Shown: positions 1 through 64,000 of the stretch, one piece after another
Layout: the number at the start of each line of letters is the position of its first letter
How positions within the stretch are numbered: position 1 is the first letter of the stretch
Source of the DNA: Chrysophaeum taylorii
Lineage: Eukaryota; Sar; Pelagophyceae; Pelagomonadales; Pelagomonadaceae
Direction: 5' to 3'
Assembly: GCA_029834535.1 (NCBI GenBank)
Contig: JAQMWT010000125.1
Span: 1 to 64,000 of the forward strand
Length of the DNA: 64,000 bases
The notes under the pieces: generated by a model
What the model was told of the DNA's origin: nothing
Database searches by the model: none
Seen by the model: only the letters and a program-made list of their open reading frames with translations
Made by a program: the position numbers and the translations under genes

Positions 1-181
1 ATAGAAAATTCCATTTAGGGTTAGGACCCCCCCCCCTTAACCTCACACTCACACTAAACAACCCAAAATCGCTGTGTCGAACACCGTGCTGCTCTTTGTG
101 TCGTTAGAGGACAGGACGAAAGGCAGCACTACCACTGCCACCATTCTCTACCAGAGGCACAGTGATTTTTACTGTTCTCTA
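1..181 (+). repeat. Left LTR (edge cut by window)
   Basis: This stretch matches 8081-8265 almost base for base, including a poly-C run and the shared end CTGTTCTCTA. The repeat probably starts about 5 bp before the window, because the right copy is preceded by TGGAG. Confidence 0.8.
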
Positions 182-645
182 GGTTTGGACCCAGTCCGGT
201 ACTGGTAGAGAAACGTCCTCCGAAAGACATCGATCTCGATCGACGTCTCGGACAAAGACTCAGGATTTCCAGGCAAGAGCAATCTCCTGAAGTTCCTGAA
301 AGTTTTAAGACCGTAGTCAAGTCTCATCGCTTGCTACTGGTGAAAAAGTGTGAAAAGTGTGAAAGGCAACCAACAACGCGCAAAACGCAACCCCAAAACG
401 ATGGCGACTCACGACCCACAAGTCCCGAGTCTGGAAGTAGCGACGCAATTCGCTACACAACAAGCTCTCTGGCACCAGCTCAAAGCTAATTTGCAACAGC
501 TCAAAGCTAATTTCTTAGATCAACTCGCCGCCGATAACGCTGCCTTAAAGCCAAAATCGCCGCTGATTACGCCGCTGAGTACGCTGATCTCAGAGCCAAA
601 ATCACCGCCGCAATCGAAGCTCAAGACGAGCAACTTGATCAAGAC

Positions 646-2688
646 GTGCAACTCGATCAAGACGAGCAATTTGAACAAGCTCCCCAACCAGCTGTTCTTA
701 CAGCAACTCCCCTCAAGCAAAAGCAAACTTCTCATAAAGTCGCGACCCAAGACCTGATCATCTCGATGGTCACCCCCCCTCCTACTGTTCAAAACGTTCT
801 CGAACACGAACAGAACCCACCTCCTGCCGACAACTTCACTGGATGTCAAACACCCCACGGCAAAGTCTCAGACCCCACTGCCTTCCCTCCGGACCCAGGC
901 ATAGCCAAGGTTACTCCACAACCTGGCACACCCCACATTCACGAGGACACTCCACCTTGTTCGAATATCGCACCAGCAATGTTGAACACTCCACCACCAC
1001 TCAACAATAATCTCTTCACTCCACCAACCCCACCGGAGCCTCCACCTCCTTCACTGGAGCCTAACTCCCCACTATCGGCGACTCCCACTTCACCATCTAT
1101 TCAAGTTCCCCAACATCCTCGTCAACCCCCTCGCCGCACCACTCATCCCCTTCCTGACGATCATGCCACCTACGGCCATGACGGCCCCGGCACCGTCATC
1201 CCTGACCAAGCCCCCACCGCGGCTCAAGCTCCTGCCGCCCCACCGTCGGATTCTCCTGTCCGATATCCATCATCTTCCGCAAGTCACTCTCCACAGGACT
1301 TTCATCTCCATCCACAAGACCATGCCACCTACGGCCACGACGGCCCCGGCACTTCCATTCCTACCCCAGCTCCTTCCGCGGCTCAAGCTACTGCCGCCCA
1401 ACCATCGGACCCTCCTGACAGACCTTCATCACCTTTCGAAAGTCGCTGTTCCCCCGATTTGCATCTCCACCCGCGTGACTACGCATTCCACGACTACGAC
1501 CATTCCTCCGTCTCCACCCAAGCAAAAACCCACCTCCTTTCTCAAAGTTCCAATGCACCTCCGTCTGCGCTCCAACGCGAGTTGGCCACCACTCAGGCTG
1601 CATTCCGCTCCCAAACCGCTGACTTGGCCGCAACCAAGGCCATGCTCATTCGCAAGGACGACGCTTTGTCCTCCACAGCCGCCAAACTCACCATCACCGA
1701 CGCCGCCCTGGCTTTCGCCACTGCCCAGCTCGCCATCCAAGCCGACGAACTGGTCTCCACCCGCGCGGAACTCCATCTCACCCACACCCAGTTCAAGGCA
1801 CTCGAAACTGCCCACGCTGACATCCGCAACTCCCACTTTGAAACCAACGCCGTCCTCCACACCATTCTCACCTCACTAGATGCCACCCACCCCATCAACG
1901 ATGCTGCATCGCATCTTTCACCTCCTTTCCCCATCCACAACCAACCTTCATCCCCTTCCGAACCAACCTTCAGTGCCTCTCCCCAGACTCTCCCCGAGTA
2001 TCATCACCACCTCCACGGATGCCCCGGACCTGGTTCTCCTGGTTCACCACCCACTCCGTCTCTCTGTTCTCAACCCCCCGCCATCTCTGGCCCCTCCTCC
2101 TCTGCCAAATCACTCTTCGCCTCTCTGGCACCCCCTGAACCCCTTTGCACCCGCTCGCCTTCTCAGCCACCTGGTTCATCCCAACTCGACCACATCCCCG
2201 CGTCCGAGTTGCGAGGGCGTACATCCAACACCGGCGACCGTACCACTACCACCAGCGACGATCACCACGTGCAAAGTCCCACCAAGAAACAAGATCACCA
2301 ACATCAAGAGTCGACAAGTTCCGAACTATCAAAAGACAGCTCTTTGCCTGATGCTCATGCTCACCATCATGCTGCCAAAACATGCGCAAGGGCTCCTCCT
2401 CTCTTCGGGCACAACGGCCCGCGAAGCAATCTTGTCGAAGAAACACCGAGCCATCTCGTTCCCACTTTCGACAAGTCAAAGAACAAGACACCTCGAGATG
2501 TTCCCGAGTATTATGCCTACATCGACTATGGCAACCACACCCAAGAACCTAAGGCTCCGCCGTATTCTATGCCCCAGGCACAAGAGCCGCAGGCCACTGA
2601 CAACATCCCCTCGGATTCAGCCCCGTGGTATGATGCATACAGCGAAGAAGCAAGACCCACTTCACTAGTCTCGAAGATGGTCTCCTAG
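646..2688 (+). mobile_element. Gag-like Pro-rich coiled-coil frame of the LTR element
   Basis: A long open frame sits where Gag is expected. The first half is rich in Pro, Thr, Ser and His with repeated HATYGHDGPGT-type segments around 1160 and 1320. A stretch at about 1570-1840 has heptad-like Ala/Leu/Thr spacing (QLAIQADELVSTRAEL) typical of a coiled coil. No CCHC zinc knuckle is visible. The Gag assignment rests on position and coiled coil, not on a recognised domain. Confidence 0.45.
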
Positions 2689-2739
2689 ACCATTCCAGAT
2701 CAGCCGCCTGATCCAAGCACCATAACCAATGCACCAGCA

Positions 2740-5700
2740 ATGCCGTATCCGCAAGGACAAGACACGCTGTCAACGGTCCCACGGTCAACATACTCGCAGG
2801 CATTCACCGCACCTGCAGGTATCAGCTCAGATTCACCAGGCTCTCCCGCCTTGTTCGATATCTCTCGATCAGCAGCTCCCGATCACTTTGAAGCTGGTTC
2901 CGCCTCGCCGCCTCCTCTCCCCGAAGACAGGCGCGCACTGCCGCTCACCGGCGCTCGCTGCTGCACCCACCATCCATCTTCTCGGCCGGATGCACTGGAT
3001 GACACTGCTCAGCAGGTTGCGTGGACCCATCTGCGATCACCATTTCACGATTATGATGTCTTCGCACGAGCACCAGCCGCAGCACATGATCACCCGCTCC
3101 ACAACCTTCAGTCAGAGGACGCAATCCTTTCGGCTGCCGATCCTTATGTCTCACCGCGACCAAGCTTCTGGAAAGCTTTCCCCATGGCTGCAGCAATAGA
3201 CAAAGATTTCGAGAGTTCTGAACGACCCGATCAGCCGCAAACTATGCACGATTCCATTGCGACCACTTCGGTCCTTTATGTCCCCTTGCATAGCTCTCTT
3301 CTGGACGCCACACGCTTGCGCTGCCTCTGGAAAATCGACGTTGCGCTCACAGGAAACATTCTCCGCGCACTATGCACAGACTCGCTTAAACTGAACCACT
3401 TCTGTAAGCATTTTCGCATCACTGGAATGTACGACAGACGTCCCACGCCAGCTGACGGCTCCAACACAAACATGCACCCAAGTCACCTACGTTGCCTCCC
3501 TCAAAAGCGTCTTATCGCTCAGCACGTCACTCCTCATTTGAGGACGCATGTCACATGCTCGCACCTTCGAATGCTCTACACGCCTAAGGGCAACCCTGGT
3601 CACTACGGCACTCACTGCTCTGGTCGCAGAATCTCCGCTATTGAGGATGCACCCAGCAGGACTGACCCTTACATCGCCCTTGGTTCTACTGCACTCTCCT
3701 TCGGCGACCCCTCTTTTCGAATTCCCGCACTGGACCCCAAGCATTCCAGGCCGTATACTCTCCACCACGGTATCTCAACTCACGCGCCATCCACCCTACC
3801 TTGCAGACAGGTCAGCCGCGAGCCACACCCCTTTTTGCACTGACTTCGGATCACCCGCATCACGCGCTTTTGCTCTTGGAGCATGACACGCTTTCCGATG
3901 CTCTCCGCGTCACCGCCTCTAACACCACGACATTCGTCATTTCCACCGACACTCCGCGCCGCAACGTATCTCACGACCTTCAGATCACCAACATAGGTCG
4001 CTCGCGCCCGCACCACGTCGCGCACGCCTTACGAGGGCGTATTTCAATTGGTGACCTCACAGGTCTATCGATGCATTTTCCGACGTCCGACTTTGAACTT
4101 ACGAGTCACTTTAAGGCAATCCCCAATGCCAAGACGTCTGAAGCTGCGCAATCATGTCTCTGGAACTCCAAAGCCACAGAAACTGCCAGACAAGAGAGCA
4201 CTCGGCTCTCAACAGCTGCTAAACAGCTACATGTAGTCTCGCACATAGCAACGAGTACTATCTCGCAGTCTCTATTGGACGACAAGACGAAAGATAAGAC
4301 CACAACGGCCAGCTACACCAGCCAGCTCATTGATGTAGCAGATGAGACAACGCAAACCAACTGCACAGCACGGTTCCAGACTATGCAGACGATGCTCAGG
4401 TCCAACGCTCAATTACTCGACCACGCACACGTTCTGTCACCTGACCTTGCCCTGCTACTGGCTCCTGTCTCATTCATAGCTGATGCACGCCATCCGATGG
4501 ACCAGTCCTTCAGATATGTCCCGCTCGCAGAAGCACCACCAAAGGACACAAAGGTACATCATGAAGACACAGGTAAGCGCACCACGATCACGCGCACAAG
4601 CTCATTGCGCCTATCCGATCACGACGAGACGAAGCTACAGCTTTGCTTGTTCCCTTCGCCTCTGGAAGACAAGGGCCACCTTTCAACCTCCCCAGGCACC
4701 TGACCCTTCCCTGTCGCTGCACTCCGTATTAGCACAGACGATCTCGCCTCCCTGCATGACTGCAGATCAGGCACAAGCCAATGTCAGCACTCTGCAGAGT
4801 TATGCGCACCCGCTGGAATCTTACCAGCACGGCTACCTCAGCCAGTCAAGTCACTGCACCACCTCGGTCTCCCCTGACACCAGGTCGACGTATCGCTCAT
4901 TCGCGACCACCTCAAGTCATCTAATGGACGACTATGATCTCGAGCATGAACTCATTGCAACGCTTGAGTCATACCCAAGAAGGAATCCTACTTTGGAGTC
5001 ACCTCAACCACTCCCACAGGAACTTTGGCCACAAGACGCCACCCATGTGCTCGTGGTTTATCCATTGGTTTCCTCCAAAGCTTTTGACTGCAGCAGAGAC
5101 ACAATGCACCTTCCCATAGAGACACAATGCACCCTTCCCATGCGACTATAACCGCATTCTCGTTTGGGACACAAGCATTTACTTCATGTCATTTGTTTAC
5201 GCCCATAGTACCGCGACACACGGCAACCAAGATAGTTCCACCCTCATCTCTGAGCGCTATCCCCGACATGCTGCTCCCGGCACTACTAGCCAGTCCCACC
5301 ACGTCTGATTCAGCTCCCATCGCTTTGTATGACGTCATATGTCATATTCCGATTAAAGCCCAGACACCGCACAGGCTCCTATGCACTCGCGACGGCACGC
5401 TCACCGCCCCTCTCGGTTTAGACTACGGACATTGCGCCATACCCATGGTACACTCACAGTCAACTGATACGCACGCTCGCTTGTCGCACAGTACGATGCC
5501 CGAACACCTTTTGATTCAAGATACGCAGAACACTGTCGTCTCAGCCACCGCTGAAGCGCCTCCTCCGACCGCCGCCCGGCTCTGCAATCGTTTCGCAATC
5601 ATGGTCTCTCCGTCTCACCGGCAATTCGAAGATTTCACCCACTTCGAATTCCGAGGGCGTATTAGTTTTCCACCGACGACAAGATTCGTTTCGATTCGTA

Positions 5701-7700
5701 TCAGTCATGCCTCCTATGGCTACTCTGGCTACATCGGAACTCAATTCAAGGCACGTACGAAAGTCCCTCTTTCTAAGGACCTCTGTCACACGCCAAGACC
5801 TGATGAGCATTCGTCGTTCCTCCCCGCTTCAACGCGACTCCCGACGACCAAATCCCCGACGATTTGTGATGACAATAAGTTCCGTCATAAATGCAATTCA
5901 GAGCCTCCCACGCTCTTCCGTCAGTCTCTTGCAGGTCACACCTATCAAGATTTAGCATTCCACCCTCGCTCGATTTTATCCTGCATGCTGCCATTTGCAA
6001 ACGAAGTTCTGAAAGCCACACGTCGCAGTTATCGCTAGTCTCGCGCAATAAATGCCCGCCACCAAATGATAGCCGCACGCAGAGTCCTTTGCTCACCTCT
6101 TTTCACGTCCCTCCCAGCACCATGCTTGACGTTGAAGCTCTGCACCACTATGGTTCGGTTACAACACAACTTCACGCGAAATCCTCGTCCAGTTCTGACC
6201 ATATCTCGCATCTGTCGACATTGCTATCAGGATCATGCTTCGGACACAGCTCAGACTGCACTAGCGTATTACGCTCTTATGACGCACCCGGTTCGCTCCT
6301 CTCCGTTCACACTGCAGGTTCCATCTTGCAGAACTCTGAGCCCAACAGCCGCCATTGCGATTCGCACCCAGTCGACGCTTTCCGTAGCACCCACGAGGAT
6401 AACCCCCAATCTCCACAGGTTGGACACGCGCTCTGCTCTCAGCATTCCACCGAATCTCACTGCCGCACACCTCTAGCCCCACGCAGTTGTGTTACGAATC
6501 AAGGGAAGTTAACTGCCATGCCCATCTACTTCTTCATTCCCACACACTCGCTGCTAGTCACAGTATCGCATGACTCACTATCGGACAGTTCGCGCATTAT
6601 GGACAGGACCTCACATCATGTTCATTCTTCGGACATCCCCCGCCCACAGATTAATCCTCTCTTGAAACATACGCACCCTACACGTTGTATACTGTACAGC
6701 TCTCGCATATCGACACCACCCTTCTGTCGAATGTCTCACCTTTCTGTCACTGCACGATTCACCAGGGATGCACCACGCTCTCTCGCGTTTGTACATCAAA
6801 GGAAGTTTGATTCTGGTGAAAACGACTCCGGACATGAAGTGAATACTGGATCCGTCGATCGTCACAGTTCAGGATTACTTTATCGAATAGAACACGAAAG
6901 ATGCGACTTTGACCATACCTTCGAAGTCAACTCTCCCCCTGGCACGGACAATATCCTCAAGCAGTCCATCTCCTCCAGGTATTTTCTTCTGTTGCCCGAC
7001 TCTTCTGCATTTTCTGCACAGGGCACCGACTCTTCAGCACAGGACACACGCCTGTATCCACCATCATACGCGATACACTCGCAAACCTCAGTCTCCGCCC
7101 AATCATCTTTCGATGATAGCCACTGGCGACTTACACGAGACTACAACCCCAAATCTACAGCAAATTTATAGTTTTCAAATTTATGGCCAACCCCAGACAG
7201 CTTTATCTCGATATCCTCATCGCACTACGATTATCCGCATATTACTTTACACGCTCATAGCCTAACTTCAGCTGTCCCACGCAACACTCAGGACGACAGC
7301 TTCGACACGCATGTGACAGGCAATTCTGGTTCTCTCATCTTCCTGGAACAGCTCCGCCTTACTCGCTCTCATTACAACGATTACCTTACCATGTCGAAAC
7401 CGATTTGGTTAAATGGTCATATCTCTTCATGGGATAACGCTGGCGCTCCGTCACATCGTCAAACCTTTATTAGCCCAACATTAGTCACGATAGACTCTCA
7501 TCCCTACGGCCACTCTCACTATTCGCCTTTCGATCAACCATTGGTCTGCTGCACAATTCCCGACTACCTGACCCATGATCCCTCCTGTTGTTATTCGTTA
7601 GACCACCCGTTCTACTCCGATGATCCCCCAGCCACTTAGGATTTATCCACCGGCACGCACCGTCCCCTATCTCATTAGCCACTGAACAAGATGATGATCT
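2740..7700 (+). mobile_element. LTR element interior, no recognisable domains
   Basis: The plus strand is poor in stop codons and carries successive overlapping open frames of 200-430 codons in changing frames. All are rich in Ser, His, Thr and Arg. None shows polymerase, integrase or protease motifs. The stretch after about 7780 is pyrimidine-rich and leads to the right LTR. The reading is a decayed or non-coding filler region of the element. Confidence 0.4.
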
Positions 7701-8075
7701 GATCTCTCGAACAGAATTCGCCATACTTCACCATTAGCCTACCTAGCATTTTCCTCCACGTATCCTCTTAGCATCTTCCTCCACTTTTCTTCTTCCTTAC
7801 GATCGATGCTTTTTCTTTTCTTTGATCATCCACCTCTTCTTGCAATATCCTTTTCCTTTTGCTTCCCCTCTCAACCTATTCTTCGTCCAACTTCGCGCTC
7901 TTTCTCCTTTCTCACTCACACTCACCTGCGCTCACCCTCTCCTCTATCTCTCTCATGCACTTCGCACACTTTCCTTCAACGCCTCCTCACAACTCAACGT
8001 CTATTTGTCTCTGGCCAGACATTTGTTTTGTTTGTCCCAGATTTCGCTCATCACCGAGTTCAATCTGCGAGGGCG

Positions 8076-8265
8076 TGGAGATAGAAAATCCCATTTAGGG
8101 TTTGGACACCCCCCCCCCCCTACACCTCACACTCACACTAAACAACCCAAAATCGCTGTGTCGAACACCGTGCTGCTCTTCGTGTCGTTAGAGGACAGGA
8201 CGAAAGGCAACACTACCACTGCCGCCATTCTCTACCAGAGGCATAGTGATTTTTACTGTTCTCTA
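8076..8265 (+). repeat. Right LTR
   Basis: This is the partner of the repeat at the window start. It follows the purine-rich GCGAGGGCG tract and begins TGGAGATAG if the usual TG start applies. It ends at CTCTA where similarity to the left copy stops. Confidence 0.75.
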
Positions 8266-8370
8266 CTCGCATAAAAAGTTTTCACATTCACCTCGGCGGG
8301 CTTCGCCCCCCGGATCCCCCACTTCGAACCCCCCGTGACAAATGACCTCCGTGTCTACTTGAACAAAGGC

Positions 8371-8395
8371 TTAACTAACTAACTAACTAACTAAC
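8371..8395 (-). repeat. (GTTA)n tail, probably the LINE 3' tail
   Basis: Six TAAC units on the plus strand lie just beyond the 3' side of the minus-strand LINE remnant. Short tandem repeats are common at LINE 3' ends, so this may mark its terminus. Confidence 0.5.
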
Positions 8396-8399
8396 TTTT

Positions 8400-9160
8400 T
8401 AACTTCGGACCTCTCCCGGGCATGGGAGCCAGGCTGGGCCGGCAGGATGGGCCGGCAGGACCCGGTCCAGGATCACAGAGCAAAATCACACAGTTGGGGG
8501 TAGAGGCGAGGGATGAAAAGGCGTTGATGGCGGACCGCCACTACGCGCGGTCTTGTGCGAGGTCGTGCCACGAGTCGAAGGGGATGTCGCATTTCCGGAG
8601 TGCCTTGGCGAGCGTCCTCCCGTACGTCATCTGCGGAGCCCCCGGTGGGCGCTTGGAGCGGACCCAAGACGAGAGCATCTTGCGAGGGAGTCGGGAGAAG
8701 GGCATGCGGGCGACGTGACCGGGCCAGCGGAGCTGGCGGCGCGTGACGTAGACGTCGATAGACTCGAGGCCGAGGCGCCGCAGCAGGATCTCCGTTGAGA
8801 TGTGGTGGAGCCAGGTGTGCTTCCGGGTCACACGACACATGACGCAGGCGCACTGCGCGTGGAAACACCGCAGCCGGCGGAACAGGACGTCGGTGAGGCA
8901 CCACGATTCCGCACCGTGAAGGAGGATGGCCAGGACGAGCGAGACATAGACGAGGCGCTTGGCGCGAGCAGAGACGGACTTCGAGGCGAAGATGCCCTCA
9001 AGGCACCGAAGGCCTGAGACGCCTTCTTGATCCGCGCGTCGACGTCTGAGTCGTCGCGGCAGTCGCGCGAGAGGACCGAGCCGAGGTACTTAAACTGGTC
9101 GACGACCGGTATGAAGCGGCCGCGCCCGAGCTCGGTCCGAGAGGTCCGAACCGCCAAATA
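8400..9160 (-). mobile_element. LINE (non-LTR retrotransposon) 3' fragment, decayed
   Basis: On the minus strand, 9157-9000 reads FKYLGSVLSRDCRDDSDVD...KKASQAFGAL, and 8840-8541 reads CRVTRKHTWLHHISTE...RRQLRWPGHVARMP...WHDLAQDRA. These are hallmark sequences from the end of LINE reverse-transcriptase ORFs (the YLG block, then the RW.GHV.RM block). The two parts lie in different frames; one frameshift near 9000 separates them. An in-frame TAG follows QDRA, after which WRSAIN continues. The catalytic RT core and endonuclease are absent, so this is a 5'-truncated dead copy. A short tandem repeat lies downstream. Confidence 0.85.
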
Positions 9161-9608
9161 ATCAAGATTTTAGCTCCCGGAAAGCCGGGTACTTATGCCT
9201 CGATTCCTTACGAATTCCTGCACTGGCCTTACCCTCAACACAAAGCACCAAAAACCAATACACAATAGCACTGTAGTACTAGCAGTAGACCTTTAGAAAG
9301 TCTCTTAGAAGTCCACTATTAAAAACCCTTGTTCGAACCTTGACAATAAACAGAAAACAAGACTTGGTCTGGTTATCAGAGGGCCGCCAGAAGGGCCCTG
9401 CGGCAAATAAACTCCTAAACTATGACCCGACCCTTTAACGGCGGGTGGCATGACGTCAAATCCTTGGCCAGATTGACGTGACGAATTGTTTGTGCACACG
9501 TCTGCCGTTTGAACCTTGAGTGAAGTGTCACAACAGAATTTTTAGCATACATCCTTTCGCCGCATCCCTCTGCCTGGAACGTCGTGAGTGGGCAAGAACG
9601 TAAGAGGC
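9161..9608. other. Intergenic, upstream of the receptor-PARP gene
   Basis: This is AT-richer than the flanking genes and has no convincing gene. It should contain the promoter of the PARP-receptor gene; I do not see a clear TATA box. A GTG codon at 9588 extends the frame but is not a eukaryotic start. Confidence 0.4.
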
Positions 9609-12600
9609 ATGACTCTTGTTTCGTTGCTCTTGTTGTGCCTCGGCGCCCGAGCCTACGACATCGAGGTGGTCGTGTCGTCGGCCGTCCGCGGCGCGCACTA
9701 TCCCATCGCACAGAACGGTTCGGAGTGTTCGCTGGAGGCGTACGAAAGGTCGCCGTGTGAGTGCGATGGGGGTGTGGCACGGCGCGCGGCGGCCATCGCC
9801 GCACGGCGCGAAGAGGCATTGTTGGAGGGCAAAGATGCCGTGGTGGCGTTCGACATGGGCGGGTGGTTTTTCGGGTCGGGGCTGTTTCACCCTACGTTTG
9901 GCGACGCCGCGGCGAACGAGCTGTATCGCAGTCTCAATTTCCAGGCGCGAGGCCTCAACCCTCGCGATTTCGCTGCCGGGGTAACCGCGGACGAGCCGAC
10001 TGGTGGCAAAGCGCTCGCGGAGCACCTGGCGAGTACCGGGTCCGTGGCGATCGCCTCAAACCTTGACCTGACAGACGATCCATACTTAAATACGTCGCAC
10101 GTCCGGAAATTTTCCGTGTTCACGTTGTTTGATGATGTGAGGATGGGCGTATATCACATGATCGACGGCTTCGAGCTCGAGAACGTCTCGCCGCACTACG
10201 CCGCGCGTACTATCGGGTATGAGCGCGCTGTGTCGTTCGCGCTGTCCGAGATGACTGTTTCGGTTGGCATACCGGATGTTCACGTCATCATGGTCTCCAG
10301 CATCTCCGATGCTACGCTCGAGGGGATCGTCGCGAGAGCCGACGACGACACGTTGTTCTTTGTCGACGACGATTATCTCAGAGATCAACAAATCACCTAC
10401 TCGTTTGCCCTCAACTTCGTCCTCCCTGACTTAATTTTTCTCGACGGCACTTCGGAGATTGGACAGAGCTATGCCGAAGAAGACCGTCTTCAAACTTTCG
10501 AAAACTGGGCGCTCAACAAGGTCGGGTTCGCGGTTACGGACTCCAGGCCGAGGGGTGTTGCGCTCATGAACATGACCATGTCCTTCAACTCGGTGGGGCA
10601 GTACCAGCCCGATACCTCAAGCCGTGGCGTAATTGAATTGAATTGCGAATCGCCGGAAGACACGTCGATCCGCGAGGAGCTCGACGACCTTAAAGCAACT
10701 GTGGATCAAACTTTGGCGGATCCTGTGTTGGGGCACGTCGGTTACTTGACTTCGACCCTCGACGCCACCCAACTCATCCAGGACGCGGACTGCACGACGC
10801 TCTTGACCTCAGAAACTCCGTTGTGCGGCTGCGAGGTCGCCGAGTGCCAGGCCGGCGATTTTGTCGCGGATGCTCTCAGGTGGTACGCGGACGCCGATGT
10901 TGCATTTGTCGCCGCCGGAGCGCTGGGCGCCTCCCTCGGGAACGGTGCGGTCACCAAAGCCGACATCATCAACCTCGTGCCCGATTTGGGCGACGAGATC
11001 GTCGTGCTCAGGAACGTCCTCGGAAGGTCTATCCGCGAAGCTTTGCAGCGTTCGATCGAACGTCTCGACGTCGAGGCACCTCACATCGACGACGATGATG
11101 ACGACGACTACTCGTCCGACTCGCTGTCGCTGGATGTCTACAATGGTCGTTACTTCCTCCAGGTGTCATCGTCGGTGGAGACCACGTGGTTCTTTTTGTC
11201 TGAAGTCCCCACGATCGACAACAACATCCTCATTGATGGTATCGAGCTCGATGACAACCGCAACTACTCGGTCGCGGGCTCCTGTCGACTTTTCACTAAC
11301 ATGGACGACACCGGCTCCATCTACGCTGACATCTTCGAGGATGCCGACGTTGTCGAGCTCGGAGTCGCGCACTGGAGTGCCGTCTCGGCCTACATGCAGA
11401 CGTTCTATCCGACCGAAGACATCGCACTCGATGCTACCACCGCTTACAACATCGCGGGTGGCTTTTCCAACTCGACGGTCCCTGCGCGCATATCTCAGGA
11501 GTCTGATGAATTCATCAAGGTCCACGTCGCAGTGCTGTGCGGGGGGTCAATCGTTCGCCGTGAGCAATGCGATCATGCCCTGAACGCAATCGCTCTCTTG
11601 AACGACCGCGATGGCTCGTTGTATAACCAACTCGTTCCGAACGTCAGGCTCGTCGCGCACGATGTTGCGGTCGGTTGCGTCGAGGGCAGGGCGTTCGACG
11701 GCTTGGTCGCGCTCGCGTCGACTTTGGACGGAGAGCCAATCTCGCTGGTCATTCCGACGTGCTCGGACGACGTGGCCGCGGTCTCCTCGACCGACGCTCT
11801 GGCGGCGTTCGCGGCACAAACGGGCCAATCCGAACCATACGTGGTCGTCACTCCCGAGGCGACATCCCCGTCGTTTAGTGACGAAGTCACGTATCCGTAC
11901 CTCGTGCGCGTCGCCACCTCCAAAACCGAAGTGGGCGCCGCGATGTCTAAATTTGCCGAGTCGTACTGGGCGCGGATAATCGTCGTGCACGACGACACGC
12001 GGTGGAGCCAGGAGGGTGCTCAGGCGTTCGTCGACAAATTTCGCTCGGACGAGCACTTCATTCTCGGTGGCGGCATCTGCATCTCGGGGGCCAACTACAC
12101 CTGCGGGGCCACGACCAAGATTGGCGGGGAGAACGTGGGCGTCGCGTTCTCGCTCGAGGCGTTCGACGCGGGCGACGTCACGGGTACCGACATCCTCGAA
12201 TCGGTCGCGTCTCTCGGGTCCAACATCGTCTTCATAGCAACGTACCCGCGCGTCCAGGAGCAGATCTATGCGGCCTCGTACAAGACGGGGCTAATGCATG
12301 GCGCAGGCTATGGCTGGCTTAACTTCTACCCGTCGGAAGACGCGTTCTTCGACTCGGCGGGGAACGTCGAGCTCGACGCAATCTTCGGTCACGAGGGTGC
12401 GGTCGGATTCATCGAACATATGCCGGTGTATGCCGATGGGCAAGAGACTGAGTTGTACATCGATGCGTGGGTTCCCAGGGCCAGCGTCGAGGCGTGTACG
12501 GACCGATCTATCGTGGCTGGGACGTCGTTGATATACGAAGACGGCCAGCTCGCCGAGTACGGCGAGGCGAGCGAGAACGACTTCGTCTACGTCTCCGCAG

Positions 12601-15467
12601 ACAGAACTCTGTATTGCGACGTAGACGGCGACCCATACACCATCTACGGATACGGCGCGTTTTGGTTTGACTCGGTAGTCGTCTACACGTTGGGCCTCGA
12701 CGGTTTCATGCAATCTTCGTCGAACGCTGAAATTGCTAGCGCCGACGATTTTTCGGCCGCGGGTATCTACGCGAATCTCCTCGAGATCGAGCAATTCGGA
12801 GGCGTTTCGGGGTTCCTCATCCTCTCCAACAAAACGGGCGACCGCCTTGGCACGATCGACATGAACAACATGCAGGTCACGAACAGAGATTATCGCCGCC
12901 GCCGCCGCAGCCTCGAGGAGACCGCGTCGTCGTCCTCTTCGGAGGAGCCGCCGCTAGTCGGGGCGGCTCGCGAGCAACTGGTTGTGGAGAATTTCGAGCG
13001 CGCGGTCGAACTGAGGAGTTCTTTCGCCGAGTTCGTCATCTTCGGCGAATACGACGTCTCGGACAAGTCGTCCACGGTGAAAGGCACGGTCGTTTGGCCG
13101 GGGCGAACGACTTCCGTCCCCGTCGACTACGTTACGAACGAGGACGCGTTGACCTACCAAGACAAAAAAAATTCGACGAGCTTCAGGAGAACCCTTATCT
13201 TCTTTCTGGTGCTCGCGGGGGTCGTGTTCGTCATGGTTCTCGCTTGCGTCTGCATCTCGGCCGGGTACGTGTTCCGTCTCCAGGACTTTCGCCACCGCAA
13301 GGCGCTCGTCGCGTCGCTTCGCGCGTACGAGGTCGTGGAACCGTTCGACCCGGAGCAGCACGAAGAAAAAACGGTGCACGTCCTCGAGAAGCGCGGGACC
13401 GAAGACATTTTCGGCAAAGGCGACGCTTCAACGCTCATCACGGCCTTTTCTTTTCGAAACGAAGCAGAGAACAGCAAGCTGCCGTTCGCGACTTCGGACG
13501 ATATTCCGGGGTGGGGCGACGCGCAGAACACGTCGTCGCCGTCGTCGTCGTTGCACGAAGATGTCAAGGACCAAGGGTTTCGGCGCGGCGGGGCCACCGC
13601 CGGCGGGATCTTTAAGCTGGAGATGTGGTGGTGGGAGGAAGATAACGAGCGACTCAAGAAGAAAGACGAGGCAAAAAACGTCGACGCGTCTCTGGACGAC
13701 GACGACGGCGTCGAGTCCGCGTGGGTCGCGTATGACGAGATGGTCCAGGACCAGCTCTCTGAGTTGTACTGGCGCTTCTGTCAGCTCCCCGAAGCTGTGC
13801 GGGAGGAGCTCAAATCGTATTCGGGCAGAAACGAGGAACTCGACTCGGACGACGGCGACGACGAGATGGCGACGTCGGATAATAACGTCGTCGCCGGCGT
13901 CGAACCCATCGACTACACGCTCATCGTTCGGTCCGCGGCGGCGGCGGCGGCGGCGACGACGACAAATGTCCCAGAACAGCCCTCGATCGATGTGCTCAGC
14001 GTGCGGCGGACTTCCAGCAGGGATCCCGATTTCAAGGCGGAACTCGCCCCGTCGACGACGACGACCGCCACCAACGGCAAATGGTTCGAGATCAACGTCG
14101 CGACGATGACGCAGCGCAATCTCAAAACGGGAAGGTGCCGCAAGGTGAGGATGGACCCGGACTCCCGGGAGGTCGAGTTCACGTGGTACTGGCGGGAAAA
14201 CTTCCGGAACATGGCCAAGTGGCGCAACGCGGCGACGCGGAGCGGCACGTTGTGGGTCCGCTACGAAGATCCGCACGTCCAGCGCAAACTGTCGGAGGCA
14301 TACCTCGCGCGCCGCCGCCACGAGACCAAGTCCTCGGCCGTCAAAATTGATGCCTTTAACGAGCTCACGACGTCGGCGATCGAGTACAAGTACGAGATCG
14401 ACGTGGGGACGATGTGGCAGACCAAGATCGAGACGGGCTTTCGTCGCCCGGTCTGCGTCATGATGGAGGCGACGCGCGACTCGAACGTCCGCACCCCCGG
14501 AGGCTCGAGCGCGCTCGTCAAGGGTGTGCCAACTGTCAAGGGCATGCCGCGCGACATCCAGGGCCGCGAGTGCCTCACCCTCACGACCGGCATGCTCGTG
14601 TCGGTCGTCTACGAGCACGACGGCGGCGAGTGGGCGTTTGGCCGCGAGATCCACAACATGAACGAGGTTCTCGACAACGCCGGCTGGTTCCCCATGTCGT
14701 GCGTCAAGGAGTGCGACCAGTGCATCTCGATCGTCCCCGACACAACCGCGCTCCGCGATTTCAAGTTTTTGCTCCCGCCGAAGAGTTGGACGGCGATGGG
14801 CAACGAGTCCCGGTGCAACGCGGTCGAACTCGGCACCGGCCGCGCGACGGCCAAAGAGCGCGCCGAAATCTTGCGCGCCTTTGATCCAAACTACTACAAC
14901 ATCATTTCCGTCGAGCGCATCCAGAACGTGTCGCTCTGGCGCCCCTACGCGACAAAACGCATGACCATCCTCGAGCGCGAGGGTCTCGCCCCCGACCGTC
15001 GCTTGTTGAAGGACAACAACGGCTTCGATCCAAAGGTCGAGGTCTTCCCAGTCTACCACGGCACTACTGGCGAAGCCGCCGGCAAGATCGTCGAGCAGGG
15101 CTTCAATCGCGATTTTTGCTCCACGTCGGCCCAGCACGGCCGCGGCGTCTACTTTGCGGTCGAGGCCGATTACTCGTGCTTTCCAAAGTACTCGCCGCCC
15201 GACAAGGACGGCATCCAAAACGTCTTTGTGTGCCGCATCATCGTCGGCCACTACACGAAGGGCGTCGCCGGGGCTGTCGTCCCGCCGGCTCTCGAAGGTA
15301 ATCCAAACCAGCGCTACGACACCACCGTCGACAACGAGGTCCATCCGACCATTTTCGTCACCTACAACGACCACCAGGCCTATCCTGCCTACCTCGTCCG
15401 GTTCACTTCAAAAACTGAAGATGTCCATGACATTTCCCTGGATGGCGACGCATCACCTCTGCTCTAA
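9609..15467 (+). CDS. Single-pass receptor-like PARP (5'-nucleotidase-like + ANF/PBP-like ectodomain, WWE-PARP cytosolic)
   Basis: The protein has 1952 residues from ATG 9609. Residues 1-16 (MTLVSLLLLCLGARA) form a signal peptide. Residues ~17-340 align with the metallophosphoesterase half of 5'-nucleotidases, but the usual DAGD and GNHEF metal motifs read DMGG (~82) and LNPRDF (~115). Residues ~377-600 match the 5'-nucleotidase C-terminal domain (LGDEIVVLRNVLGRSIREAL). Residues ~638-1095 look like a periplasmic-binding/ANF-receptor fold. One membrane span lies at ~1195-1221. The cytosolic part has two WWE-like domains (~1338-1516, ~1520-1620), an SH3-like stretch (~1657-1700) and a PARP domain with H1817 (YHGT), Y1848 (GRGVYFA) and I1915, the H-Y-I pattern of mono-ADP-ribosyltransferases. 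I infer a ligand-sensing surface receptor that signals by ADP-ribosylation. Confidence 0.85.
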   Translation: MTLVSLLLLCLGARAYDIEVVVSSAVRGAHYPIAQNGSECSLEAYERSPCECDGGVARRAAAIAARREEALLEGKDAVVAFDMGGWFFGSGLFHPTFGDAAANELYRSLNFQARGLNPRDFAAGVTADEPTGGKALAEHLASTGSVAIASNLDLTDDPYLNTSHVRKFSVFTLFDDVRMGVYHMIDGFELENVSPHYAARTIGYERAVSFALSEMTVSVGIPDVHVIMVSSISDATLEGIVARADDDTLFFVDDDYLRDQQITYSFALNFVLPDLIFLDGTSEIGQSYAEEDRLQTFENWALNKVGFAVTDSRPRGVALMNMTMSFNSVGQYQPDTSSRGVIELNCESPEDTSIREELDDLKATVDQTLADPVLGHVGYLTSTLDATQLIQDADCTTLLTSETPLCGCEVAECQAGDFVADALRWYADADVAFVAAGALGASLGNGAVTKADIINLVPDLGDEIVVLRNVLGRSIREALQRSIERLDVEAPHIDDDDDDDYSSDSLSLDVYNGRYFLQVSSSVETTWFFLSEVPTIDNNILIDGIELDDNRNYSVAGSCRLFTNMDDTGSIYADIFEDADVVELGVAHWSAVSAYMQTFYPTEDIALDATTAYNIAGGFSNSTVPARISQESDEFIKVHVAVLCGGSIVRREQCDHALNAIALLNDRDGSLYNQLVPNVRLVAHDVAVGCVEGRAFDGLVALASTLDGEPISLVIPTCSDDVAAVSSTDALAAFAAQTGQSEPYVVVTPEATSPSFSDEVTYPYLVRVATSKTEVGAAMSKFAESYWARIIVVHDDTRWSQEGAQAFVDKFRSDEHFILGGGICISGANYTCGATTKIGGENVGVAFSLEAFDAGDVTGTDILESVASLGSNIVFIATYPRVQEQIYAASYKTGLMHGAGYGWLNFYPSEDAFFDSAGNVELDAIFGHEGAVGFIEHMPVYADGQETELYIDAWVPRASVEACTDRSIVAGTSLIYEDGQLAEYGEASENDFVYVSADRTLYCDVDGDPYTIYGYGAFWFDSVVVYTLGLDGFMQSSSNAEIASADDFSAAGIYANLLEIEQFGGVSGFLILSNKTGDRLGTIDMNNMQVTNRDYRRRRRSLEETASSSSSEEPPLVGAAREQLVVENFERAVELRSSFAEFVIFGEYDVSDKSSTVKGTVVWPGRTTSVPVDYVTNEDALTYQDKKNSTSFRRTLIFFLVLAGVVFVMVLACVCISAGYVFRLQDFRHRKALVASLRAYEVVEPFDPEQHEEKTVHVLEKRGTEDIFGKGDASTLITAFSFRNEAENSKLPFATSDDIPGWGDAQNTSSPSSSLHEDVKDQGFRRGGATAGGIFKLEMWWWEEDNERLKKKDEAKNVDASLDDDDGVESAWVAYDEMVQDQLSELYWRFCQLPEAVREELKSYSGRNEELDSDDGDDEMATSDNNVVAGVEPIDYTLIVRSAAAAAAATTTNVPEQPSIDVLSVRRTSSRDPDFKAELAPSTTTTATNGKWFEINVATMTQRNLKTGRCRKVRMDPDSREVEFTWYWRENFRNMAKWRNAATRSGTLWVRYEDPHVQRKLSEAYLARRRHETKSSAVKIDAFNELTTSAIEYKYEIDVGTMWQTKIETGFRRPVCVMMEATRDSNVRTPGGSSALVKGVPTVKGMPRDIQGRECLTLTTGMLVSVVYEHDGGEWAFGREIHNMNEVLDNAGWFPMSCVKECDQCISIVPDTTALRDFKFLLPPKSWTAMGNESRCNAVELGTGRATAKERAEILRAFDPNYYNIISVERIQNVSLWRPYATKRMTILEREGLAPDRRLLKDNNGFDPKVEVFPVYHGTTGEAAGKIVEQGFNRDFCSTSAQHGRGVYFAVEADYSCFPKYSPPDKDGIQNVFVCRIIVGHYTKGVAGAVVPPALEGNPNQRYDTTVDNEVHPTIFVTYNDHQAYPAYLVRFTSKTEDVHDISLDGDASPLL

Positions 15468-15622
15468 TGGAGGGCGACGCATCGCCTCTGTGCTCTACGA
15501 ATTTACGCGCGGGATTGGATGATAAAAAAGAACCTAGTATTCTTCGTGTACGTTCTTACGACGACGACGACGACGACGACGAGGCAGGCTGTCTTTCTGC
15601 GATGCAAAAAATAATTATAATT

Positions 15623-16738
15623 TTAGGCGAGAGGGGAACGGGCTGTGATCTGAAGGTCGCCGCGACTATCTTTTGATACCCTGAGGTCGTCGTCGATGTA
15701 CACGACGTCGAAAAAGCCCGAACCGACGGGGGGAAGGTCGAACTCGAACCCCCTGTAGCATGCCCGGCACCCCTGGAACTCGAAGTAAACGCGCGTTGGG
15801 TCGGTCGGCTCGCAGGTGGACGTGACTTTGAGGAAAGAGCCGTCCTCGAAGTCGACGTGGTTGTTCAACGAACCGCCTCGGATGGACTGGGACGCGGCTC
15901 CGCCGCGGTCGGTGAGCGCGAGGAGCTCTGCCTCGGTGGTCCATAGGACGTCATAATTGGCGTCGAGGAGGCGGTCGAGATCTGTGCGGCGCGGCGGCGC
16001 CGTGGCGGCGAGGGCGTCGACGAGTCGGGGTACGGCGGCGGCGTCGCCGTCGCGAATCGCGTCGAGGAGCGCCAGCTTGAGGGTTTTGCGGTCGCCAAAG
16101 TCCCTCGTCAGCACGAACAAGGCCGTATCGTCGTCGCCGTGGCTCGAGAAGACGCGTGCGCCGCCGTCGACAGAGGTTCGTACGATCCTGAGCGTCGCGT
16201 CCGAGTACGAGAGCCTCCACGTCCTCTCTACGCCGTCGGGAAACTCGTAACATAACGGTCCCAGCCGCAGAGATTCGAAACGGACGCGAAGCGAGGTCTC
16301 GTCCCCCTCGAAGCTCGCCTCGAGGTCGAGCCTCACGGGCCCCAGCACGAGCGAGTTGATATACGAACGCCCGGCGACGTCGATTATCTGTCGCGCCTCG
16401 CCGCGGAACGGACCTAGGTATCCGTTCGACGGCGGCGGCGCGGTCGAGTAGGCCACGCGCCACGCGCCATCGAGGGCTTCCAGAGGGGCGGTGCTCCCCT
16501 CGAGCTGCGCACACAACGCGTCGATGCGGTGTCTGGTGGTTGCATCGCGCGGGACGCGCCCCTCGGTGGCGATGGCTTCCAACACGGCCTGCCGCGCGGG
16601 AGAATTTTTCTGCGCGACGACCGCGCGACCCGTCGCGGCGCGCTGCCCGAGCTCGCCGAAGATGTCGCCGAGACGCCGCACGTCGTACGCCGCTGCCGCC
16701 GCATTGAGGAGCGCCAAAGACAAGAAGAAGAAAACCAT
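15623..16738 (-). CDS. PAP/fibrillin family protein, two lipocalin-like domains
   Basis: The protein has 371 residues and starts with a hydrophobic signal-like segment (MVFFFLSLALLNAAAAA), as expected for a secondary-plastid bipartite leader. The first PAP/fibrillin domain spans ~85-210 (LDGAWRVAYSTAPPPSNGYL). The second spans ~250-365 and ends with the family signature VVYIDDDLRVSKDSRGDLQI. Fibrillins bind hydrophobic molecules in plastoglobules and thylakoids; the exact ligand cannot be told. The 3' end faces that of the PARP-receptor gene with about 155 bp between. Family is sure, plastid targeting likely. Confidence 0.88.
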   Translation of the reverse strand: MVFFFLSLALLNAAAAAYDVRRLGDIFGELGQRAATGRAVVAQKNSPARQAVLEAIATEGRVPRDATTRHRIDALCAQLEGSTAPLEALDGAWRVAYSTAPPPSNGYLGPFRGEARQIIDVAGRSYINSLVLGPVRLDLEASFEGDETSLRVRFESLRLGPLCYEFPDGVERTWRLSYSDATLRIVRTSVDGGARVFSSHGDDDTALFVLTRDFGDRKTLKLALLDAIRDGDAAAVPRLVDALAATAPPRRTDLDRLLDANYDVLWTTEAELLALTDRGGAASQSIRGGSLNNHVDFEDGSFLKVTSTCEPTDPTRVYFEFQGCRACYRGFEFDLPPVGSGFFDVVYIDDDLRVSKDSRGDLQITARSPLA

Positions 16739-16824
16739 TTTTTACTTACTTACCCTAGTTATACTTTACTTTAATCCCTATCATTCTTCGACGAAATTTT
16801 TTCAAATTTCAAGGCGCCGCCGCC

Positions 16825-16921
16825 GCTGGCGCTGGCGCTGGCGCTGGCGCCGGCGCCGGGGGGGAACATATAGTAGTTGGTGATGATGATGTCTGTTCTG
16901 TTCTGTTCTGTTCTGTTCGTT
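16825..16921. repeat. Two microsatellites: (GGCGCT)n and (TTCTG)n
   Basis: GGCGCTGGCGCT-type hexamers lie at about 16825-16857 and TTCTG pentamers at about 16890-16921, both between the fibrillin start and the end of the coiled-coil gene. Confidence 0.8.
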
Positions 16922-16940
16922 CTTCTTAGAGGTGGTGGGG

Positions 16941-17729
16941 TCACACGACGGCTCTGGCGTCGCAGAGAGCGGGAGGTATGGATCTTGGCTGGGCCCCCGC
17001 CCGCGTCGCGCGCGGCTGGCCGCATCCCTTGGCGAGGCCCGCGATGGCAAGCTTGAGCTCGTCGAACTTGCGGGCCAGGGTCGCGTAGGCGACGCCCTGT
17101 TTCGCGAGTTGGACGTCGTGGGAGGCCGCGAGGTCGGCGACCTTTGATGCGTGGGCGGTGCGGTCGGTTTCCCGAAGTCTCGCCAATTTGGCGACCTGGA
17201 TCGCGTACTGGGACTCGCGCTTCGAGACTTCCCGTCGGAGTCTGTCGTCAAAGTGTATCTGCATAGTGGTCTTGACGGCCTTGACCTCGGCGTCCTTGGT
17301 CTCGAGGCGTCGCACGAGATCTTTGTTCTGCCGTTCGAGGGTCTCATAGGCGCGCGAGAGCTCGTCGTATTGCGCGTTGGCCTCGGCCAAAGCCTGGGCG
17401 TACGCGGCGGCGCGCCGAGCGAGCTTGCGCTCGTAGAATTCGACGTCGGCGGTTCGCGGCGCGACGAGCGTGCGGCACGACTCGACGAAGCCGCGTCGTT
17501 TCATGCGAAAGGCCTCGCGCCGCAACTTGTCTTCGAGCTTAGGGTCCGGCTCGCGCTCGGGGGTTACGGCTCGCGGCAAAAAAATGTCGGGCGAGATCAT
17601 ATTCTCGGAGCGGCACGACCGAGGGAAGGTCGCCGTCGACGGCGTGCTCCTCGCGTCGTCCTCGACGTCGTCGTCGTCGCGACAGCGAGCGCCCGTGGGG
17701 GTGCGGAGGTAGGCGTCCGGCTTACACAT
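16941..17729 (-). CDS. Coiled-coil protein of unknown function
   Basis: The protein has 262 residues from the ATG at 17729, chosen because it lies 54 bp from the divergent Rab escort gene. The open frame runs on far upstream antisense to that gene, which is a shadow. The first ~55 residues are Asp/Arg/Ser/Pro-rich and disordered. Residues ~80-230 are a strongly charged helix with heptads (YETLERQNKDLVRRLETKDA), interrupted by repeated DRTAHASK-type segments. The tail (~230-262) is Arg/Ala/Pro-rich. It may be a cytoskeletal or ciliary scaffold, but no family is recognised. Confidence 0.7.
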   Translation of the reverse strand: MCKPDAYLRTPTGARCRDDDDVEDDARSTPSTATFPRSCRSENMISPDIFLPRAVTPEREPDPKLEDKLRREAFRMKRRGFVESCRTLVAPRTADVEFYERKLARRAAAYAQALAEANAQYDELSRAYETLERQNKDLVRRLETKDAEVKAVKTTMQIHFDDRLRREVSKRESQYAIQVAKLARLRETDRTAHASKVADLAASHDVQLAKQGVAYATLARKFDELKLAIAGLAKGCGQPRATRAGAQPRSIPPALCDARAVV

Positions 17730-17783
17730 GCCACAACAATTCCTTAATAAATAAGCTCCAGTATCTGTGACGTCGATCGATAT
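17730..17783. promoter_or_regulatory. Divergent promoter region, 54 bp
   Basis: Only 54 bp separate the start codons of the minus-strand coiled-coil gene and the plus-strand Rab escort gene. The spacer is AT-rich (TTCCTTAATAAATAAGC) beside GC-rich genes, consistent with a shared bidirectional core promoter. Confidence 0.5.
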
Positions 17784-19478
17784 ATGGAGTTTGCCGACGA
17801 CGATTCGTCGTCGAGGCGCTTCGATGCTGTTGTCGTGGGAACGGGTCTCGTCGAGTCGATGTTGGCCGCAGCCCTCGCACGCGCGGGCGAGCGGGTCCTC
17901 CACGTGGACGCGCACGACTACTACGGCAACGACATGGCGGGGTTTGCGACGCTCGAGCAAGTGCGTCGATGGGCTGAGGACGACCCACCCCTTTTTGCCG
18001 AGGACCATCGAGACGAGAACGCGGTGTTGCTGCGGCACGAGGAAGTCCGCGTCGTGCACTCCCAGACGGGTTCGTTGCCTATAGGCCGTCGATTGAACGT
18101 GGATCTCGACGCGCGCCTCGTCCTCGCGTCGGGCGAAGCCGTCGACGCGCTCGTCGCGCTCGGCGTCGCGCACTACCTCGAGTTCGCCGCCGTCGGGTCG
18201 TTGTGGTTCGAGGATCAGAAGGTTCCGTGCTCGAAGAAGGACGTCTTCACGTCGGCGGACCTGTCGCCGGCCGAGAAGCGAAAGTTGATGCGGGTCATGC
18301 GTCGCGCGCTCGACGCGTTCGAAGACGACGCCGGCACGCTCAACGAACGCGAGCTCACGGGCTCGCGCGCGCTCCGGCGACCCCAAAACAAGCGCCTCGA
18401 CGAGACCCTCGTCGACGACGCTCGCCGGTTTGTCGACGTGCTGCGCGACGACTTCGGGCTCGCCGTCGCCGCCGCGCGAGTGGTCTGCGCGGCGGCTTTC
18501 GTCGACCCCGCCTCTCCCGCGACCGAGGGCTGGCACGGCCTCCACACCCACCTCCGCGCCCTGGGAGCTCACGCCGGCACCCAAACGGCGCTCCTGGCCC
18601 CCATATACGGCACGGCCGAGTTCCCGCAGGCGCTCTGCCGGGCGTGCGCCGTCCGAGGGGGCGTCTACGCGTTGCGCCGCGCGCCGTCGGCCCTGGCCGT
18701 CGAGGACGGCAAGGTCGTCGCCGCAATCTTCCCCGACGGCGCCCGCATCCCCGTCGCCAAGGCCGTCGTCGCTGCCGACTACCTGCTGACAGCCTCGGGC
18801 GAACGCGCGTACCGTCGCGTCGCGATCGTCGAGAGCAGCGACGTCGAGCCGGCCGCGATCGTCTACGAAGGTAACGTGCGTTGCGTCGTCCTCGGCGAGA
18901 GCGCCAATGCCGTCGACACCCCGACGCTCCGCCTCGTCCACCTCTCCTCGGACTCTCTCGAGGCCATCCGCGACGTCGCGGCCAAGCGCGACGACGCGAC
19001 CCTCTGGAGCCTCGAAGTTTCGTTTCCGGTGCACCCTCCACCCCGCGACCTCCCCTCCAACCTCGCCGTCTGTCGCCGCCTCCCCTGGACCCCCCGCTTT
19101 GACTTGACTCCGGAGGTCGATCACGCCAAGGCCCTCTTCGAACGCCTCCGCCCCGGCGAATCCCTCGTCCCCCCTCCGGAAGAAACCCCCGATTCTCCGC
19201 GCGACGACCGACGCGACGACGACGACGACGACCTCGCCGACCTCGCCACCCGGGTGGCCACTTTGCAAGAGGCCCCAATAACACCCAGCAATCTCCGACA
19301 ACGAGATGATGATGCTGCTCCGGACCTCACCATGCCGACCCCAACGGACGACAACCAACAAGAACAAGGAGAAGAACAACGCCCCAACGACATCATCCCA
19401 CCTGAGGGCGCTCCTGGTGACATCGCCGATCTTCAGGATGCTGCTGCTGCGGTTGCTGCTTCTGGGGACAGACAGTGA
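17784..19478 (+). CDS. CHM: Rab escort protein (REP/GDI superfamily)
   Basis: The protein has 564 residues. The N-terminus has the FAD-like dinucleotide fold of GDI/REP proteins: VVVGTGLVESMLAAALARAG (~16-35), then VLHVDAHDYYGND. Residues ~105-170 contain RLNVDLDARLVLASG and VPCSKKDVF; the VPCS..DVF stretch is typical of REP rather than GDI. ALLAPIYGTAEFPQALCRAC followed by RGGVYALR is the conserved Rab-binding region. REP presents newly made Rab GTPases to geranylgeranyl transferase II and delivers them to membranes. The last ~130 residues are acidic and low in complexity. Confidence 0.85.
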   Translation: MEFADDDSSSRRFDAVVVGTGLVESMLAAALARAGERVLHVDAHDYYGNDMAGFATLEQVRRWAEDDPPLFAEDHRDENAVLLRHEEVRVVHSQTGSLPIGRRLNVDLDARLVLASGEAVDALVALGVAHYLEFAAVGSLWFEDQKVPCSKKDVFTSADLSPAEKRKLMRVMRRALDAFEDDAGTLNERELTGSRALRRPQNKRLDETLVDDARRFVDVLRDDFGLAVAAARVVCAAAFVDPASPATEGWHGLHTHLRALGAHAGTQTALLAPIYGTAEFPQALCRACAVRGGVYALRRAPSALAVEDGKVVAAIFPDGARIPVAKAVVAADYLLTASGERAYRRVAIVESSDVEPAAIVYEGNVRCVVLGESANAVDTPTLRLVHLSSDSLEAIRDVAAKRDDATLWSLEVSFPVHPPPRDLPSNLAVCRRLPWTPRFDLTPEVDHAKALFERLRPGESLVPPPEETPDSPRDDRRDDDDDDLADLATRVATLQEAPITPSNLRQRDDDAAPDLTMPTPTDDNQQEQGEEQRPNDIIPPEGAPGDIADLQDAAAAVAASGDRQ

Positions 19479-19645
19479 GCCCATAACGAACGGCATCGAT
19501 CGTGTTGATGACCCGTCGTTCGAAAACATCATCGTGGATTCGCTACGTGGTGATGACCATGTTAGGAGAGCAGGACACGCACTGTGTGTGCCCTTTTTTT
19601 CTTTCCTCGGGATTCGCTTCGTGGCTTCTTTTTTCATGCACGGTG

Positions 19646-20860
19646 ATGACCCAGAGACGGCGGCTCTTGGTGGGACGGGCGGCCCCGCGGAGCGCCGGGC
19701 TCGCCGTCGAGGAAGTCGGGTGGATGTGCGCCGCGCCGTCCCCGGTAGCGGCAAAGCCCGACGGCGCAAGTCTAGAGGCGTGGATCTTGTCCGCCTTGCG
19801 AGGGACGACGGCCGCGCGGGTCACGAGGCTTGCCGCTGGGCTCGGCGAACTTGGGATTTGTCGGCCGGTGGACCTGCGGGTCGCGAGCGACGACATACTG
19901 TCGCGCGCGGGGTTTAACGAACCCGAGAAGAAGGCGCTCAACGCGGCGCGCGCGGCCGCCGAGATCCCCGCGCCCGTGCGGCTCATTCCCTGGGACCGGA
20001 CGCCGGTGCGACCGGTACGGCTTGCCGAAGTGCGCGTCGTCTGCTCGTCGACGGAGATAGTACAAGTCGCGCTCTACTGGACCGTCTCCGACCCCCCGCG
20101 CCGCGTCGAGCGACGCTATCCGCCGGAGGACTTCTGCGGGGCCATCACGACGCACCGCCTCGAGCTTCCGCCGGGGGCCTACGTTTCCGCGCTTCGCGCA
20201 AGATTCGAGGTCGTCCCCGGCGCCGCTCGCGCGTACGCGATGCGCGATCCCGCGAACGACCATCGCCTCGTCGCGCTCGACGTCAAGACCGACCACCGCC
20301 GTCGACCCTGGACGGTTCGTGCACGACATCCCACGCAACGCGACCGCGTCTACGGTCGCCGACCCCTCCCGGTCTTGCTCGTCGATCTCAAGCCCGACGA
20401 CCCATCGTGGGTTCTCGCCGGACTCGACCTCAGACCTGGCGTCGCTGCCCGCGTCGCCGGCCTCGGCGCAGCCTGGACCAAGCGCGCGCCACCCGACTTG
20501 TTGGACTGGCGCACCCTCGACGAGACCGCCGACCACCAACTTCCCGATTGCCTCGACACCACCGTCCACCGCGACCGCAATGCCTACACGGGAGCGCGCA
20601 TCGACGCCTCCCTCGCCGACCCCTGGTTCCGCGACCACCACCAGGACGACGACGTCCTCGTCGCCATCCAAAGCAGCCACGACGCGCACTTTCGGGGTCC
20701 ATTCGCCGAGGCCTTCCGTATCGAGTCGCCCAAACACTGCCTCTGCGCAACCGCCGTTTCTGTCCCCACCCACGTCACCGCCGTCCCGCTCCCCGCCGCT
20801 CTTGACACACCTTCGCTTTCTTTTCGTTGTCGAGCACTGGGCCAAAGCTCTGTTCGATGA
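19646..20860 (+). CDS. Hypothetical protein, possible beta-sandwich (jacalin-like) segment
   Basis: From the ATG at 19646 the protein has 404 residues. The frame stays open upstream to ATG 19508, only 30 bp after the Rab escort stop, so the true start is uncertain. Residues ~10-90 contain a small helical segment (LGELGICRPVDLRVASDDIL) resembling a SAM-like fold. Residues ~115-210 (HRLELPPGAYVSALRARFEV, then LVALDVKTD) recall jacalin-type beta strands. No catalytic motif is seen. High third-position GC and amino-acid composition support a real gene. Confidence 0.55.
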   Translation: MTQRRRLLVGRAAPRSAGLAVEEVGWMCAAPSPVAAKPDGASLEAWILSALRGTTAARVTRLAAGLGELGICRPVDLRVASDDILSRAGFNEPEKKALNAARAAAEIPAPVRLIPWDRTPVRPVRLAEVRVVCSSTEIVQVALYWTVSDPPRRVERRYPPEDFCGAITTHRLELPPGAYVSALRARFEVVPGAARAYAMRDPANDHRLVALDVKTDHRRRPWTVRARHPTQRDRVYGRRPLPVLLVDLKPDDPSWVLAGLDLRPGVAARVAGLGAAWTKRAPPDLLDWRTLDETADHQLPDCLDTTVHRDRNAYTGARIDASLADPWFRDHHQDDDVLVAIQSSHDAHFRGPFAEAFRIESPKHCLCATAVSVPTHVTAVPLPAALDTPSLSFRCRALGQSSVR

Positions 20861-23329
20861 GCACAATGATGATAATAATAATGCTCTTTCCACGGATTTC
20901 CTCGCTCCACGAAGTAACTAATTTATTCTCCCAGGTGTGTGTCCGCACCAACGGATCACCGATGCCTCTTCTCTCTCACGTGCACCGACGCCCTCCTTGG
21001 GCACCAGTCCCGTCTTTGCGCGCGTTCTTTCGGTGGAGCCAAGATCGCCCCTCTACTGCAGGTCGGATTACTTGAGGCAGATGCACCAACTGCGCCCCGA
21101 CGAATTCCTCGTTGGCGCCGGGTATCATCGCCCAATCCGACGCGCGATAAAGCAACATAAACATCGCACGGGAGAGTGCGTTGCCGAGAAAACAGCGCTC
21201 GCGCACCATCTTCACAAGCGGTGATCAGAATTGGGAAATAGTGGTGTCGCCCGGGGAGCATAGGACTACGCCTTTTGAATAAAAGCCGAACCCCTTAGTA
21301 ACCTTCACGCCAAGGGTCTTGAGCTTGATGAGGACGACGCGCCCAACGCGAGCGAGCTCATGCCGGACGGAAAGCAGCGAGAATTGTTGCGGATGCATGA
21401 GAAAGCTGCGACTCCTTGTAGTGATCAAGCTCGACGTTTCGTTTGCGAACTTGATAAGCACTGCCGGCATTATGCTCTCATCCTCCACGCAATCGAGAAC
21501 ATAATCATGGAAATTTTTTGACTTATTATTGTACGGCTGGCGCGCCGAACTGTGGCATTGATTCGCCAAAGCGCCTTTAAAAATTCCCCCGCGTGAAGAA
21601 CGCATTGGAGAGGCATTTTTTGGTCTACGCTACCCGAGCGCGCCACATCCGGGCAACGGCGAAAGACACCGTAGTTGTCAATGCCATGATCGCGCATCGT
21701 TAGGTGCGTACTCGTTGATGCCGTGCTCGAGTATCGATTGGCGCCGCTCTAGAGCACGTCTGGCCGCGACGTATGCAGAGGCGTAAGCCTCACTTATGTC
21801 TCTTTACCGTGCTTTGAATGGCCAGATCCAAAGAACAGCTCCATCGTCAGCTCCTGGGCGAAGAGGCCCCTCCCACTAACACTCAATGCGGCGTTGGGCG
21901 CGATGCCGAGAGCCTAATGTTGGCCTTCGGCCTTCGGCTGAAGAAGCTGTTGATCGATTCGGGCCGCTCTTGCGCAAATGCAATGCTACGAAAAGTGACA
22001 GAGGCTGATATTGCCTGCGTAAGAAAAGAAGCGCGAAACGCGACACGTCGTGACGGCTGCAATGTCGGGCGCGGCGACGACACACCAGAATCACACAACG
22101 ACCAGTAAAATGAGGAGAGACAATGATGATGATCGAGCGCGTGGCAACAGCCACATCGACGGGCTCTCGGCGGGAGAACATTTCTGCCCTCACGAAAGCA
22201 GACTCTGAACCAGACGAAGACAATAAGCGGAGGCAGGCGCTGTTTGTCGCGCGCGGCTCACGGAAAACACCCGAAGGCACATGTGGCCGGCCAAGAGTAA
22301 CCCGTCGCCGATATGGACGACGCGTGGTGAGGCAATAGCCAAGCCGCGAAACGCAGCGCAGACGATGGCGTTCACGTGGTTTGGACAGTCGCATTCGCGG
22401 AGTTCAAGACGACTACAACAAGTCGTGGCCTCAAGGTCAAAGAACTACTTTCTTCTAGTCGGCATGCCGTTCCTGCTCACGAGTCGTCGGAACGAAGTTA
22501 CACGATCATTACCTTGGCCAGAGGGGACTCGAGACGAGTCCGGAAGCCCATATATTTCGACTCCGCGCGGCCGAAATTTGGCGATCACTCGAGGTTTGTT
22601 TCCCAACCAAAGCAACCACGCCGTTTCGATACTCTCCGTAGTGACAAATGCGCTTTTCCATCGGGACGAGCGAGCGGCTACACCATCAAAATCAGCGCTT
22701 AGCTACGTAGGCGACGACGATTCTTATCAGAAGAGAAGCGCTGACAACATTTGTGTTGGATTGCGACGACTCGTTTTCGCTCAATGGATCAGGTGACCAA
22801 ATGACCTGTAGCACAACCTGCCACGAGTCATCGTGGCCTGGACTGAGCAGGCAAACAGCAAAAGGCGATGATCGTCGCTTGCTCACAGAGGCTAACCGAG
22901 ACGCGCGCGCTTGGACAAGGTTCGACATAGTAGAGCGCGGGTCCTCACAGTTTATATACGGCCGGGGTCGCAACAAGACACTCCGTAAATTCCACATACA
23001 AACATTTAAGACATAGTGCTCCATCTCTCAAGATCGCGATGTCTGTCTTATTGGCGCCAGAGCACCATCTCGCCATAAAATCCTCCTTTCTCGAACCCCC
23101 TCGTCTGAACGCTCTGTGGCTCTGATCTCGCACGAAAACGGCGCTGGATCAGCCTACGCGCCCCATGCATTGGGTCCGTACTTCTACTACACCTCCGCAT
23201 GCTGCCGTACGACGACGTTCCCTTTAAAATAAAAAAAGAAAAAAGCGTCTCTGCGAAGTACCGGCGCCATGATCGACCGCATCCGCAGAGAGGAAGGAGC
23301 GAACGAGCGAGAAGTAGGGTCATTTCTCT
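20861..23329. other. Gene-poor interval of about 2.5 kb
   Basis: This is the longest gene-free interval among the host genes. GC falls and every frame is short. A 53-codon plus-strand frame at 21360-21521 (MPDGKQRELLRMHEKAATPC...) and a 96-codon frame at 21818-22108 are the best candidates, with no recognisable domain. Several stretches look like decayed coding sequence, but I cannot name a parent gene. Confidence 0.4.
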
Positions 23330-24022
23330 TCAAAAATTGGCGAGGCCCTTGAGGATGGCGTCCCTGGCCGCGGGCGAAACCGCGTTCGGTCCGAGGTAGA
23401 CGTCGAGGAGGGCGGCGGCGACTTGGGGCGCGAAGAGCGCGGTGGTCTTGGAGGCGTCTGAGGTGACCGTGACTTGGCCCGAAGGCTCGAGGCCAAGGGT
23501 GGTGGTGGTGCCAGGAACCATGGCGGCGGGGAGCGAGGCGACGCAGGCATCGACGAAGGCTTTGAGCTGTGCGGCATCGGAGACGCGGGTGGCGAGCTGG
23601 TCCTCAATGGCCTTGACGAAGGTCGAGGCGTCGAGGTGGCGCACGAGCGTGATGCGGAGCGCCGCCGGGACGTCGCCGAGCGCGGAAATCGGGTCGATAT
23701 CGTCGGAACGGTACGCCGGCGAAGCGTAGAAACCGACCGCGTAGACGGGGACGACGCCGAACTTGGCGCGCACGCCGCAGCCGGCGAGCTTGAGGCCGTC
23801 GAGGTGGTCGAGGAACTCGACGCCCGTACGCTTCTCGGTCACGACGACGGCCTCGAGATCCTTGAGGTGGGTGGCGTTCTCTTTGGGCGGCGGTCCCCAC
23901 CACCAGGACTTCTTCTGGCGGAGTTTCGCTTCGTCGGCAAGGGCCACGGAAGACCCGCAGGCGAGGATCGGAGCCGCCGCCCGGGGAGCAACACGGCACA
24001 TCAGCCTTCGGAACGACGCCAT
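23330..24022 (-). CDS. Chalcone isomerase-like (CHI-fold) protein, probably organellar
   Basis: The protein has 230 residues from the ATG at 24022 (MASFRRLMCRVAPRAAAPIL). The first ~35 residues are Arg/Ala-rich without acids, like a mitochondrial or plastid presequence. Residues ~55-225 match the CHI-like fold: TGVEFLDHLDGLKLAGCGVR, VVPVYAVGFYAS, then LRITLVRHLDASTFVKAIED. This family includes fatty-acid-binding proteins and non-catalytic CHI-like proteins outside plants. Flavonoid synthesis is unlikely in an alga. Its start lies 129 bp from the divergent gene that follows. Confidence 0.82.
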   Translation of the reverse strand: MASFRRLMCRVAPRAAAPILACGSSVALADEAKLRQKKSWWWGPPPKENATHLKDLEAVVVTEKRTGVEFLDHLDGLKLAGCGVRAKFGVVPVYAVGFYASPAYRSDDIDPISALGDVPAALRITLVRHLDASTFVKAIEDQLATRVSDAAQLKAFVDACVASLPAAMVPGTTTTLGLEPSGQVTVTSDASKTTALFAPQVAAALLDVYLGPNAVSPAARDAILKGLANF

Positions 24023-24151
24023 CTTTGTTTGTTCGTTCTTGCTCTTCAAAAAATGTTGAGCGGACGTTGAAGTTCAACCATTCTCATCAAGGGGTTATTA
24101 TTATTAATATCTATACTGGCCTGCACTTGTTTATATCTATCTATCCCCTTG

Positions 24152-24766
24152 ATGATGATAGGGCTCCGGTACGCCTTCGCCGAGTACCACTACGTCGGGC
24201 CCGAGATTGCGTTGGAGGATGGGGTCGAGGTGTGCGGGCTCCAGATCACGTTGATGTCGCGGAGCGAGGAGGCGTGCGGGAGCTTCCATTTGGTCGTAGG
24301 CCAGCGCAGGAACGAGATGCTCGCGCTCCCAAAGGTCGTCGCGACCTGCGAGTGCCTTTCGTTCGAGGGCATCGTGGTCGAGGAGCACAGCGAGGTCGTC
24401 CACGGGGAGGTGCTGCGGGAGTGGTCGCTGCGCGCCGACGACACCGAGTTCTATTTGATCGGCCCGAAGCTCGGGGCGAGCGTCGTCAAGCTAGTGCTGT
24501 TCGAAACCCTCGAGATTGACCGCATGCACACCCTCGAACGCGTCGAGGACGTCGCCGAGTTTTCGAGGCGACTGGCGACCTACAGCGCGCACCCCATGAC
24601 CTGGTTCCAAAATCGACTCGACTCGTCCGCCACAAATTTTTCGGCGTCGTCGTCGTCGTCGTCGTCTTCGAAGGACGCGACCAAGGCTTCCCGCCATCCC
24701 ACCACGACCCCAAATAATAATAATAATAGTACGTCACAGGACGGGACCGCTCCCGACCTCGTGTGA
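24152..24766 (+). CDS. Hypothetical protein with Ser/Asn-rich tail
   Basis: The protein has 204 residues starting at tandem ATGs (24152/24155). The first ~145 residues look folded, with beta-rich segments (VGPEIALEDGVEVCGLQITL, LREWSLRADDTEFYLIGPKL). The last ~50 are a low-complexity Ser, Thr and Asn tail partly coded by (TCG)n and (AAT)n repeats. No family is recognised. Its last 33 bp overlap the 3' end of the convergent glycosyltransferase gene. Confidence 0.6.
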   Translation: MMIGLRYAFAEYHYVGPEIALEDGVEVCGLQITLMSRSEEACGSFHLVVGQRRNEMLALPKVVATCECLSFEGIVVEEHSEVVHGEVLREWSLRADDTEFYLIGPKLGASVVKLVLFETLEIDRMHTLERVEDVAEFSRRLATYSAHPMTWFQNRLDSSATNFSASSSSSSSSKDATKASRHPTTTPNNNNNSTSQDGTAPDLV

Positions 24767-26020
24767 TGCGGGTGTTTTGTCATCATCGTTAAAGAAGTCG
24801 GGCCGGAGGAGGATGCTGTTGTTGTCCTCGCGGCGGTTGCGAAGGACGGCGGTGTCCATAAGGTTGGCGGGCGCGCGGCCGAAGTGGGTCGACGTCGAAA
24901 AGTGGCCGTACCCGTACACGAGATCGTCCGAAATCTCGCGCATGTAGGCGACGAGGTGCGCGTGCCTCTGGGGGGAGACCAAGACCAAGGCGGCTCTGAC
25001 GGCCGCCCTCGGGTTTTCGTAGAACCTTGCCTCGTCGACGCGGGGGAAGACGGTGTAGTCGACGTAAATGTCGTGGAAGGGGAGGTGGGGATGGTCGGGG
25101 CCCGAGACGAACCACCCCCATCCCGACTTGCAGGGGGATTCGCACCGCCCCTCGAGCCTCGTTCCGACGACGAGCGGTACGCAGCCGGCGACGATCGCGT
25201 CGAAGAGGCGTCGACTCGTCGGCGTGTCGCCGCACATGACCAAACAGTACTCGGCGCGGTGCATGCTGCTGGCGAACTTTTCCATAGAGACGAGCCGCCT
25301 GTGGACGTGGATCGAGGCGCGGTCGTCGAGGTTCGAGAGACCGGCGGCTTTGGACCGGTCGCAGTTGCCCCACTTAATCGCGTTCGGCCGATCGCGCGCC
25401 GCGAAGAAGACGCTGATGTCCTTCTCGAAAGAATGGCCCTCGCCAAAAAAAAGCTGGGCATCCACAACGTATGGCATTGCGATGATCCGGTCGAGCGATT
25501 CGCGATCTCGCGACGAGACCTGGACCCACGCGGGGTTGACTTCGAACGCGCCGCGGAACGAGACCGGCAATGCGCGCGACACGAGGTCCATGCCAATCTG
25601 TCGCGCCGTCGCCGGATTCCACGACGAGTACCCGAACACGTGGTCGCGCCCCCCCCGGCGTCGAAACCACGGCGAAGCCGTCACGTTCCCGAGCATCGTT
25701 TCCACTTTCGCGCGCGACGCGAGCCGAAGATAGGCCGGCACAAAGAACACCTCGGCCTCCCAGGGATCGAGCGTCCGCCGCGAGCTCGCGAGCAACGCGC
25801 GATGCACCCACACCTCGGCGGTCTCCTCCGCGATCTCGTGTCTTCGCCTCCCTTCGATAACGCTCACCGTGACGGCGTCGACCGCCGGGCCCGCGTACAC
25901 GTAAAATCTATATCGCCCAAGCGCTCCGAGGACCTTTTCGCGCTGCGCGCGGTACGCCACCACCAACGGACTATCGCTCCAAACCACCGACGCGCACATC
26001 ATCATCAACGTCCCTATCAT
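24734..26020 (-). CDS. Exostosin-like glycosyltransferase (GT47-type)
   Basis: The protein has 428 residues with a short hydrophobic N-terminus (MIGTLMMMCASVVW) that may be a signal peptide or anchor. FYVYAGPAV near ~40, then TLDPWEAEVFFVPAYLRLAS (~85-105), match the start of exostosin domains. The nucleotide-sugar region reads AEYCLVMCGDTPTSRRLFDA followed by IVAGCVPLVV (~275-300), the exostosin hallmark. Golgi synthesis of wall or extracellular polysaccharide is the likely role; the sugar is unknown. The C-terminal ~11 codons overlap the convergent neighbour. Confidence 0.85.
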   Translation of the reverse strand: MIGTLMMMCASVVWSDSPLVVAYRAQREKVLGALGRYRFYVYAGPAVDAVTVSVIEGRRRHEIAEETAEVWVHRALLASSRRTLDPWEAEVFFVPAYLRLASRAKVETMLGNVTASPWFRRRGGRDHVFGYSSWNPATARQIGMDLVSRALPVSFRGAFEVNPAWVQVSSRDRESLDRIIAMPYVVDAQLFFGEGHSFEKDISVFFAARDRPNAIKWGNCDRSKAAGLSNLDDRASIHVHRRLVSMEKFASSMHRAEYCLVMCGDTPTSRRLFDAIVAGCVPLVVGTRLEGRCESPCKSGWGWFVSGPDHPHLPFHDIYVDYTVFPRVDEARFYENPRAAVRAALVLVSPQRHAHLVAYMREISDDLVYGYGHFSTSTHFGRAPANLMDTAVLRNRREDNNSILLRPDFFNDDDKTPASHEVGSGPVL

Positions 26021-26930
26021 CCTTTCAAAGGGCGGGCGATATCCCTATATCCGTGCTTGTTGACGTCATATCGACGACGCCCTTGAACACCCCCCTTCCA
26101 AGACCTTGCCGCCTTTCCGAGACGCTCCTGCTGTTTCTCTTACTATGGAGCACGCGCCATAGCGTCGTGCCACAACTGGCCACCCGTTGGCTTGGCGCGC
26201 ACCCCCACCACCCACTTTACCAGACGTCGTCCACGATCGAGTTGGCTGGCCGCCCGCCTTGATGCCGTGTTCAAAAATTGCATTGGAGCACACGGCTTCG
26301 CGCACTTCGGGCATGTGATGGCGCGCGCGCACTCGATTGAGGCAGACCTCGAGATCGCTGGCCGGCCAGACCTGCCACTTCGCTCGCGCGACACCGAAGA
26401 AGATCAGCTTATTAGAATGGAATGGAATGGTAAACGGATCCTTCGACACGCCAAGAGGTGAGAAAGGTGCGGGTTAATGTTGTCATCGCTCTCATTCCGG
26501 AAATTCGGGATCATGACACCGAGGCAGGCAGACCTAGGCAGGCAGACTTTCGGAAAAAAAAAGCCTCATCATCATCCAGCGCGCGAAAGAAACTAAGCTC
26601 CACGTCCACCGCCGCATCCGCCGAGGAATAAAAAACAAAACGAGCGTCGTCATATTCTTGGCAGGCGGGGCATTTTTTTCGAGAGGGGCAGGCAGGTTGG
26701 TAGTTCACAAGGAGCATCTGGGGCAACGATCGAATCGAAACGAATCGAATCGAAACGAATCGAATCGAATCGCCCCCGCGGGAAATGATGACCGGAGCGT
26801 TCATTGGCGTGGAAAAAAAAACGGGCAAGTCCGCGGCACGCGGAGAGGCAGTGACGAAAGACGTCGAGGCGTCACGGCTTCAGGACCACGAGGTAGCGGT
26901 AGGCCTCAAGGGCGCCTCAGACGATATAGG
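26021..26930. other. Intergenic 0.9 kb with (GAATC/GAAAC)n repeat
   Basis: No gene is convincing here. A GAATC/GAAAC-type short repeat lies at about 26727-26772. Frames that stay open over 26066-26449 on the minus strand lack any recognisable domain. Confidence 0.5.
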
Positions 26931-27425
26931 TCATCGAGTACGTCCCCGTCGACGAGGATTATCGGCGGCGACGGGTGACGGCGCCGTGCAGTGCCAGCAG
27001 CCCGGCTCGAAGGCCATGCATCTCGTGGCACAGCGGTCGCAGGTCCAGGGAAGGCCGAGGATGATGCGCGGATCGGGGGGGGCGTTCGCACACGTCCAGC
27101 ATTCGGTCTCCCAGTCGAGGCGCCAGGCGTCGCATCTGTCGCACTGGCGCAAGCCGATCCTGGAGACAGGGAGGTCGACCGCGGGACCGCCGACGAGTTC
27201 GGCTTGCGCCGGGACGACGAAGTAGGCCGCGCCATCGCGGAGGTCGCCGATGGGCGCGCCGTTGTCGACCATGATGCCGTCACTTGTCATAAGGCGGACG
27301 CGGCCGACCTCGGCGAAGCGATCGAGGATCGATTGGACGGGCATGGCGTACCATCCTCGCGGCACCGCGATCGAGAAGCTCGCGTACTCGTCCGTGCCAC
27401 GATGGCAGTGCACTTCAATCTCCAT
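26931..27425 (-). CDS. Small protein: ubiquitin/doublecortin-like fold plus two RanBP2-type zinc fingers
   Basis: The protein has 164 residues from the ATG at 27425. Residues 1-72 look like a beta-grasp: VQSILDRFAEVGRVRLMTSD, then PIGDLRDGAAYFVVP, the layout of doublecortin or ubiquitin-like domains. Residues ~92-110 (CDRCDAWRLDWETECWTC) and ~123-141 (CDRCATRCMAFEPGCWHC) each have C-x2-C-x10-C-x2-C, the spacing of RanBP2-type zinc fingers, which bind ubiquitin or single-stranded RNA. The precise role is unknown. It is divergent from the condensin gene with 134 bp between starts. Confidence 0.7.
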   Translation of the reverse strand: MEIEVHCHRGTDEYASFSIAVPRGWYAMPVQSILDRFAEVGRVRLMTSDGIMVDNGAPIGDLRDGAAYFVVPAQAELVGGPAVDLPVSRIGLRQCDRCDAWRLDWETECWTCANAPPDPRIILGLPWTCDRCATRCMAFEPGCWHCTAPSPVAADNPRRRGRTR

Positions 27426-27559
27426 CGCTTTCTTCTTCTGAGAATAATAATATTGAAGAGAAGAAAGTGAAAGGAAAGAGACCCCCCCCACTTACTTAGT
27501 AGGGTTAATCTCAAAATAAAAATCGACCCTATATATACCCTTGGGTCGTTTGAACGACG

Positions 27560-30500
27560 ATGGAGGAGGTCGAGGAGGCGGTTGAGGCGATGTGCTCGTC
27601 CATGTCGCGCGAGGAGGTCGCGTCGATCCTGGACCTCGAGGACCAGGATGCGATGGCGGCGGCGTGCCCCGAGTCTTTCGAGACGCTCGCGAGGCTCGTC
27701 GAGACGTGGGGGGGCGAGGAGGTGTCGTTGGTGTTGACGGCGGAGCGGGTCCGCGGTATCCTGGCGAGCGTGGCGGCGGCGGTGTCGTCGTCGGAGCGGG
27801 GAGACCGGTGGGTCGCGGCCGCGGTGTACGCGCAGCTCGTAGCGATGGAGGGCTCCCCGGTGTCTCTCGCAAATCCGGGCGTGCTGCGGCTGCTCTCGCG
27901 CGAGTTCGAGGGGAACGGGGAGCGCAAGAGGAAGAAGCGGCGGCGGAGCTCGGAGTCGTCGTCGTCGTCGGAGCACGATACGATCAAGACGAGCAGGGAC
28001 GAGGCGTTCCGGCTGCTGGCGGGCGCGGTCGCGAGCGAGAACTGGAAGCGCATGCAGGCCGAGCTGGCTCGATGCGAGCAGACGGCGCTTATCGGTCGGC
28101 TCGCGTCCTGTTTTGCCGCGGGCCTCGAGGGGGAAGCGCTCAAGTCGATGCTGCGGTCCGATTGCGCGGGCGCGGCCCTCGAGGCGCTTGTCGAGCCGCT
28201 GGCCGGGGGCGCGTCCGCGGTTTTTGACGCGGTCGCGGCGTGCGAGGACGAGGCGGCCCTTCTCGGACTCCGGCAGCGGCTGTGCGTGTTGGCGAGCAGC
28301 CTGACGGCGGCGGCGCGCCTCAAGGTCGTCCAGATCGTCGTGAGGCTCCCCGGGCGGCCCGAGGCGCTGGCGGCGTTCGCGCGCCGGCTCGCGGCGTGCT
28401 CGTGCCCGTCGCGGCGCGCGATCGGCGTCGAGGTGCTGCTGCGCGGTTTTGCCGACGACGCCGTCGAGGTCGCCGTGGCGCGCGCGAACGACAAGTCGCC
28501 CCTCGTCCGCGCGCGCGTGCTCGCGGCACTCGCGGCGACGGCGCCGCGCGAGGATCTGGTGGTCGCCGAGGTAGCAGCCGAAAGAGCGCGCTACGACCGC
28601 GAGGACAAGCCGACCGTGCGCGCCAAAGCGACGCAGCTCCTCGAAAAGCTCCCGGCGACGCCGACGAGTATCGCGGCGGCCGTCGCCGGGGCGAGCGACC
28701 CGTCGCCGTCGGTCCGGCTCGCGGCGGCCTCGGCCCTCGGCCGGTGGCTCGCGTGCGAGCCCGATTCTCCCGAGCTCCGCGAGGCGTGGTCGACGCGCGG
28801 TCTCGCGCTCGCGCTCGACGTATCGCCCGCGGTCGTCGCCAAGGTCGCGGCCCGCGTCGAGGCGGTGTTTCTGGCGACCGACGACGCGAACACAATAGCC
28901 TGCGCCCGGGCCTGCGCGGCGGTCGTCGCGCGCTCGGCCCGCCTCCGGCGCTGCCTGCGCGCCGCGTTTCGCGCCGCGATGAGGACATCGTCGTCGTCGT
29001 CGTCGGCCGCCGCCAAAGTCGCGACCAACAAGAAGATCCGAGGCGTCGTGGAGGCGACGCTCTCGCTCGAGGTCGCGAACCCCGCGCTCGCGCCCGGCCT
29101 CGCCGTCCTCGAGGAGGCCCTCTCGGCGCGCGACAACGAAGAAGAAGGAGAAGTAGAGGAAGATTGGGCATTTCGCGCGATGGACGTCGCCGAATCGACG
29201 ACTCGCGACGACGAGACCTGCGCCTCCGCGCTCCGCGTCGCCGCGGCGCTCGCGACGAACGACCGCCGCCTCGCCGCGCGCCTCGAAGCCCTCCCCGCGC
29301 TCGACCTCGGTTACGAGTCGATTCCAGCGCTCGTACGCGCTCGAAGCGCGTGCGGTCGAGCGACTACGAGCGCGTGGGTCGACCGTCTGCTGGAGACGGC
29401 CGGAAACGTTCTCGTCCAAGGCCGGGACGACCCGCAGCGCGCTCTACGAGTCATCGGCGCGCTCGCGGCGTGCGTCGACGACGATGATTCGCTCTCCCGC
29501 GCGACGTCTCTCGTGGCAGCCCTCGCGACGCCGTCGTCTCGACGCGGCGAGCCGGTCTCCGACCCCGCCGCGCGGCGGTGCGCCTTCGCGGCCCTCGCCC
29601 ACGTCTGCGCCTCGTCGGACGGCCGCCTCGCCAAGCTCCACGTCCCCACGCTCGCGAGGGAAATCCACGCGTCCGACGACCCAGGAATACGCTCGACCTG
29701 CCTCGTCGCCGTCGCCGAGCTCTGCGTCGAGCACGCGTCTCTCGTCGCCCCGCGCCTCGGCGCCGTGTTCAGGGCTCTCACGTGCGACCCCGACGATTCC
29801 GTGCGCCGCCACGCGATCGTCCTCGTGTCGCGCCTCCTGGCGCGCGACTACGTCAAGTGGCGCGTCGAGCTCGCCCACCGCTTCTTCGCCGCGACGGCCG
29901 ACGACCACGACGTAAACGCCGACCTCGCGAGGACGGCCCTCGTCGACGCTCTCCTCCCCAAGCACCCGACCCTCGTGGTCAACCACTTCGTCGCCGCAAT
30001 ATTCGTCCTCAACGGCGCGCGCCTCGGCCAGGACGACGCCGACGTCGCGGAGATCGACCGCGACAGCTACCACCTCGTCCGCGCCGCGACCTCCGCGATC
30101 GGCATCCTCGACGACGAGGGCGGCCGCTCGTCCTCTTCCCCGCGTCGCTTCGAAAGAGACCTCGCCGACAAGTTTTCCCTTCACCCCCACCGCCGCCGCC
30201 GCGTCTACAAAACCCTTCTCGCCGCGACGCCCGACGAGGGCAAGATCCAGGTCGCCGCAAAGCTCGCCAGAGACGTCCTCGCTTCCGCTGCCGACAACCT
30301 TCTCGGAAACCTCGTCGACCCTCATAACTCCCCCGCAAACGTCGTCGCCGACGCCCTCGCCCTCCTCTCCTCCGACCTCAAGGTCACCTCCTCCTCCTCC
30401 TCCTCCTCCTCCTCGGGCACGGGCGGGGACGACGACGACCCCGACGACCCCGACGACGACCCGGCGAATACGAGCGGCGGCGCCGCCGGTGGTCCCAGGC

Positions 30501-30796
30501 CCCGCCAGGTCAAGCGAGTCCTCGCGGCCGCCAGGGGCCGCCTCCTCTCGAAAATGTCCAAGCGCCACCTCCTCGAACAGATCCTCCCTATCCTCATCTC
30601 GCTCAAATCTAACCTCGAGCACCACAAGAGCCCCATCCTCGCCGACCTCATGGCCTGCCTCCGCGACGTCCTCCGCACCTACGGCCCCGACGTCGACGCC
30701 GTCCTTTCCCAGGACCCCCACCTCGCCGCCGAGCTCAAGTACGATCTCGCGCGCGCCGCAAAATCCGCCGCAGCCGACGATGCGACGCCGCAGTGA
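27560..30796 (+). CDS. NCAPD3: Condensin II complex subunit D3 (HEAT-repeat)
   Basis: The protein has 1078 residues, nearly all helical HEAT repeats. The diagnostic condensin D block is at ~700-825: LAREIHASDDPGIRSTCLVA, ELCVEHASLVAPRLGAVFRA, DDSVRRHAIVLVSRLLARDY, then VKWRVELAHRFF and a HPTLVVNHFVAAIFVLNGA stretch, as in animal and plant CAP-D3. Condensin II compacts chromosomes in the nucleus. The protein is shorter than human CAP-D3 (about 1500). Basic/Ser-rich (~113-137) and acidic low-complexity loops interrupt the repeats. One frame covers it without an intron. Confidence 0.82.
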   Translation: MEEVEEAVEAMCSSMSREEVASILDLEDQDAMAAACPESFETLARLVETWGGEEVSLVLTAERVRGILASVAAAVSSSERGDRWVAAAVYAQLVAMEGSPVSLANPGVLRLLSREFEGNGERKRKKRRRSSESSSSSEHDTIKTSRDEAFRLLAGAVASENWKRMQAELARCEQTALIGRLASCFAAGLEGEALKSMLRSDCAGAALEALVEPLAGGASAVFDAVAACEDEAALLGLRQRLCVLASSLTAAARLKVVQIVVRLPGRPEALAAFARRLAACSCPSRRAIGVEVLLRGFADDAVEVAVARANDKSPLVRARVLAALAATAPREDLVVAEVAAERARYDREDKPTVRAKATQLLEKLPATPTSIAAAVAGASDPSPSVRLAAASALGRWLACEPDSPELREAWSTRGLALALDVSPAVVAKVAARVEAVFLATDDANTIACARACAAVVARSARLRRCLRAAFRAAMRTSSSSSSAAAKVATNKKIRGVVEATLSLEVANPALAPGLAVLEEALSARDNEEEGEVEEDWAFRAMDVAESTTRDDETCASALRVAAALATNDRRLAARLEALPALDLGYESIPALVRARSACGRATTSAWVDRLLETAGNVLVQGRDDPQRALRVIGALAACVDDDDSLSRATSLVAALATPSSRRGEPVSDPAARRCAFAALAHVCASSDGRLAKLHVPTLAREIHASDDPGIRSTCLVAVAELCVEHASLVAPRLGAVFRALTCDPDDSVRRHAIVLVSRLLARDYVKWRVELAHRFFAATADDHDVNADLARTALVDALLPKHPTLVVNHFVAAIFVLNGARLGQDDADVAEIDRDSYHLVRAATSAIGILDDEGGRSSSSPRRFERDLADKFSLHPHRRRRVYKTLLAATPDEGKIQVAAKLARDVLASAADNLLGNLVDPHNSPANVVADALALLSSDLKVTSSSSSSSSSGTGGDDDDPDDPDDDPANTSGGAAGGPRPRQVKRVLAAARGRLLSKMSKRHLLEQILPILISLKSNLEHHKSPILADLMACLRDVLRTYGPDVDAVLSQDPHLAAELKYDLARAAKSAAADDATPQ

Positions 30797-30964
30797 TGAT
30801 AGGATAGGAGGGCCCCAAGTTTTGTGGTGGGGGACAGTGCTTTTCGGGGGGGGTTAATCTCATCAACAGGCTGCTGGTGCAGCTGCTCCTGCTGCACCAA
30901 ACCCCCTTTTGTGGTGCACGACGCGAATCCTTTTCGCAAAGACGACGCGCCGACATTGACCACG

Positions 30965-32050
30965 ATGGGCGCACAGGAAAGTAAGGCGAACTATGCAATC
31001 ATTGGGTGCGGACTCCCCGGGCGCGGCATGGGCTGGTTTCACGCGCTGCAAGTGGTCGAGGGCGTGTGTCCGAGCGCGAGGCTGAGCGACGTGGTCGAGC
31101 CGTGGTTCCTCGGCGGCGGCAAGGCCTCGGCGGGCGGGACCACCTTCGAGAAGGACGTGGTAGTCGTCTGGACCCCCAAGGGCGTTGCCTTCCACGAAAC
31201 CATAGGAGACGCACTCTTTGCAGGCGCCGACGGACCGACCAAGATCGCCCTCGTCGCGGGACGCACGGTCGACAACCCCAAGCTGTTCCGCGCGGCGATC
31301 AAGGCCGGCGCGACGCACGTTTTGCTCGAGAAGCCCGGGGCACCCACGGTCGCCGAGCTCGAGGCGATGGCCGCCGAAGCCAAGGCCGCAAACGTGCCCG
31401 TCTTCATGGGCTTCATCAAGAACATCGCCGCGTACGTGACCGACGCGCTCGCCGCCCGGGCCAAAGACCCCGGGGCGACCGTGCTCCTCGAGAGCCGCAA
31501 CGACTACACCAAGGAAACCCTCGCCGAGTGCTTTTCTCGCAACTCGGAGGGCCTCCTCAAGAACATGGCCGTCCACGAGCTCGCGCTCGCCGCCCAGTTC
31601 TTCGGGATGAGAGCCGACAACATCACCAGCGTCGACCTCGACGCCGACGGCTGCGAGTGCCTGACCCTCGGCGGTCACACCGACTTTTCCAGGGTCGATT
31701 TCACGCTTTTCAACGACCAAGGCACCAGAGTCAGGATCAAGGCCGACCGCTGTTCGGGAGACGGCTGCCGCGCGGTCGTCGCCGCCGCCGACGGGACTCT
31801 CCTCTACACGCGGGATCTCGTCGACGAGGCCAAGGCGAAACAAGTTCAGGCCCGCATGAAGGAGCACCCGGACTGGCTCGGCTACCTCATCACCCAAGAG
31901 GCCGAGTACGCCAAGCTCAAGGAGCTCTGCGCCGAACACGCCCTCAAAGGCACGACACCGCCCAACGTCGCCACAATCGAGATCGGCATCGAAGCCCTCA
32001 AGCTCGCGGAGTACCTCACGCCCGTCATCAAGGCCAAGCTTGGCGCCTAA
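30965..32050 (+). CDS. Gfo/Idh/MocA-family oxidoreductase
   Basis: The protein has 361 residues from the only in-frame ATG at 30965; the frame is open further 5' but has no earlier ATG. Residues ~9-30 (YAIIGCGLPGRGMGWFHALQ) form the NAD(P)-binding loop. HVLLEKPGAPTVAELEAMAA (~121-140) carries the family EKP motif, whose Lys is catalytic. The C-terminal half is the alpha/beta substrate domain. The substrate is probably a sugar, but cannot be read from sequence. The start MGAQESK fits the N-myristoylation pattern MGxxxS, unusual for this family. Confidence 0.82.
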   Translation: MGAQESKANYAIIGCGLPGRGMGWFHALQVVEGVCPSARLSDVVEPWFLGGGKASAGGTTFEKDVVVVWTPKGVAFHETIGDALFAGADGPTKIALVAGRTVDNPKLFRAAIKAGATHVLLEKPGAPTVAELEAMAAEAKAANVPVFMGFIKNIAAYVTDALAARAKDPGATVLLESRNDYTKETLAECFSRNSEGLLKNMAVHELALAAQFFGMRADNITSVDLDADGCECLTLGGHTDFSRVDFTLFNDQGTRVRIKADRCSGDGCRAVVAAADGTLLYTRDLVDEAKAKQVQARMKEHPDWLGYLITQEAEYAKLKELCAEHALKGTTPPNVATIEIGIEALKLAEYLTPVIKAKLGA

Positions 32051-32321
32051 TCTATCCTCCTAACATCCATCTTGTCGCCCCACGCCGCCGTCGTTGTCGT
32101 CGTCGTTCTCGCCATCGTCGTTATGTTTTCTGTTCTCGCTCCCACCCCTCCCTCTCTCCGACGGAGGTGAGGAGGCTTCCCTGGCCGCCGCCGCAGGGCG
32201 AACAACAAAGCGCCGCCGCCGCCCTCGAGAAAAAGACATAGAAACCGCCGCACTCTTTCCCCAACAACCAGAAAGATAGAAGAAAAAAATGCGATGTAAT
32301 AAAGGAGGAGGCCGATAGAGT
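32051..32321. other. Intergenic, 271 bp
   Basis: Pyrimidine- and GCC-rich short repeats fill this spacer. It should hold the terminator of the oxidoreductase gene and the promoter of the Nudix gene; no clear motif is seen. Confidence 0.4.
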
Positions 32322-33134
32322 ATGGTATACGAGCTCGCTCTCTTGCCAGAGGAGATCGGGTCTCGACGCGTGGTGGTCGACTTCGACAGCCGCAAGTACG
32401 CGCGCGTGCCACACGCGCTGACGAACGAGGCCAGCATCGAGGCGTCCTGGGTTCAAGCCAAAGCGAGGAACGCACGGATCTTCAACGGATCCAAATTCCG
32501 CCTCGCGGGGCCGATCCACGTCGGAGAAACGGTGTCGATCCCGCTCGGGCTCACCGACTACCGCGACTACTTGGGGACGAACTGCCGTGCGGCGGCTTTC
32601 GAGGCTCTCGTCGCCGACGGGCGTCGCGATTTCGGGTACGCGGGCGCTCACCTCTCAAACGCTCTGGGGTGCGAGACGGTTTTCGTGACTGCCGACGCCA
32701 AGCTCGTCCTCCTCCGACGGTCGACGGCCGTCGCGACCCACGCCGGCCAGTACAACGGACCCTCCGGCCATGCCGAGCCGAGCAGGTCGGGCGCGGATCC
32801 GGGCGCCGTCGCGTCCGAAGTACTCGAAGAATCTATCGTGGCCGAGATCGTCGAAGAGCTCGGAGTGCCTCGGACCTGCCTTGCCAAGCCGAAATTGATC
32901 GGCTGCATGCTCGAGACTGCGTCCCTCAAACCGGATTTGCTCTTTGCAACGACGGCGACCTTGACGTCCGTCGAGATTACTGCCGCGTATGAAAAGGCCC
33001 TCGAAAAATGGGAGTCCGACGACATCCTCTTTCTCTCGCTCGAGGATATTCTTCAAACCGACGTGCCCCTCAAGCCGGTCACCCACGCCGCTCTCGACTG
33101 CTACCGTCGCTCCCTGCTCGGGATGTCGTCATAA
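32322..33134 (+). CDS. NUDT22: Nudix hydrolase, NUDT22-like (UDP-sugar pyrophosphatase)
   Basis: The protein has 270 residues. LTDYRDYLGTNCRAAAFEAL (~85-104) matches the N-terminal region special to NUDT22. The Nudix domain follows: AKLVLLRRSTAVATHAGQYN (~126-145), GPSGHAEPS, and an atypical box ending AEIVEELGV (~170-178) where Ala replaces the usual Arg. Human NUDT22 is known to split UDP-glucose and UDP-galactose to UMP and sugar 1-phosphate and also has a non-standard box. The same reaction is likely here. No targeting peptide is seen. Confidence 0.8.
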   Translation: MVYELALLPEEIGSRRVVVDFDSRKYARVPHALTNEASIEASWVQAKARNARIFNGSKFRLAGPIHVGETVSIPLGLTDYRDYLGTNCRAAAFEALVADGRRDFGYAGAHLSNALGCETVFVTADAKLVLLRRSTAVATHAGQYNGPSGHAEPSRSGADPGAVASEVLEESIVAEIVEELGVPRTCLAKPKLIGCMLETASLKPDLLFATTATLTSVEITAAYEKALEKWESDDILFLSLEDILQTDVPLKPVTHAALDCYRRSLLGMSS

Positions 33135-33486
33135 GGCGCTTATTAACCGACCGACAACACAACTATATATCCCGCGTAATCTGTCAACAAAAGCTCGTTG
33201 GTTTCTCTACTATGTCTCGAGATGATGGGATGACGGATTAGCTCAGGAGGGTTTTGCGGGACTGCTGCACATGATTCGGTGGTGGTACCACGCGAAGTCG
33301 TGCCTTTGTAACTCATTAACCTGGAGCGGGATGGTGTGCACGAAATGCTACTACTACTCGTGAAGCGGCGGGAAGTCTCCGCACCTCGTCGCGAAATAAA
33401 CGCACGCCATGAAAGCAGGAAATCAAGCAAGCAAGCAAGAATCGCTGTGCAAGCTTTAGATGAGGTTGTTGTTGGCCCCGGAAGCG
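33135..33486. other. Intergenic after the Nudix gene
   Basis: AT-richer sequence with no supported gene. Confidence 0.4.
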
Positions 33487-33795
33487 CTATGATAGTGCTG
33501 TGCACCCCGGCGGGCACGAAGTAGCACGGGAGGAGGCCGTCGGGCTTATCCTCCAAAATCTCTCCTGGGTTTCCCTGCGGTCGCCACTCGCCGTTTTGCG
33601 GAGAACTTCATCAGTAAAGCGCCTGACCCTCGGTGATAGTGCTTTTTTGTTCGGTGAGCGGAGTGGCTCGTTTGGCACGCAGAGCGGCTTTTTCTTCACA
33701 ACCCAGACGATATCCATGACTTCAAACCGGTCCTCGACTTCCTCCTCCTCGTCGCTCTCCTGGAAGGACCACAGCGATTCGCACCCGGAATCCAT
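33487..33795 (-). CDS. Small hypothetical protein
   Basis: An ATG-started frame of 102 codons. The N-terminus is acidic (FQESDEEEEVEDRFEVMDIV), followed by a basic, Ser/Arg-rich region. No family is recognised. It may be one exon of a larger gene, since short introns are common here. Coding status is uncertain. Confidence 0.35.
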   Translation of the reverse strand: MDSGCESLWSFQESDEEEEVEDRFEVMDIVWVVKKKPLCVPNEPLRSPNKKALSPRVRRFTDEVLRKTASGDRRETQERFWRISPTASSRATSCPPGCTALS

Positions 33796-34453
33796 GTTGA
33801 TATTATTTATTAGCTGTTTTTTTTCTAAACAAGAATTTCAAGTCGAAATGTTCCTTTTGAAGGCCACGTTGTAACTTATAACTAAAAATGCTAGCAGAGA
33901 TAGTGACGCAGAACAGAGCATCTAGGATTTGGCAACGTCAGAGGGTTTTTTTCTTTTCTCGGCGGATGTTCTGTTCTGCTGCGGGGCACTTTCGACCTCG
34001 TCGTCGTCGTCGGCGCCATGGTACTTATTATTTGCAAGGCTTATTATCATCCCGGTCGACGTAGGCGAGATGAATTCATTCCGTGTCAAATTTATTATTC
34101 GAGGCAAGCCTGAACCAGTAATAAGTATTTGTTGCATTCTTGCATTAAATAAATTATCACATTGGCCAGCCACAATCGCAACGTCGTCGTCGCAGCAGAA
34201 CGGTCGCATGGGCCGGAGCGAATAGACGCCGATGAGCGGGAGCTGGCCAGAAGAGCACGCGCGCTGGGGGTGGGCATACTATGCGTGGAGGACGTCGTCG
34301 TCGTGAGACAAGCAGAGAAGAAGCATGGCGCAGAGCGGCGGTACTGCTGCTGCTGCTGCTGCTGCTGCTGAACGGTGGCCGTGCACCTCCGAGTCTCATC
34401 ACGAATTTCAGCATGCGTGAGGCACGAAGCGCAGCAGCAGCACCAGTCATGGG
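33796..34453. other. Intergenic with (CTG)n repeat
   Basis: No gene is supported. A (CTG)n tract lies at about 34346-34370 and smaller (GTC)n runs nearby. Confidence 0.5.
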
Positions 34454-35713
34454 TCACACAGTCGCAGGAAGATCACCGTCGTATTCCTGTTGTTGTTGTT
34501 GTTGTTGTTTTTCGACAGCAGTAGTCCGAGGGCTTGCTGTCGCGGGGGAGCGTCCTTCCACGGGTGTGCCCGGCTGCCGACCAAGGTCATCGTCGGTTTG
34601 TCGATCAAGGTCGTCGTCCGGTAGCCGATCGAGTTCTTCGGTCGTCGTCCGGTGGCGTGGTCGGCGAAAGTCGTCGACGGTTCGCGCCGAACTGAGCTGG
34701 GGCGACTCGATCTGGGCGACGGGAGCGGTGGGGTCTATCGCCAAATCGAGCTCGAGAAGGTCTTGCGCTCTGTTATGGGTCGAACCGGTTCGGAGCGCGT
34801 GCCAGCAGCGGAAAAAGGTGGAATATTCGCACGGGAGGAGGGCGCACGTGAGGACGACGAGCAGGAAGACGCAGACGAGCTCGGAGCTCCGCCAGCTATA
34901 GTAGCGATAGCAGTCGCGTTGGTTGGAGAAGGCGGTGCGGGCAACACCGCGGTCGAGTTCTCGCGAATAATAGAGGGCAAGGGCATGATGCTGGCTGCCC
35001 CCGCCGTAAAGAAGGCAGGAGTTATCCTCCGAGTGGGCCACGCACGTCTCTTGGGCGTCGAAGCAGTCGATCGTGCGACACTTGCACCTCGAGCGTCTTT
35101 GAACCCTGCCGTCCCAATAGCAATGGTGCATCGTGACGCATTTGGCCGACTTGTCGAACGCAACGAGCGAGACGAGCTCGATCGCGAGTATGACGCGCGC
35201 GACTATCGTAAGCCCGACCCAAAGGCACACGGACGCGTTGAGAGCGGTCCGGCCCGTCGGAGTGAGCTTGAATTTGGGGGCGATCGGCCGTCTGGTCCCC
35301 GAATCGTTGAGGCAAAGCGCCGCGATGGCGCAGCCGAGGCCCGCCGAGCTCGCGGCCAGCTGCCATCGCCACGCCCCGATTCCGCGCTGCGTGAGCGTGC
35401 ACGCCAACAGCACGAAGCTGAGGGCCTCGCCGACGACGTGCCATCGCGGCGAGCAGGCCGCGCGCGCCCCAGAACCTAGGTCGACCAAGCTCGCCCACGA
35501 AAGCCTTTCCTCGGCTTCCACTGCAGCAACGCTTGTGGTGCTCTCGCGACGCACCGGAAATCCCTCGACCGAAACGGTCGTTTGGTGGAACGACGATCGG
35601 ACGTCGAGGAGGATCTGGCTCCGCTCGACCGGGAGCGCCTGGACGGTCGCCGGGAGCGGCGCGGCGCGCGTCGAAGGGTCCTCATCGATCCCGTCCTCCG
35701 GATCCTCATCCAT
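34454..35713 (-). CDS. Putative four-span membrane protein with Cys-rich loop
   Basis: The protein has 419 residues. Four hydrophobic segments are seen at ~95-111, ~116-136, ~158-188 and ~282-302 (ELVCVFLLVVLTCALLPCEY). The loop between the third and fourth carries many Cys (CVTMHHCYWDG, RCKCRTIDCFDAQETC), suggesting disulphides outside the cell or in the lumen. The tail is charged, with a near-perfect (RQTDDDLGRQ)-type repeat and a poly-Gln run coded by a CAA repeat. The family is not recognised. It is divergent from the next gene with 126 bp between. Confidence 0.65.
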   Translation of the reverse strand: MDEDPEDGIDEDPSTRAAPLPATVQALPVERSQILLDVRSSFHQTTVSVEGFPVRRESTTSVAAVEAEERLSWASLVDLGSGARAACSPRWHVVGEALSFVLLACTLTQRGIGAWRWQLAASSAGLGCAIAALCLNDSGTRRPIAPKFKLTPTGRTALNASVCLWVGLTIVARVILAIELVSLVAFDKSAKCVTMHHCYWDGRVQRRSRCKCRTIDCFDAQETCVAHSEDNSCLLYGGGSQHHALALYYSRELDRGVARTAFSNQRDCYRYYSWRSSELVCVFLLVVLTCALLPCEYSTFFRCWHALRTGSTHNRAQDLLELDLAIDPTAPVAQIESPQLSSARTVDDFRRPRHRTTTEELDRLPDDDLDRQTDDDLGRQPGTPVEGRSPATASPRTTAVEKQQQQQQQEYDGDLPATV

Positions 35714-35839
35714 TTCTTCCCCTTTCTTTCATAATTTTTATGTGTCTGGGAAAGAAAACTTCTCGCGACTTCACGTTGTTTTCACGGACAACGGAACCTA
35801 CAACTCATAACGGTCACGAGTTCAAATAGTATCAACACG

Positions 35840-36184
35840 ATGACTAGTAGTGTCTCTGCAAACGCCTTCGCCAACGGCGCTAACCAGAACTGCGGGAACG
35901 TGCTCACGGGGCGCTCCACGACGCGCCTCCACGCTCCCCCGGGGGGGAGCTCCTCGATTTCTCTTGCCTGGGACTCGCCCGACAAACCCCCCGCCGCCGA
36001 GAATAAGAAATCGCAGCAATTCGCAGCCCCCCAGGCCGCAAAACCCGAAACGGCCCCCATCTCCAGCAACGCCTATGCCAACGGCGCCAACCAGAACTGC
36101 GGCAACGTTCTCACGGGACGCTCCACGACCCGACTTCACGCGCCACCGGGCGGCACGTCCTCCGTCAGTCTCTCCTGGGACTAA
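35840..36184 (+). CDS. Two-repeat SPIRAL1/HN1-like small protein
   Basis: The protein has 114 residues. Two near-identical 41-residue units lie at ~6-46 and ~74-114: NGANQNCGNVLTGRSTTRLH, then APPGG.SSxSLxWD. The core TGRSTTR...PPGG.SS resembles the conserved ends of plant SPIRAL1 (microtubule-associated) and the animal Jupiter/HN1 proteins (SSRVL.PPGG.S). A role at microtubules is plausible, not proven. The spacer between the units is Lys/Pro/Ala-rich and probably disordered. Confidence 0.7.
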   Translation: MTSSVSANAFANGANQNCGNVLTGRSTTRLHAPPGGSSSISLAWDSPDKPPAAENKKSQQFAAPQAAKPETAPISSNAYANGANQNCGNVLTGRSTTRLHAPPGGTSSVSLSWD

Positions 36185-36504
36185 ATGAGCCGCTGCTCGT
36201 CCTCCCTCGTCCTCGATCGTCCCCGATCCCCCGCAAGATGATACATGGAAATAAAGATATAACTATGCCCCCGCCCCGTAAGCTACATGATAGAGGAGGA
36301 CCCAACCTGCGCACTAGGAGGCCCGCACTGTCGGAAGGAAGGAAGGAAGGAAGGAAGGGAGCGGGAGCATCATCACAACACGACCTCGTCGTTCGCCCAC
36401 AGTCATGTTGGTTCTCCGCGATGTCTTTGCGTGGACATGTCATTCTACGTACCGCGGGGCCTCCTCCTTGAAGGCGAAATTGATGTATTACATTCTAGTA
36501 TAAA
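36185..36504. other. Intergenic, 320 bp, with (GGAA)n
   Basis: A GGAA repeat lies at about 36333-36357. No gene is supported. Confidence 0.4.
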
Positions 36505-37973
36505 ACAAGTGCAGGCCAGTAAGTTCACCTAGTCCCAATCTCTAACCCCAGCAAGTTCACCTGTTCCCGTTAAGTTCACCTAGTCCCAATCTCTAACCCC
36601 AGTAAATTCGGCGTAAACCAATCTCTAACCCCAGTAAGTTCGGCGTAAACCCACACTCACCCCACTCACCTGCGAGCTCGTCGCTCTCACCCCCGCCAAT
36701 CTAAGCTGCTTTGATCCGCACACGCCGCTAAGCTTTGAGTTTACTCTAAAAGCCCCAGTAAGTTCACACTTGGTCTCAGTAAGTTCACCTGGTCACTAAG
36801 TTCACCTAGTCCCAATCTTTAACCTCAGTAAGTTCACCTGGTTCCAGTAAGTTCACCTGGTCCCAGTAAGTTAACCTATAGTGCGCGTGTAGACGCCGGG
36901 AGGGGGCTTATCGGTATTGCGCAGCACGTGTGGGGTAGGGTGGAGTCGTCGACCAAGAAGAGGATATCCTCGGGGTTGCCGATCGACACAGAGCCACGTA
37001 GAGCTGGACGTGGCAGAAAACGGGCTTCGCCAAGAGGACGCCGACCTCGCGGGGCGTCAGGCCCTGGCTCTTGGTGATCGTTTGGTGTCGGCGGGCCTCA
37101 AGGGATACAGGTTGGAGGAGCCTCGGTGACACGACGCGATCGATGATGTATCTGGTACCGTTGCAGTGGCCGTGCGACGGGTCGAGGTTGCGAAGACATT
37201 AAGCTCGCGATCAAAGTCAGCATGCCGTTGGTTGTCAGGGAGTTCCCGAAAACTCGACTGTAAAGAGCGAGGCGTCGGCTTCCGACCCAACCTAGTCGGC
37301 CGAAAAAAAGAACTCCGACGCCTCGTCTCCGGGAAAAAAAGGCCGCGGTCATTCATGCGCGCGTTGTCAGCATCGACAACATCGTTTCGACGGGGCGTGA
37401 GAATGGCGCGCTGGCTAAAAGAGCCGCCGCGGGTCGTGGAAATAGTCTGCGAGGTCGCCGTAGACGGCTTGGAGGATCACTGTCTGGCTCTCGCGCCTAC
37501 CTGATCCTTACCCTAAATCGAGGGACAGACAAACAGACAACGCATTAGGCCGGGCTCGCTGTGCCCTCACCGCCCTCACCCATTTCGCCGCCTCTGGGAA
37601 CCCCGCCCAGGCCGCCCGATCCCAGCAGGACGTCACCCTTCGTCGCACATACGTCCGGCGGCAGCATGCGTACGACCTACGGGCGGGGCCCGTCCTTTCT
37701 TCGCCTGCCCCACGCCTCGGCGATGACCCCGACTAGGTCCCGCGTACTTATCTCCGCCCGTCAGGCACATCCCTCATACCCCACAAACCCACCCACATCC
37801 TTCATGCTCCCCACACACACCCCCCCCTCTTAGCAGTCGACATTTAAAGACAGACAAACAGACAAACAAACAAACAGACAGACAAACATCCTTCATGCTC
37901 CCCACACACACCCCCCCCTCTTAGCAGTCGACATTTAAAGACAGACAAACATCTGTCGATTAGTAGTTAGGAT
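36505..37973 (-). mobile_element. Helitron copy 1, helicase remnant
   Basis: On the minus strand the element reads from TCCTAACTACTAATCGACAG (37972 leftwards) to GGCCTGCACTTG at 36506. Host A and T flank the TC and CTTG ends, the Helitron insertion pattern; CTTG departs from the usual CTRR. Inside, in shifting frames, are helicase fragments: FGNSLTTNGM, then TITKSQGLTPREVGVLLAKP followed by VFCHVQLYVALC, the last PIF1/Helitron motifs. The copy is dead. The 3' side (36530-36890) is a string of AGTAAGTTCACCTGGTC-type units; the 5' side has CAGTCGACATTTAAAGACAG minisatellite units. Confidence 0.75.
37560..37736 (+). pseudogene. Plus-strand peptide remnant inside Helitron copy 1
   Basis: Frame 37560-37736 reads ALTALTHFAASGNPAQAARS...TLRRTYV...AYDLRAG and stops with TAG. 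The same peptide, with amino-acid changes but no frame change, recurs at 57313-57504. This suggests a real C-terminus of an element-borne gene on the strand opposite the helicase. The family is not recognised. Confidence 0.5.
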
Positions 37974-38043
37974 TCCGTTCGACGAAAGAAAGAAGGGTTA
38001 GGAAAAAGGAGGCGACGTTGGCGCCACAAAAAGAAGGCTCGCG

Positions 38044-38641
38044 ATGGGCATGCGAAGCGTCGTTTTCGTCGTGTTGCTGGTCGTAACGACCGGCGAAGAG
38101 TTGTTCGAAGCCGTGCGAGCCGATGACGTCGATCGAATCAAAGCCGCGCTCAAGGCCGGCGCCGAGATCGACGCCAAATCCCCGAAATTCGGCGACCAGA
38201 CGCCCCTCATGCACGCGACGTTGCAGGGAAAGGTGCGACGACGACGCACAATCGGCGTTAAAGATCGCGCAGGTCAATGCCGCCAAGTTTCTGCTGGATC
38301 GAGGCGCCGACGTAACGATCGGCGAAAAGGACGGCTACACTCCGATGCACGGCGCAGGCTATCAGGGCCGCGCCCCTCTTGTGAAACTGCTCGCTAGCAA
38401 GGGCGTTCCGGTCGACGAGGCGCACGCCGACGGCTACACCCCCATCCAACGAGCGTGCTGGGGGCGGGAAAAGCGCCACTCCAAGGCAGTCAGCGCCTTC
38501 CTCGATGCGGGAGCCAAGCTTGACAACGCCGCGAGCTGCCGTACCACCAACAAGCACACCAAGAGACTCTTGTATGCCGCTGGGATTCCGGGAGCGACAC
38601 CGCCCTCTGAGGAAGCCAAAGCCGAGCGAGCGAGCCTGTAG
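38044..38641 (+). CDS. Secreted/ER ankyrin-repeat protein, two exons
   Basis: Two exons, 38044-38232 and 38273-38641, give 185 residues. A hydrophobic start (MGMRSVVFVVLLVVTTGEE) looks like a signal peptide. About four ankyrin repeats follow; the splice joins TPLMHATLQGK to VNAAKFLLDRGADV, restoring a perfect repeat. GYTPMHGAGYQGRAPLVKLL and DGYTPIQRACWGREKRHSKA are the next two. Without removing the 40-nt intron, the frame breaks in mid-repeat. An ankyrin protein in the secretory pathway is uncommon. A decayed ankyrin pseudogene lies 0.7 kb downstream. Confidence 0.75.
38233..38272 (+). other. 40-nt intron, ankyrin gene
   Basis: It starts GTGCGA and ends GCGCAG. Removal restores an ankyrin repeat in frame (phase 0). 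Confidence 0.75.
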
Positions 38642-39339
38642 TTTCTCTCTCAGTCTCTCCTTGGCGTATGTGGCGAGCCTCAATGAAATAATCAGTTAGG
38701 CAGGGCAGAAGAGTATAGCGAGCCGATAGGTACACAATGGAAGAGAGAAAGCGCGCAAAATAAGTGGCTCGGTATCTTGGGAGTGACTGGCGCACATTTT
38801 TTTATCCCGCGCGACAAACGAAAGGTGTGGCCCTCGACCTGAATCCAAGGCGAGCCAAGTCAACGTTCATAGGGAGGGCAGTCTGCGTAGGGTCGGCGGT
38901 CCGCACACATAATACCTGAAATAATTGTCCTTGGCCCGCATGTGTTCTCCGGATGTCTTGGGCATGTCCGCATAGGTGAGAACGTAGGTTGGGCCCCAGG
39001 AGCGGAGTCCGGGGCCTCAAAAGTCTAAAAACCGACCCTGTCTCCTGGCGCACTCGAAGAGCAGCATCTTCGTCGTCAAAGGTCTACGGAAATGGTCGGC
39101 TGCGCGACGATACCAGTCCCAAGAGCGTCCGAGCCTGGCAAACGCAATTCACTTCGACCAACAGCAGCCACGGCACTCCATGAGGCTCGCGTGCACAAGG
39201 ACGCAGTCGCCTCACGCGGGATGTTGGTTGCGCCTCTGATGAGCTAGCACGATCTTCAACATCTCCAAGTACCACCCAGCCGCAGAGGCAGCGAAAAGCG
39301 GCGGCATAGTTCCCTCGTTTACGGCCAGGCTGACCTGCC
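38642..39339. other. Intergenic, possible decayed coding sequence
   Basis: No intact gene is seen. Minus-strand frames at 38802-39053 and 39084-39371 have protein-like composition but no domain I can name. Confidence 0.35.
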
Positions 39340-39720
39340 GTGCTCGAGCACCAGGCGAGCGACGTCATCATTCATGGATTTGGTCACTCGCCTCGAAACA
39401 AACAACGGAGTGATGAGACTTGGTCATTCTCGATGTCATGTTCGAGCAGTAGGCGGGCGTACGCGGATCGTACGGTTAGCGATGGAATGCGCACTGTCGC
39501 AGTGGTTGACGTCTGTGCCGCGCTCAAGCAAAAGGGGCGCGTGACGTCGTCGTGGCCTTGATTGTCGCGAAACGACCCTACCATCGGGCGTGCCGCGCGA
39601 TAGCGCGACATCAGCGCGGCCCTTCTTTCAGGCCAGCGATACGAAGCGGCGCGAAGCGCGGCACGGTGGACGTCTGCAATTGAACCAGGGGCGCACGATC
39701 TCAAATTAGCCCGATTCTAA
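39340..39720 (-). pseudogene. Decayed ankyrin-repeat gene
   Basis: On the minus strand, ankyrin-like fragments appear in different frames: PLLLERGTDVNHCD, AYARLLLEHDIEND and DDVARLVLEH. The order and spacing fit two to three ankyrin repeats broken by several frameshifts and stops. It is not a spliced gene: the breaks lie within repeat units without consistent splice signals. It may derive from a large ankyrin family. Confidence 0.6.
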
Positions 39721-39766
39721 GAGCGGCATATCACCCACCCCTGGCCGCGGCTGCGCAGCAGCAGCA

Positions 39767-39856
39767 GACGATGGTACCAGCGTGGCCGTTCTCGCCCGGG
39801 ATCGATCGACGATGGTACCAGCGCGGCCGTTCTCGCCGCCCGGGATCGATCGGATC
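39767..39856. repeat. Tandem duplication of about 45 bp
   Basis: GATGGTACCAGCG.GGCCGT followed by TCTCGCC and CGGGATCGATCG occurs twice in direct order, just upstream of the RNF10 gene. Confidence 0.8.
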
Positions 39857-40008
39857 GGATCCTTTGCGCCATTGCTGCTCGATAAGATAGTGGCGACGCT
39901 TCGTGGGCGACGTCCGCGCCTCGATCAAAAAAAAGGGCGCGCCCCGAGGAGGCGCGTTGTCGACCTCGTAGTCCCCCCAACAACAACAGGGAGTCAGTTC
40001 GTTTGACG

Positions 40009-42062
40009 ATGTGTGATGAAGTTTGTGTCGTCGCCAAGCACGAGGAGAGCGCGCGGCCAAAGAAGGCGGAACCGCGGCGCAGGAGTAGCGGCGAGCCGCG
40101 GAAGTCTCGAAACAACAATAAGAACGAGCGCACGCCGCAGCGGAGCGGGCGTGGTCGCGGGCGACCGTCACCCCGCAGCGGTGGTGGGCGCGGGCGAGCG
40201 AGTGCCCCCCAGCAAGAATGCGAGGAGGAGAAAGTGGATATGATGTTCGGATTGGAGGAGGACGATCAGGTCGTTCCCGGCGAGGGTCGGTCGCAGAGGA
40301 GAAGCCAGCGTCGCGCGGACCACCTGCTTCGGTTCACGGCGCCTCCGCGCGAGGCGTCGAGGCCGGGGGAGGCTCGGCGGGGAACGCGCGAAATTCGGCG
40401 CAAGCCGCGGGCTTCGGTTGGTGGTGCGTTCGAGAACAGCGGGGTCCGGCTGCTGGTGACGGACGGGGGCGCGTCTCCGCTGGCGGCCGACGCGGACGCG
40501 TCGCCCGAATGGCGGAACGTGTGCGCGATCGAGGCCCCCGAGGCCGAGTGTCCGATTTGCCTGTATTCCCCCAGGGCGCCGGTCGCCGGGAGCTGCGGGC
40601 ACGTGTTCTGCGCGGCGTGCGTCGTGCGGCACCTGTCGATGGTCGAGGTGAGTCGGTCCAAGCGGTGTCCGTGCTGCAATCGGTCGCTCGCCGCGAGCGA
40701 GCTGAGGCCGGTGCGGTTCTTTGCCGAAAGCGAGTTGTTCGTGCTGCTCGAAAGGCCGCGGGCGGCGCGAGCCGCTCGACCTTTCGTCGAGGGCGCCGCG
40801 CGCAACGTCGCGCTGCCCGTCGCCTCGGTCGCAACACAATTTTGCGACGCGCATTCCAAGCTCACGCTCGCGGGTTCGGACGGCGTCGTGGACGCCGTAT
40901 TCGACCGCCTCGGCGACGAGCTGCGGGAGGCGGCGGTCGAGGCGGAGGACGACCTCGGTCGCGCGAGCGTCGCCGCGGCCGTCGCGGCGATGGCGACCGT
41001 CCGCGAGGCGCTCGGCCCGGCGGTCGAAACCGCCGACCCGTTGCCTTCCCCCGCCGACGGCAAGGTGTTCTTTTTCTACGGCCGGGCCGACGGCGAGCCG
41101 ACCTTTCTCCATCCGCTCGCGCTCCGGTGCCTGCTCGCGGCTGCGGGCGGCGACGCGTCGCGGCTGCCGCGGTCGCTCTCGCTTGGGCGCGCGCGCAACG
41201 TCGACCGCTTCGAGCAATGCGTCGAGTCGCGTCGCCGGCTGCCGTGGCTCGCTCACGTCCAGCTCGGGTGCGACGTCGCGCTCGTCGACGTCGACGTCGA
41301 GGACCTCAACAGTGGTGGTGGTGGCGACGACGACTGGGGGGCCCGGGCGGCGGTCGCGCGCGACGCCGACGCCGAGCTCTCGGCAGCGTACGCGGCGCGC
41401 GACGAGCGCCTGCGGAAGGACCGCGACAAGCGCCGCCGGGCCGAGAAGAAGCTCCGGGCCAAGGCAAAAAAGGAAGCGCGGCTCCCGGACCAGGCGGCCC
41501 TCGAGGAGCTCCGCGCTCTCCGATCATTCGAGCTCAACAACGACGACTTCGCTCCGCTCTCGGCCGCCGCCGCCTCGCTCGAGGACCCCGCGTTGGCGCG
41601 CTCGCCCGAGGAACCCTCCTTCGCCGCGCTGGTAGCCAGAGGCTTCGCCGCCGAACTCGGCTGCCCGGCCCTCGGTTCGTCCCCGCGCGACGCGCCCGCC
41701 ACCAGCCCCTCGTGCTGGGGCCGCCCGATCGCGTACGCGCCCCCCCTTCTTTTTTTGTCTAACCCCGTCGCAGCAGCCGACGACGCCCTCCCCCGCCGCC
41801 GGCCGACGAGATCCCCTCGGGCGACGCCTTCGCGCCCCCGCCACCCAACCGCGAACTCGTGAGTCGTCTCTGTTTTCGATATCATTTGTCCCCGCAGGCG
41901 CTGGCGGGCGCCCTCGAGACGGCGCTTCGCGACGACGAGCACCGACGATCTGCCTCGCAGGCAGCTGCCCCGGGATCCTCCTCCTCCTCCTCTTCCTCGA
42001 GAAAAAAGAAGGAGAAAAGGGCCGTCCTCTCCCTCACAGGCGGAGGCCGCCGCTACGACTAG
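40009..42062 (+). CDS. RNF10: RNF10-like RING E3 ubiquitin ligase, three exons
   Basis: Exons 40009-41732, 41774-41858 and 41898-42062 give 657 residues. The N-terminus is basic and Gly/Arg-rich. The RING finger at ~181-226 reads CPICLYSPRAPVAGSCGHVF, CAACVVRHL, then CPCC. Residues ~345-420 (KVFFFYGRADGEPTFLHPLA, LPWLAHVQLGCD) match the RNF10-specific region after the RING. In animals RNF10 ubiquitinates 40S proteins on stalled ribosomes. Splicing yields the frame EIPSGDAFAPPPPNREL joined to ALAGALETALRDDEH and a Lys-rich end (AVLSLTGGGRRYD). Start is ATG 40009. Confidence 0.82.
41733..41773 (+). other. 41-nt intron 1, RNF10
   Basis: Donor GTACGC, a pyrimidine run, a TCTAAC branch-like site and acceptor TCGCAG. 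A second in-frame CAG at 41776 would give 44 nt. Either choice restores the downstream frame. Confidence 0.7.
41859..41897 (+). other. 39-nt intron 2, RNF10
   Basis: Donor GTGAGT, acceptor CCGCAG, phase 0 in the spliced frame. The unspliced frames meet a stop or lose coherence here. Confidence 0.7.
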
Positions 42063-42879
42063 AGGGTCCCTCCCTTGGCGTCGTCTGCCTCCCCTACTCG
42101 CGGAGGACCCAAGTTCCACCACCACCACCACCACTCGTACGTGACAATAATGACCGAACAATTATTTCGCCAAACAACGCTGGAGCGCGTTGCAGTAGTG
42201 GGCACCACTGGTGGTGGACTTCTTCGTCTACCTTGTTGGGAACGCCCGCGGGACGCGTCGTCGTCACGCGGCCGGCCTACCAAGATGGCTCGCTCTTATG
42301 ACCGAATCCGCGAGGTCTCGCAAGTCGTCCGCAGAGCGAGGCGCAGGGTCGATGATCTGGACTTCGTGGCCCGCGTCTTCGAGCGCCGGACGAAGAAGCC
42401 ATCAAGCGGCACAACTGCCAAAGCCCTCATCGAATGAATCAGGTACTGGGGCTACACAGCAACCCCTCCAAGTTCCAGGATCGGCCTCCTACCTAGACGC
42501 GGCGGCTGCGCTTGCACTTTGCCAGCCGACGCCGATACCAAGGACAACACGTTCTGCTGCCCCGCCTAGGACTTTTTCTCCAACGCGCGCCGCGCTGAGG
42601 AGGAGACCTCATGTCGGCAGCAACTGGAAAACCAGACACTGGGTGGTTTCCCCTGTGTCAACCCCTACCAGTACCACCGCTCCGGCGCAGAGATGCAGGA
42701 AGATCCACCGCCACCAGCGATGCCGGTGGAGAAACGACGCGCACTGTACCACTTCACTAACTTCAACGTCCTCAACTAAAAAAGGGTACTTGCGAAAGCC
42801 CGAAAGCGAGTATCACAGGGGTATATATAGCCCCGCGCACTCACACACACCAGGACAGGCTAGCACAAACACTAGACCC
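42063..42879. other. Intergenic 0.8 kb
   Basis: Plus-strand frames at 42075-42437 and 42211-42945 are open but have no recognisable domain. A (CCA)n run near 42116 codes a His tract in one of them. I do not call a gene. Confidence 0.4.
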
Positions 42880-43565
42880 CCCTCATCTGGGCGCTTTCAC
42901 TTACCAGGACCGGATGTTCATCTCCGACGCAGATGTTCATCTTAAGCAGATGGCGTCGTCGTCTGCCCTCATCTGGGCGCTTTCACTTACCAGGACCGGA
43001 TGTTCATCTCCGACGCAGATGTTCATCTTAAGCAGATGGCGTCGTCGTCTGCTGGGTCCCCATCGTCTCGCATACACATACATGCTTGACTCGCCCCAGA
43101 TGTTCACGTTTCACTATGATGGGGAAGCACAGGGGTATATATAGCCCCGGGCACTCGCACACACCAGGACCGGCATTCCTACCCTTCCTTTTGGTTATGG
43201 GCCCTTAAAGCGCTCGAGGTGGATCGCGTGTTCGAATCCGCCCCACCGCTGCGCCGCAAGGAGTGTGTGAGTGTCTACAAAGCAGTTGCCGTCGCCAACT
43301 GCTGGAGCCCCATCGTCTAGCACAAACACTAGACCCCCCTCATCTGGGCGCTTTCACTTACCAGGACCGGGTGTTCATCTCCGACGCAGATGTTCATCTT
43401 AAGCAGATGGCGTCGTCGTCTGCTGGGTCCCCATCGTCTCGCATACACATACATGCTTGACTCGCCCCAGATGTTCACGTTTCACTATGATGGGGAAGCA
43501 CAGGGGTATATATAGCCCCGCGCACTCACACACACCAGGACCGGCATTCCTACCCTTCCTTTTGA
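42880..43565 (+). repeat. Local repeat array, two unit types
   Basis: Unit A, about 85 bp (TCATCTGGGCGCTTTCACTT...), occurs at about 42880, 42966 and 43338. Unit B, about 140 bp (CCCATCGTCTCGCATACACA...TATATATAG), follows at about 43051 and 43426. A partial third B-like end lies at 42815-42850. The order A-A-B, spacer, A-B suggests segmental duplication. Each B end has GGGGTATATATAGCCCC, which resembles a TATA box. Confidence 0.8.
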
Positions 43566-43792
43566 GTATATCGGTCCTCCCGTGCTGGACTGCCTTCGGC
43601 ATAGTAGGTAGCTGCTACTTGAATAGCGGCTGGCTCGACTGGCGCAGAAAGAAAGAAACACACACACACACCCCTGTTATGACACGCAACGGATCCAACA
43701 AGAAACTATCGCACCAACGTAACCCTTTGAGTTACTCCTAAATAAACCCTTGTTGTTAAGACAACAACAACAACAACAACAACTTTTCTGCG
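43566..43792. promoter_or_regulatory. Upstream region of the histidine phosphatase gene
   Basis: AT-richer sequence ending in an (AAC)n run at about 43758-43783, close to the ATG. TATATATAG at 43507 in the repeat array could be a promoter element. Confidence 0.3.
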
Positions 43793-44512
43793 ATGCACCA
43801 CTTGGTGCTCGCAGCCGCGATGGTAGTGCCGCGACGCTTTTTGGTCGCGCGCCACGGGCTTACAAATTGGAATCAAGAAGGACGAATCCAGGGAACGCTC
43901 GACCTCTCCGAGCTGACGGCCGAGGGCGTGGACCAGGCAGAAGCGTTGGGGGCGCACATCGCCTCGACTGAGGTGGTGGGGGCCGTTTGGTGCTCGCCCC
44001 TGCGCAGGGCGCGGCAGACCCTCGCCGCTATCGAGGCCAAGTGCGCCGAGGGCGGGCGGTCGCTGCCTCCGCCCATTATTCACGATAATCTAAAGGAAAT
44101 AGATCTTTACGGATGGCACGGCCAGCTCAAGACCGACATCGAAAAAACCGAGCCCGAGGCTTGGCTCCGCTGGAAGTCCAACCCACAAGCCTACCGCACG
44201 CCGGAGGGGGCCGCGCCGTTGCCCGAACTCTGGGAGAGAGCGCGCTCTAGTTGGAGACTGCTCCTCGCCGCTGAAACCGTGGACACTACGCTCGTCGTCG
44301 CGCACGGCGCGTTTAATCGCTGCCTCGTCGCATCCGCGCTCGGCTGCGACATCGACGCCTTTCGCGACTCGCGATTTCAGTTCGAAAACTGCGCCATGTT
44401 CGAGCTTGTCTTCCACGGCGACGACCTCGCGACCTGGCGCAAGGTGTTTACCCCATCATCGAACGGGCAGGAGGTGGCGACCCCCCCGGTCGTCGCCGGG
44501 GCCTTCTTCTAG
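43793..44512 (+). CDS. Histidine phosphatase superfamily (phosphoglycerate mutase-like)
   Basis: The protein has 239 residues. The catalytic RHG motif is at 20-22 within VARHGLTNWNQEGRIQG. The acid residue lies in LKEIDLYGWHGQ (~103), and the second catalytic His in LVVAHGAFNRCLVAS (~167). The middle has CSPLRRARQTLAAIEA (~65-80), the standard substrate loop. It may be a broad-specificity phosphatase rather than a glycolytic mutase, because it is short and monomer-like. The first residues (MHHLVLAAAMVVPRR) are weakly signal-like. It is convergent with RPA3. Confidence 0.85.
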   Translation: MHHLVLAAAMVVPRRFLVARHGLTNWNQEGRIQGTLDLSELTAEGVDQAEALGAHIASTEVVGAVWCSPLRRARQTLAAIEAKCAEGGRSLPPPIIHDNLKEIDLYGWHGQLKTDIEKTEPEAWLRWKSNPQAYRTPEGAAPLPELWERARSSWRLLLAAETVDTTLVVAHGAFNRCLVASALGCDIDAFRDSRFQFENCAMFELVFHGDDLATWRKVFTPSSNGQEVATPPVVAGAFF

Positions 44513-44591
44513 ACGCCGCGCGATTTTATATTGTATTACGAAGCTTTCTTAACTGGACCACCGATCCTCGGTGCCGGCAGGCCATAGCTGG

Positions 44592-45020
44592 TCACGCCAT
44601 AAACAGTCGGCGATACTTGTCGTTGGCGAGCTCGACGAGGCCGTCGTAGTTCTTGAGGTCTGCGGGCGATCGTGTGTGTGTGTGGTCTCCTAACAATAAA
44701 TAGAATCGCACCGAACTGCTCGCCAAAGCTCGTCACGCGCAAGGGCTTGATGCACGAGCTGTTCTGCACGGTGCCGAGCACCTCGACATAATAACCCGGT
44801 TGGGGCATAGCCTCGCTGCTGCCGCTCAGGGCTAGCCGCACTTCTACGTCGTCCTGCGGTGCGTCGGCGCGGGTCGGTGCGACACACGCACCGAAGTTCG
44901 CACGAGGTCGGGCCCTGCGACTTGTCCGACGACGGACACGGTCGCACCTTTGTCCACCGTCGTCAGCATCTTGCCGTTGAGCCGAGCTGCCGCTCCGGTT
45001 TCGAAAAACTCCGAGCCCAT
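44592..45020 (-). CDS. RPA3: Replication protein A 14-kDa subunit, three exons
   Basis: Exons on the minus strand, 45020-44892, 44853-44712 and 44659-44592, give 112 residues (human 121). The OB-fold start reads AARLNGKMLTTVDKGATVSV, followed by VGQVAGPD. Exon 2 has YYVEVLGTVQNSSCIKPLRV and exon 3 joins as GEQFDLKNYDGLVELANDKY, all matching RPA14. RPA14 is the small subunit of the heterotrimer that coats single-stranded DNA. Reading without splicing gives a stop after exon 1. The ATG at 45020 is the first in frame. Confidence 0.8.
44660..44711 (-). other. 52-nt intron 2, RPA3
   Basis: Minus strand: donor GTGCGA, a (CA)n run, acceptor CCGCAG. The join gives ...GEQF-DLKNYDG... in frame. Confidence 0.75.
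44854..44891 (-). other. 38-nt intron 1, RPA3
   Basis: Minus strand: donor GTGCGT, acceptor CCGCAG. It lies between LVRTS and DDVEVRLALSG and is in phase 0. This is the shortest intron in the window. Confidence 0.75.
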
Positions 45021-45213
45021 CGCCTGGAACAAGAACTACCAAGACCGCTTGTTCGTTTTGAATTCAAAACCGACCGTTACCCTAAGAAAAGTTGTTCGCA
45101 TGTTCGCTAACCCTTTAGTTGTTTTTGTCAAAGACACACCACGTCGAATTTTTTTTTCCACATTTTTTACACGCAGCGAGCAACGAGGAGGTTTTTGAAT
45201 CAATCATTCTCCA

Positions 45214-45251
45214 AGAAGAAGAAGAAGAAGAAGAAGAAGAAGAAGAAGAAG
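45214..45251 (+). repeat. (GAA)n microsatellite
   Basis: A run of GAA triplets between RPA3 and the transferase gene. No gene is supported in 45021-45630. Confidence 0.9.
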
Positions 45252-45630
45252 ATCATAAGGTTCAACAAAAGAGAGGGTGCGCGTCGACATTCTCGGTACA
45301 ATTGGCGGGGGGGGCACATAGGTAGGGGACAGGGTGCCTATTATAATTGATCGATCGGAGCAAGCGAAGGCCCAAACTACTGAGCGCGACAACAGATAAC
45401 AGACAGACAGACACGAGACTACTAGAGTTGTAGAGGAGTAACGAAACGGAGCGGCGAGATCGAGGGGGTCGCGAGGGGGAGGAGAAGGCACAGAACGAAA
45501 AGGAAGCGAACGACGCGATGATGATAAATCCAAGCAAGCATGGTGTTGTCACTCGCCCGGGGGCGCGTTTAGAGAGGTCCCGACGACGGCGTGATGATGG
45601 TGGTGGCAAGAAAGGCAGGGCAGAACTCTA

Positions 45631-46674
45631 CTAGACCCCCCGTGGCGAGGGGTCATCCGGTGACTCTGAAGGTGCCGAGGAGGCCTCCGGACACGGGGCG
45701 ACGAAAAACCGCGCGGGATCGTCGGCGTCGAGGACGTCGCGCGCGTTCAAGGCGGAGGTCGACGCGCCCAGAATCGGTACGGTGTCGCCGCGCGCCCGCG
45801 CCGTCGTGACGATGCGGAGAAATTCCTGGCGCGGCATGTTGGTCGCGCCCATGGCAATCTTGTAGGGGAGCTCCATGCCGAGATCCCAGAGGACGTAGCC
45901 CGAGAGGCGGAGCCAGTTTGCCGTCGCGGCGCACTGGACGCTGCCCGCGCTCGGAAAGTTGGAAAAGCCCGAGAGCGAGGTGTAGACGTTGCCGCACGCA
46001 TACCCGAGCTCGCCGGCGACGAGGGTATCGTCGCGCCAACACTCGAAAGTGTGAACGCGCACGCACGACATCGGAGGCGACTCGAGGATGGCGCGGAAGG
46101 CGGCCACGAGCGGCGGGTACAGCCAACACTCGTCGCCGTGTTGGCGGCTGATCCCTTTGACCACCGCGTCGAAGGCGGCGTCGCACGAGACGCGGAAGTG
46201 CTTGGCCTTGCGTCGTATCGACCGGGGCGCGCGTCGGTCTTCAAACCGCAGAGCACACCGCTGCCGGTGGAGCTTTGGAAGCAACGCGTAGGTGTCGGCG
46301 GCGACGCGCTGCGCCATGGTCAAAAACCCGTGGGACATGAGCGCCGCGATAAACCCCGGCTCGAAGCTCGACGCCCAGCAGAATTCGCCGCCGTACCGAG
46401 ACGCGATGAGCCGCGCGACGCGCTCGAGGCTCGCCTCATCGCACCGCTCGATGAACGGCACGCCCTCAAGCCACGGACACGAACGCGCGATCCGCCGAGA
46501 CGACTCCTCCGCGTTCTCCTCACGACGCGACACGGGCAGCCAGTAACGAGACGCAGGCTTCGACTCCTCCTTGGAAGACACAGTCACGCGAATCACCTCC
46601 TCCCCGCTGCTCTTCGACTCCGCGGCCGAGCTTTTACCCGGACCGCTCACCGTCGCGGCCGTTATCAAAAACAT
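45631..46674 (-). CDS. Leucyl/phenylalanyl-tRNA-protein transferase homologue (Aat family)
   Basis: The protein has 347 residues from the ATG at 46674. FCWASSFEPGFIAALMSHGF (~96-115) matches the Aat motif that begins the GNAT-like domain. Then come VVKGISRQHGDECWLYPPLV and VRVHTFECWRDDTLVAGELG (~212-240), where bacterial Aat has HS.E.W....LVGG. LPYKIAMGATNMPRQEFLRI near 292-311 corresponds to the ending .G...IPR.EF. Bacterial Aat attaches Leu/Phe to proteins to mark them for degradation. Its role in an algal cell is unknown. The first ~90 residues may be a targeting or added domain. Confidence 0.75.
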   Translation of the reverse strand: MFLITAATVSGPGKSSAAESKSSGEEVIRVTVSSKEESKPASRYWLPVSRREENAEESSRRIARSCPWLEGVPFIERCDEASLERVARLIASRYGGEFCWASSFEPGFIAALMSHGFLTMAQRVAADTYALLPKLHRQRCALRFEDRRAPRSIRRKAKHFRVSCDAAFDAVVKGISRQHGDECWLYPPLVAAFRAILESPPMSCVRVHTFECWRDDTLVAGELGYACGNVYTSLSGFSNFPSAGSVQCAATANWLRLSGYVLWDLGMELPYKIAMGATNMPRQEFLRIVTTARARGDTVPILGASTSALNARDVLDADDPARFFVAPCPEASSAPSESPDDPSPRGV

Positions 46675-46832
46675 CTCAACGCCTTCCGCTCGGAGAACTT
46701 GGCATCGAGGCTCTTTGGGCAGACGGCATTGCTTTCCGTTGAGGTTCTGACTTTGACTTCTCGCGAGACGCCGAGTCGGGGCTAGACGTAAAAACGGAGA
46801 GAGATCCGAGATCGAGATCTCGTGGCGGCCCT

Positions 46833-46977
<145 letters not shown>

Positions 46978-47206
46978 TAAAAAGTCGAAAGAGGAAGGGT
47001 CGCTGAGAGAGAGACTCTTGAGAGCCACCGTTGCACACCACGCCCAACACGTCTATTCTCCCTCCCGTAGATCCACCACTCATATCACCCGGTGTGTTCG
47101 TTCCGGAGCTCTGAAGAGTTGTGGCGCCACACATGTGCACGTACGTCTCTCGAAAAGTCCCACGCGGAAGGGCAGACACTAGATACGCGATCCTAATAAT
47201 AAGTAG

Positions 47207-48716
47207 ACAAGTGCAGGCCAGTAAGTTCACCTAGTCCCAATCTCTAACCCCAGTAAGTTCACCTGGTCAGTTAGTTCACCTAGTCCAAATCTCTAACCCC
47301 AGTAAGTTCGGCGTAAACCCAATCTCTTTAGTTCGGCGTAAACCCGCACCCACTCACCCCACTCTCCTTCGAGCTCGTCGCTCTCACCCCCGCCAATCTA
47401 AGCTGCTTTGATCCGCACACGCCGCTAAACTTTGAGTTTACTCTAAAAGCTCCAGTAAGTTCACACTTGGTCTCAGTAAGCTCACCTGGTCACTAAATTC
47501 ACCTAGTCCCAATCTCTAACCCCAGTAAGTTCACCTGGTTCCAGTAAGTTCACCTGGTCCCAGTAAGTTAACCTATAGTGCGCGTGTAGACGCCGGGAGG
47601 GGGCTTATCGGTATTGCGCAGCACGTGTGGAGTAGGGTGGAGTCGTCGACCAAGAAGAGGATATCCTCGAGGTTGCCGATCGACAGAGAGCCACGTAGAG
47701 CTGGACGTGACAGAAGACGGGCTTGGGCGAGAGGACGCCGACCTCGCAGGGCGTCTGGCCCTGGCTCTTGGTGATCGTTTGGCGTCGGCGGGCCTTAAGG
47801 GATACAGGTTGGAGGAGCCTCGGGGACAACGACACGATCGATCATGTATCTGGTACCGTTGCAGTGGCCGTGCGACGGGTCGAGGTTGCGAAGACATTAA
47901 GCTCGCGATCAAAGTAAGCATGCCGTTGGTTGTCAGGGAGTTGAAAACTCTACTGTAAAGAGCGAGGCGTCGTCTTCCGACCCAGCCTAGTCAGCCGAAA
48001 AGAACTCCGACGCCTCGTCTCCGGGAAAAAAAGGCCGCGGTCATGCGCGCGTTGTTAGCATCGACGACATCGTTTCGACGGGGCGTGAGAATGGCGCGCT
48101 GGCTAAAAGAGCCGCCGCGGGTCGTGGAAATAGTCTGCGAGGTCGCCGTAGACAGCTTCGAGGATCAATGACCGGCTCGCGGGCCTACATGATCCTTACC
48201 CTAAATCTAGGGACAAACGGGCGGGGTCCTCTCTTCGCCTGCCCCACGCCTCGGCGATGACCCCGACTAGGTCCCGCGTACTTATCTCCGCCCGTCAGGC
48301 ACATCCCTCCTACCCCACAAACCCACCCACATCCTTCATGCTCCCCACACACACCCCCCCCTCTTAGCAGTCGACATTTAAAGACAAACAAACAAACATC
48401 CTTCATGCTCCCCACACACACCCCCCTCTTAGCAGTCGACATTTAAAGACAAACAAACAAACAGACAGACAGCAGTCGACACATCCTTCATGCTCCCCAC
48501 ACACACCCCCCCCCTCTTAGCAGTCGACATTTAAAGACAGACAGCAGTCGACATTTAAAGACAGACACACACCCCCCCCTCTTAGCAGTCGACATTTAAA
48601 GACAGACAAACAAACACACACACACCCACAAACCCACCCACATCCTTCATGCTCCCCACACGCACCCCCCCCTCTTAGCAGTCGACATTTAAAGACAGAC
48701 AAACAAACAGACAAAC
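47207..48716 (-). mobile_element. Helitron copy 2, helicase remnant, in tandem with copy 3
   Basis: It shares the GGCCTGCACTTG end (at 47208, minus strand) and interior with copy 1. Helicase remnants are TITKSQGQTPCEVGVL followed by KPVFCHVQLYVALC. It lacks the TCCTAACTACTAATC end: its 5' side passes through an expanded minisatellite directly into copy 3. The plus-strand peptide region is shorter than in copy 1 by an internal deletion. Confidence 0.7.
48330..48716 (+). repeat. Minisatellite, unit about 60-90 bp
   Basis: Units CATCCTTCATGCTCCCCACA...CTCTTAGCAGTCGACATTTA...(ACAAAC)n are repeated several times with variable C, ACAC and ACAAAC runs. The same unit occurs once or twice in copy 1 (37790-37960) and copy 3 (49785-49840). 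Confidence 0.8.
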
Positions 48717-50045
48717 ACAAGTGCAGGCCAGTAAGTTCGCCAGTAAGTTCACCTGGTCCCAATCTCTAACCCCAGTAAGTTCACCTGGTCCGAGTAAGTT
48801 CACCTAGTCCCAATCTCTAACCCCAGTAAGTTCGGTGTAAGCCCACTCGTGCTCACATCCACTCACCCCACTCTCCTTCGAGCTCGTCGCTCTCACCTCC
48901 GCCAATCTAAGCTGCTTTGATCCGTACACGCCGCTCGCCTTTGCGTTCACTCTAAAAGCCCCTGTAAGTTCACTTGGTCTCAGTAAGTTCACCTGGTCAC
49001 TAAGTTCACCTAGTCCCAATCTCAAACCCCAGTTAGTTCACCTGGTCCCAGTAAGTTCACCTACCGTGCGCGTGTAGACGCCGGGAGGGGGCTTATCGGT
49101 ATTGCGCAGCACGTGTGGGGTAGGGTGGAGTCGTCGACTCAGAAGAGGATATCCTCGGGGTTGCCGATCGACAGAGAGCCACGTAGAGCTGGACGTGGCA
49201 GAAGACGGGCTTGGGAAAGAGGACGCCGACCTCGCGGGGCGTCTGGCCCTAGCTCTTGTTGATCGTTTGGCGTAGGCGGGCCTTGAGCGATACAGGTTGG
49301 AGGAGCCTCGGTGACAACGACACGATCGATCATGTATCTGGTACCGTTGCAGTGGCCGTGCGACGGGTCGAGGTTGCGAAGACTTTAAGCTCGCTATCAA
49401 AGTCAGCGTGCCGTTGGTTGTCAGGGAGTTGAAAACTCTACTGTAAAGAGCGAGGCGTCGTCTTCCGACCCAACCTAGTCGGCCGAAAAGAACTCCGACG
49501 CCTCGTCTCCGGGAAAAAAAGGCCGCGGTCATGCGCGCGTTGTCAGCATCGACAACATCGTTTCGACGGGGCGTGAGAATGGCGCGCTGAAAGAGCCGCC
49601 GCGGGTCGTGGAAATAGTCTGCGAGGTCGCCGTAGACGGCTTGGAGGATCACTGTCTGGCTCTCGCGCCTACCTGATCCTTACTCTCGGGCCTACCTGAC
49701 CCTTACCCTAAATCGAGGGACTAGGTCCCGCGTACTTATCTCCGCCCGTCAGGCACATCCCTCATACCCCACAAACCCACCCACATCCTTCATGCTCCCC
49801 ACACGCACCCCCCCCTCTTAGCAGTCGACATTTAAAGACAGATGGAGGATCACTGTCTGGCTCTCGCGCCTACCTGATCCTTACTCTCGCGCCTATCTGA
49901 TCCTTACCCTAAATCGAGGGACAAACAGACAGACAGACAGACAGACAAACATCTGTCGATTAGTAGTTAGGACAAACAAACAAACAGACACACAGACAAA
50001 CATCTGTCGATTAGTAGTTAGGATCTGTCGATTAGTAGTTAGGAT
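48717..50045 (-). mobile_element. Helitron copy 3, helicase remnant
   Basis: It has both ends: TCCTAACTACTAATCGACAG at 50044 leftwards and GGCCTGCACTTG at 48718. The 5' end sequence is repeated about three times (49940-50045). The helicase part is the most readable: AVYGDLADYFHDPRRLFQRA and ILTPRRNDVVDADNARM match the conserved Helitron block FRDP..L..RAILTP.N. The rest is in changing frames. Internally deleted relative to copy 1. Confidence 0.75.
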
Positions 50046-50137
50046 GCTCGGAAGTGCGGAGGTCGTCGTCGTCGCCGCCATCGAAACGAGAGGCAGGTGG
50101 GAACTAATAATTACAAAATCCAAGGTTATAATAATAA

Positions 50138-53100
50138 CTAGCTGGTGCCAGGAGGCAGATTGTCACCACCACCATCGAATTTTTTCGCCGCGCGTTTTGG
50201 CGGCGGCGGCGGCGGGGTGTCTCCGGCCGCGTTGGCGATGTCCAAGGCCTTAATTTTCGCCTCGGCGTTAACGCGGAGGTCGTCATCGGTGGCCATGGTG
50301 TAGCGGGGAGCCGCCGGGGACGAGGTCGAGGATATGCTAAAACTCGAAGATCTCGGCGGGCGCGTCTCGCGTCCGAGGGGATTCGGGTGAATACGATCGT
50401 CTTCGGTCGGCGAAAAGGCGTCAGACAACTGCTGCGTAGATGAGGCACCAGACTCGGAGAGCGCGCGAAGAATCCTGCGCTTTTGTGCATTTGTGCTGGA
50501 GAAGCGGTTGACGATGCTGGTCGTGAGGGCCTCGAAGCCAAAGACCTCGAGAAACACGATAAAGGCGGTGAGGAATACGAGGGTGCAGAGCATGGTGATC
50601 GCGACGGCGGAGAAGACGGGTCCGGCGAAGACCCTCGTCGCTTTGTTGGTCTGATCTTCCTCGTCGTCGCAGGTCGTGGAGACGTGGAGCATGAGCGAGA
50701 GGAAAAAGAAGACGGTGAGGGCCTCCATCGCGAACTCGGCGATGAGGTCGTCCTCGTCTTCGATGAAGGGTCGCGAATGCGAGTATACCTTCGCGCATAC
50801 GAGCGCAAACAAAGTCCCAAAACCGATCTGCGTCGTCGAGCCGGGATATAAAAAGACAAGAATCCCCGTCAAGACGAGCTTGCGGAGGCAGTCGAAGACG
50901 CTGAAGAGATAGGCCCTCGGCTCGTATTCCTCGTACAAGAAGGTGAGGTGGGCGATAGATTCGTCTCGATCGCGCTTGTGGACTTTGAGCATCTGCTTCA
51001 CAAAGCCAAGCTCGCGGCCGGCGGTGATGAGGAAGTTCTGGTCGTCGGGCGCGAGCTGAAGCGATTGGAGCGCGTCGGCGTCTTCCAACTCGGGGTTGAT
51101 TTCGTGGCGGTGTCGCCACAGCAACGAGAGGTAGATCAAGGGGATTCCGAGAGGGTACGCGAAGAGCGAGAGGATTGCGTAGGGTCTGATGTCTTTGTAC
51201 GAGGGCGAGCAGCACGAGATGCCCAGATCGACCTGGAGAAACTTGCGACAGTTGCCTCTCGTTCCCCGGAACTTTTCGCACGAGAAGTACTGGAAGCAGA
51301 TGGTCGAGACGCTCGGGTAGATCAAAAAAGTCAGCAGCAGAAACACGAATATCCCCTGGTTCTTCACCTCTCGGATCGCCTTGGCGCGCTTGAGCTGCAG
51401 CCGCGCCTGGCGATACGCGCCGATCGACAGTCGCTGTTTGTTCTGGTTGTTGTCGTCGTCGCCGTCGTCGCCGCCGTCGGGTTGCTGCTGCTGCTGCTGC
51501 TGCTGCTGCGAACCTCGCGACACGCGTGTGTCGGCAGGGGCGTTGTTGTTGTTGTCGTTTCCCTCCTCCGCGTCGTTGGGGTCCGGGTGGACGACGCGGT
51601 CCTCGACCCACTTCACCCGCAGGATGGTCGCGAGGTAAATGGCAAGCGACAGGACGAGGGGGAGCGCGGTCGAAAAGAAGAGAATGCGGTAGAAGTTCCA
51701 GGCCTTGAAGACGCACTCGATCGACAAGACGCGGAGGAAGTGGAGGTCGAAAAAGGACATGGCGTTGGAGATGGCGTTAAAGGACGCGGGGAATCGGACG
51801 TTGCTGAAGACCCACGGCATTGAGCTGAGGATCTGGAAGAAGGCGATGAGAATTTTGACCTTGTTGAGCATCGAGACCTTGAGGCGCTGCATGATCAGAG
51901 CGCGCTTGCGCTTGGCATCGTCGTCGACGTCGACGGACGTCGCATCAGCTCGCTCGAGGGCTGCCGCCTCCGTGTAGGCGGACCTCGACCTTCGTCTCAG
52001 GACGCGAATCGTGCCGTCCCCCGAGCCGTAGCGCACGGCTTCGCGCACAAACTCCGAGAGGTCGTTGCTGGCACCCATCTTCTTCGCGAGCCACACGACG
52101 AGGGTGAAGACGAGGGCGACGACGAGAAAAAAACCGACGAGGATGAGCGAAAACCTGAGCTTGTCGCTATTTCGCGAGCACGCGACGCATCTGTTTTTGA
52201 TCGCGTCGTAGCGCGAGTACCTCTTGCACACCTGACACAGCGGGCCGCGCATGAAGCCGTCGCGGCAGAGGTGGTTCGCCCAGGCCTTGTAGCGAAAGCC
52301 GCCGGCGACCGAGGCGTCGGGTATTTTGTCGGACGAGTCGCACGAGTCGTCGTAGTCGCACTCGTAAATGTGCCTCGACGTCGAGCTCGCGCGCCACTTG
52401 CCCTTTTCGATCCCGATCGTCTCGAGGGTGAGTCCGGCGACGTCACAAATGGCGCCGTCGAGGTCTTCGCAGTCGCTGCACCGTTGGTCCCGGGGGTCTC
52501 GGTACGATCCCTCGGGACACACGACGTCGACGAAAGACACGAGGTTGTCGCCGACTAGTTCGTTGTTCACCCGGACGTCGAGGCTCCAACGTCCCGCGTC
52601 GAGGACGTTGGGGATGGTGCAGAGGACTCGATAGACCCCGGTCGACTCGTTGGCCGCCTGCGGGACGCACGAGGCCTCGAGGCCGCCATCAAAGCCGAGC
52701 TCGACGTCGAACGACTCGAGGGCCTGCCACGTCACGACGTCGCCCTCGGCGTCGCGGGCAAGAATCTCGATGCCGTCGAACTCTTCCCCCAAAATCGCGA
52801 CCGAGCCCTCGCGCTGCGACACGGTCGTCCGCGCCGCGTCGGCCGTCGCGTCGACGATCACCCGCACCTGGACGCTGTTGCGCGACGCGTCGGAGACGTT
52901 GTTCGAGCAAGCCGTCTCGCCCTCGGCGTCGATGGCCAGGAACTCGAGTTCGTAGGCGTTTCGCGTCAGCCCGCTCGTCTCAACGCGCAACCGCGCCTGC
53001 TGCGAGTTCTCGCCGACCCGCGTGCTGATGACGAACGGCACGCTTTCCGCGTTCTTTGAGGCGACCACGTCGCCGCCGTCGAGGGATATAGAATATTCCG

Positions 53101-53764
53101 GCGTCGCCGTCGTCTGCTGCCGCGTGTTGCGCACCAAACACTGCGTCAGCTCGCGATCGCTCAGGTTAATGAGGTAAATCGTCTCCGTCGCCGAGTTGGG
53201 CTTGTTGGCGACGAGGGTCACGTTCAACGGCAGCATCGTCAACCGCGGCTCGACCGTCGGCGCCGAGCTCGGCATCGCCGAGATCGACGGCATTGCGCTC
53301 GGCACCGCCGACGTCGTCGGGCTCAAGCTAGGCCGCGCGGACGGCGCGAGCGTCGTCGGAGACTCGCTCGGTCGTCCCGAGGGCCGCGCGGTCGTTGGTT
53401 TCCGCGTCGTCGGCGACGCCGTCGGCCGCGGGACCGGCGACGATGTCGGCTCGTGCGACGGCGACGCTGTCGGTCGCGGGACCGGTGCTAAGCTTGGCTC
53501 CGGGGTCGTCGGCTTGTGGCTCGGTGCCTGCGTGGGCTCGGGGGGCGTCGGCCGCGTCGTGGGGACGCCGCCGCCGCCATAGTAGTAATTATCATAGCTC
53601 GGCATCAGGCTCGGCGAATGGGTGGTCGCCGACCTCGTCGGCATCTCGCTCGGCGTCGCATTATTCAATGCCCCGGCGAACTGCGAGATGCCCCCCACGA
53701 CCAGCACCGCGCAATAATAATAATAATAATAATAATGATACGTCGTCGTGGGGGCCACCACCAT
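50138..53764 (-). CDS. Large multi-span receptor-like membrane protein with PT-rich stalk and filamin-like domain
   Basis: The protein has 1208 residues. The signal peptide contains a poly-Tyr run (~9-17). Residues ~40-175 are a Pro/Thr/Ser stalk. Two beta-sandwich domains follow (~178-310; filamin-like ~315-410: EEFDGIEILARDAEGDVVTW, STGVYRVLCTIPNVL). A Cys-rich module (~412-525, CPEGSYRDPRDQRCSDC) resembles GCC2/TNFR-type repeats. About nine hydrophobic spans cover ~530-1110, including ISNAMSFFDLHFLRVL and YLFSVFDCLRKLVLTGILVF. A disordered Pro-rich tail ends it. This layout recurs in algal and protist surface proteins; channel or adhesion roles are possible. Poly-Gln lies in a loop. Confidence 0.75.
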   Translation of the reverse strand: MVVAPTTTYHYYYYYYYCAVLVVGGISQFAGALNNATPSEMPTRSATTHSPSLMPSYDNYYYGGGGVPTTRPTPPEPTQAPSHKPTTPEPSLAPVPRPTASPSHEPTSSPVPRPTASPTTRKPTTARPSGRPSESPTTLAPSARPSLSPTTSAVPSAMPSISAMPSSAPTVEPRLTMLPLNVTLVANKPNSATETIYLINLSDRELTQCLVRNTRQQTTATPEYSISLDGGDVVASKNAESVPFVISTRVGENSQQARLRVETSGLTRNAYELEFLAIDAEGETACSNNVSDASRNSVQVRVIVDATADAARTTVSQREGSVAILGEEFDGIEILARDAEGDVVTWQALESFDVELGFDGGLEASCVPQAANESTGVYRVLCTIPNVLDAGRWSLDVRVNNELVGDNLVSFVDVVCPEGSYRDPRDQRCSDCEDLDGAICDVAGLTLETIGIEKGKWRASSTSRHIYECDYDDSCDSSDKIPDASVAGGFRYKAWANHLCRDGFMRGPLCQVCKRYSRYDAIKNRCVACSRNSDKLRFSLILVGFFLVVALVFTLVVWLAKKMGASNDLSEFVREAVRYGSGDGTIRVLRRRSRSAYTEAAALERADATSVDVDDDAKRKRALIMQRLKVSMLNKVKILIAFFQILSSMPWVFSNVRFPASFNAISNAMSFFDLHFLRVLSIECVFKAWNFYRILFFSTALPLVLSLAIYLATILRVKWVEDRVVHPDPNDAEEGNDNNNNAPADTRVSRGSQQQQQQQQQPDGGDDGDDDNNQNKQRLSIGAYRQARLQLKRAKAIREVKNQGIFVFLLLTFLIYPSVSTICFQYFSCEKFRGTRGNCRKFLQVDLGISCCSPSYKDIRPYAILSLFAYPLGIPLIYLSLLWRHRHEINPELEDADALQSLQLAPDDQNFLITAGRELGFVKQMLKVHKRDRDESIAHLTFLYEEYEPRAYLFSVFDCLRKLVLTGILVFLYPGSTTQIGFGTLFALVCAKVYSHSRPFIEDEDDLIAEFAMEALTVFFFLSLMLHVSTTCDDEEDQTNKATRVFAGPVFSAVAITMLCTLVFLTAFIVFLEVFGFEALTTSIVNRFSSTNAQKRRILRALSESGASSTQQLSDAFSPTEDDRIHPNPLGRETRPPRSSSFSISSTSSPAAPRYTMATDDDLRVNAEAKIKALDIANAAGDTPPPPPPKRAAKKFDGGGDNLPPGTS

Positions 53765-53911
53765 CGTCGCACAAAAAATGTATTCGAATCAGATTCTCTG
53801 CGTACGTATAGGGTCCAGAAGAGAGGTTAAAGGGTAATAAACGAATTTCAGGGTTATTAGTGAGCGGACATTACTTAAGCATCGCAGCGCAGCCATAAGG
53901 CAATTAACGTG

Positions 53912-55129
53912 ATGGTGCGGCGCGTTCGGGAGCGACGCGGGCTGCGCGGGCGGGATGACGAGTTGCGGTTACCGCTGATCAACGAAAATAGACCGCGACT
54001 CATGATGCTCCGCACGCAGCCGCGGCGGTACGAAGAGGACTCGAACGAGGACGACGAGGAGATGCGGCGGCGGCGGCCGCCGCGGAACCGGCGCAAGCCC
54101 TACCGTTCGCGTGGCGGCAGCGCGGCCGACGAAGCCGAGCTTCGCGTCTCGGTGTATTGCGTCGGCGACGTGGTCGACTGCGGTGTGTTACTCAAGCGCC
54201 TCGAACGCGGCAAAGTCGCTCGGCCTCGCGGGCCGTGGGTGGACGTCTTGTGGGAGAACGCGGTCCACTCGTCTCAGATGGTCGAGTGCAAGAAACAGCA
54301 ACGACGAACGCATCTCGAGGACGAGGATGCGGGCGACCTCGGAGACTTCGAAGCGTCGGAGGAAGACGTCGCGCCCCCGCGGTCGCCCCCGAGGTCGCCG
54401 CCGCGAGACGAGTACTGGACCAAGCACGTTTTCGTCTTCGGCTTTGGGTGCGTCGTTATGTGGGGCTTCGACAAGTCGGAAGAACGCGAACTCGTCGCTG
54501 GACTCCTTGGCGACCACTCTGTCGACGCCGGCCTTACTAGCGCCGCCGAGCGCGTCGAAGCCCACGACACGATGACCTACAAGGTCGAAGCGGGCCGCGG
54601 CACCTGCAAAAACGACGTGATCCGCCTCTCCTCCGATGACCCCCTCGAAAAATTTTCGCTTAGCTACGCGCTCGCCCAGTCGGCCAAGCTCTTCATCTGG
54701 GAGTTCCGCGTCGACGTCACCATCAAGGAGGTCAAACACATCCCCGAGCGTCTCGCCGCCACGGGCAAGACCGACCTCACCGAAAAGCGCATCTCCCAGA
54801 TGATCGGCAAGGTCTTTATCGAGCGGACCCAGGTCAACCTCCACTCCGAAATCCTCGACGTCCCCGAGCTTCTCTGGGAGGACGACCAGCACGAGCCGGG
54901 CTACGTCGAACTCCGCCAGCACCTCGACGTCCCCGAGCGCGTCGACCTCCTCAACAACCGCCTCGACATTTTGAAAGAACTCCTCGAGGTCCTCAACACC
55001 CAGCTCTCCAACCACCACTCGTCCCGCCTCGAAATCATCGTCATCTGGCTCATTATCGCCGAAATCCTCGTCACCCTCTTTGCCTTTATCATGGACCGCC
55101 TCCTTCCGCGCGGCTACTCTCACGACTGA
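53912..55129 (+). CDS. RMD1/RMND1-like protein (DUF155) with C-terminal anchor
   Basis: The protein has 405 residues from the ATG at 53912. The first ~70 residues are Arg-rich. The DUF155 core runs ~75-380: VFVFGFGCVVMWGFDKSEER, then DVIRLSSDDPLEKFSLSYAL and EKRISQMIGKVFIERTQVNL. A membrane span lies near the end (IIVIWLIIAEILVTLFAFIM). Family members act in mitochondrial translation (RMND1) or vacuole/sporulation processes (yeast RMD1). The acidic ~150-170 insert is not conserved in the family. It is divergent from the large receptor gene with 147 bp between starts. Confidence 0.85.
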   Translation: MVRRVRERRGLRGRDDELRLPLINENRPRLMMLRTQPRRYEEDSNEDDEEMRRRRPPRNRRKPYRSRGGSAADEAELRVSVYCVGDVVDCGVLLKRLERGKVARPRGPWVDVLWENAVHSSQMVECKKQQRRTHLEDEDAGDLGDFEASEEDVAPPRSPPRSPPRDEYWTKHVFVFGFGCVVMWGFDKSEERELVAGLLGDHSVDAGLTSAAERVEAHDTMTYKVEAGRGTCKNDVIRLSSDDPLEKFSLSYALAQSAKLFIWEFRVDVTIKEVKHIPERLAATGKTDLTEKRISQMIGKVFIERTQVNLHSEILDVPELLWEDDQHEPGYVELRQHLDVPERVDLLNNRLDILKELLEVLNTQLSNHHSSRLEIIVIWLIIAEILVTLFAFIMDRLLPRGYSHD

Positions 55130-55255
55130 GGAGGAGAGCGCGAGCGAGGCAGGCAGTCCGTCCACTCCTCGGGGGGGGGCGGACGGACGGACGGAAGGAC
55201 CCTTCGTTCCCCCCCCCCCTTCTCGTGTGGTGGTAATACTGGCACACAACACATC

Positions 55256-55720
55256 ATGGACGCGGCATTCCGGATCGCGGCGTCGCACTATCTGCAGGCC
55301 ATGCCCAAGCTGACCCACTCTCAAAAGGTGTGTCGGCTCTATCGGCACTTCCTCAAGACGGCCAATTCCTGGGCCGTTGACCGCCAGATCTTCATCGAGC
55401 ACGCCGACGAGATCCGCACAGCCTTTGACGACAACGCCAATATCGACCCCCACTCTAAAAAAGCCGCGCTCCTCCTCAAGAAGGGCGAAGAACTCCTCAA
55501 GGAATACACGCATCCCGACCCCTACGTCAATCCCGCGATGCCGGGGGGTTCGCTCTACATGCGCAACGCCCCGCAACCTCTCGAAGTCGTCTACGACGGC
55601 CACGTCCCCGAGGGCGAAGACACCACGCTCATCAACCCCGACTTATCCCCCGTCCGTGAAGGCGAAAAAGGCACCGTCGGCCGCGTCCTCGTCAACTTCG
55701 CCAACAAGGAGATGATCTGA
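55256..55720 (+). CDS. NDUFB9: Mitochondrial complex I subunit NDUFB9 (LYR)
   Basis: The protein has 154 residues. LTHSQKVCRLYRHFLKTANS carries the LYR tripeptide (~28-30). EEYTH-type and YVNPAMPGGSLYMRNAPQPL segments correspond to the conserved HP.PYIFPDSPGG ending of animal NDUFB9/B22. It is an accessory subunit of NADH dehydrogenase in the inner mitochondrial membrane. Length fits the family (about 120-180). It lies 126 bp downstream of the RMD1-like gene on the same strand. Confidence 0.85.
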   Translation: MDAAFRIAASHYLQAMPKLTHSQKVCRLYRHFLKTANSWAVDRQIFIEHADEIRTAFDDNANIDPHSKKAALLLKKGEELLKEYTHPDPYVNPAMPGGSLYMRNAPQPLEVVYDGHVPEGEDTTLINPDLSPVREGEKGTVGRVLVNFANKEMI

Positions 55721-57039
55721 TCGGATCGGATCGGACCGGATCTTGATCTACGCCCTTTCGACCGAGTGCACTACGCTCGTGGGTTGTCTAATTACCGACC
55801 GGCAGTCTCATGGCGGCAAACAACGTGTGACTCTTTGCGTTGAGTTTTAGAACTACACGAAGTGAGCGGCGTCCGCGGCGGGGACTGGCACTTCCGCCTG
55901 AAGTGTGTTGTTAGAGGAGGCCGTCGTGCGTCACAGCTCGTGGAACGACGAACTCCTTGCGCCAGTTCGCTTTTCACGCCAATCACTCTTTCGACCTCTA
56001 CGCAAAATACGTCTCTGCACGGCACCCAGGATTGTCAAGAACGACATCGTAAAGGAAGCCGCCTGCTTATTGCCTTATGTTCTACATAGAATACCGGCGC
56101 GAACTTAACGCCGCGAAGCGCGGCAAGCTGCACCTGCACGGACGGAGTCCCCACCAGGTACCTTCTTCGAGGCATATTTCCGCGGCAGTAGTGCCGTTCG
56201 TGACAACGGGCGAAGCCACATAGCGATATGCGCTCAAATTAGATGTGCCTCCATAGCGGAGGGCTGCCAGCTTCTCCCAGCGCAGCGGCCTGCAAATGGC
56301 GGTTGTCCAACACACGGGCATGGTCCTCCATTGATAAATCGACCAAGACCGACAGCGGCTCCCTGGGCCTGACTACCGTTGTCAACGCGCTTAACTATCA
56401 ATCTAATGGCCGGGAACCACCCACCCGACATGCTTTCTTCGTGGTACATCCTATCTAACGACCTAAATGTACAGAGGATGACGCCAAAATCGCGCAACTT
56501 GCGACTAACTATATCACTTTGGCCAGTGCGCTTTTTCTGTGTTCGCCGGCTTGTCCTGAAATTGAGTTCAGGCCATCGCCTGCTCTTCCGTGCACTTCGC
56601 TCTGCATTTCTTTGCTACATCATTTTGCCTAACTCCCCCCTCGCTCCTTTGTCTACGGATTGGCTAGGCCGCCGCCGCCCGAGTGGTGTGGTGGAATATG
56701 AACTACGCCTGGGCTCGAGTTTCAGACCTGTACGGCTGGGCTTGCGTTCCAGACCTCGAAGGCGCTCATTTATCTCCTGCCCGTCGTTTCTGGCCCCTTT
56801 GCCACGGTTCGGGAGGAGAGAAGCTCGTCGCACGGAGAAAATGACTCGGTGACCCATTCGTTCCCGCAAGCTTAGCCTTATTCCTGCGTTGATTGTTTTC
56901 AGGCATTTACGACGCCAATATGCGGCTGGGGCGGTTACAAGAATACGGCCTACCAAAACCCCGCTTGCCAAAACTCCAGAAAATAAAACCCTCGACGTAC
57001 ATCCCCGCTTTTAGCCGTCGACCTTTTAAAACCCAGAAA
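55721..57039. other. Intergenic 1.3 kb, no supported gene
   Basis: Frames are short and composition is mixed. Nothing resembles a known domain. GATCGGATC-type short repeats follow the NDUFB9 stop. Confidence 0.4.
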
Positions 57040-57600
57040 TAGACTCATCGCCTGCCCCGCGGCTCGGCGATGACCCTGACAAGGCCCCGCATACCCATCT
57101 ACGCCCTTCAGGCACGTCTTTTATGTCCCGACACACAACGCACCAAAAACCTTCAAGCACTCCCCCCTCTTAGCAGTCGACCTTTCATAACCCGAAAAAT
57201 AGAGCGCACAGCAGCCCTGACTTGGGGGGCGGAAAATGGCTGTGCCTACTACGCCGAGGCCAAGGCGGCACAAGTTCGCCGCATCTACCGCGAGTAGGGG
57301 ATCGCCAACGCCTTGGGCCGGGCGCGCTCTGTCCTCACCGCCCTCAGCCATATCGCCGCCTCGGGCAGCCCCACCCAGGCCGCACGTGCCCAGCGGGACG
57401 TCACACTCCGCCGCACGTACGTCCTATGGCATCGGGCGTATGACTTACGGGCGGGGGCCGTCCTCTCCTCTCCTGCCCCGCGGCTCGGCGATGACTCCGA
57501 CTAGATCCCGCCTTTCAGGCACCCTCGCGTCTTCACACAAGCCCCAAAACCCCTGAACGGGATACCTCCGCTTTTCCGGCACCCTCACGTCTCAAGACAA
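57040..57600 (+). mobile_element. Diverged Helitron-related piece (copy 4)
   Basis: This shares with copy 1 the CTCGGCGATGACYCYGACWAG stretch, the CAGGCAC and CTCTTAGCAGTCGACMTTT motifs, and the plus-strand peptide. The CTTAGC.GTCGACCTTT motif occurs twice (near 57005 and 57166). No helicase remnant or terminal sequence was found, so it is a partial or related element. Confidence 0.5.
57313..57504 (+). pseudogene. Element-borne peptide remnant, paralogue of 37560-37736
   Basis: GRARSVLTALSHIAASGSPT...TLRRTYV...AYDLRAG ends at TAG 57504. Aligned with copy 1, differences are mostly amino-acid substitutions without frame change. Upstream an in-frame TAG follows RRIYRE, after which the frame resumes. 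Confidence 0.5.
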
Positions 57601-57767
57601 CACCAACGCGAAATGAGCCATAAGGCTTTTGCGTTTTATTTTCACTTCTGTTGTTCTTTTCTTTCTGCCGCGACTCTCAGCTCCACAGAGGGGAACATGA
57701 ATGGACCTCATTTGCCCCTGTTTTGCCACATTTCCCTTGTTACATCGTGAGGGCGTCATCAAATTCG

Positions 57768-59396
57768 ATGGCGCATTTCATCGCGGTCCTGGCGTGCGTC
57801 TCATTCAGCAAGGTGGCCGCTCTGCCGACTGTGGTGCCGACGCATGTCAAGCCGACACCGACATTCGAGCCGACGTCACTGACAGACCCGCCATCCATGA
57901 GCATGGCACCGTCACATCACAAACCAACGCCGACGTTCGAGCCGACGCCGCTGACTGACGCGCCATCCATAAGCATGGCACCGTCACACACCAGGCCAAC
58001 GCCGACATTCGAGCCGACGCCGCTGACTGCCCCGCCATCAATAAGCATGGCACCGTCATACCTGAAGCCGACGCCAACTTTCGAACCATCACCGCAGCCT
58101 ACTTCTGTGCCGTCGTCGCCATCTACGTCAGAGCCAAGTCAAAGACCCAGTCCGAAACCAACTCACAGGCCCACCCCAACTTTCAAACCATCCCCGATAC
58201 CGACCGTATCGACACCGTCGCAGTGTCCTTCGAGCGAGCCGTCGGTATGCCCGACACCGTCGCCGTCTACGTCAGAGCCAAGTCAAAGACCCAGTCCGAA
58301 ACCAACTCACAGGCCCACCCCAACTTTCAAACCATCCCCAATACCGACCGTATCGACACCGTCGCAGTGTCCTTCGAGCCTGCCGTCGGTATGCCCGACA
58401 CCGTCGCCGTCTACGTCAGAGCCAAGTCAAAGACCTAGTCCGAAACCAACTCATAGGCCGACCCCAACTTTCAAACCATCCCCGATACTGAACGTATCGA
58501 CACCGTCGGAGTGTCCTTCGAGCTCGCCGTCGGTATGCCCGACACCGTCGCCGTCTACGTCAGAGCCAAGTCAAAGACCTAGTCCGAAACCAACTCATAG
58601 GCCGACCCCAACTCTCAAACCATCCCCGATACCGACCGTATCGACACCGTCGCAGTGTCCTTCGAGCCTGCCGTCGGGATGCCCGACACCGTCGCCATCT
58701 ACGTCAGAGCCAAGTCAAAGACCTAGTCCGAAACCAACTCATAGGCCGACCCCAACTCTCAAACCATCCCCGATACCGACCGTATCGACACCGTCGCAGT
58801 GTCCTTCGAGCCTGCCGTCGGGATGCCCGACACCGTCGCCATCTACGTCAGAGCCAAGTCAAAGACCTAGTCCGAAACCAACTCATAGGCCGACCCCAAC
58901 TCTCAAACCATCCCCGATACCGACCGCATCGAATCCGTCGCAGTGTCCTTCGAACGTGCCGTCGGGATGCCCGACACCGTCGCCATCTACGCCCGAACCA
59001 TCTCGAGCGCCCAAGCCGGTCCCAACAAAGAGTCCTACAAAACCACCGACAACCGAACCGATGACACACAGAGCAACACCGGCCCCTAGCCCATCGCCTT
59101 CCGTGGGTCCAACAAATCCCGCGGCTGGCAGCCACAAGAAGAAGAAGAAGAAGAATAAGGGACTCGATACTCCGCACGATATTGACACCGCTAAACGCCG
59201 GACCCTCATTATCATAATCACCACCCTTGGCGCCTTGCTCATCCTCTTGACTTTGGCGTTAATCGAAATCTTTTATGCTTCCATCTCCACGACAGTCGCT
59301 TCTGCTTTCGGAACCCCGACCAACGTCCAAAAATCTGAAACAGGAACACCGACCCAAGACGCGTCAGTCGACGAGAAGGTTCACCTTCTGTCTTGA
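57768..59396 (+). CDS. PT/PS-repeat cell-surface stalk protein with C-terminal membrane span
   Basis: The protein has 542 residues from ATG 57768. MAHFIAVLACVSFSKVAALP is a signal peptide. Three 24-residue repeats (KPTPTFEPTPLTDAPSISMA) are followed by six 48-residue repeats (STSEPSQRPSPKPTHRPTPT, SQCPSSLPSVCPTPSP) with paired Cys. After a short PT region comes a poly-Lys stretch (HKKKKKKNKG), one membrane span (~475-500, TLIIIITTLGALLILLTLAL) and a short end. It probably forms a long, O-glycosylated, rod-like surface stalk, possibly cross-linked through the Cys. A decayed paralogue lies at 60230. Confidence 0.7.
   Translation: MAHFIAVLACVSFSKVAALPTVVPTHVKPTPTFEPTSLTDPPSMSMAPSHHKPTPTFEPTPLTDAPSISMAPSHTRPTPTFEPTPLTAPPSISMAPSYLKPTPTFEPSPQPTSVPSSPSTSEPSQRPSPKPTHRPTPTFKPSPIPTVSTPSQCPSSEPSVCPTPSPSTSEPSQRPSPKPTHRPTPTFKPSPIPTVSTPSQCPSSLPSVCPTPSPSTSEPSQRPSPKPTHRPTPTFKPSPILNVSTPSECPSSSPSVCPTPSPSTSEPSQRPSPKPTHRPTPTLKPSPIPTVSTPSQCPSSLPSGCPTPSPSTSEPSQRPSPKPTHRPTPTLKPSPIPTVSTPSQCPSSLPSGCPTPSPSTSEPSQRPSPKPTHRPTPTLKPSPIPTASNPSQCPSNVPSGCPTPSPSTPEPSRAPKPVPTKSPTKPPTTEPMTHRATPAPSPSPSVGPTNPAAGSHKKKKKKNKGLDTPHDIDTAKRRTLIIIITTLGALLILLTLALIEIFYASISTTVASAFGTPTNVQKSETGTPTQDASVDEKVHLLS
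57849..58064 (+). repeat. Three 72-bp coding repeats
   Basis: Units start at 57849, 57921 and 57993, with a fourth begun at 58065. Each codes a 24-residue PT-rich repeat. Confidence 0.9.
58117..58980 (+). repeat. Six 144-bp tandem coding repeats
   Basis: CGCC(G/A)TCTACGTCAGAGC recurs exactly every 144 bp at 58117, 58261, 58405, 58549, 58693 and 58837, with a partial one at 58981. Near identity over long stretches, especially of the later units, implies recent expansion or conversion. Confidence 0.95.
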
Positions 59397-60229
59397 TACT
59401 CTTCGCCTCCTTTTTTCCCCCAACGAGATGCTCAGTCAACAGGACTCTATATAATCAAATGTTATTGGGCCTTAGGCATTGACAGTTCCGCGTACGTGCG
59501 TTGAAGACACCTGTGCCGTAAAAAACTCCCAAATCCCGAAGTGACGTCGGAAAAACTAAAGCGGAGGGTGTCTGCGAGCCTCGATAGCCCGCGCGTGGAT
59601 CTAGGGTCGCGCGTTGTAGTGGTCGTGATCACGGCCGTTGAAGGCTCCGACGAAGAAGGAGTCTGAGCGGCCTTGATCTTGTGGCGCTTCCCTACCAGTC
59701 GGGGCGGGGTTGAGGTCGTGCAACGTGTCGCAGTCAAAGGGGGGGGAGGACGACTCTCGAGGTAACTTTGTTGTAAGTAACAGCGTTGGGAATTCGCTGG
59801 GCTCACTTCACTAGGTTCAATGAATTTGGTTCACTTCACTTCACTTCACTTCACCAAAAGTTTATGTCCGAAGTCCAATCTTCACTTCACGTTCATTCAC
59901 TATGGCTGACGGCCTGACCCTGACCCCGTCTGATGACCGTAGTCGAGCCGCGCTACCAGGAGGTGGAGGATAATGTTGATGATGAGGAGGAAACGCGGAA
60001 CAGAAGGAGGAGCAAAATAAAAAGCCGATGTCGATGCTGACGTCGAACACGCCCGGCAAAACTGGATGATAAACCAGGAAAACGTCTTGCTCGGCGCGGA
60101 CGAGGCGGACAAAGTTGCCCTACAGCGCGTGAAGAAGAATTTCATTGCGGCGGCCCGGATCAAGCATAGCAACCTCGCCGAGACCGAGTTCAAACACGCC
60201 GGAAGCACTATCCCCGACGACTCTGCGGG
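59397..60229. other. Intergenic 0.8 kb with (TTCAC)n
   Basis: A TTCAC repeat lies at about 59829-59855. No gene is supported, though the stretch 60050-60230 may be the decayed 5' part of the following pseudogene. Confidence 0.4.
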
Positions 60230-60705
60230 TACGCCAAGGTTTTTGATGCCAACGACATTAACTGACGCGCGATCCATCCATAAGCATCGCAGCATCACAA
60301 ACAAAGCCGACGCCGACGTTTGAGCCACCACCCCAGCTCACCTCTTTCCCGTCATCGACTTAAATCCAGAGCTGACCCGACGACCCAGTCCGAAACCATT
60401 TCACAGTCCAACCCTCCTCAGACTGAACCACGAGGCCCGGAGATGGTAGCCAAAAAAAGCAGCAGGGATGGATTGATCAGCAACCCTCTGAGCTATGATG
60501 TCCAGAAAACCAAACGACAACGGGGCCTTATCATCGTCATCGCCGCCTGTTCCGCTTTGGCCAGTCGTCCTCGTGGCGTCGGCAGTCGCGGAATCCGCTT
60601 CTGTTCAATCCCCAGGCCCGGGGATTGCTGCTACTGCATTCGGAGAAGGCCGTCCCTGTCGATGAATCGGCACGGCTTATTTCTCAACGACAAAAAGGGG
60701 TAGTA
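60230..60705 (+). pseudogene. Decayed paralogue of the PT-repeat stalk protein
   Basis: Fragments match the neighbour gene in order: LTDARSI.KHRSITNKADAD (compare LTDAPSISMAPS), PSPKP near 60390, VQKTKRQRGLIIVIAA (compare DTAKRRTLIIIITT), then ATAFGEG and DESARLISQRQKG in another frame. Several frame changes and stops are present and the repeat array is nearly gone. It probably arose by duplication of the neighbour. Confidence 0.65.
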
Positions 60706-60768
60706 GACCGGTGATAAATCTGGTGAGAGACAGAAAACCATTAGATGGATGGAAGGGATTTATTATTA

Positions 60769-61956
60769 CTAGGGCGAAAGAGGTCGTCGTCTATCGGCAC
60801 GGGCTTTGGCAGCCCTCGCTTTGAGCAAGAGACGCATCTCGCGGTCGAGATCGGGGTCTATTATCAAGGCCGAGTCGTAGTTTCTTCCGGAGGTTGCGTC
60901 GCCGACAATCAAAAGCTTGAGCCTGGGGCGCTTTTTTTCAAACAAGTCGGGGGCTACGTGGAATAGATCGTTGCCGCGGACGTCGAGGAGGTGGAGGACG
61001 CGAAGGCGGAGGAGAGCGTCGACGGGGAGGTCCGAGATGGCGTTGTCGGCAAAGTTAAGGACGTGGAGGGTCGCGGGGAGGCAGTGGGCCGGGAGGTCGA
61101 AGAAGGCGTTCTTGCTGAGCGCGAGCGTCCTGAGTTTAGGCATGGCGGCGAGCGTTTTCGGGAGCGCGTCGAGCGAGTTGCGGTCCGCGTAGAGTTTGTC
61201 GATGTTCGTTGCGTGCGTGGCGAGGGCGTCGGGGAGTGTTCTCAAACCGACGCCCGAGACGCAGAGAGTCGAGAGGTGTTGGAGCGTGCGACAGAGGGCG
61301 GTCGGAAAGTGGCCGACAGCCGTGTTATTGGTGAGCCAGAGGTGTCTGAGGAAGGGAAGCTTCGCGGCGGCGCGCACCAGCCTCGACGCGTACCGGGCAT
61401 CGATTCCCTCGAGCGTGGGAGCCACCCCGAGACTATCCAACGAGAGGTTCGCCAGGCTCGAGAGGGGGATGCGGTCTCGCGCGTTTGGCGGGAGCGAGAG
61501 GTCGAGCACGCCGTGCGCCTCGATGCACGCGCGATGCTTAAGTCGCGCTTCCAAGAGCTCGTCGGGATCGAGGATACCCGCAGGAGGTCGCCTCGGGCGG
61601 CGGCGGACTCTGCGGTCGGGGGGTTGCGCGGCGGCGGGCGGCGGCTCTTCGACGACTGAAACCCTGGGAAGCTCTTCGATTGCAAAGAAGCTCTTCAGAA
61701 ACTTGGCCCCATCGAGGGCGCCGCCGTTTTTGTCCTCGTTGTCGTCGAAGTGGGCCACGAGGGCAGCGACTTCTTCGTCGTTCAGCATACTCCGTCCGAA
61801 GCACCGGCGCAGCCGTTGCTTGAAAGCCGCCGGCGTGAGGCGTTCGCCGAGGATCGAGCGTAGGACCTCGTTGTTGCCGTCGTACCTCACGGCGGCGAAC
61901 GTCATCTTCGCCAGCGCCTGCGTGAGCGCCGACGTCGTCGACGCCGTAGGCAGCAT
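60769..61956 (-). CDS. Leucine-rich-repeat protein with EF-hand-like N-terminus
   Basis: The protein has 395 residues. Residues ~40-95 contain an EF-hand-like helix-loop-helix (EEVAALVAHFDDNEDKNGGA) with an Asp-rich loop, so Ca binding is possible. A Pro/Arg-rich linker follows (~97-125). About eight LRRs cover ~145-345 (LRHLWLTNNTAVGHFP, LRTLALSKNAFFDLP, LHVLNFADNAISDLP). The C-terminus is basic (AKARADRRRPLSP). Likely a cytosolic scaffold; no partner is known. It is divergent from the coiled-coil gene, 79 bp between starts. Confidence 0.8.
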   Translation of the reverse strand: MLPTASTTSALTQALAKMTFAAVRYDGNNEVLRSILGERLTPAAFKQRLRRCFGRSMLNDEEVAALVAHFDDNEDKNGGALDGAKFLKSFFAIEELPRVSVVEEPPPAAAQPPDRRVRRRPRRPPAGILDPDELLEARLKHRACIEAHGVLDLSLPPNARDRIPLSSLANLSLDSLGVAPTLEGIDARYASRLVRAAAKLPFLRHLWLTNNTAVGHFPTALCRTLQHLSTLCVSGVGLRTLPDALATHATNIDKLYADRNSLDALPKTLAAMPKLRTLALSKNAFFDLPAHCLPATLHVLNFADNAISDLPVDALLRLRVLHLLDVRGNDLFHVAPDLFEKKRPRLKLLIVGDATSGRNYDSALIIDPDLDREMRLLLKARAAKARADRRRPLSP

Positions 61957-62035
61957 AATAAGGCGTTAGTAAGAATTCAAAGCCGCCCAACGGACGACGA
62001 CGTCGACGACGAGGCCACCACCACCAGAAAGCACC

Positions 62036-62862
62036 ATGGAGGTGAGTTCGTTCGTTCTTTCTTTCTTTCTTTCTCGTGTGTGTTGTCGGTCAGAGGAAGA
62101 AGAGCGCGTCCCCCTTAGGACGAGGAAGAGAGCGTGGAGCGGTACATATCCGAGATGCGGGCGTCGCGCGAGGAGCTTCTGACGAAGATCCAAAGGAGTT
62201 CCGAGGATATCGCTGGGCGGTGCCGCGAGGCAATGGAGTCGGCGCGCGACAACGTGTCGCAGCTGTTCGACGACGGGGAGCGCGAACGCGTGGTCGCAGC
62301 TTACGCCGAGAAGCTCAAGGCGTCGCGCGAGGAGACGCTCCGGAAGCTCGAGGAGCGACAGACGGCGGAGCGCGAAACGATGATAAAGGACCTCAAGGCG
62401 GACGTCGCGACGATCATGGAGTCGGTCGTCGACAAGCTCAAGCGCGAGATCGACCGCGCGACCCAAGCGCAGCGCGAGGAGGCCGACAGACAGCGCCAGG
62501 CCGAACTCGATCGCCTCGTCGAAGAACAGCGCGAGGAGATGAAACGTTTCCACGATTCCGCGGTGGCCTCGCTCAAGGCCGCCATGGCAGACCACCGCGC
62601 CGGCGCGATGCGCAAGTACAACGAAGAAATGGCTAAATTCCGCGACGCCCAGCTCCAGGAACTTTCCAAAATTTCCCTCGACGACCTCGCCCGCCTCGAC
62701 GACCTCGGCGAAGACGACGACGACGATGACGACCTCCTCTTGCCCGACGCCGACGTCAAAAGGACGCCCTCCCGCCATTACCTCGACGACACAAACGACG
62801 CCTCCCTCCTCACCGATGGCACCACGTCCCTGCGGCGGGGGGGGAGATCCGCCGGTAGGTGA
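62036..62862 (+). CDS. Coiled-coil protein with two-codon first exon
   Basis: Exon 1 is ATG GAG (62036-62041), exon 2 is 62119-62862; together 249 residues starting MEDEEESVERYISEMRASRE. An in-frame TAG just before exon 2 and the lack of another suitable ATG support the splice. Residues ~5-190 are a continuous charged helix (EETLRKLEERQTAERETMIK, DRQRQAELDRLVEEQREEMK), a coiled coil. The tail is acidic then Ser/Thr/Arg-rich. Function is unknown. The 3' end is 38 bp from that of the propeller gene. Confidence 0.65.
62042..62118 (+). other. 77-nt intron after two codons
   Basis: Donor GTGAGT after ATG GAG, a (TTTC)n pyrimidine run, acceptor CCTTAG. It is longer than the other introns in the window. 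Confidence 0.65.
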
Positions 62863-62900
62863 AAGAATGAATTCGAATTCCACCACCATTCGAGTATCGT

Positions 62901-64000
62901 CTACGGCGCGGCGGCGGCGGCGGCGGCGATTCTGAGGACCCGGGATGCCTTGAGGGGCATGCAGTAAAGGGCGCCGTCGGCGCCGACGACGCCACCCTCC
63001 CAGAAATTGAGTCCCGGCGCGGGGTGAGGGAGGAGGTCGACGCGGCGGTTGGCGGTGTCGATGCAGAGGACGGACTCGCACTTGAGGGGAATCGCGTAGA
63101 TGCGACCGTCCGCGAGAAGTGCTCCGTTCTGCCATTTGTTCTGGCCCCTCGAGCGGCCGCGGGCGAGGTGCGCGAGCGAGGGCCCAAAGTTCTCGACGGT
63201 GTCGGTTCTCGGGTCCACCTTGAGCACAAAGTCGGCGTCGGAGGGAATGCAGTAGACGCAACCGTCGGCGCCCACGACGGCCCCGAGAAACTTGTACTTG
63301 TCGTCGCCGCGGTGCTCGCCGCTCCGGAAGACGCCCTTGCCATGCAGCGTGACGCTGTCCCCGTGGATCTTGAGCACCTCGTCGGCGTTCGACGGCACAC
63401 CCCAGATCGATCCGTCGCCGGCCACGACGCCGCCGCTGCGACGCCAAGATCAAAAACAATAAGCGAAAAAACCCACGCACTGCCACAACCAGCCGCCCGG
63501 CGGGACGCGGCCGATGGTCGAGACCACAGGCACCGCGCCCGAGGTCTCGATTTTCAGCACGGCGTCGGCGCAGGCTGGAATCCCGTAGATGGTCGACCCC
63601 GATCGAAGCCCGCCGTACCATTTCCAACGTCCCGGAAATCTCGGTCCAACGAGTTCCACGTCTGGCTTCCCGCCGTCGTCCTTTCGCGGGGCGATCCGGA
63701 GCACGCGTTCCGCGCTCTGCGGGATGCAGTAGATGGCGTCGTCGCTGCCGACGACGCCGCCGTGCCACTTCCACTCGCCCGGAAATTCCGGGCCGACCTC
63801 CTCCGCCGCGACAGCCGATCCCGGCCTGATGCGCAGCACGCGAAGCGCGTGGCAAGGCACGCCGTACAAGCACCCGTCGCACCCGCGCGCCGCGCGCAAC
63901 CACTTGTACTTGCCCTCGAACACCGGACCGACGACCGTCGCCTTGTCTGGCCCCTCGATCTTCAATATCCTCTTTGCGTGCCCAGGGACGGCGTAGATGG
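62901..64000 (-). CDS. Beta-propeller-like repeat protein, 5' end outside the window
   Basis: Exons on the minus strand, from the window end to 63481 and 63435-62901. At least eight repeats of ~40-50 residues share GGVVG.D..IYCIP...A..VLRI. Examples: HGGVVGSDDAIYCIPQSAER, AVVGADGCVYCIPSDADFVL and GALLADGRIYAIPLKCESVL. The splice restores WLW-HGGVVAGDGSIWGVP, matching the neighbouring WKWHGGVVG repeat. The fold is probably a beta-propeller; substrate or partner is unknown. The true start lies beyond position 64000. The C-terminus ends in poly-Ala. Confidence 0.75.
63436..63480 (-). other. 45-nt intron, propeller gene
   Basis: Minus strand: donor GTGCGT, T-rich middle, acceptor TCGCAG. A stop codon within it would otherwise end the protein. 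Confidence 0.8.

What the first reader, a model, noticed from the sequence alone, without database searches (positions are those of the whole stretch)
9609..15467. One-piece transmembrane receptor with a cytosolic PARP domain
The protein runs signal peptide, 5'-nucleotidase-like module, ANF/PBP-like module, one membrane span, two WWE-like domains, SH3-like stretch and PARP. Known PARPs and ARTDs are cytosolic, nuclear or ER-anchored; I know of none with a ligand-binding ectodomain of this kind. The layout mirrors receptor guanylate cyclases, with ADP-ribosylation in place of cyclic nucleotide output.
Basis: partly seen in the sequence, partly recalled or inferred. Interest (0 to 1): 0.9.

Follow-up and report, generated by a model that had tools for sequence, protein, structure and literature searches.

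The report
Algal cell-surface receptor carrying PARP
A pelagophyte alga has a family of proteins that look like cell-surface receptors, with an outside sensor that resembles glutamate receptors joined through one membrane span to an inside enzyme of the ADP-ribose-attaching (PARP) kind, a combination I did not find described.

Summary
Window 9609-15467 (+) is one uninterrupted 1952-codon frame. It encodes a signal peptide, a 5'-nucleotidase fold, a Venus-flytrap (ANF/class C GPCR type) domain, one membrane span, tandem WWE domains, a weak SH3-like stretch and a PARP catalytic domain. It is not an accidental fusion: four other full-length proteins (1775-1942 aa) share the layout. Three are Chrysophaeum taylorii (Pelagophyceae) gene models, one is from an unnamed source; identity is 84, 52, 44 and 42%. 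Two ectodomain fragments also cross the span.
Refinements: the 5'-nucleotidase is a pseudo-enzyme, with the mappable metal-ligand positions lost in 5 of 5 except one Asp in one paralog. Among solved structures the flytrap is closest in sequence to metabotropic glutamate receptors. The PARP is Clade 3-like with an H-Y-I triad, predicting mono-ADP-ribosylation.
Best reading: a ligand-gated receptor mono-ADP-ribosyltransferase. Catalysis, ligand and gating are inferred; both structure models are low confidence. Membrane-anchored PARPs are known; none with a ligand-binding ectodomain appeared in the listings and passages I saw. The source genome could not be searched.

The parts
9609..15467 (+). 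whole open reading frame, 1952 aa plus stop; no intron needed
9609..9653 (+). predicted signal peptide, aa 1-15 (A-R-A before Tyr16)
   Evidence: hydropathy peak aa 4-22. N-terminal peak above 1.5 also in P0002, P0004 and P0005 but not in P0003, whose N-terminus is hydrophobic only by inspection; no SignalP run
9657..10595 (+). pseudo-5'-nucleotidase N-terminal (metallophosphatase-fold) domain, about aa 17-329; metal ligands lost
10812..11279 (+). 5'-nucleotidase C-terminal domain, aa 402-557 (Pfam 5_nucleotid_C)
   Evidence: 1.4e-15; above cut-off in 5 of 5 full-length
11520..12893 (+). Venus-flytrap / ANF_receptor domain, aa 638-1095; S719, T752, W799 invariant in 7 of 7 rows
   Evidence: Pfam; phmmer to mGluR5; Foldseek GABA-B/mGluR
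12894..13184 (+). fast-changing linker (aa 1096-1130) and extracellular juxtamembrane segment (aa 1131-1192)
   Evidence: per-segment identity
13185..13268 (+). single transmembrane span, aa 1193-1220 (hydropathy core 1196-1214, mean 3.21)
   Evidence: strongest peak at the matching place in 5 of 5 full-length plus P0006 and P0007
13269..13412 (+). conserved cytosolic juxtamembrane segment, aa 1221-1268, candidate coupling element
   Evidence: 98/73/52/60% identity to four homologs, higher than every ectodomain segment listed; start of it also in P0006 and P0007
13614..14168 (+). WWE domain 1 with a long internal linker, aa 1336-1520
   Evidence: Pfam two WWE stretches; W1340, W1342, E1343, Q1502, R1511 invariant in 5 of 5
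14169..14474 (+). WWE domain 2, aa 1521-1622
14574..14714 (+). SH3-like stretch, aa 1656-1702 (weak)
   Evidence: SH3_2 6.3e-4, below cut-off; aa 1640-1702 is 94/87/67/68% identical to the four homologs
14760..15413 (+). PARP/ART catalytic domain, aa 1718-1935; triad H1817 (15057-15059), Y1848 (15150-15152), I1915 (15351-15353)
   Evidence: PARP15 2e-29; Foldseek PARP10 2.8e-5; residue columns

Best explanation
A single-pass cell-surface receptor whose output enzyme is a mono-ADP-ribosyltransferase. Shown by sequence or fold: signal peptide, pseudo-5'-nucleotidase, flytrap, one span, tandem WWE, PARP, all in one conserved gene. Inferred: (1) a small ligand, perhaps amino-acid-like, closes the flytrap, helped or tuned by the catalytically dead nucleotidase module; (2) closing rearranges a dimer, as in other flytrap receptors; (3) the conserved 48-residue juxtamembrane segment passes the change to the cytosolic half; (4) the H-Y-I PARP domain attaches single ADP-ribose units from NAD+ to itself or to nearby proteins; (5) the two WWE domains read ADP-ribose or an adenine nucleotide (as WWE domains do elsewhere), giving feedback or recruiting partners.
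For: One frame and one conserved layout in 5 of 5 full-length members. Among solved structures the flytrap is closest to metabotropic glutamate receptors: P0007 to mGluR5 E 2.1e-6 for the whole protein, the window's own flytrap 0.0011; Foldseek to GABA-B and mGluR, best 1.1e-4. S719, T752 and W799 invariant in 7 of 7. One strong membrane span. 14 invariant ectodomain cysteines against 2 on the cytosolic side. Cytosolic juxtamembrane segment better conserved than the span and than every ectodomain segment. PARP hits ranked PARP15, 14, 10, 12, then 13, far above tankyrase. His and Tyr of the triad kept in 5 of 5, Ile at the third place in 4 of 4 that have it, the residue reported for PARP10 (PMC2964712 passages). 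WWE Gln, Trp and Arg marks conserved in both copies (roles of Gln and Trp from PMC11269756 passages).
Against: No transcript, protein, ligand or activity data were seen for this gene. Both structure models are low confidence (mean pLDDT 39.5 and 42.8). The position that aligns to an mGluR acidic pocket residue is Lys in the window protein and P0002, Glu in the other five, so an amino-acid ligand is uncertain for this copy. The mGluR match of the window's own flytrap is modest (best single stretch 0.043). Basic residues lie on both sides of the span (sequence), so topology rests on the signal peptide and on domain type. Linkers inside the cytosolic half are poorly conserved (12-29% to the more distant homologs). 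P0008, the only transcriptome hit, lacks the ectodomain, so a soluble relative may exist.
Confidence: 0.68

Rival explanations
1. A constitutive membrane-anchored ADP-ribosyltransferase: the ectodomain serves adhesion, wall contact or trafficking and does not gate the enzyme.
For: The nucleotidase module is dead and the linker before the membrane changes fast (23% identity even to P0002), which could mean loose coupling. PARP16 is a membrane-anchored mono-ART (PMC12377720 passages).
Against: The flytrap keeps S719, T752 and W799 in 7 of 7 and the cytosolic juxtamembrane segment is strongly conserved, as expected for a coupled sensor.
Confidence: 0.14
2. A receptor whose cytosolic half is released by cleavage (Notch-like) and works in cytosol or nucleus as a WWE-WWE-PARP protein.
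For: A WWE-SH3-PARP protein without ectodomain exists in a transcriptome set (P0008).
Against: P0008 may be an incomplete transcript; no cleavage motif was tested; the juxtamembrane motif is conserved on the same chain as the span in seven proteins.
Confidence: 0.08
3. A receptor whose PARP domain is inactive and acts, with the WWE pair, only as a reader or scaffold.
For: The triad Glu is absent; some Clade 3 PARPs are inactive (PARP9: PMC2964712 passages).
Against: His and Tyr are kept in 5 of 5 and the third residue is Ile as in PARP10, for which activity is reported; the PARP domain is among the better conserved parts.
Confidence: 0.07
4. An active ecto-5'-nucleotidase joined to a PARP.
For: CD73-like fold and Pfam 5_nucleotid_C. 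The position mapped to UshA F498 is still Phe in the window protein and P0003.
Against: Positions mapped to UshA D41, H43, N116, H117, R410 and F429 are replaced in 5 of 5, except that P0005 keeps Asp at D41; no His occurs in the segments mapped around H217 and H252. The mapping comes from a forced profile alignment of poor significance.
Confidence: 0.02
5. An artefact: two neighbouring genes read through as one, or a misassembly.
For: None found.
Against: Same layout in four other full-length proteins and two span-crossing fragments.
Confidence: 0.01

Closest known systems
PARP7/11/12/13 branch of Clade 3 (WWE-containing PARPs)
   Same: Tandem WWE before the ART domain; catalytic domain closest by sequence to Clade 3 members PARP15/14/10/12; triad Glu replaced; Foldseek to PARP10 ART, DTX1 and PARP13 tandem WWE
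   Different: No zinc finger among the Pfam matches; signal peptide, ectodomain and membrane span added; SH3-like stretch between WWE2 and ART; long insert inside WWE1
PARP16
   Same: Membrane-anchored with the mono-ART domain on the cytosolic side (PMC12377720 passages); here that side is predicted
   Different: PARP16 is Clade 6 with its span at the C-terminal end (PMC4245714 passages) and no ectodomain sensor
Clade 3 PARPs with a membrane span in sponge and Rhizaria (PMC4245714)
   Same: Clade 3 ART plus membrane span (section 12 read)
   Different: No nucleotidase or flytrap ectodomain is described there; I did not have their sequences
Receptor guanylate cyclases
   Same: Flytrap of the ANF type, one span, cytosolic enzyme (layout of the cyclases recalled)
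   Different: No kinase-homology or cyclase domain among the Pfam matches; output is ADP-ribosylation
Metabotropic glutamate / GABA-B receptors
   Same: Flytrap sequence and fold; part of the amino-acid pocket signature (signature recalled)
   Different: One span instead of seven; enzyme output
CD73 / UshA 5'-nucleotidases
   Same: Two-domain fold
   Different: Metal ligands and most of the substrate-contact residues tested are lost

Membership tests
PARP/ARTD superfamily (Clade 3 type) | PARP catalytic domain | tested here: met
   Pfam 7.9e-13 above cut-off; PARP15 2e-29; above cut-off in 5 of 5 full-length
PARP/ARTD superfamily (Clade 3 type) | catalytic His and Tyr of the triad | tested here: met
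   H1817 and Y1848 in 5 of 5
PARP/ARTD superfamily (Clade 3 type) | triad Glu replaced, as in most Clade 3 members (PMC2964712 passages) | tested here: met
   I1915 in 4 of 4 with sequence there, the fifth model ends early; aligned to Leu of PARP15
PARP/ARTD superfamily (Clade 3 type) | placement in Clade 3 by a tree | not tested
   only score ranking
PARP/ARTD superfamily (Clade 3 type) | ADP-ribosyltransferase activity | not testable with these tools
   needs enzyme assay
WWE-domain proteins | W..W..E and adenine-contacting Gln/aromatic residues | tested here: met
Active 5'-nucleotidase (UshA/CD73) | two-domain fold | tested here: met
   Pfam C-domain, Foldseek, N-domain superposition; model of low overall confidence
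Active 5'-nucleotidase (UshA/CD73) | di-metal ligands | tested here: not met
   with the forced mapping; one Asp kept in P0005; the D84 column could not be fixed because of a gap
Class C GPCR-type flytrap | PBP1/ANF fold | tested here: met
   Pfam above cut-off 5 of 5 full-length; Foldseek
Class C GPCR-type flytrap | amino-acid-binding residues (Ser, Thr, acid, aromatic; recalled) | tested here: inconclusive
   Ser, Thr, Trp 7 of 7; acid position is Glu in 5 and Lys in 2, including the window protein; S719 lies outside the printed mGluR alignment and was placed by eye
Receptor guanylate cyclase | cyclase and kinase-homology domains | tested here: not met
   five Pfam families matched at E up to 10, none of these; it works like one in layout only
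Single-pass type I membrane receptor | signal peptide and one span | tested here: met
   hydropathy only; in homologs weaker peaks of 1.5-2.0 also occur inside the ectodomain; no dedicated predictor available
Single-pass type I membrane receptor | ligand-dependent output | not testable with these tools
   needs experiment

The most novel reading that the evidence does not exclude
This is a new class of receptor enzyme, the receptor ADP-ribosyltransferases: a ligand sensed outside the cell by an mGluR-like flytrap, tuned by a dead 5'-nucleotidase, directly switches NAD+-dependent mono-ADP-ribosylation inside the cell, with a built-in WWE reader for feedback. Pelagophyte algae have multiplied it into paralogs with conserved output and diverging sensors.
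Probability: 0.5. Interest if true: 0.92.

Novelty: new variant of a known kind. Interest (0 to 1): 0.8.

Why it matters
Receptor enzymes with an outside sensor are known for phosphorylation and cyclic nucleotides (recalled). A receptor whose own cytosolic domain is a PARP would put ADP-ribosylation directly under control of an external ligand and give a one-protein system in which ligand gating of a PARP can be tested. It would also show that Clade 3 PARPs, best known from animal stress and antiviral biology, were recruited for surface sensing in a group of algae that can form coastal blooms.

Tried and rejected
Two-gene or misassembly reading: rejected because four full-length homologs and two span-crossing fragments share the join. 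Active nucleotidase: rejected on lost ligands. The profile-to-UshA comparison itself was not significant (probability about 1%, E 0.04-0.07, local match only in the C-domain); I rest the fold on the structure matches with weak NCBIfam support and use the forced alignment only to locate residues. No Pfam metallophosphatase match was found at the N-terminus (E up to 10). Single-sequence PDB searches: aa 17-637 gave nothing at E up to 10; the WWE region (290 aa) gave one unrelated hit at E 1.2. Nucleotide-sensor idea for the dead nucleotidase: weakened, because the positions mapped to UshA R410 and F429 are replaced in 5 of 5, though the one mapped to F498 is still Phe in 2 of 5 (residue roles recalled). 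Relatives in viral contigs and in the prokaryote genome contigs: none confirmed (49 and 74 pattern matches, none passed tblastn); the tool notes that records near the window's own may be left out. No Rfam match and no tRNA in the window. No second copy in the window. Paper searches: searches returned no paper; one search gave four unrelated papers; some searches listed only 20 of 149, 10 of 51 and 15 of 301 papers, none naming a flytrap or receptor PARP in the title or abstract start. Each of the three protein searches scored only the 8000 candidates sharing most words, and the ectodomain search missed P0005, which the whole-protein search had found, so absence elsewhere is weak evidence.

Full report
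What is there. The plus-strand frame 9609-15467 codes for 1952 residues without interruption. Shuffling its bases gives about 62 in-frame stops on average (minimum 38 in 200 shuffles), and third-position GC is the highest of the three in all 13 full 150-codon blocks. An in-frame TGA lies at 9585. Pfam places 5_nucleotid_C at 402-557, ANF_receptor at 742-814, WWE (two stretches), SH3_2 (weak, below cut-off) and PARP at 1763-1932. Hydropathy shows one signal-like stretch at the N-terminus and one span at 1196-1214. A tblastn of the family against the window finds this one copy only.

It is a gene family. A database search with the whole protein returned five proteins including the query: P0002 (1942 aa), P0004 (1920 aa) and P0005 (1775 aa), all named Chrysophaeum taylorii, and P0003 (1938 aa) from an unnamed source. 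Alignment identity to the window protein is 84, 52, 44 and 42% for P0002, P0003, P0004 and P0005. In the Pfam scans all four core domains (5_nucleotid_C, ANF_receptor, WWE, PARP) pass their curated cut-offs in 5 of 5; SH3_2 is matched below cut-off in 4 of 5 and not at all in P0005. The P0005 model ends early, inside the PARP domain. An ectodomain-only search added P0006 and P0007, fragments that cross the membrane span into the same cytosolic juxtamembrane motif and then lose similarity; it did not return P0005. A search with the cytosolic half listed only P0008, a 616-aa transcriptome protein with WWE, SH3-like and PARP parts but no ectodomain; full-length members lie outside that search's length limits. 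P0008 may be soluble or incomplete. Each search scored only 8000 candidates, so rarity is not proven. The C. taylorii annotation used RNA-seq evidence (PMC10366177, passages), but I saw none for individual genes. The window's own species is not shown by any search; its closest named relative is C. taylorii.

The membrane and coupling region. Just inside the span lies a 48-residue segment that is 98, 73, 52 and 60% identical to the four homologs, above every ectodomain segment, while the linker before the span is at 23-39%. The PARP domain (89/71/65/54%) is better conserved than the flytrap (81/47/42/40%); for the close relative P0002 alone, the nucleotidase parts (91-95%) are as conserved as the PARP, and the cytosolic linkers are poorly conserved in the more distant homologs. 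With that qualification, this is the pattern expected of receptors with a shared output and diverging sensors. Charge on either side of the span does not fix topology by itself.

What is known. PARP16 is called the sole transmembrane mono-ART of the PARP family in a 2025 review (PMC12377720, passages). A 2014 survey mentions Clade 3 PARPs with a membrane span in a sponge and in Rhizaria, where an H_lectin domain also occurs (PMC4245714, passages, section 12 read). Neither text, in what I read, describes a flytrap or nucleotidase ectodomain. Source names for the C. taylorii copies say only 'hypothetical protein' or 'Poly [ADP-ribose] polymerase'.

Verdict. The best mechanism is ligand-gated receptor mono-ADP-ribosylation, at 0.68. 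I class it as a new variant of a known kind (receptor enzymes; Clade 3 PARPs), with a stronger reading, a new class of receptor enzyme, at 0.5.

Noticed in passing
window 27-181 and 8111-8265: Two direct repeats of 155 nt, 96% identical, flank about 8 kb of strongly C-rich sequence in which five of the larger frames tested have no Pfam match; it looks like an LTR-type or other retroelement ending 1.3 kb upstream of the gene.
   Followed up: partly
window 13428-15374, minus strand: A 648-codon antisense frame lies inside the cytosolic half; probably a by-product of high third-position GC.
   Followed up: no
window 12894-12998 (aa 1096-1130): The linker between flytrap and membrane is only 23% identical between the window protein and P0002 although the nucleotidase parts are 91-95% identical.
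   Followed up: partly
window 11922-11924 (aa 772): The mGluR-like acidic pocket position is Lys in the window protein and P0002 but Glu in the other five, a possible change of ligand.
   Followed up: partly
window 15623-16738 minus; 17784-19478 plus; 24734-26020 minus; 53909-55129 plus; 60769-61956 minus: Neighbours with Pfam matches: PAP_fibrillin, GDI/REP, exostosin GT47, DUF155, leucine-rich repeats; among the 20 frames scanned none points to a linked ADP-ribosylation pathway.
   Followed up: no
window 45631-47028 minus: A frame with a leucyl/phenylalanyl-tRNA protein transferase domain (1.2e-21), a family usually known from bacteria (recalled).
   Followed up: no
P0005 C-terminus: This gene model ends before the last PARP strands, so its third triad residue is not seen.
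   Followed up: no
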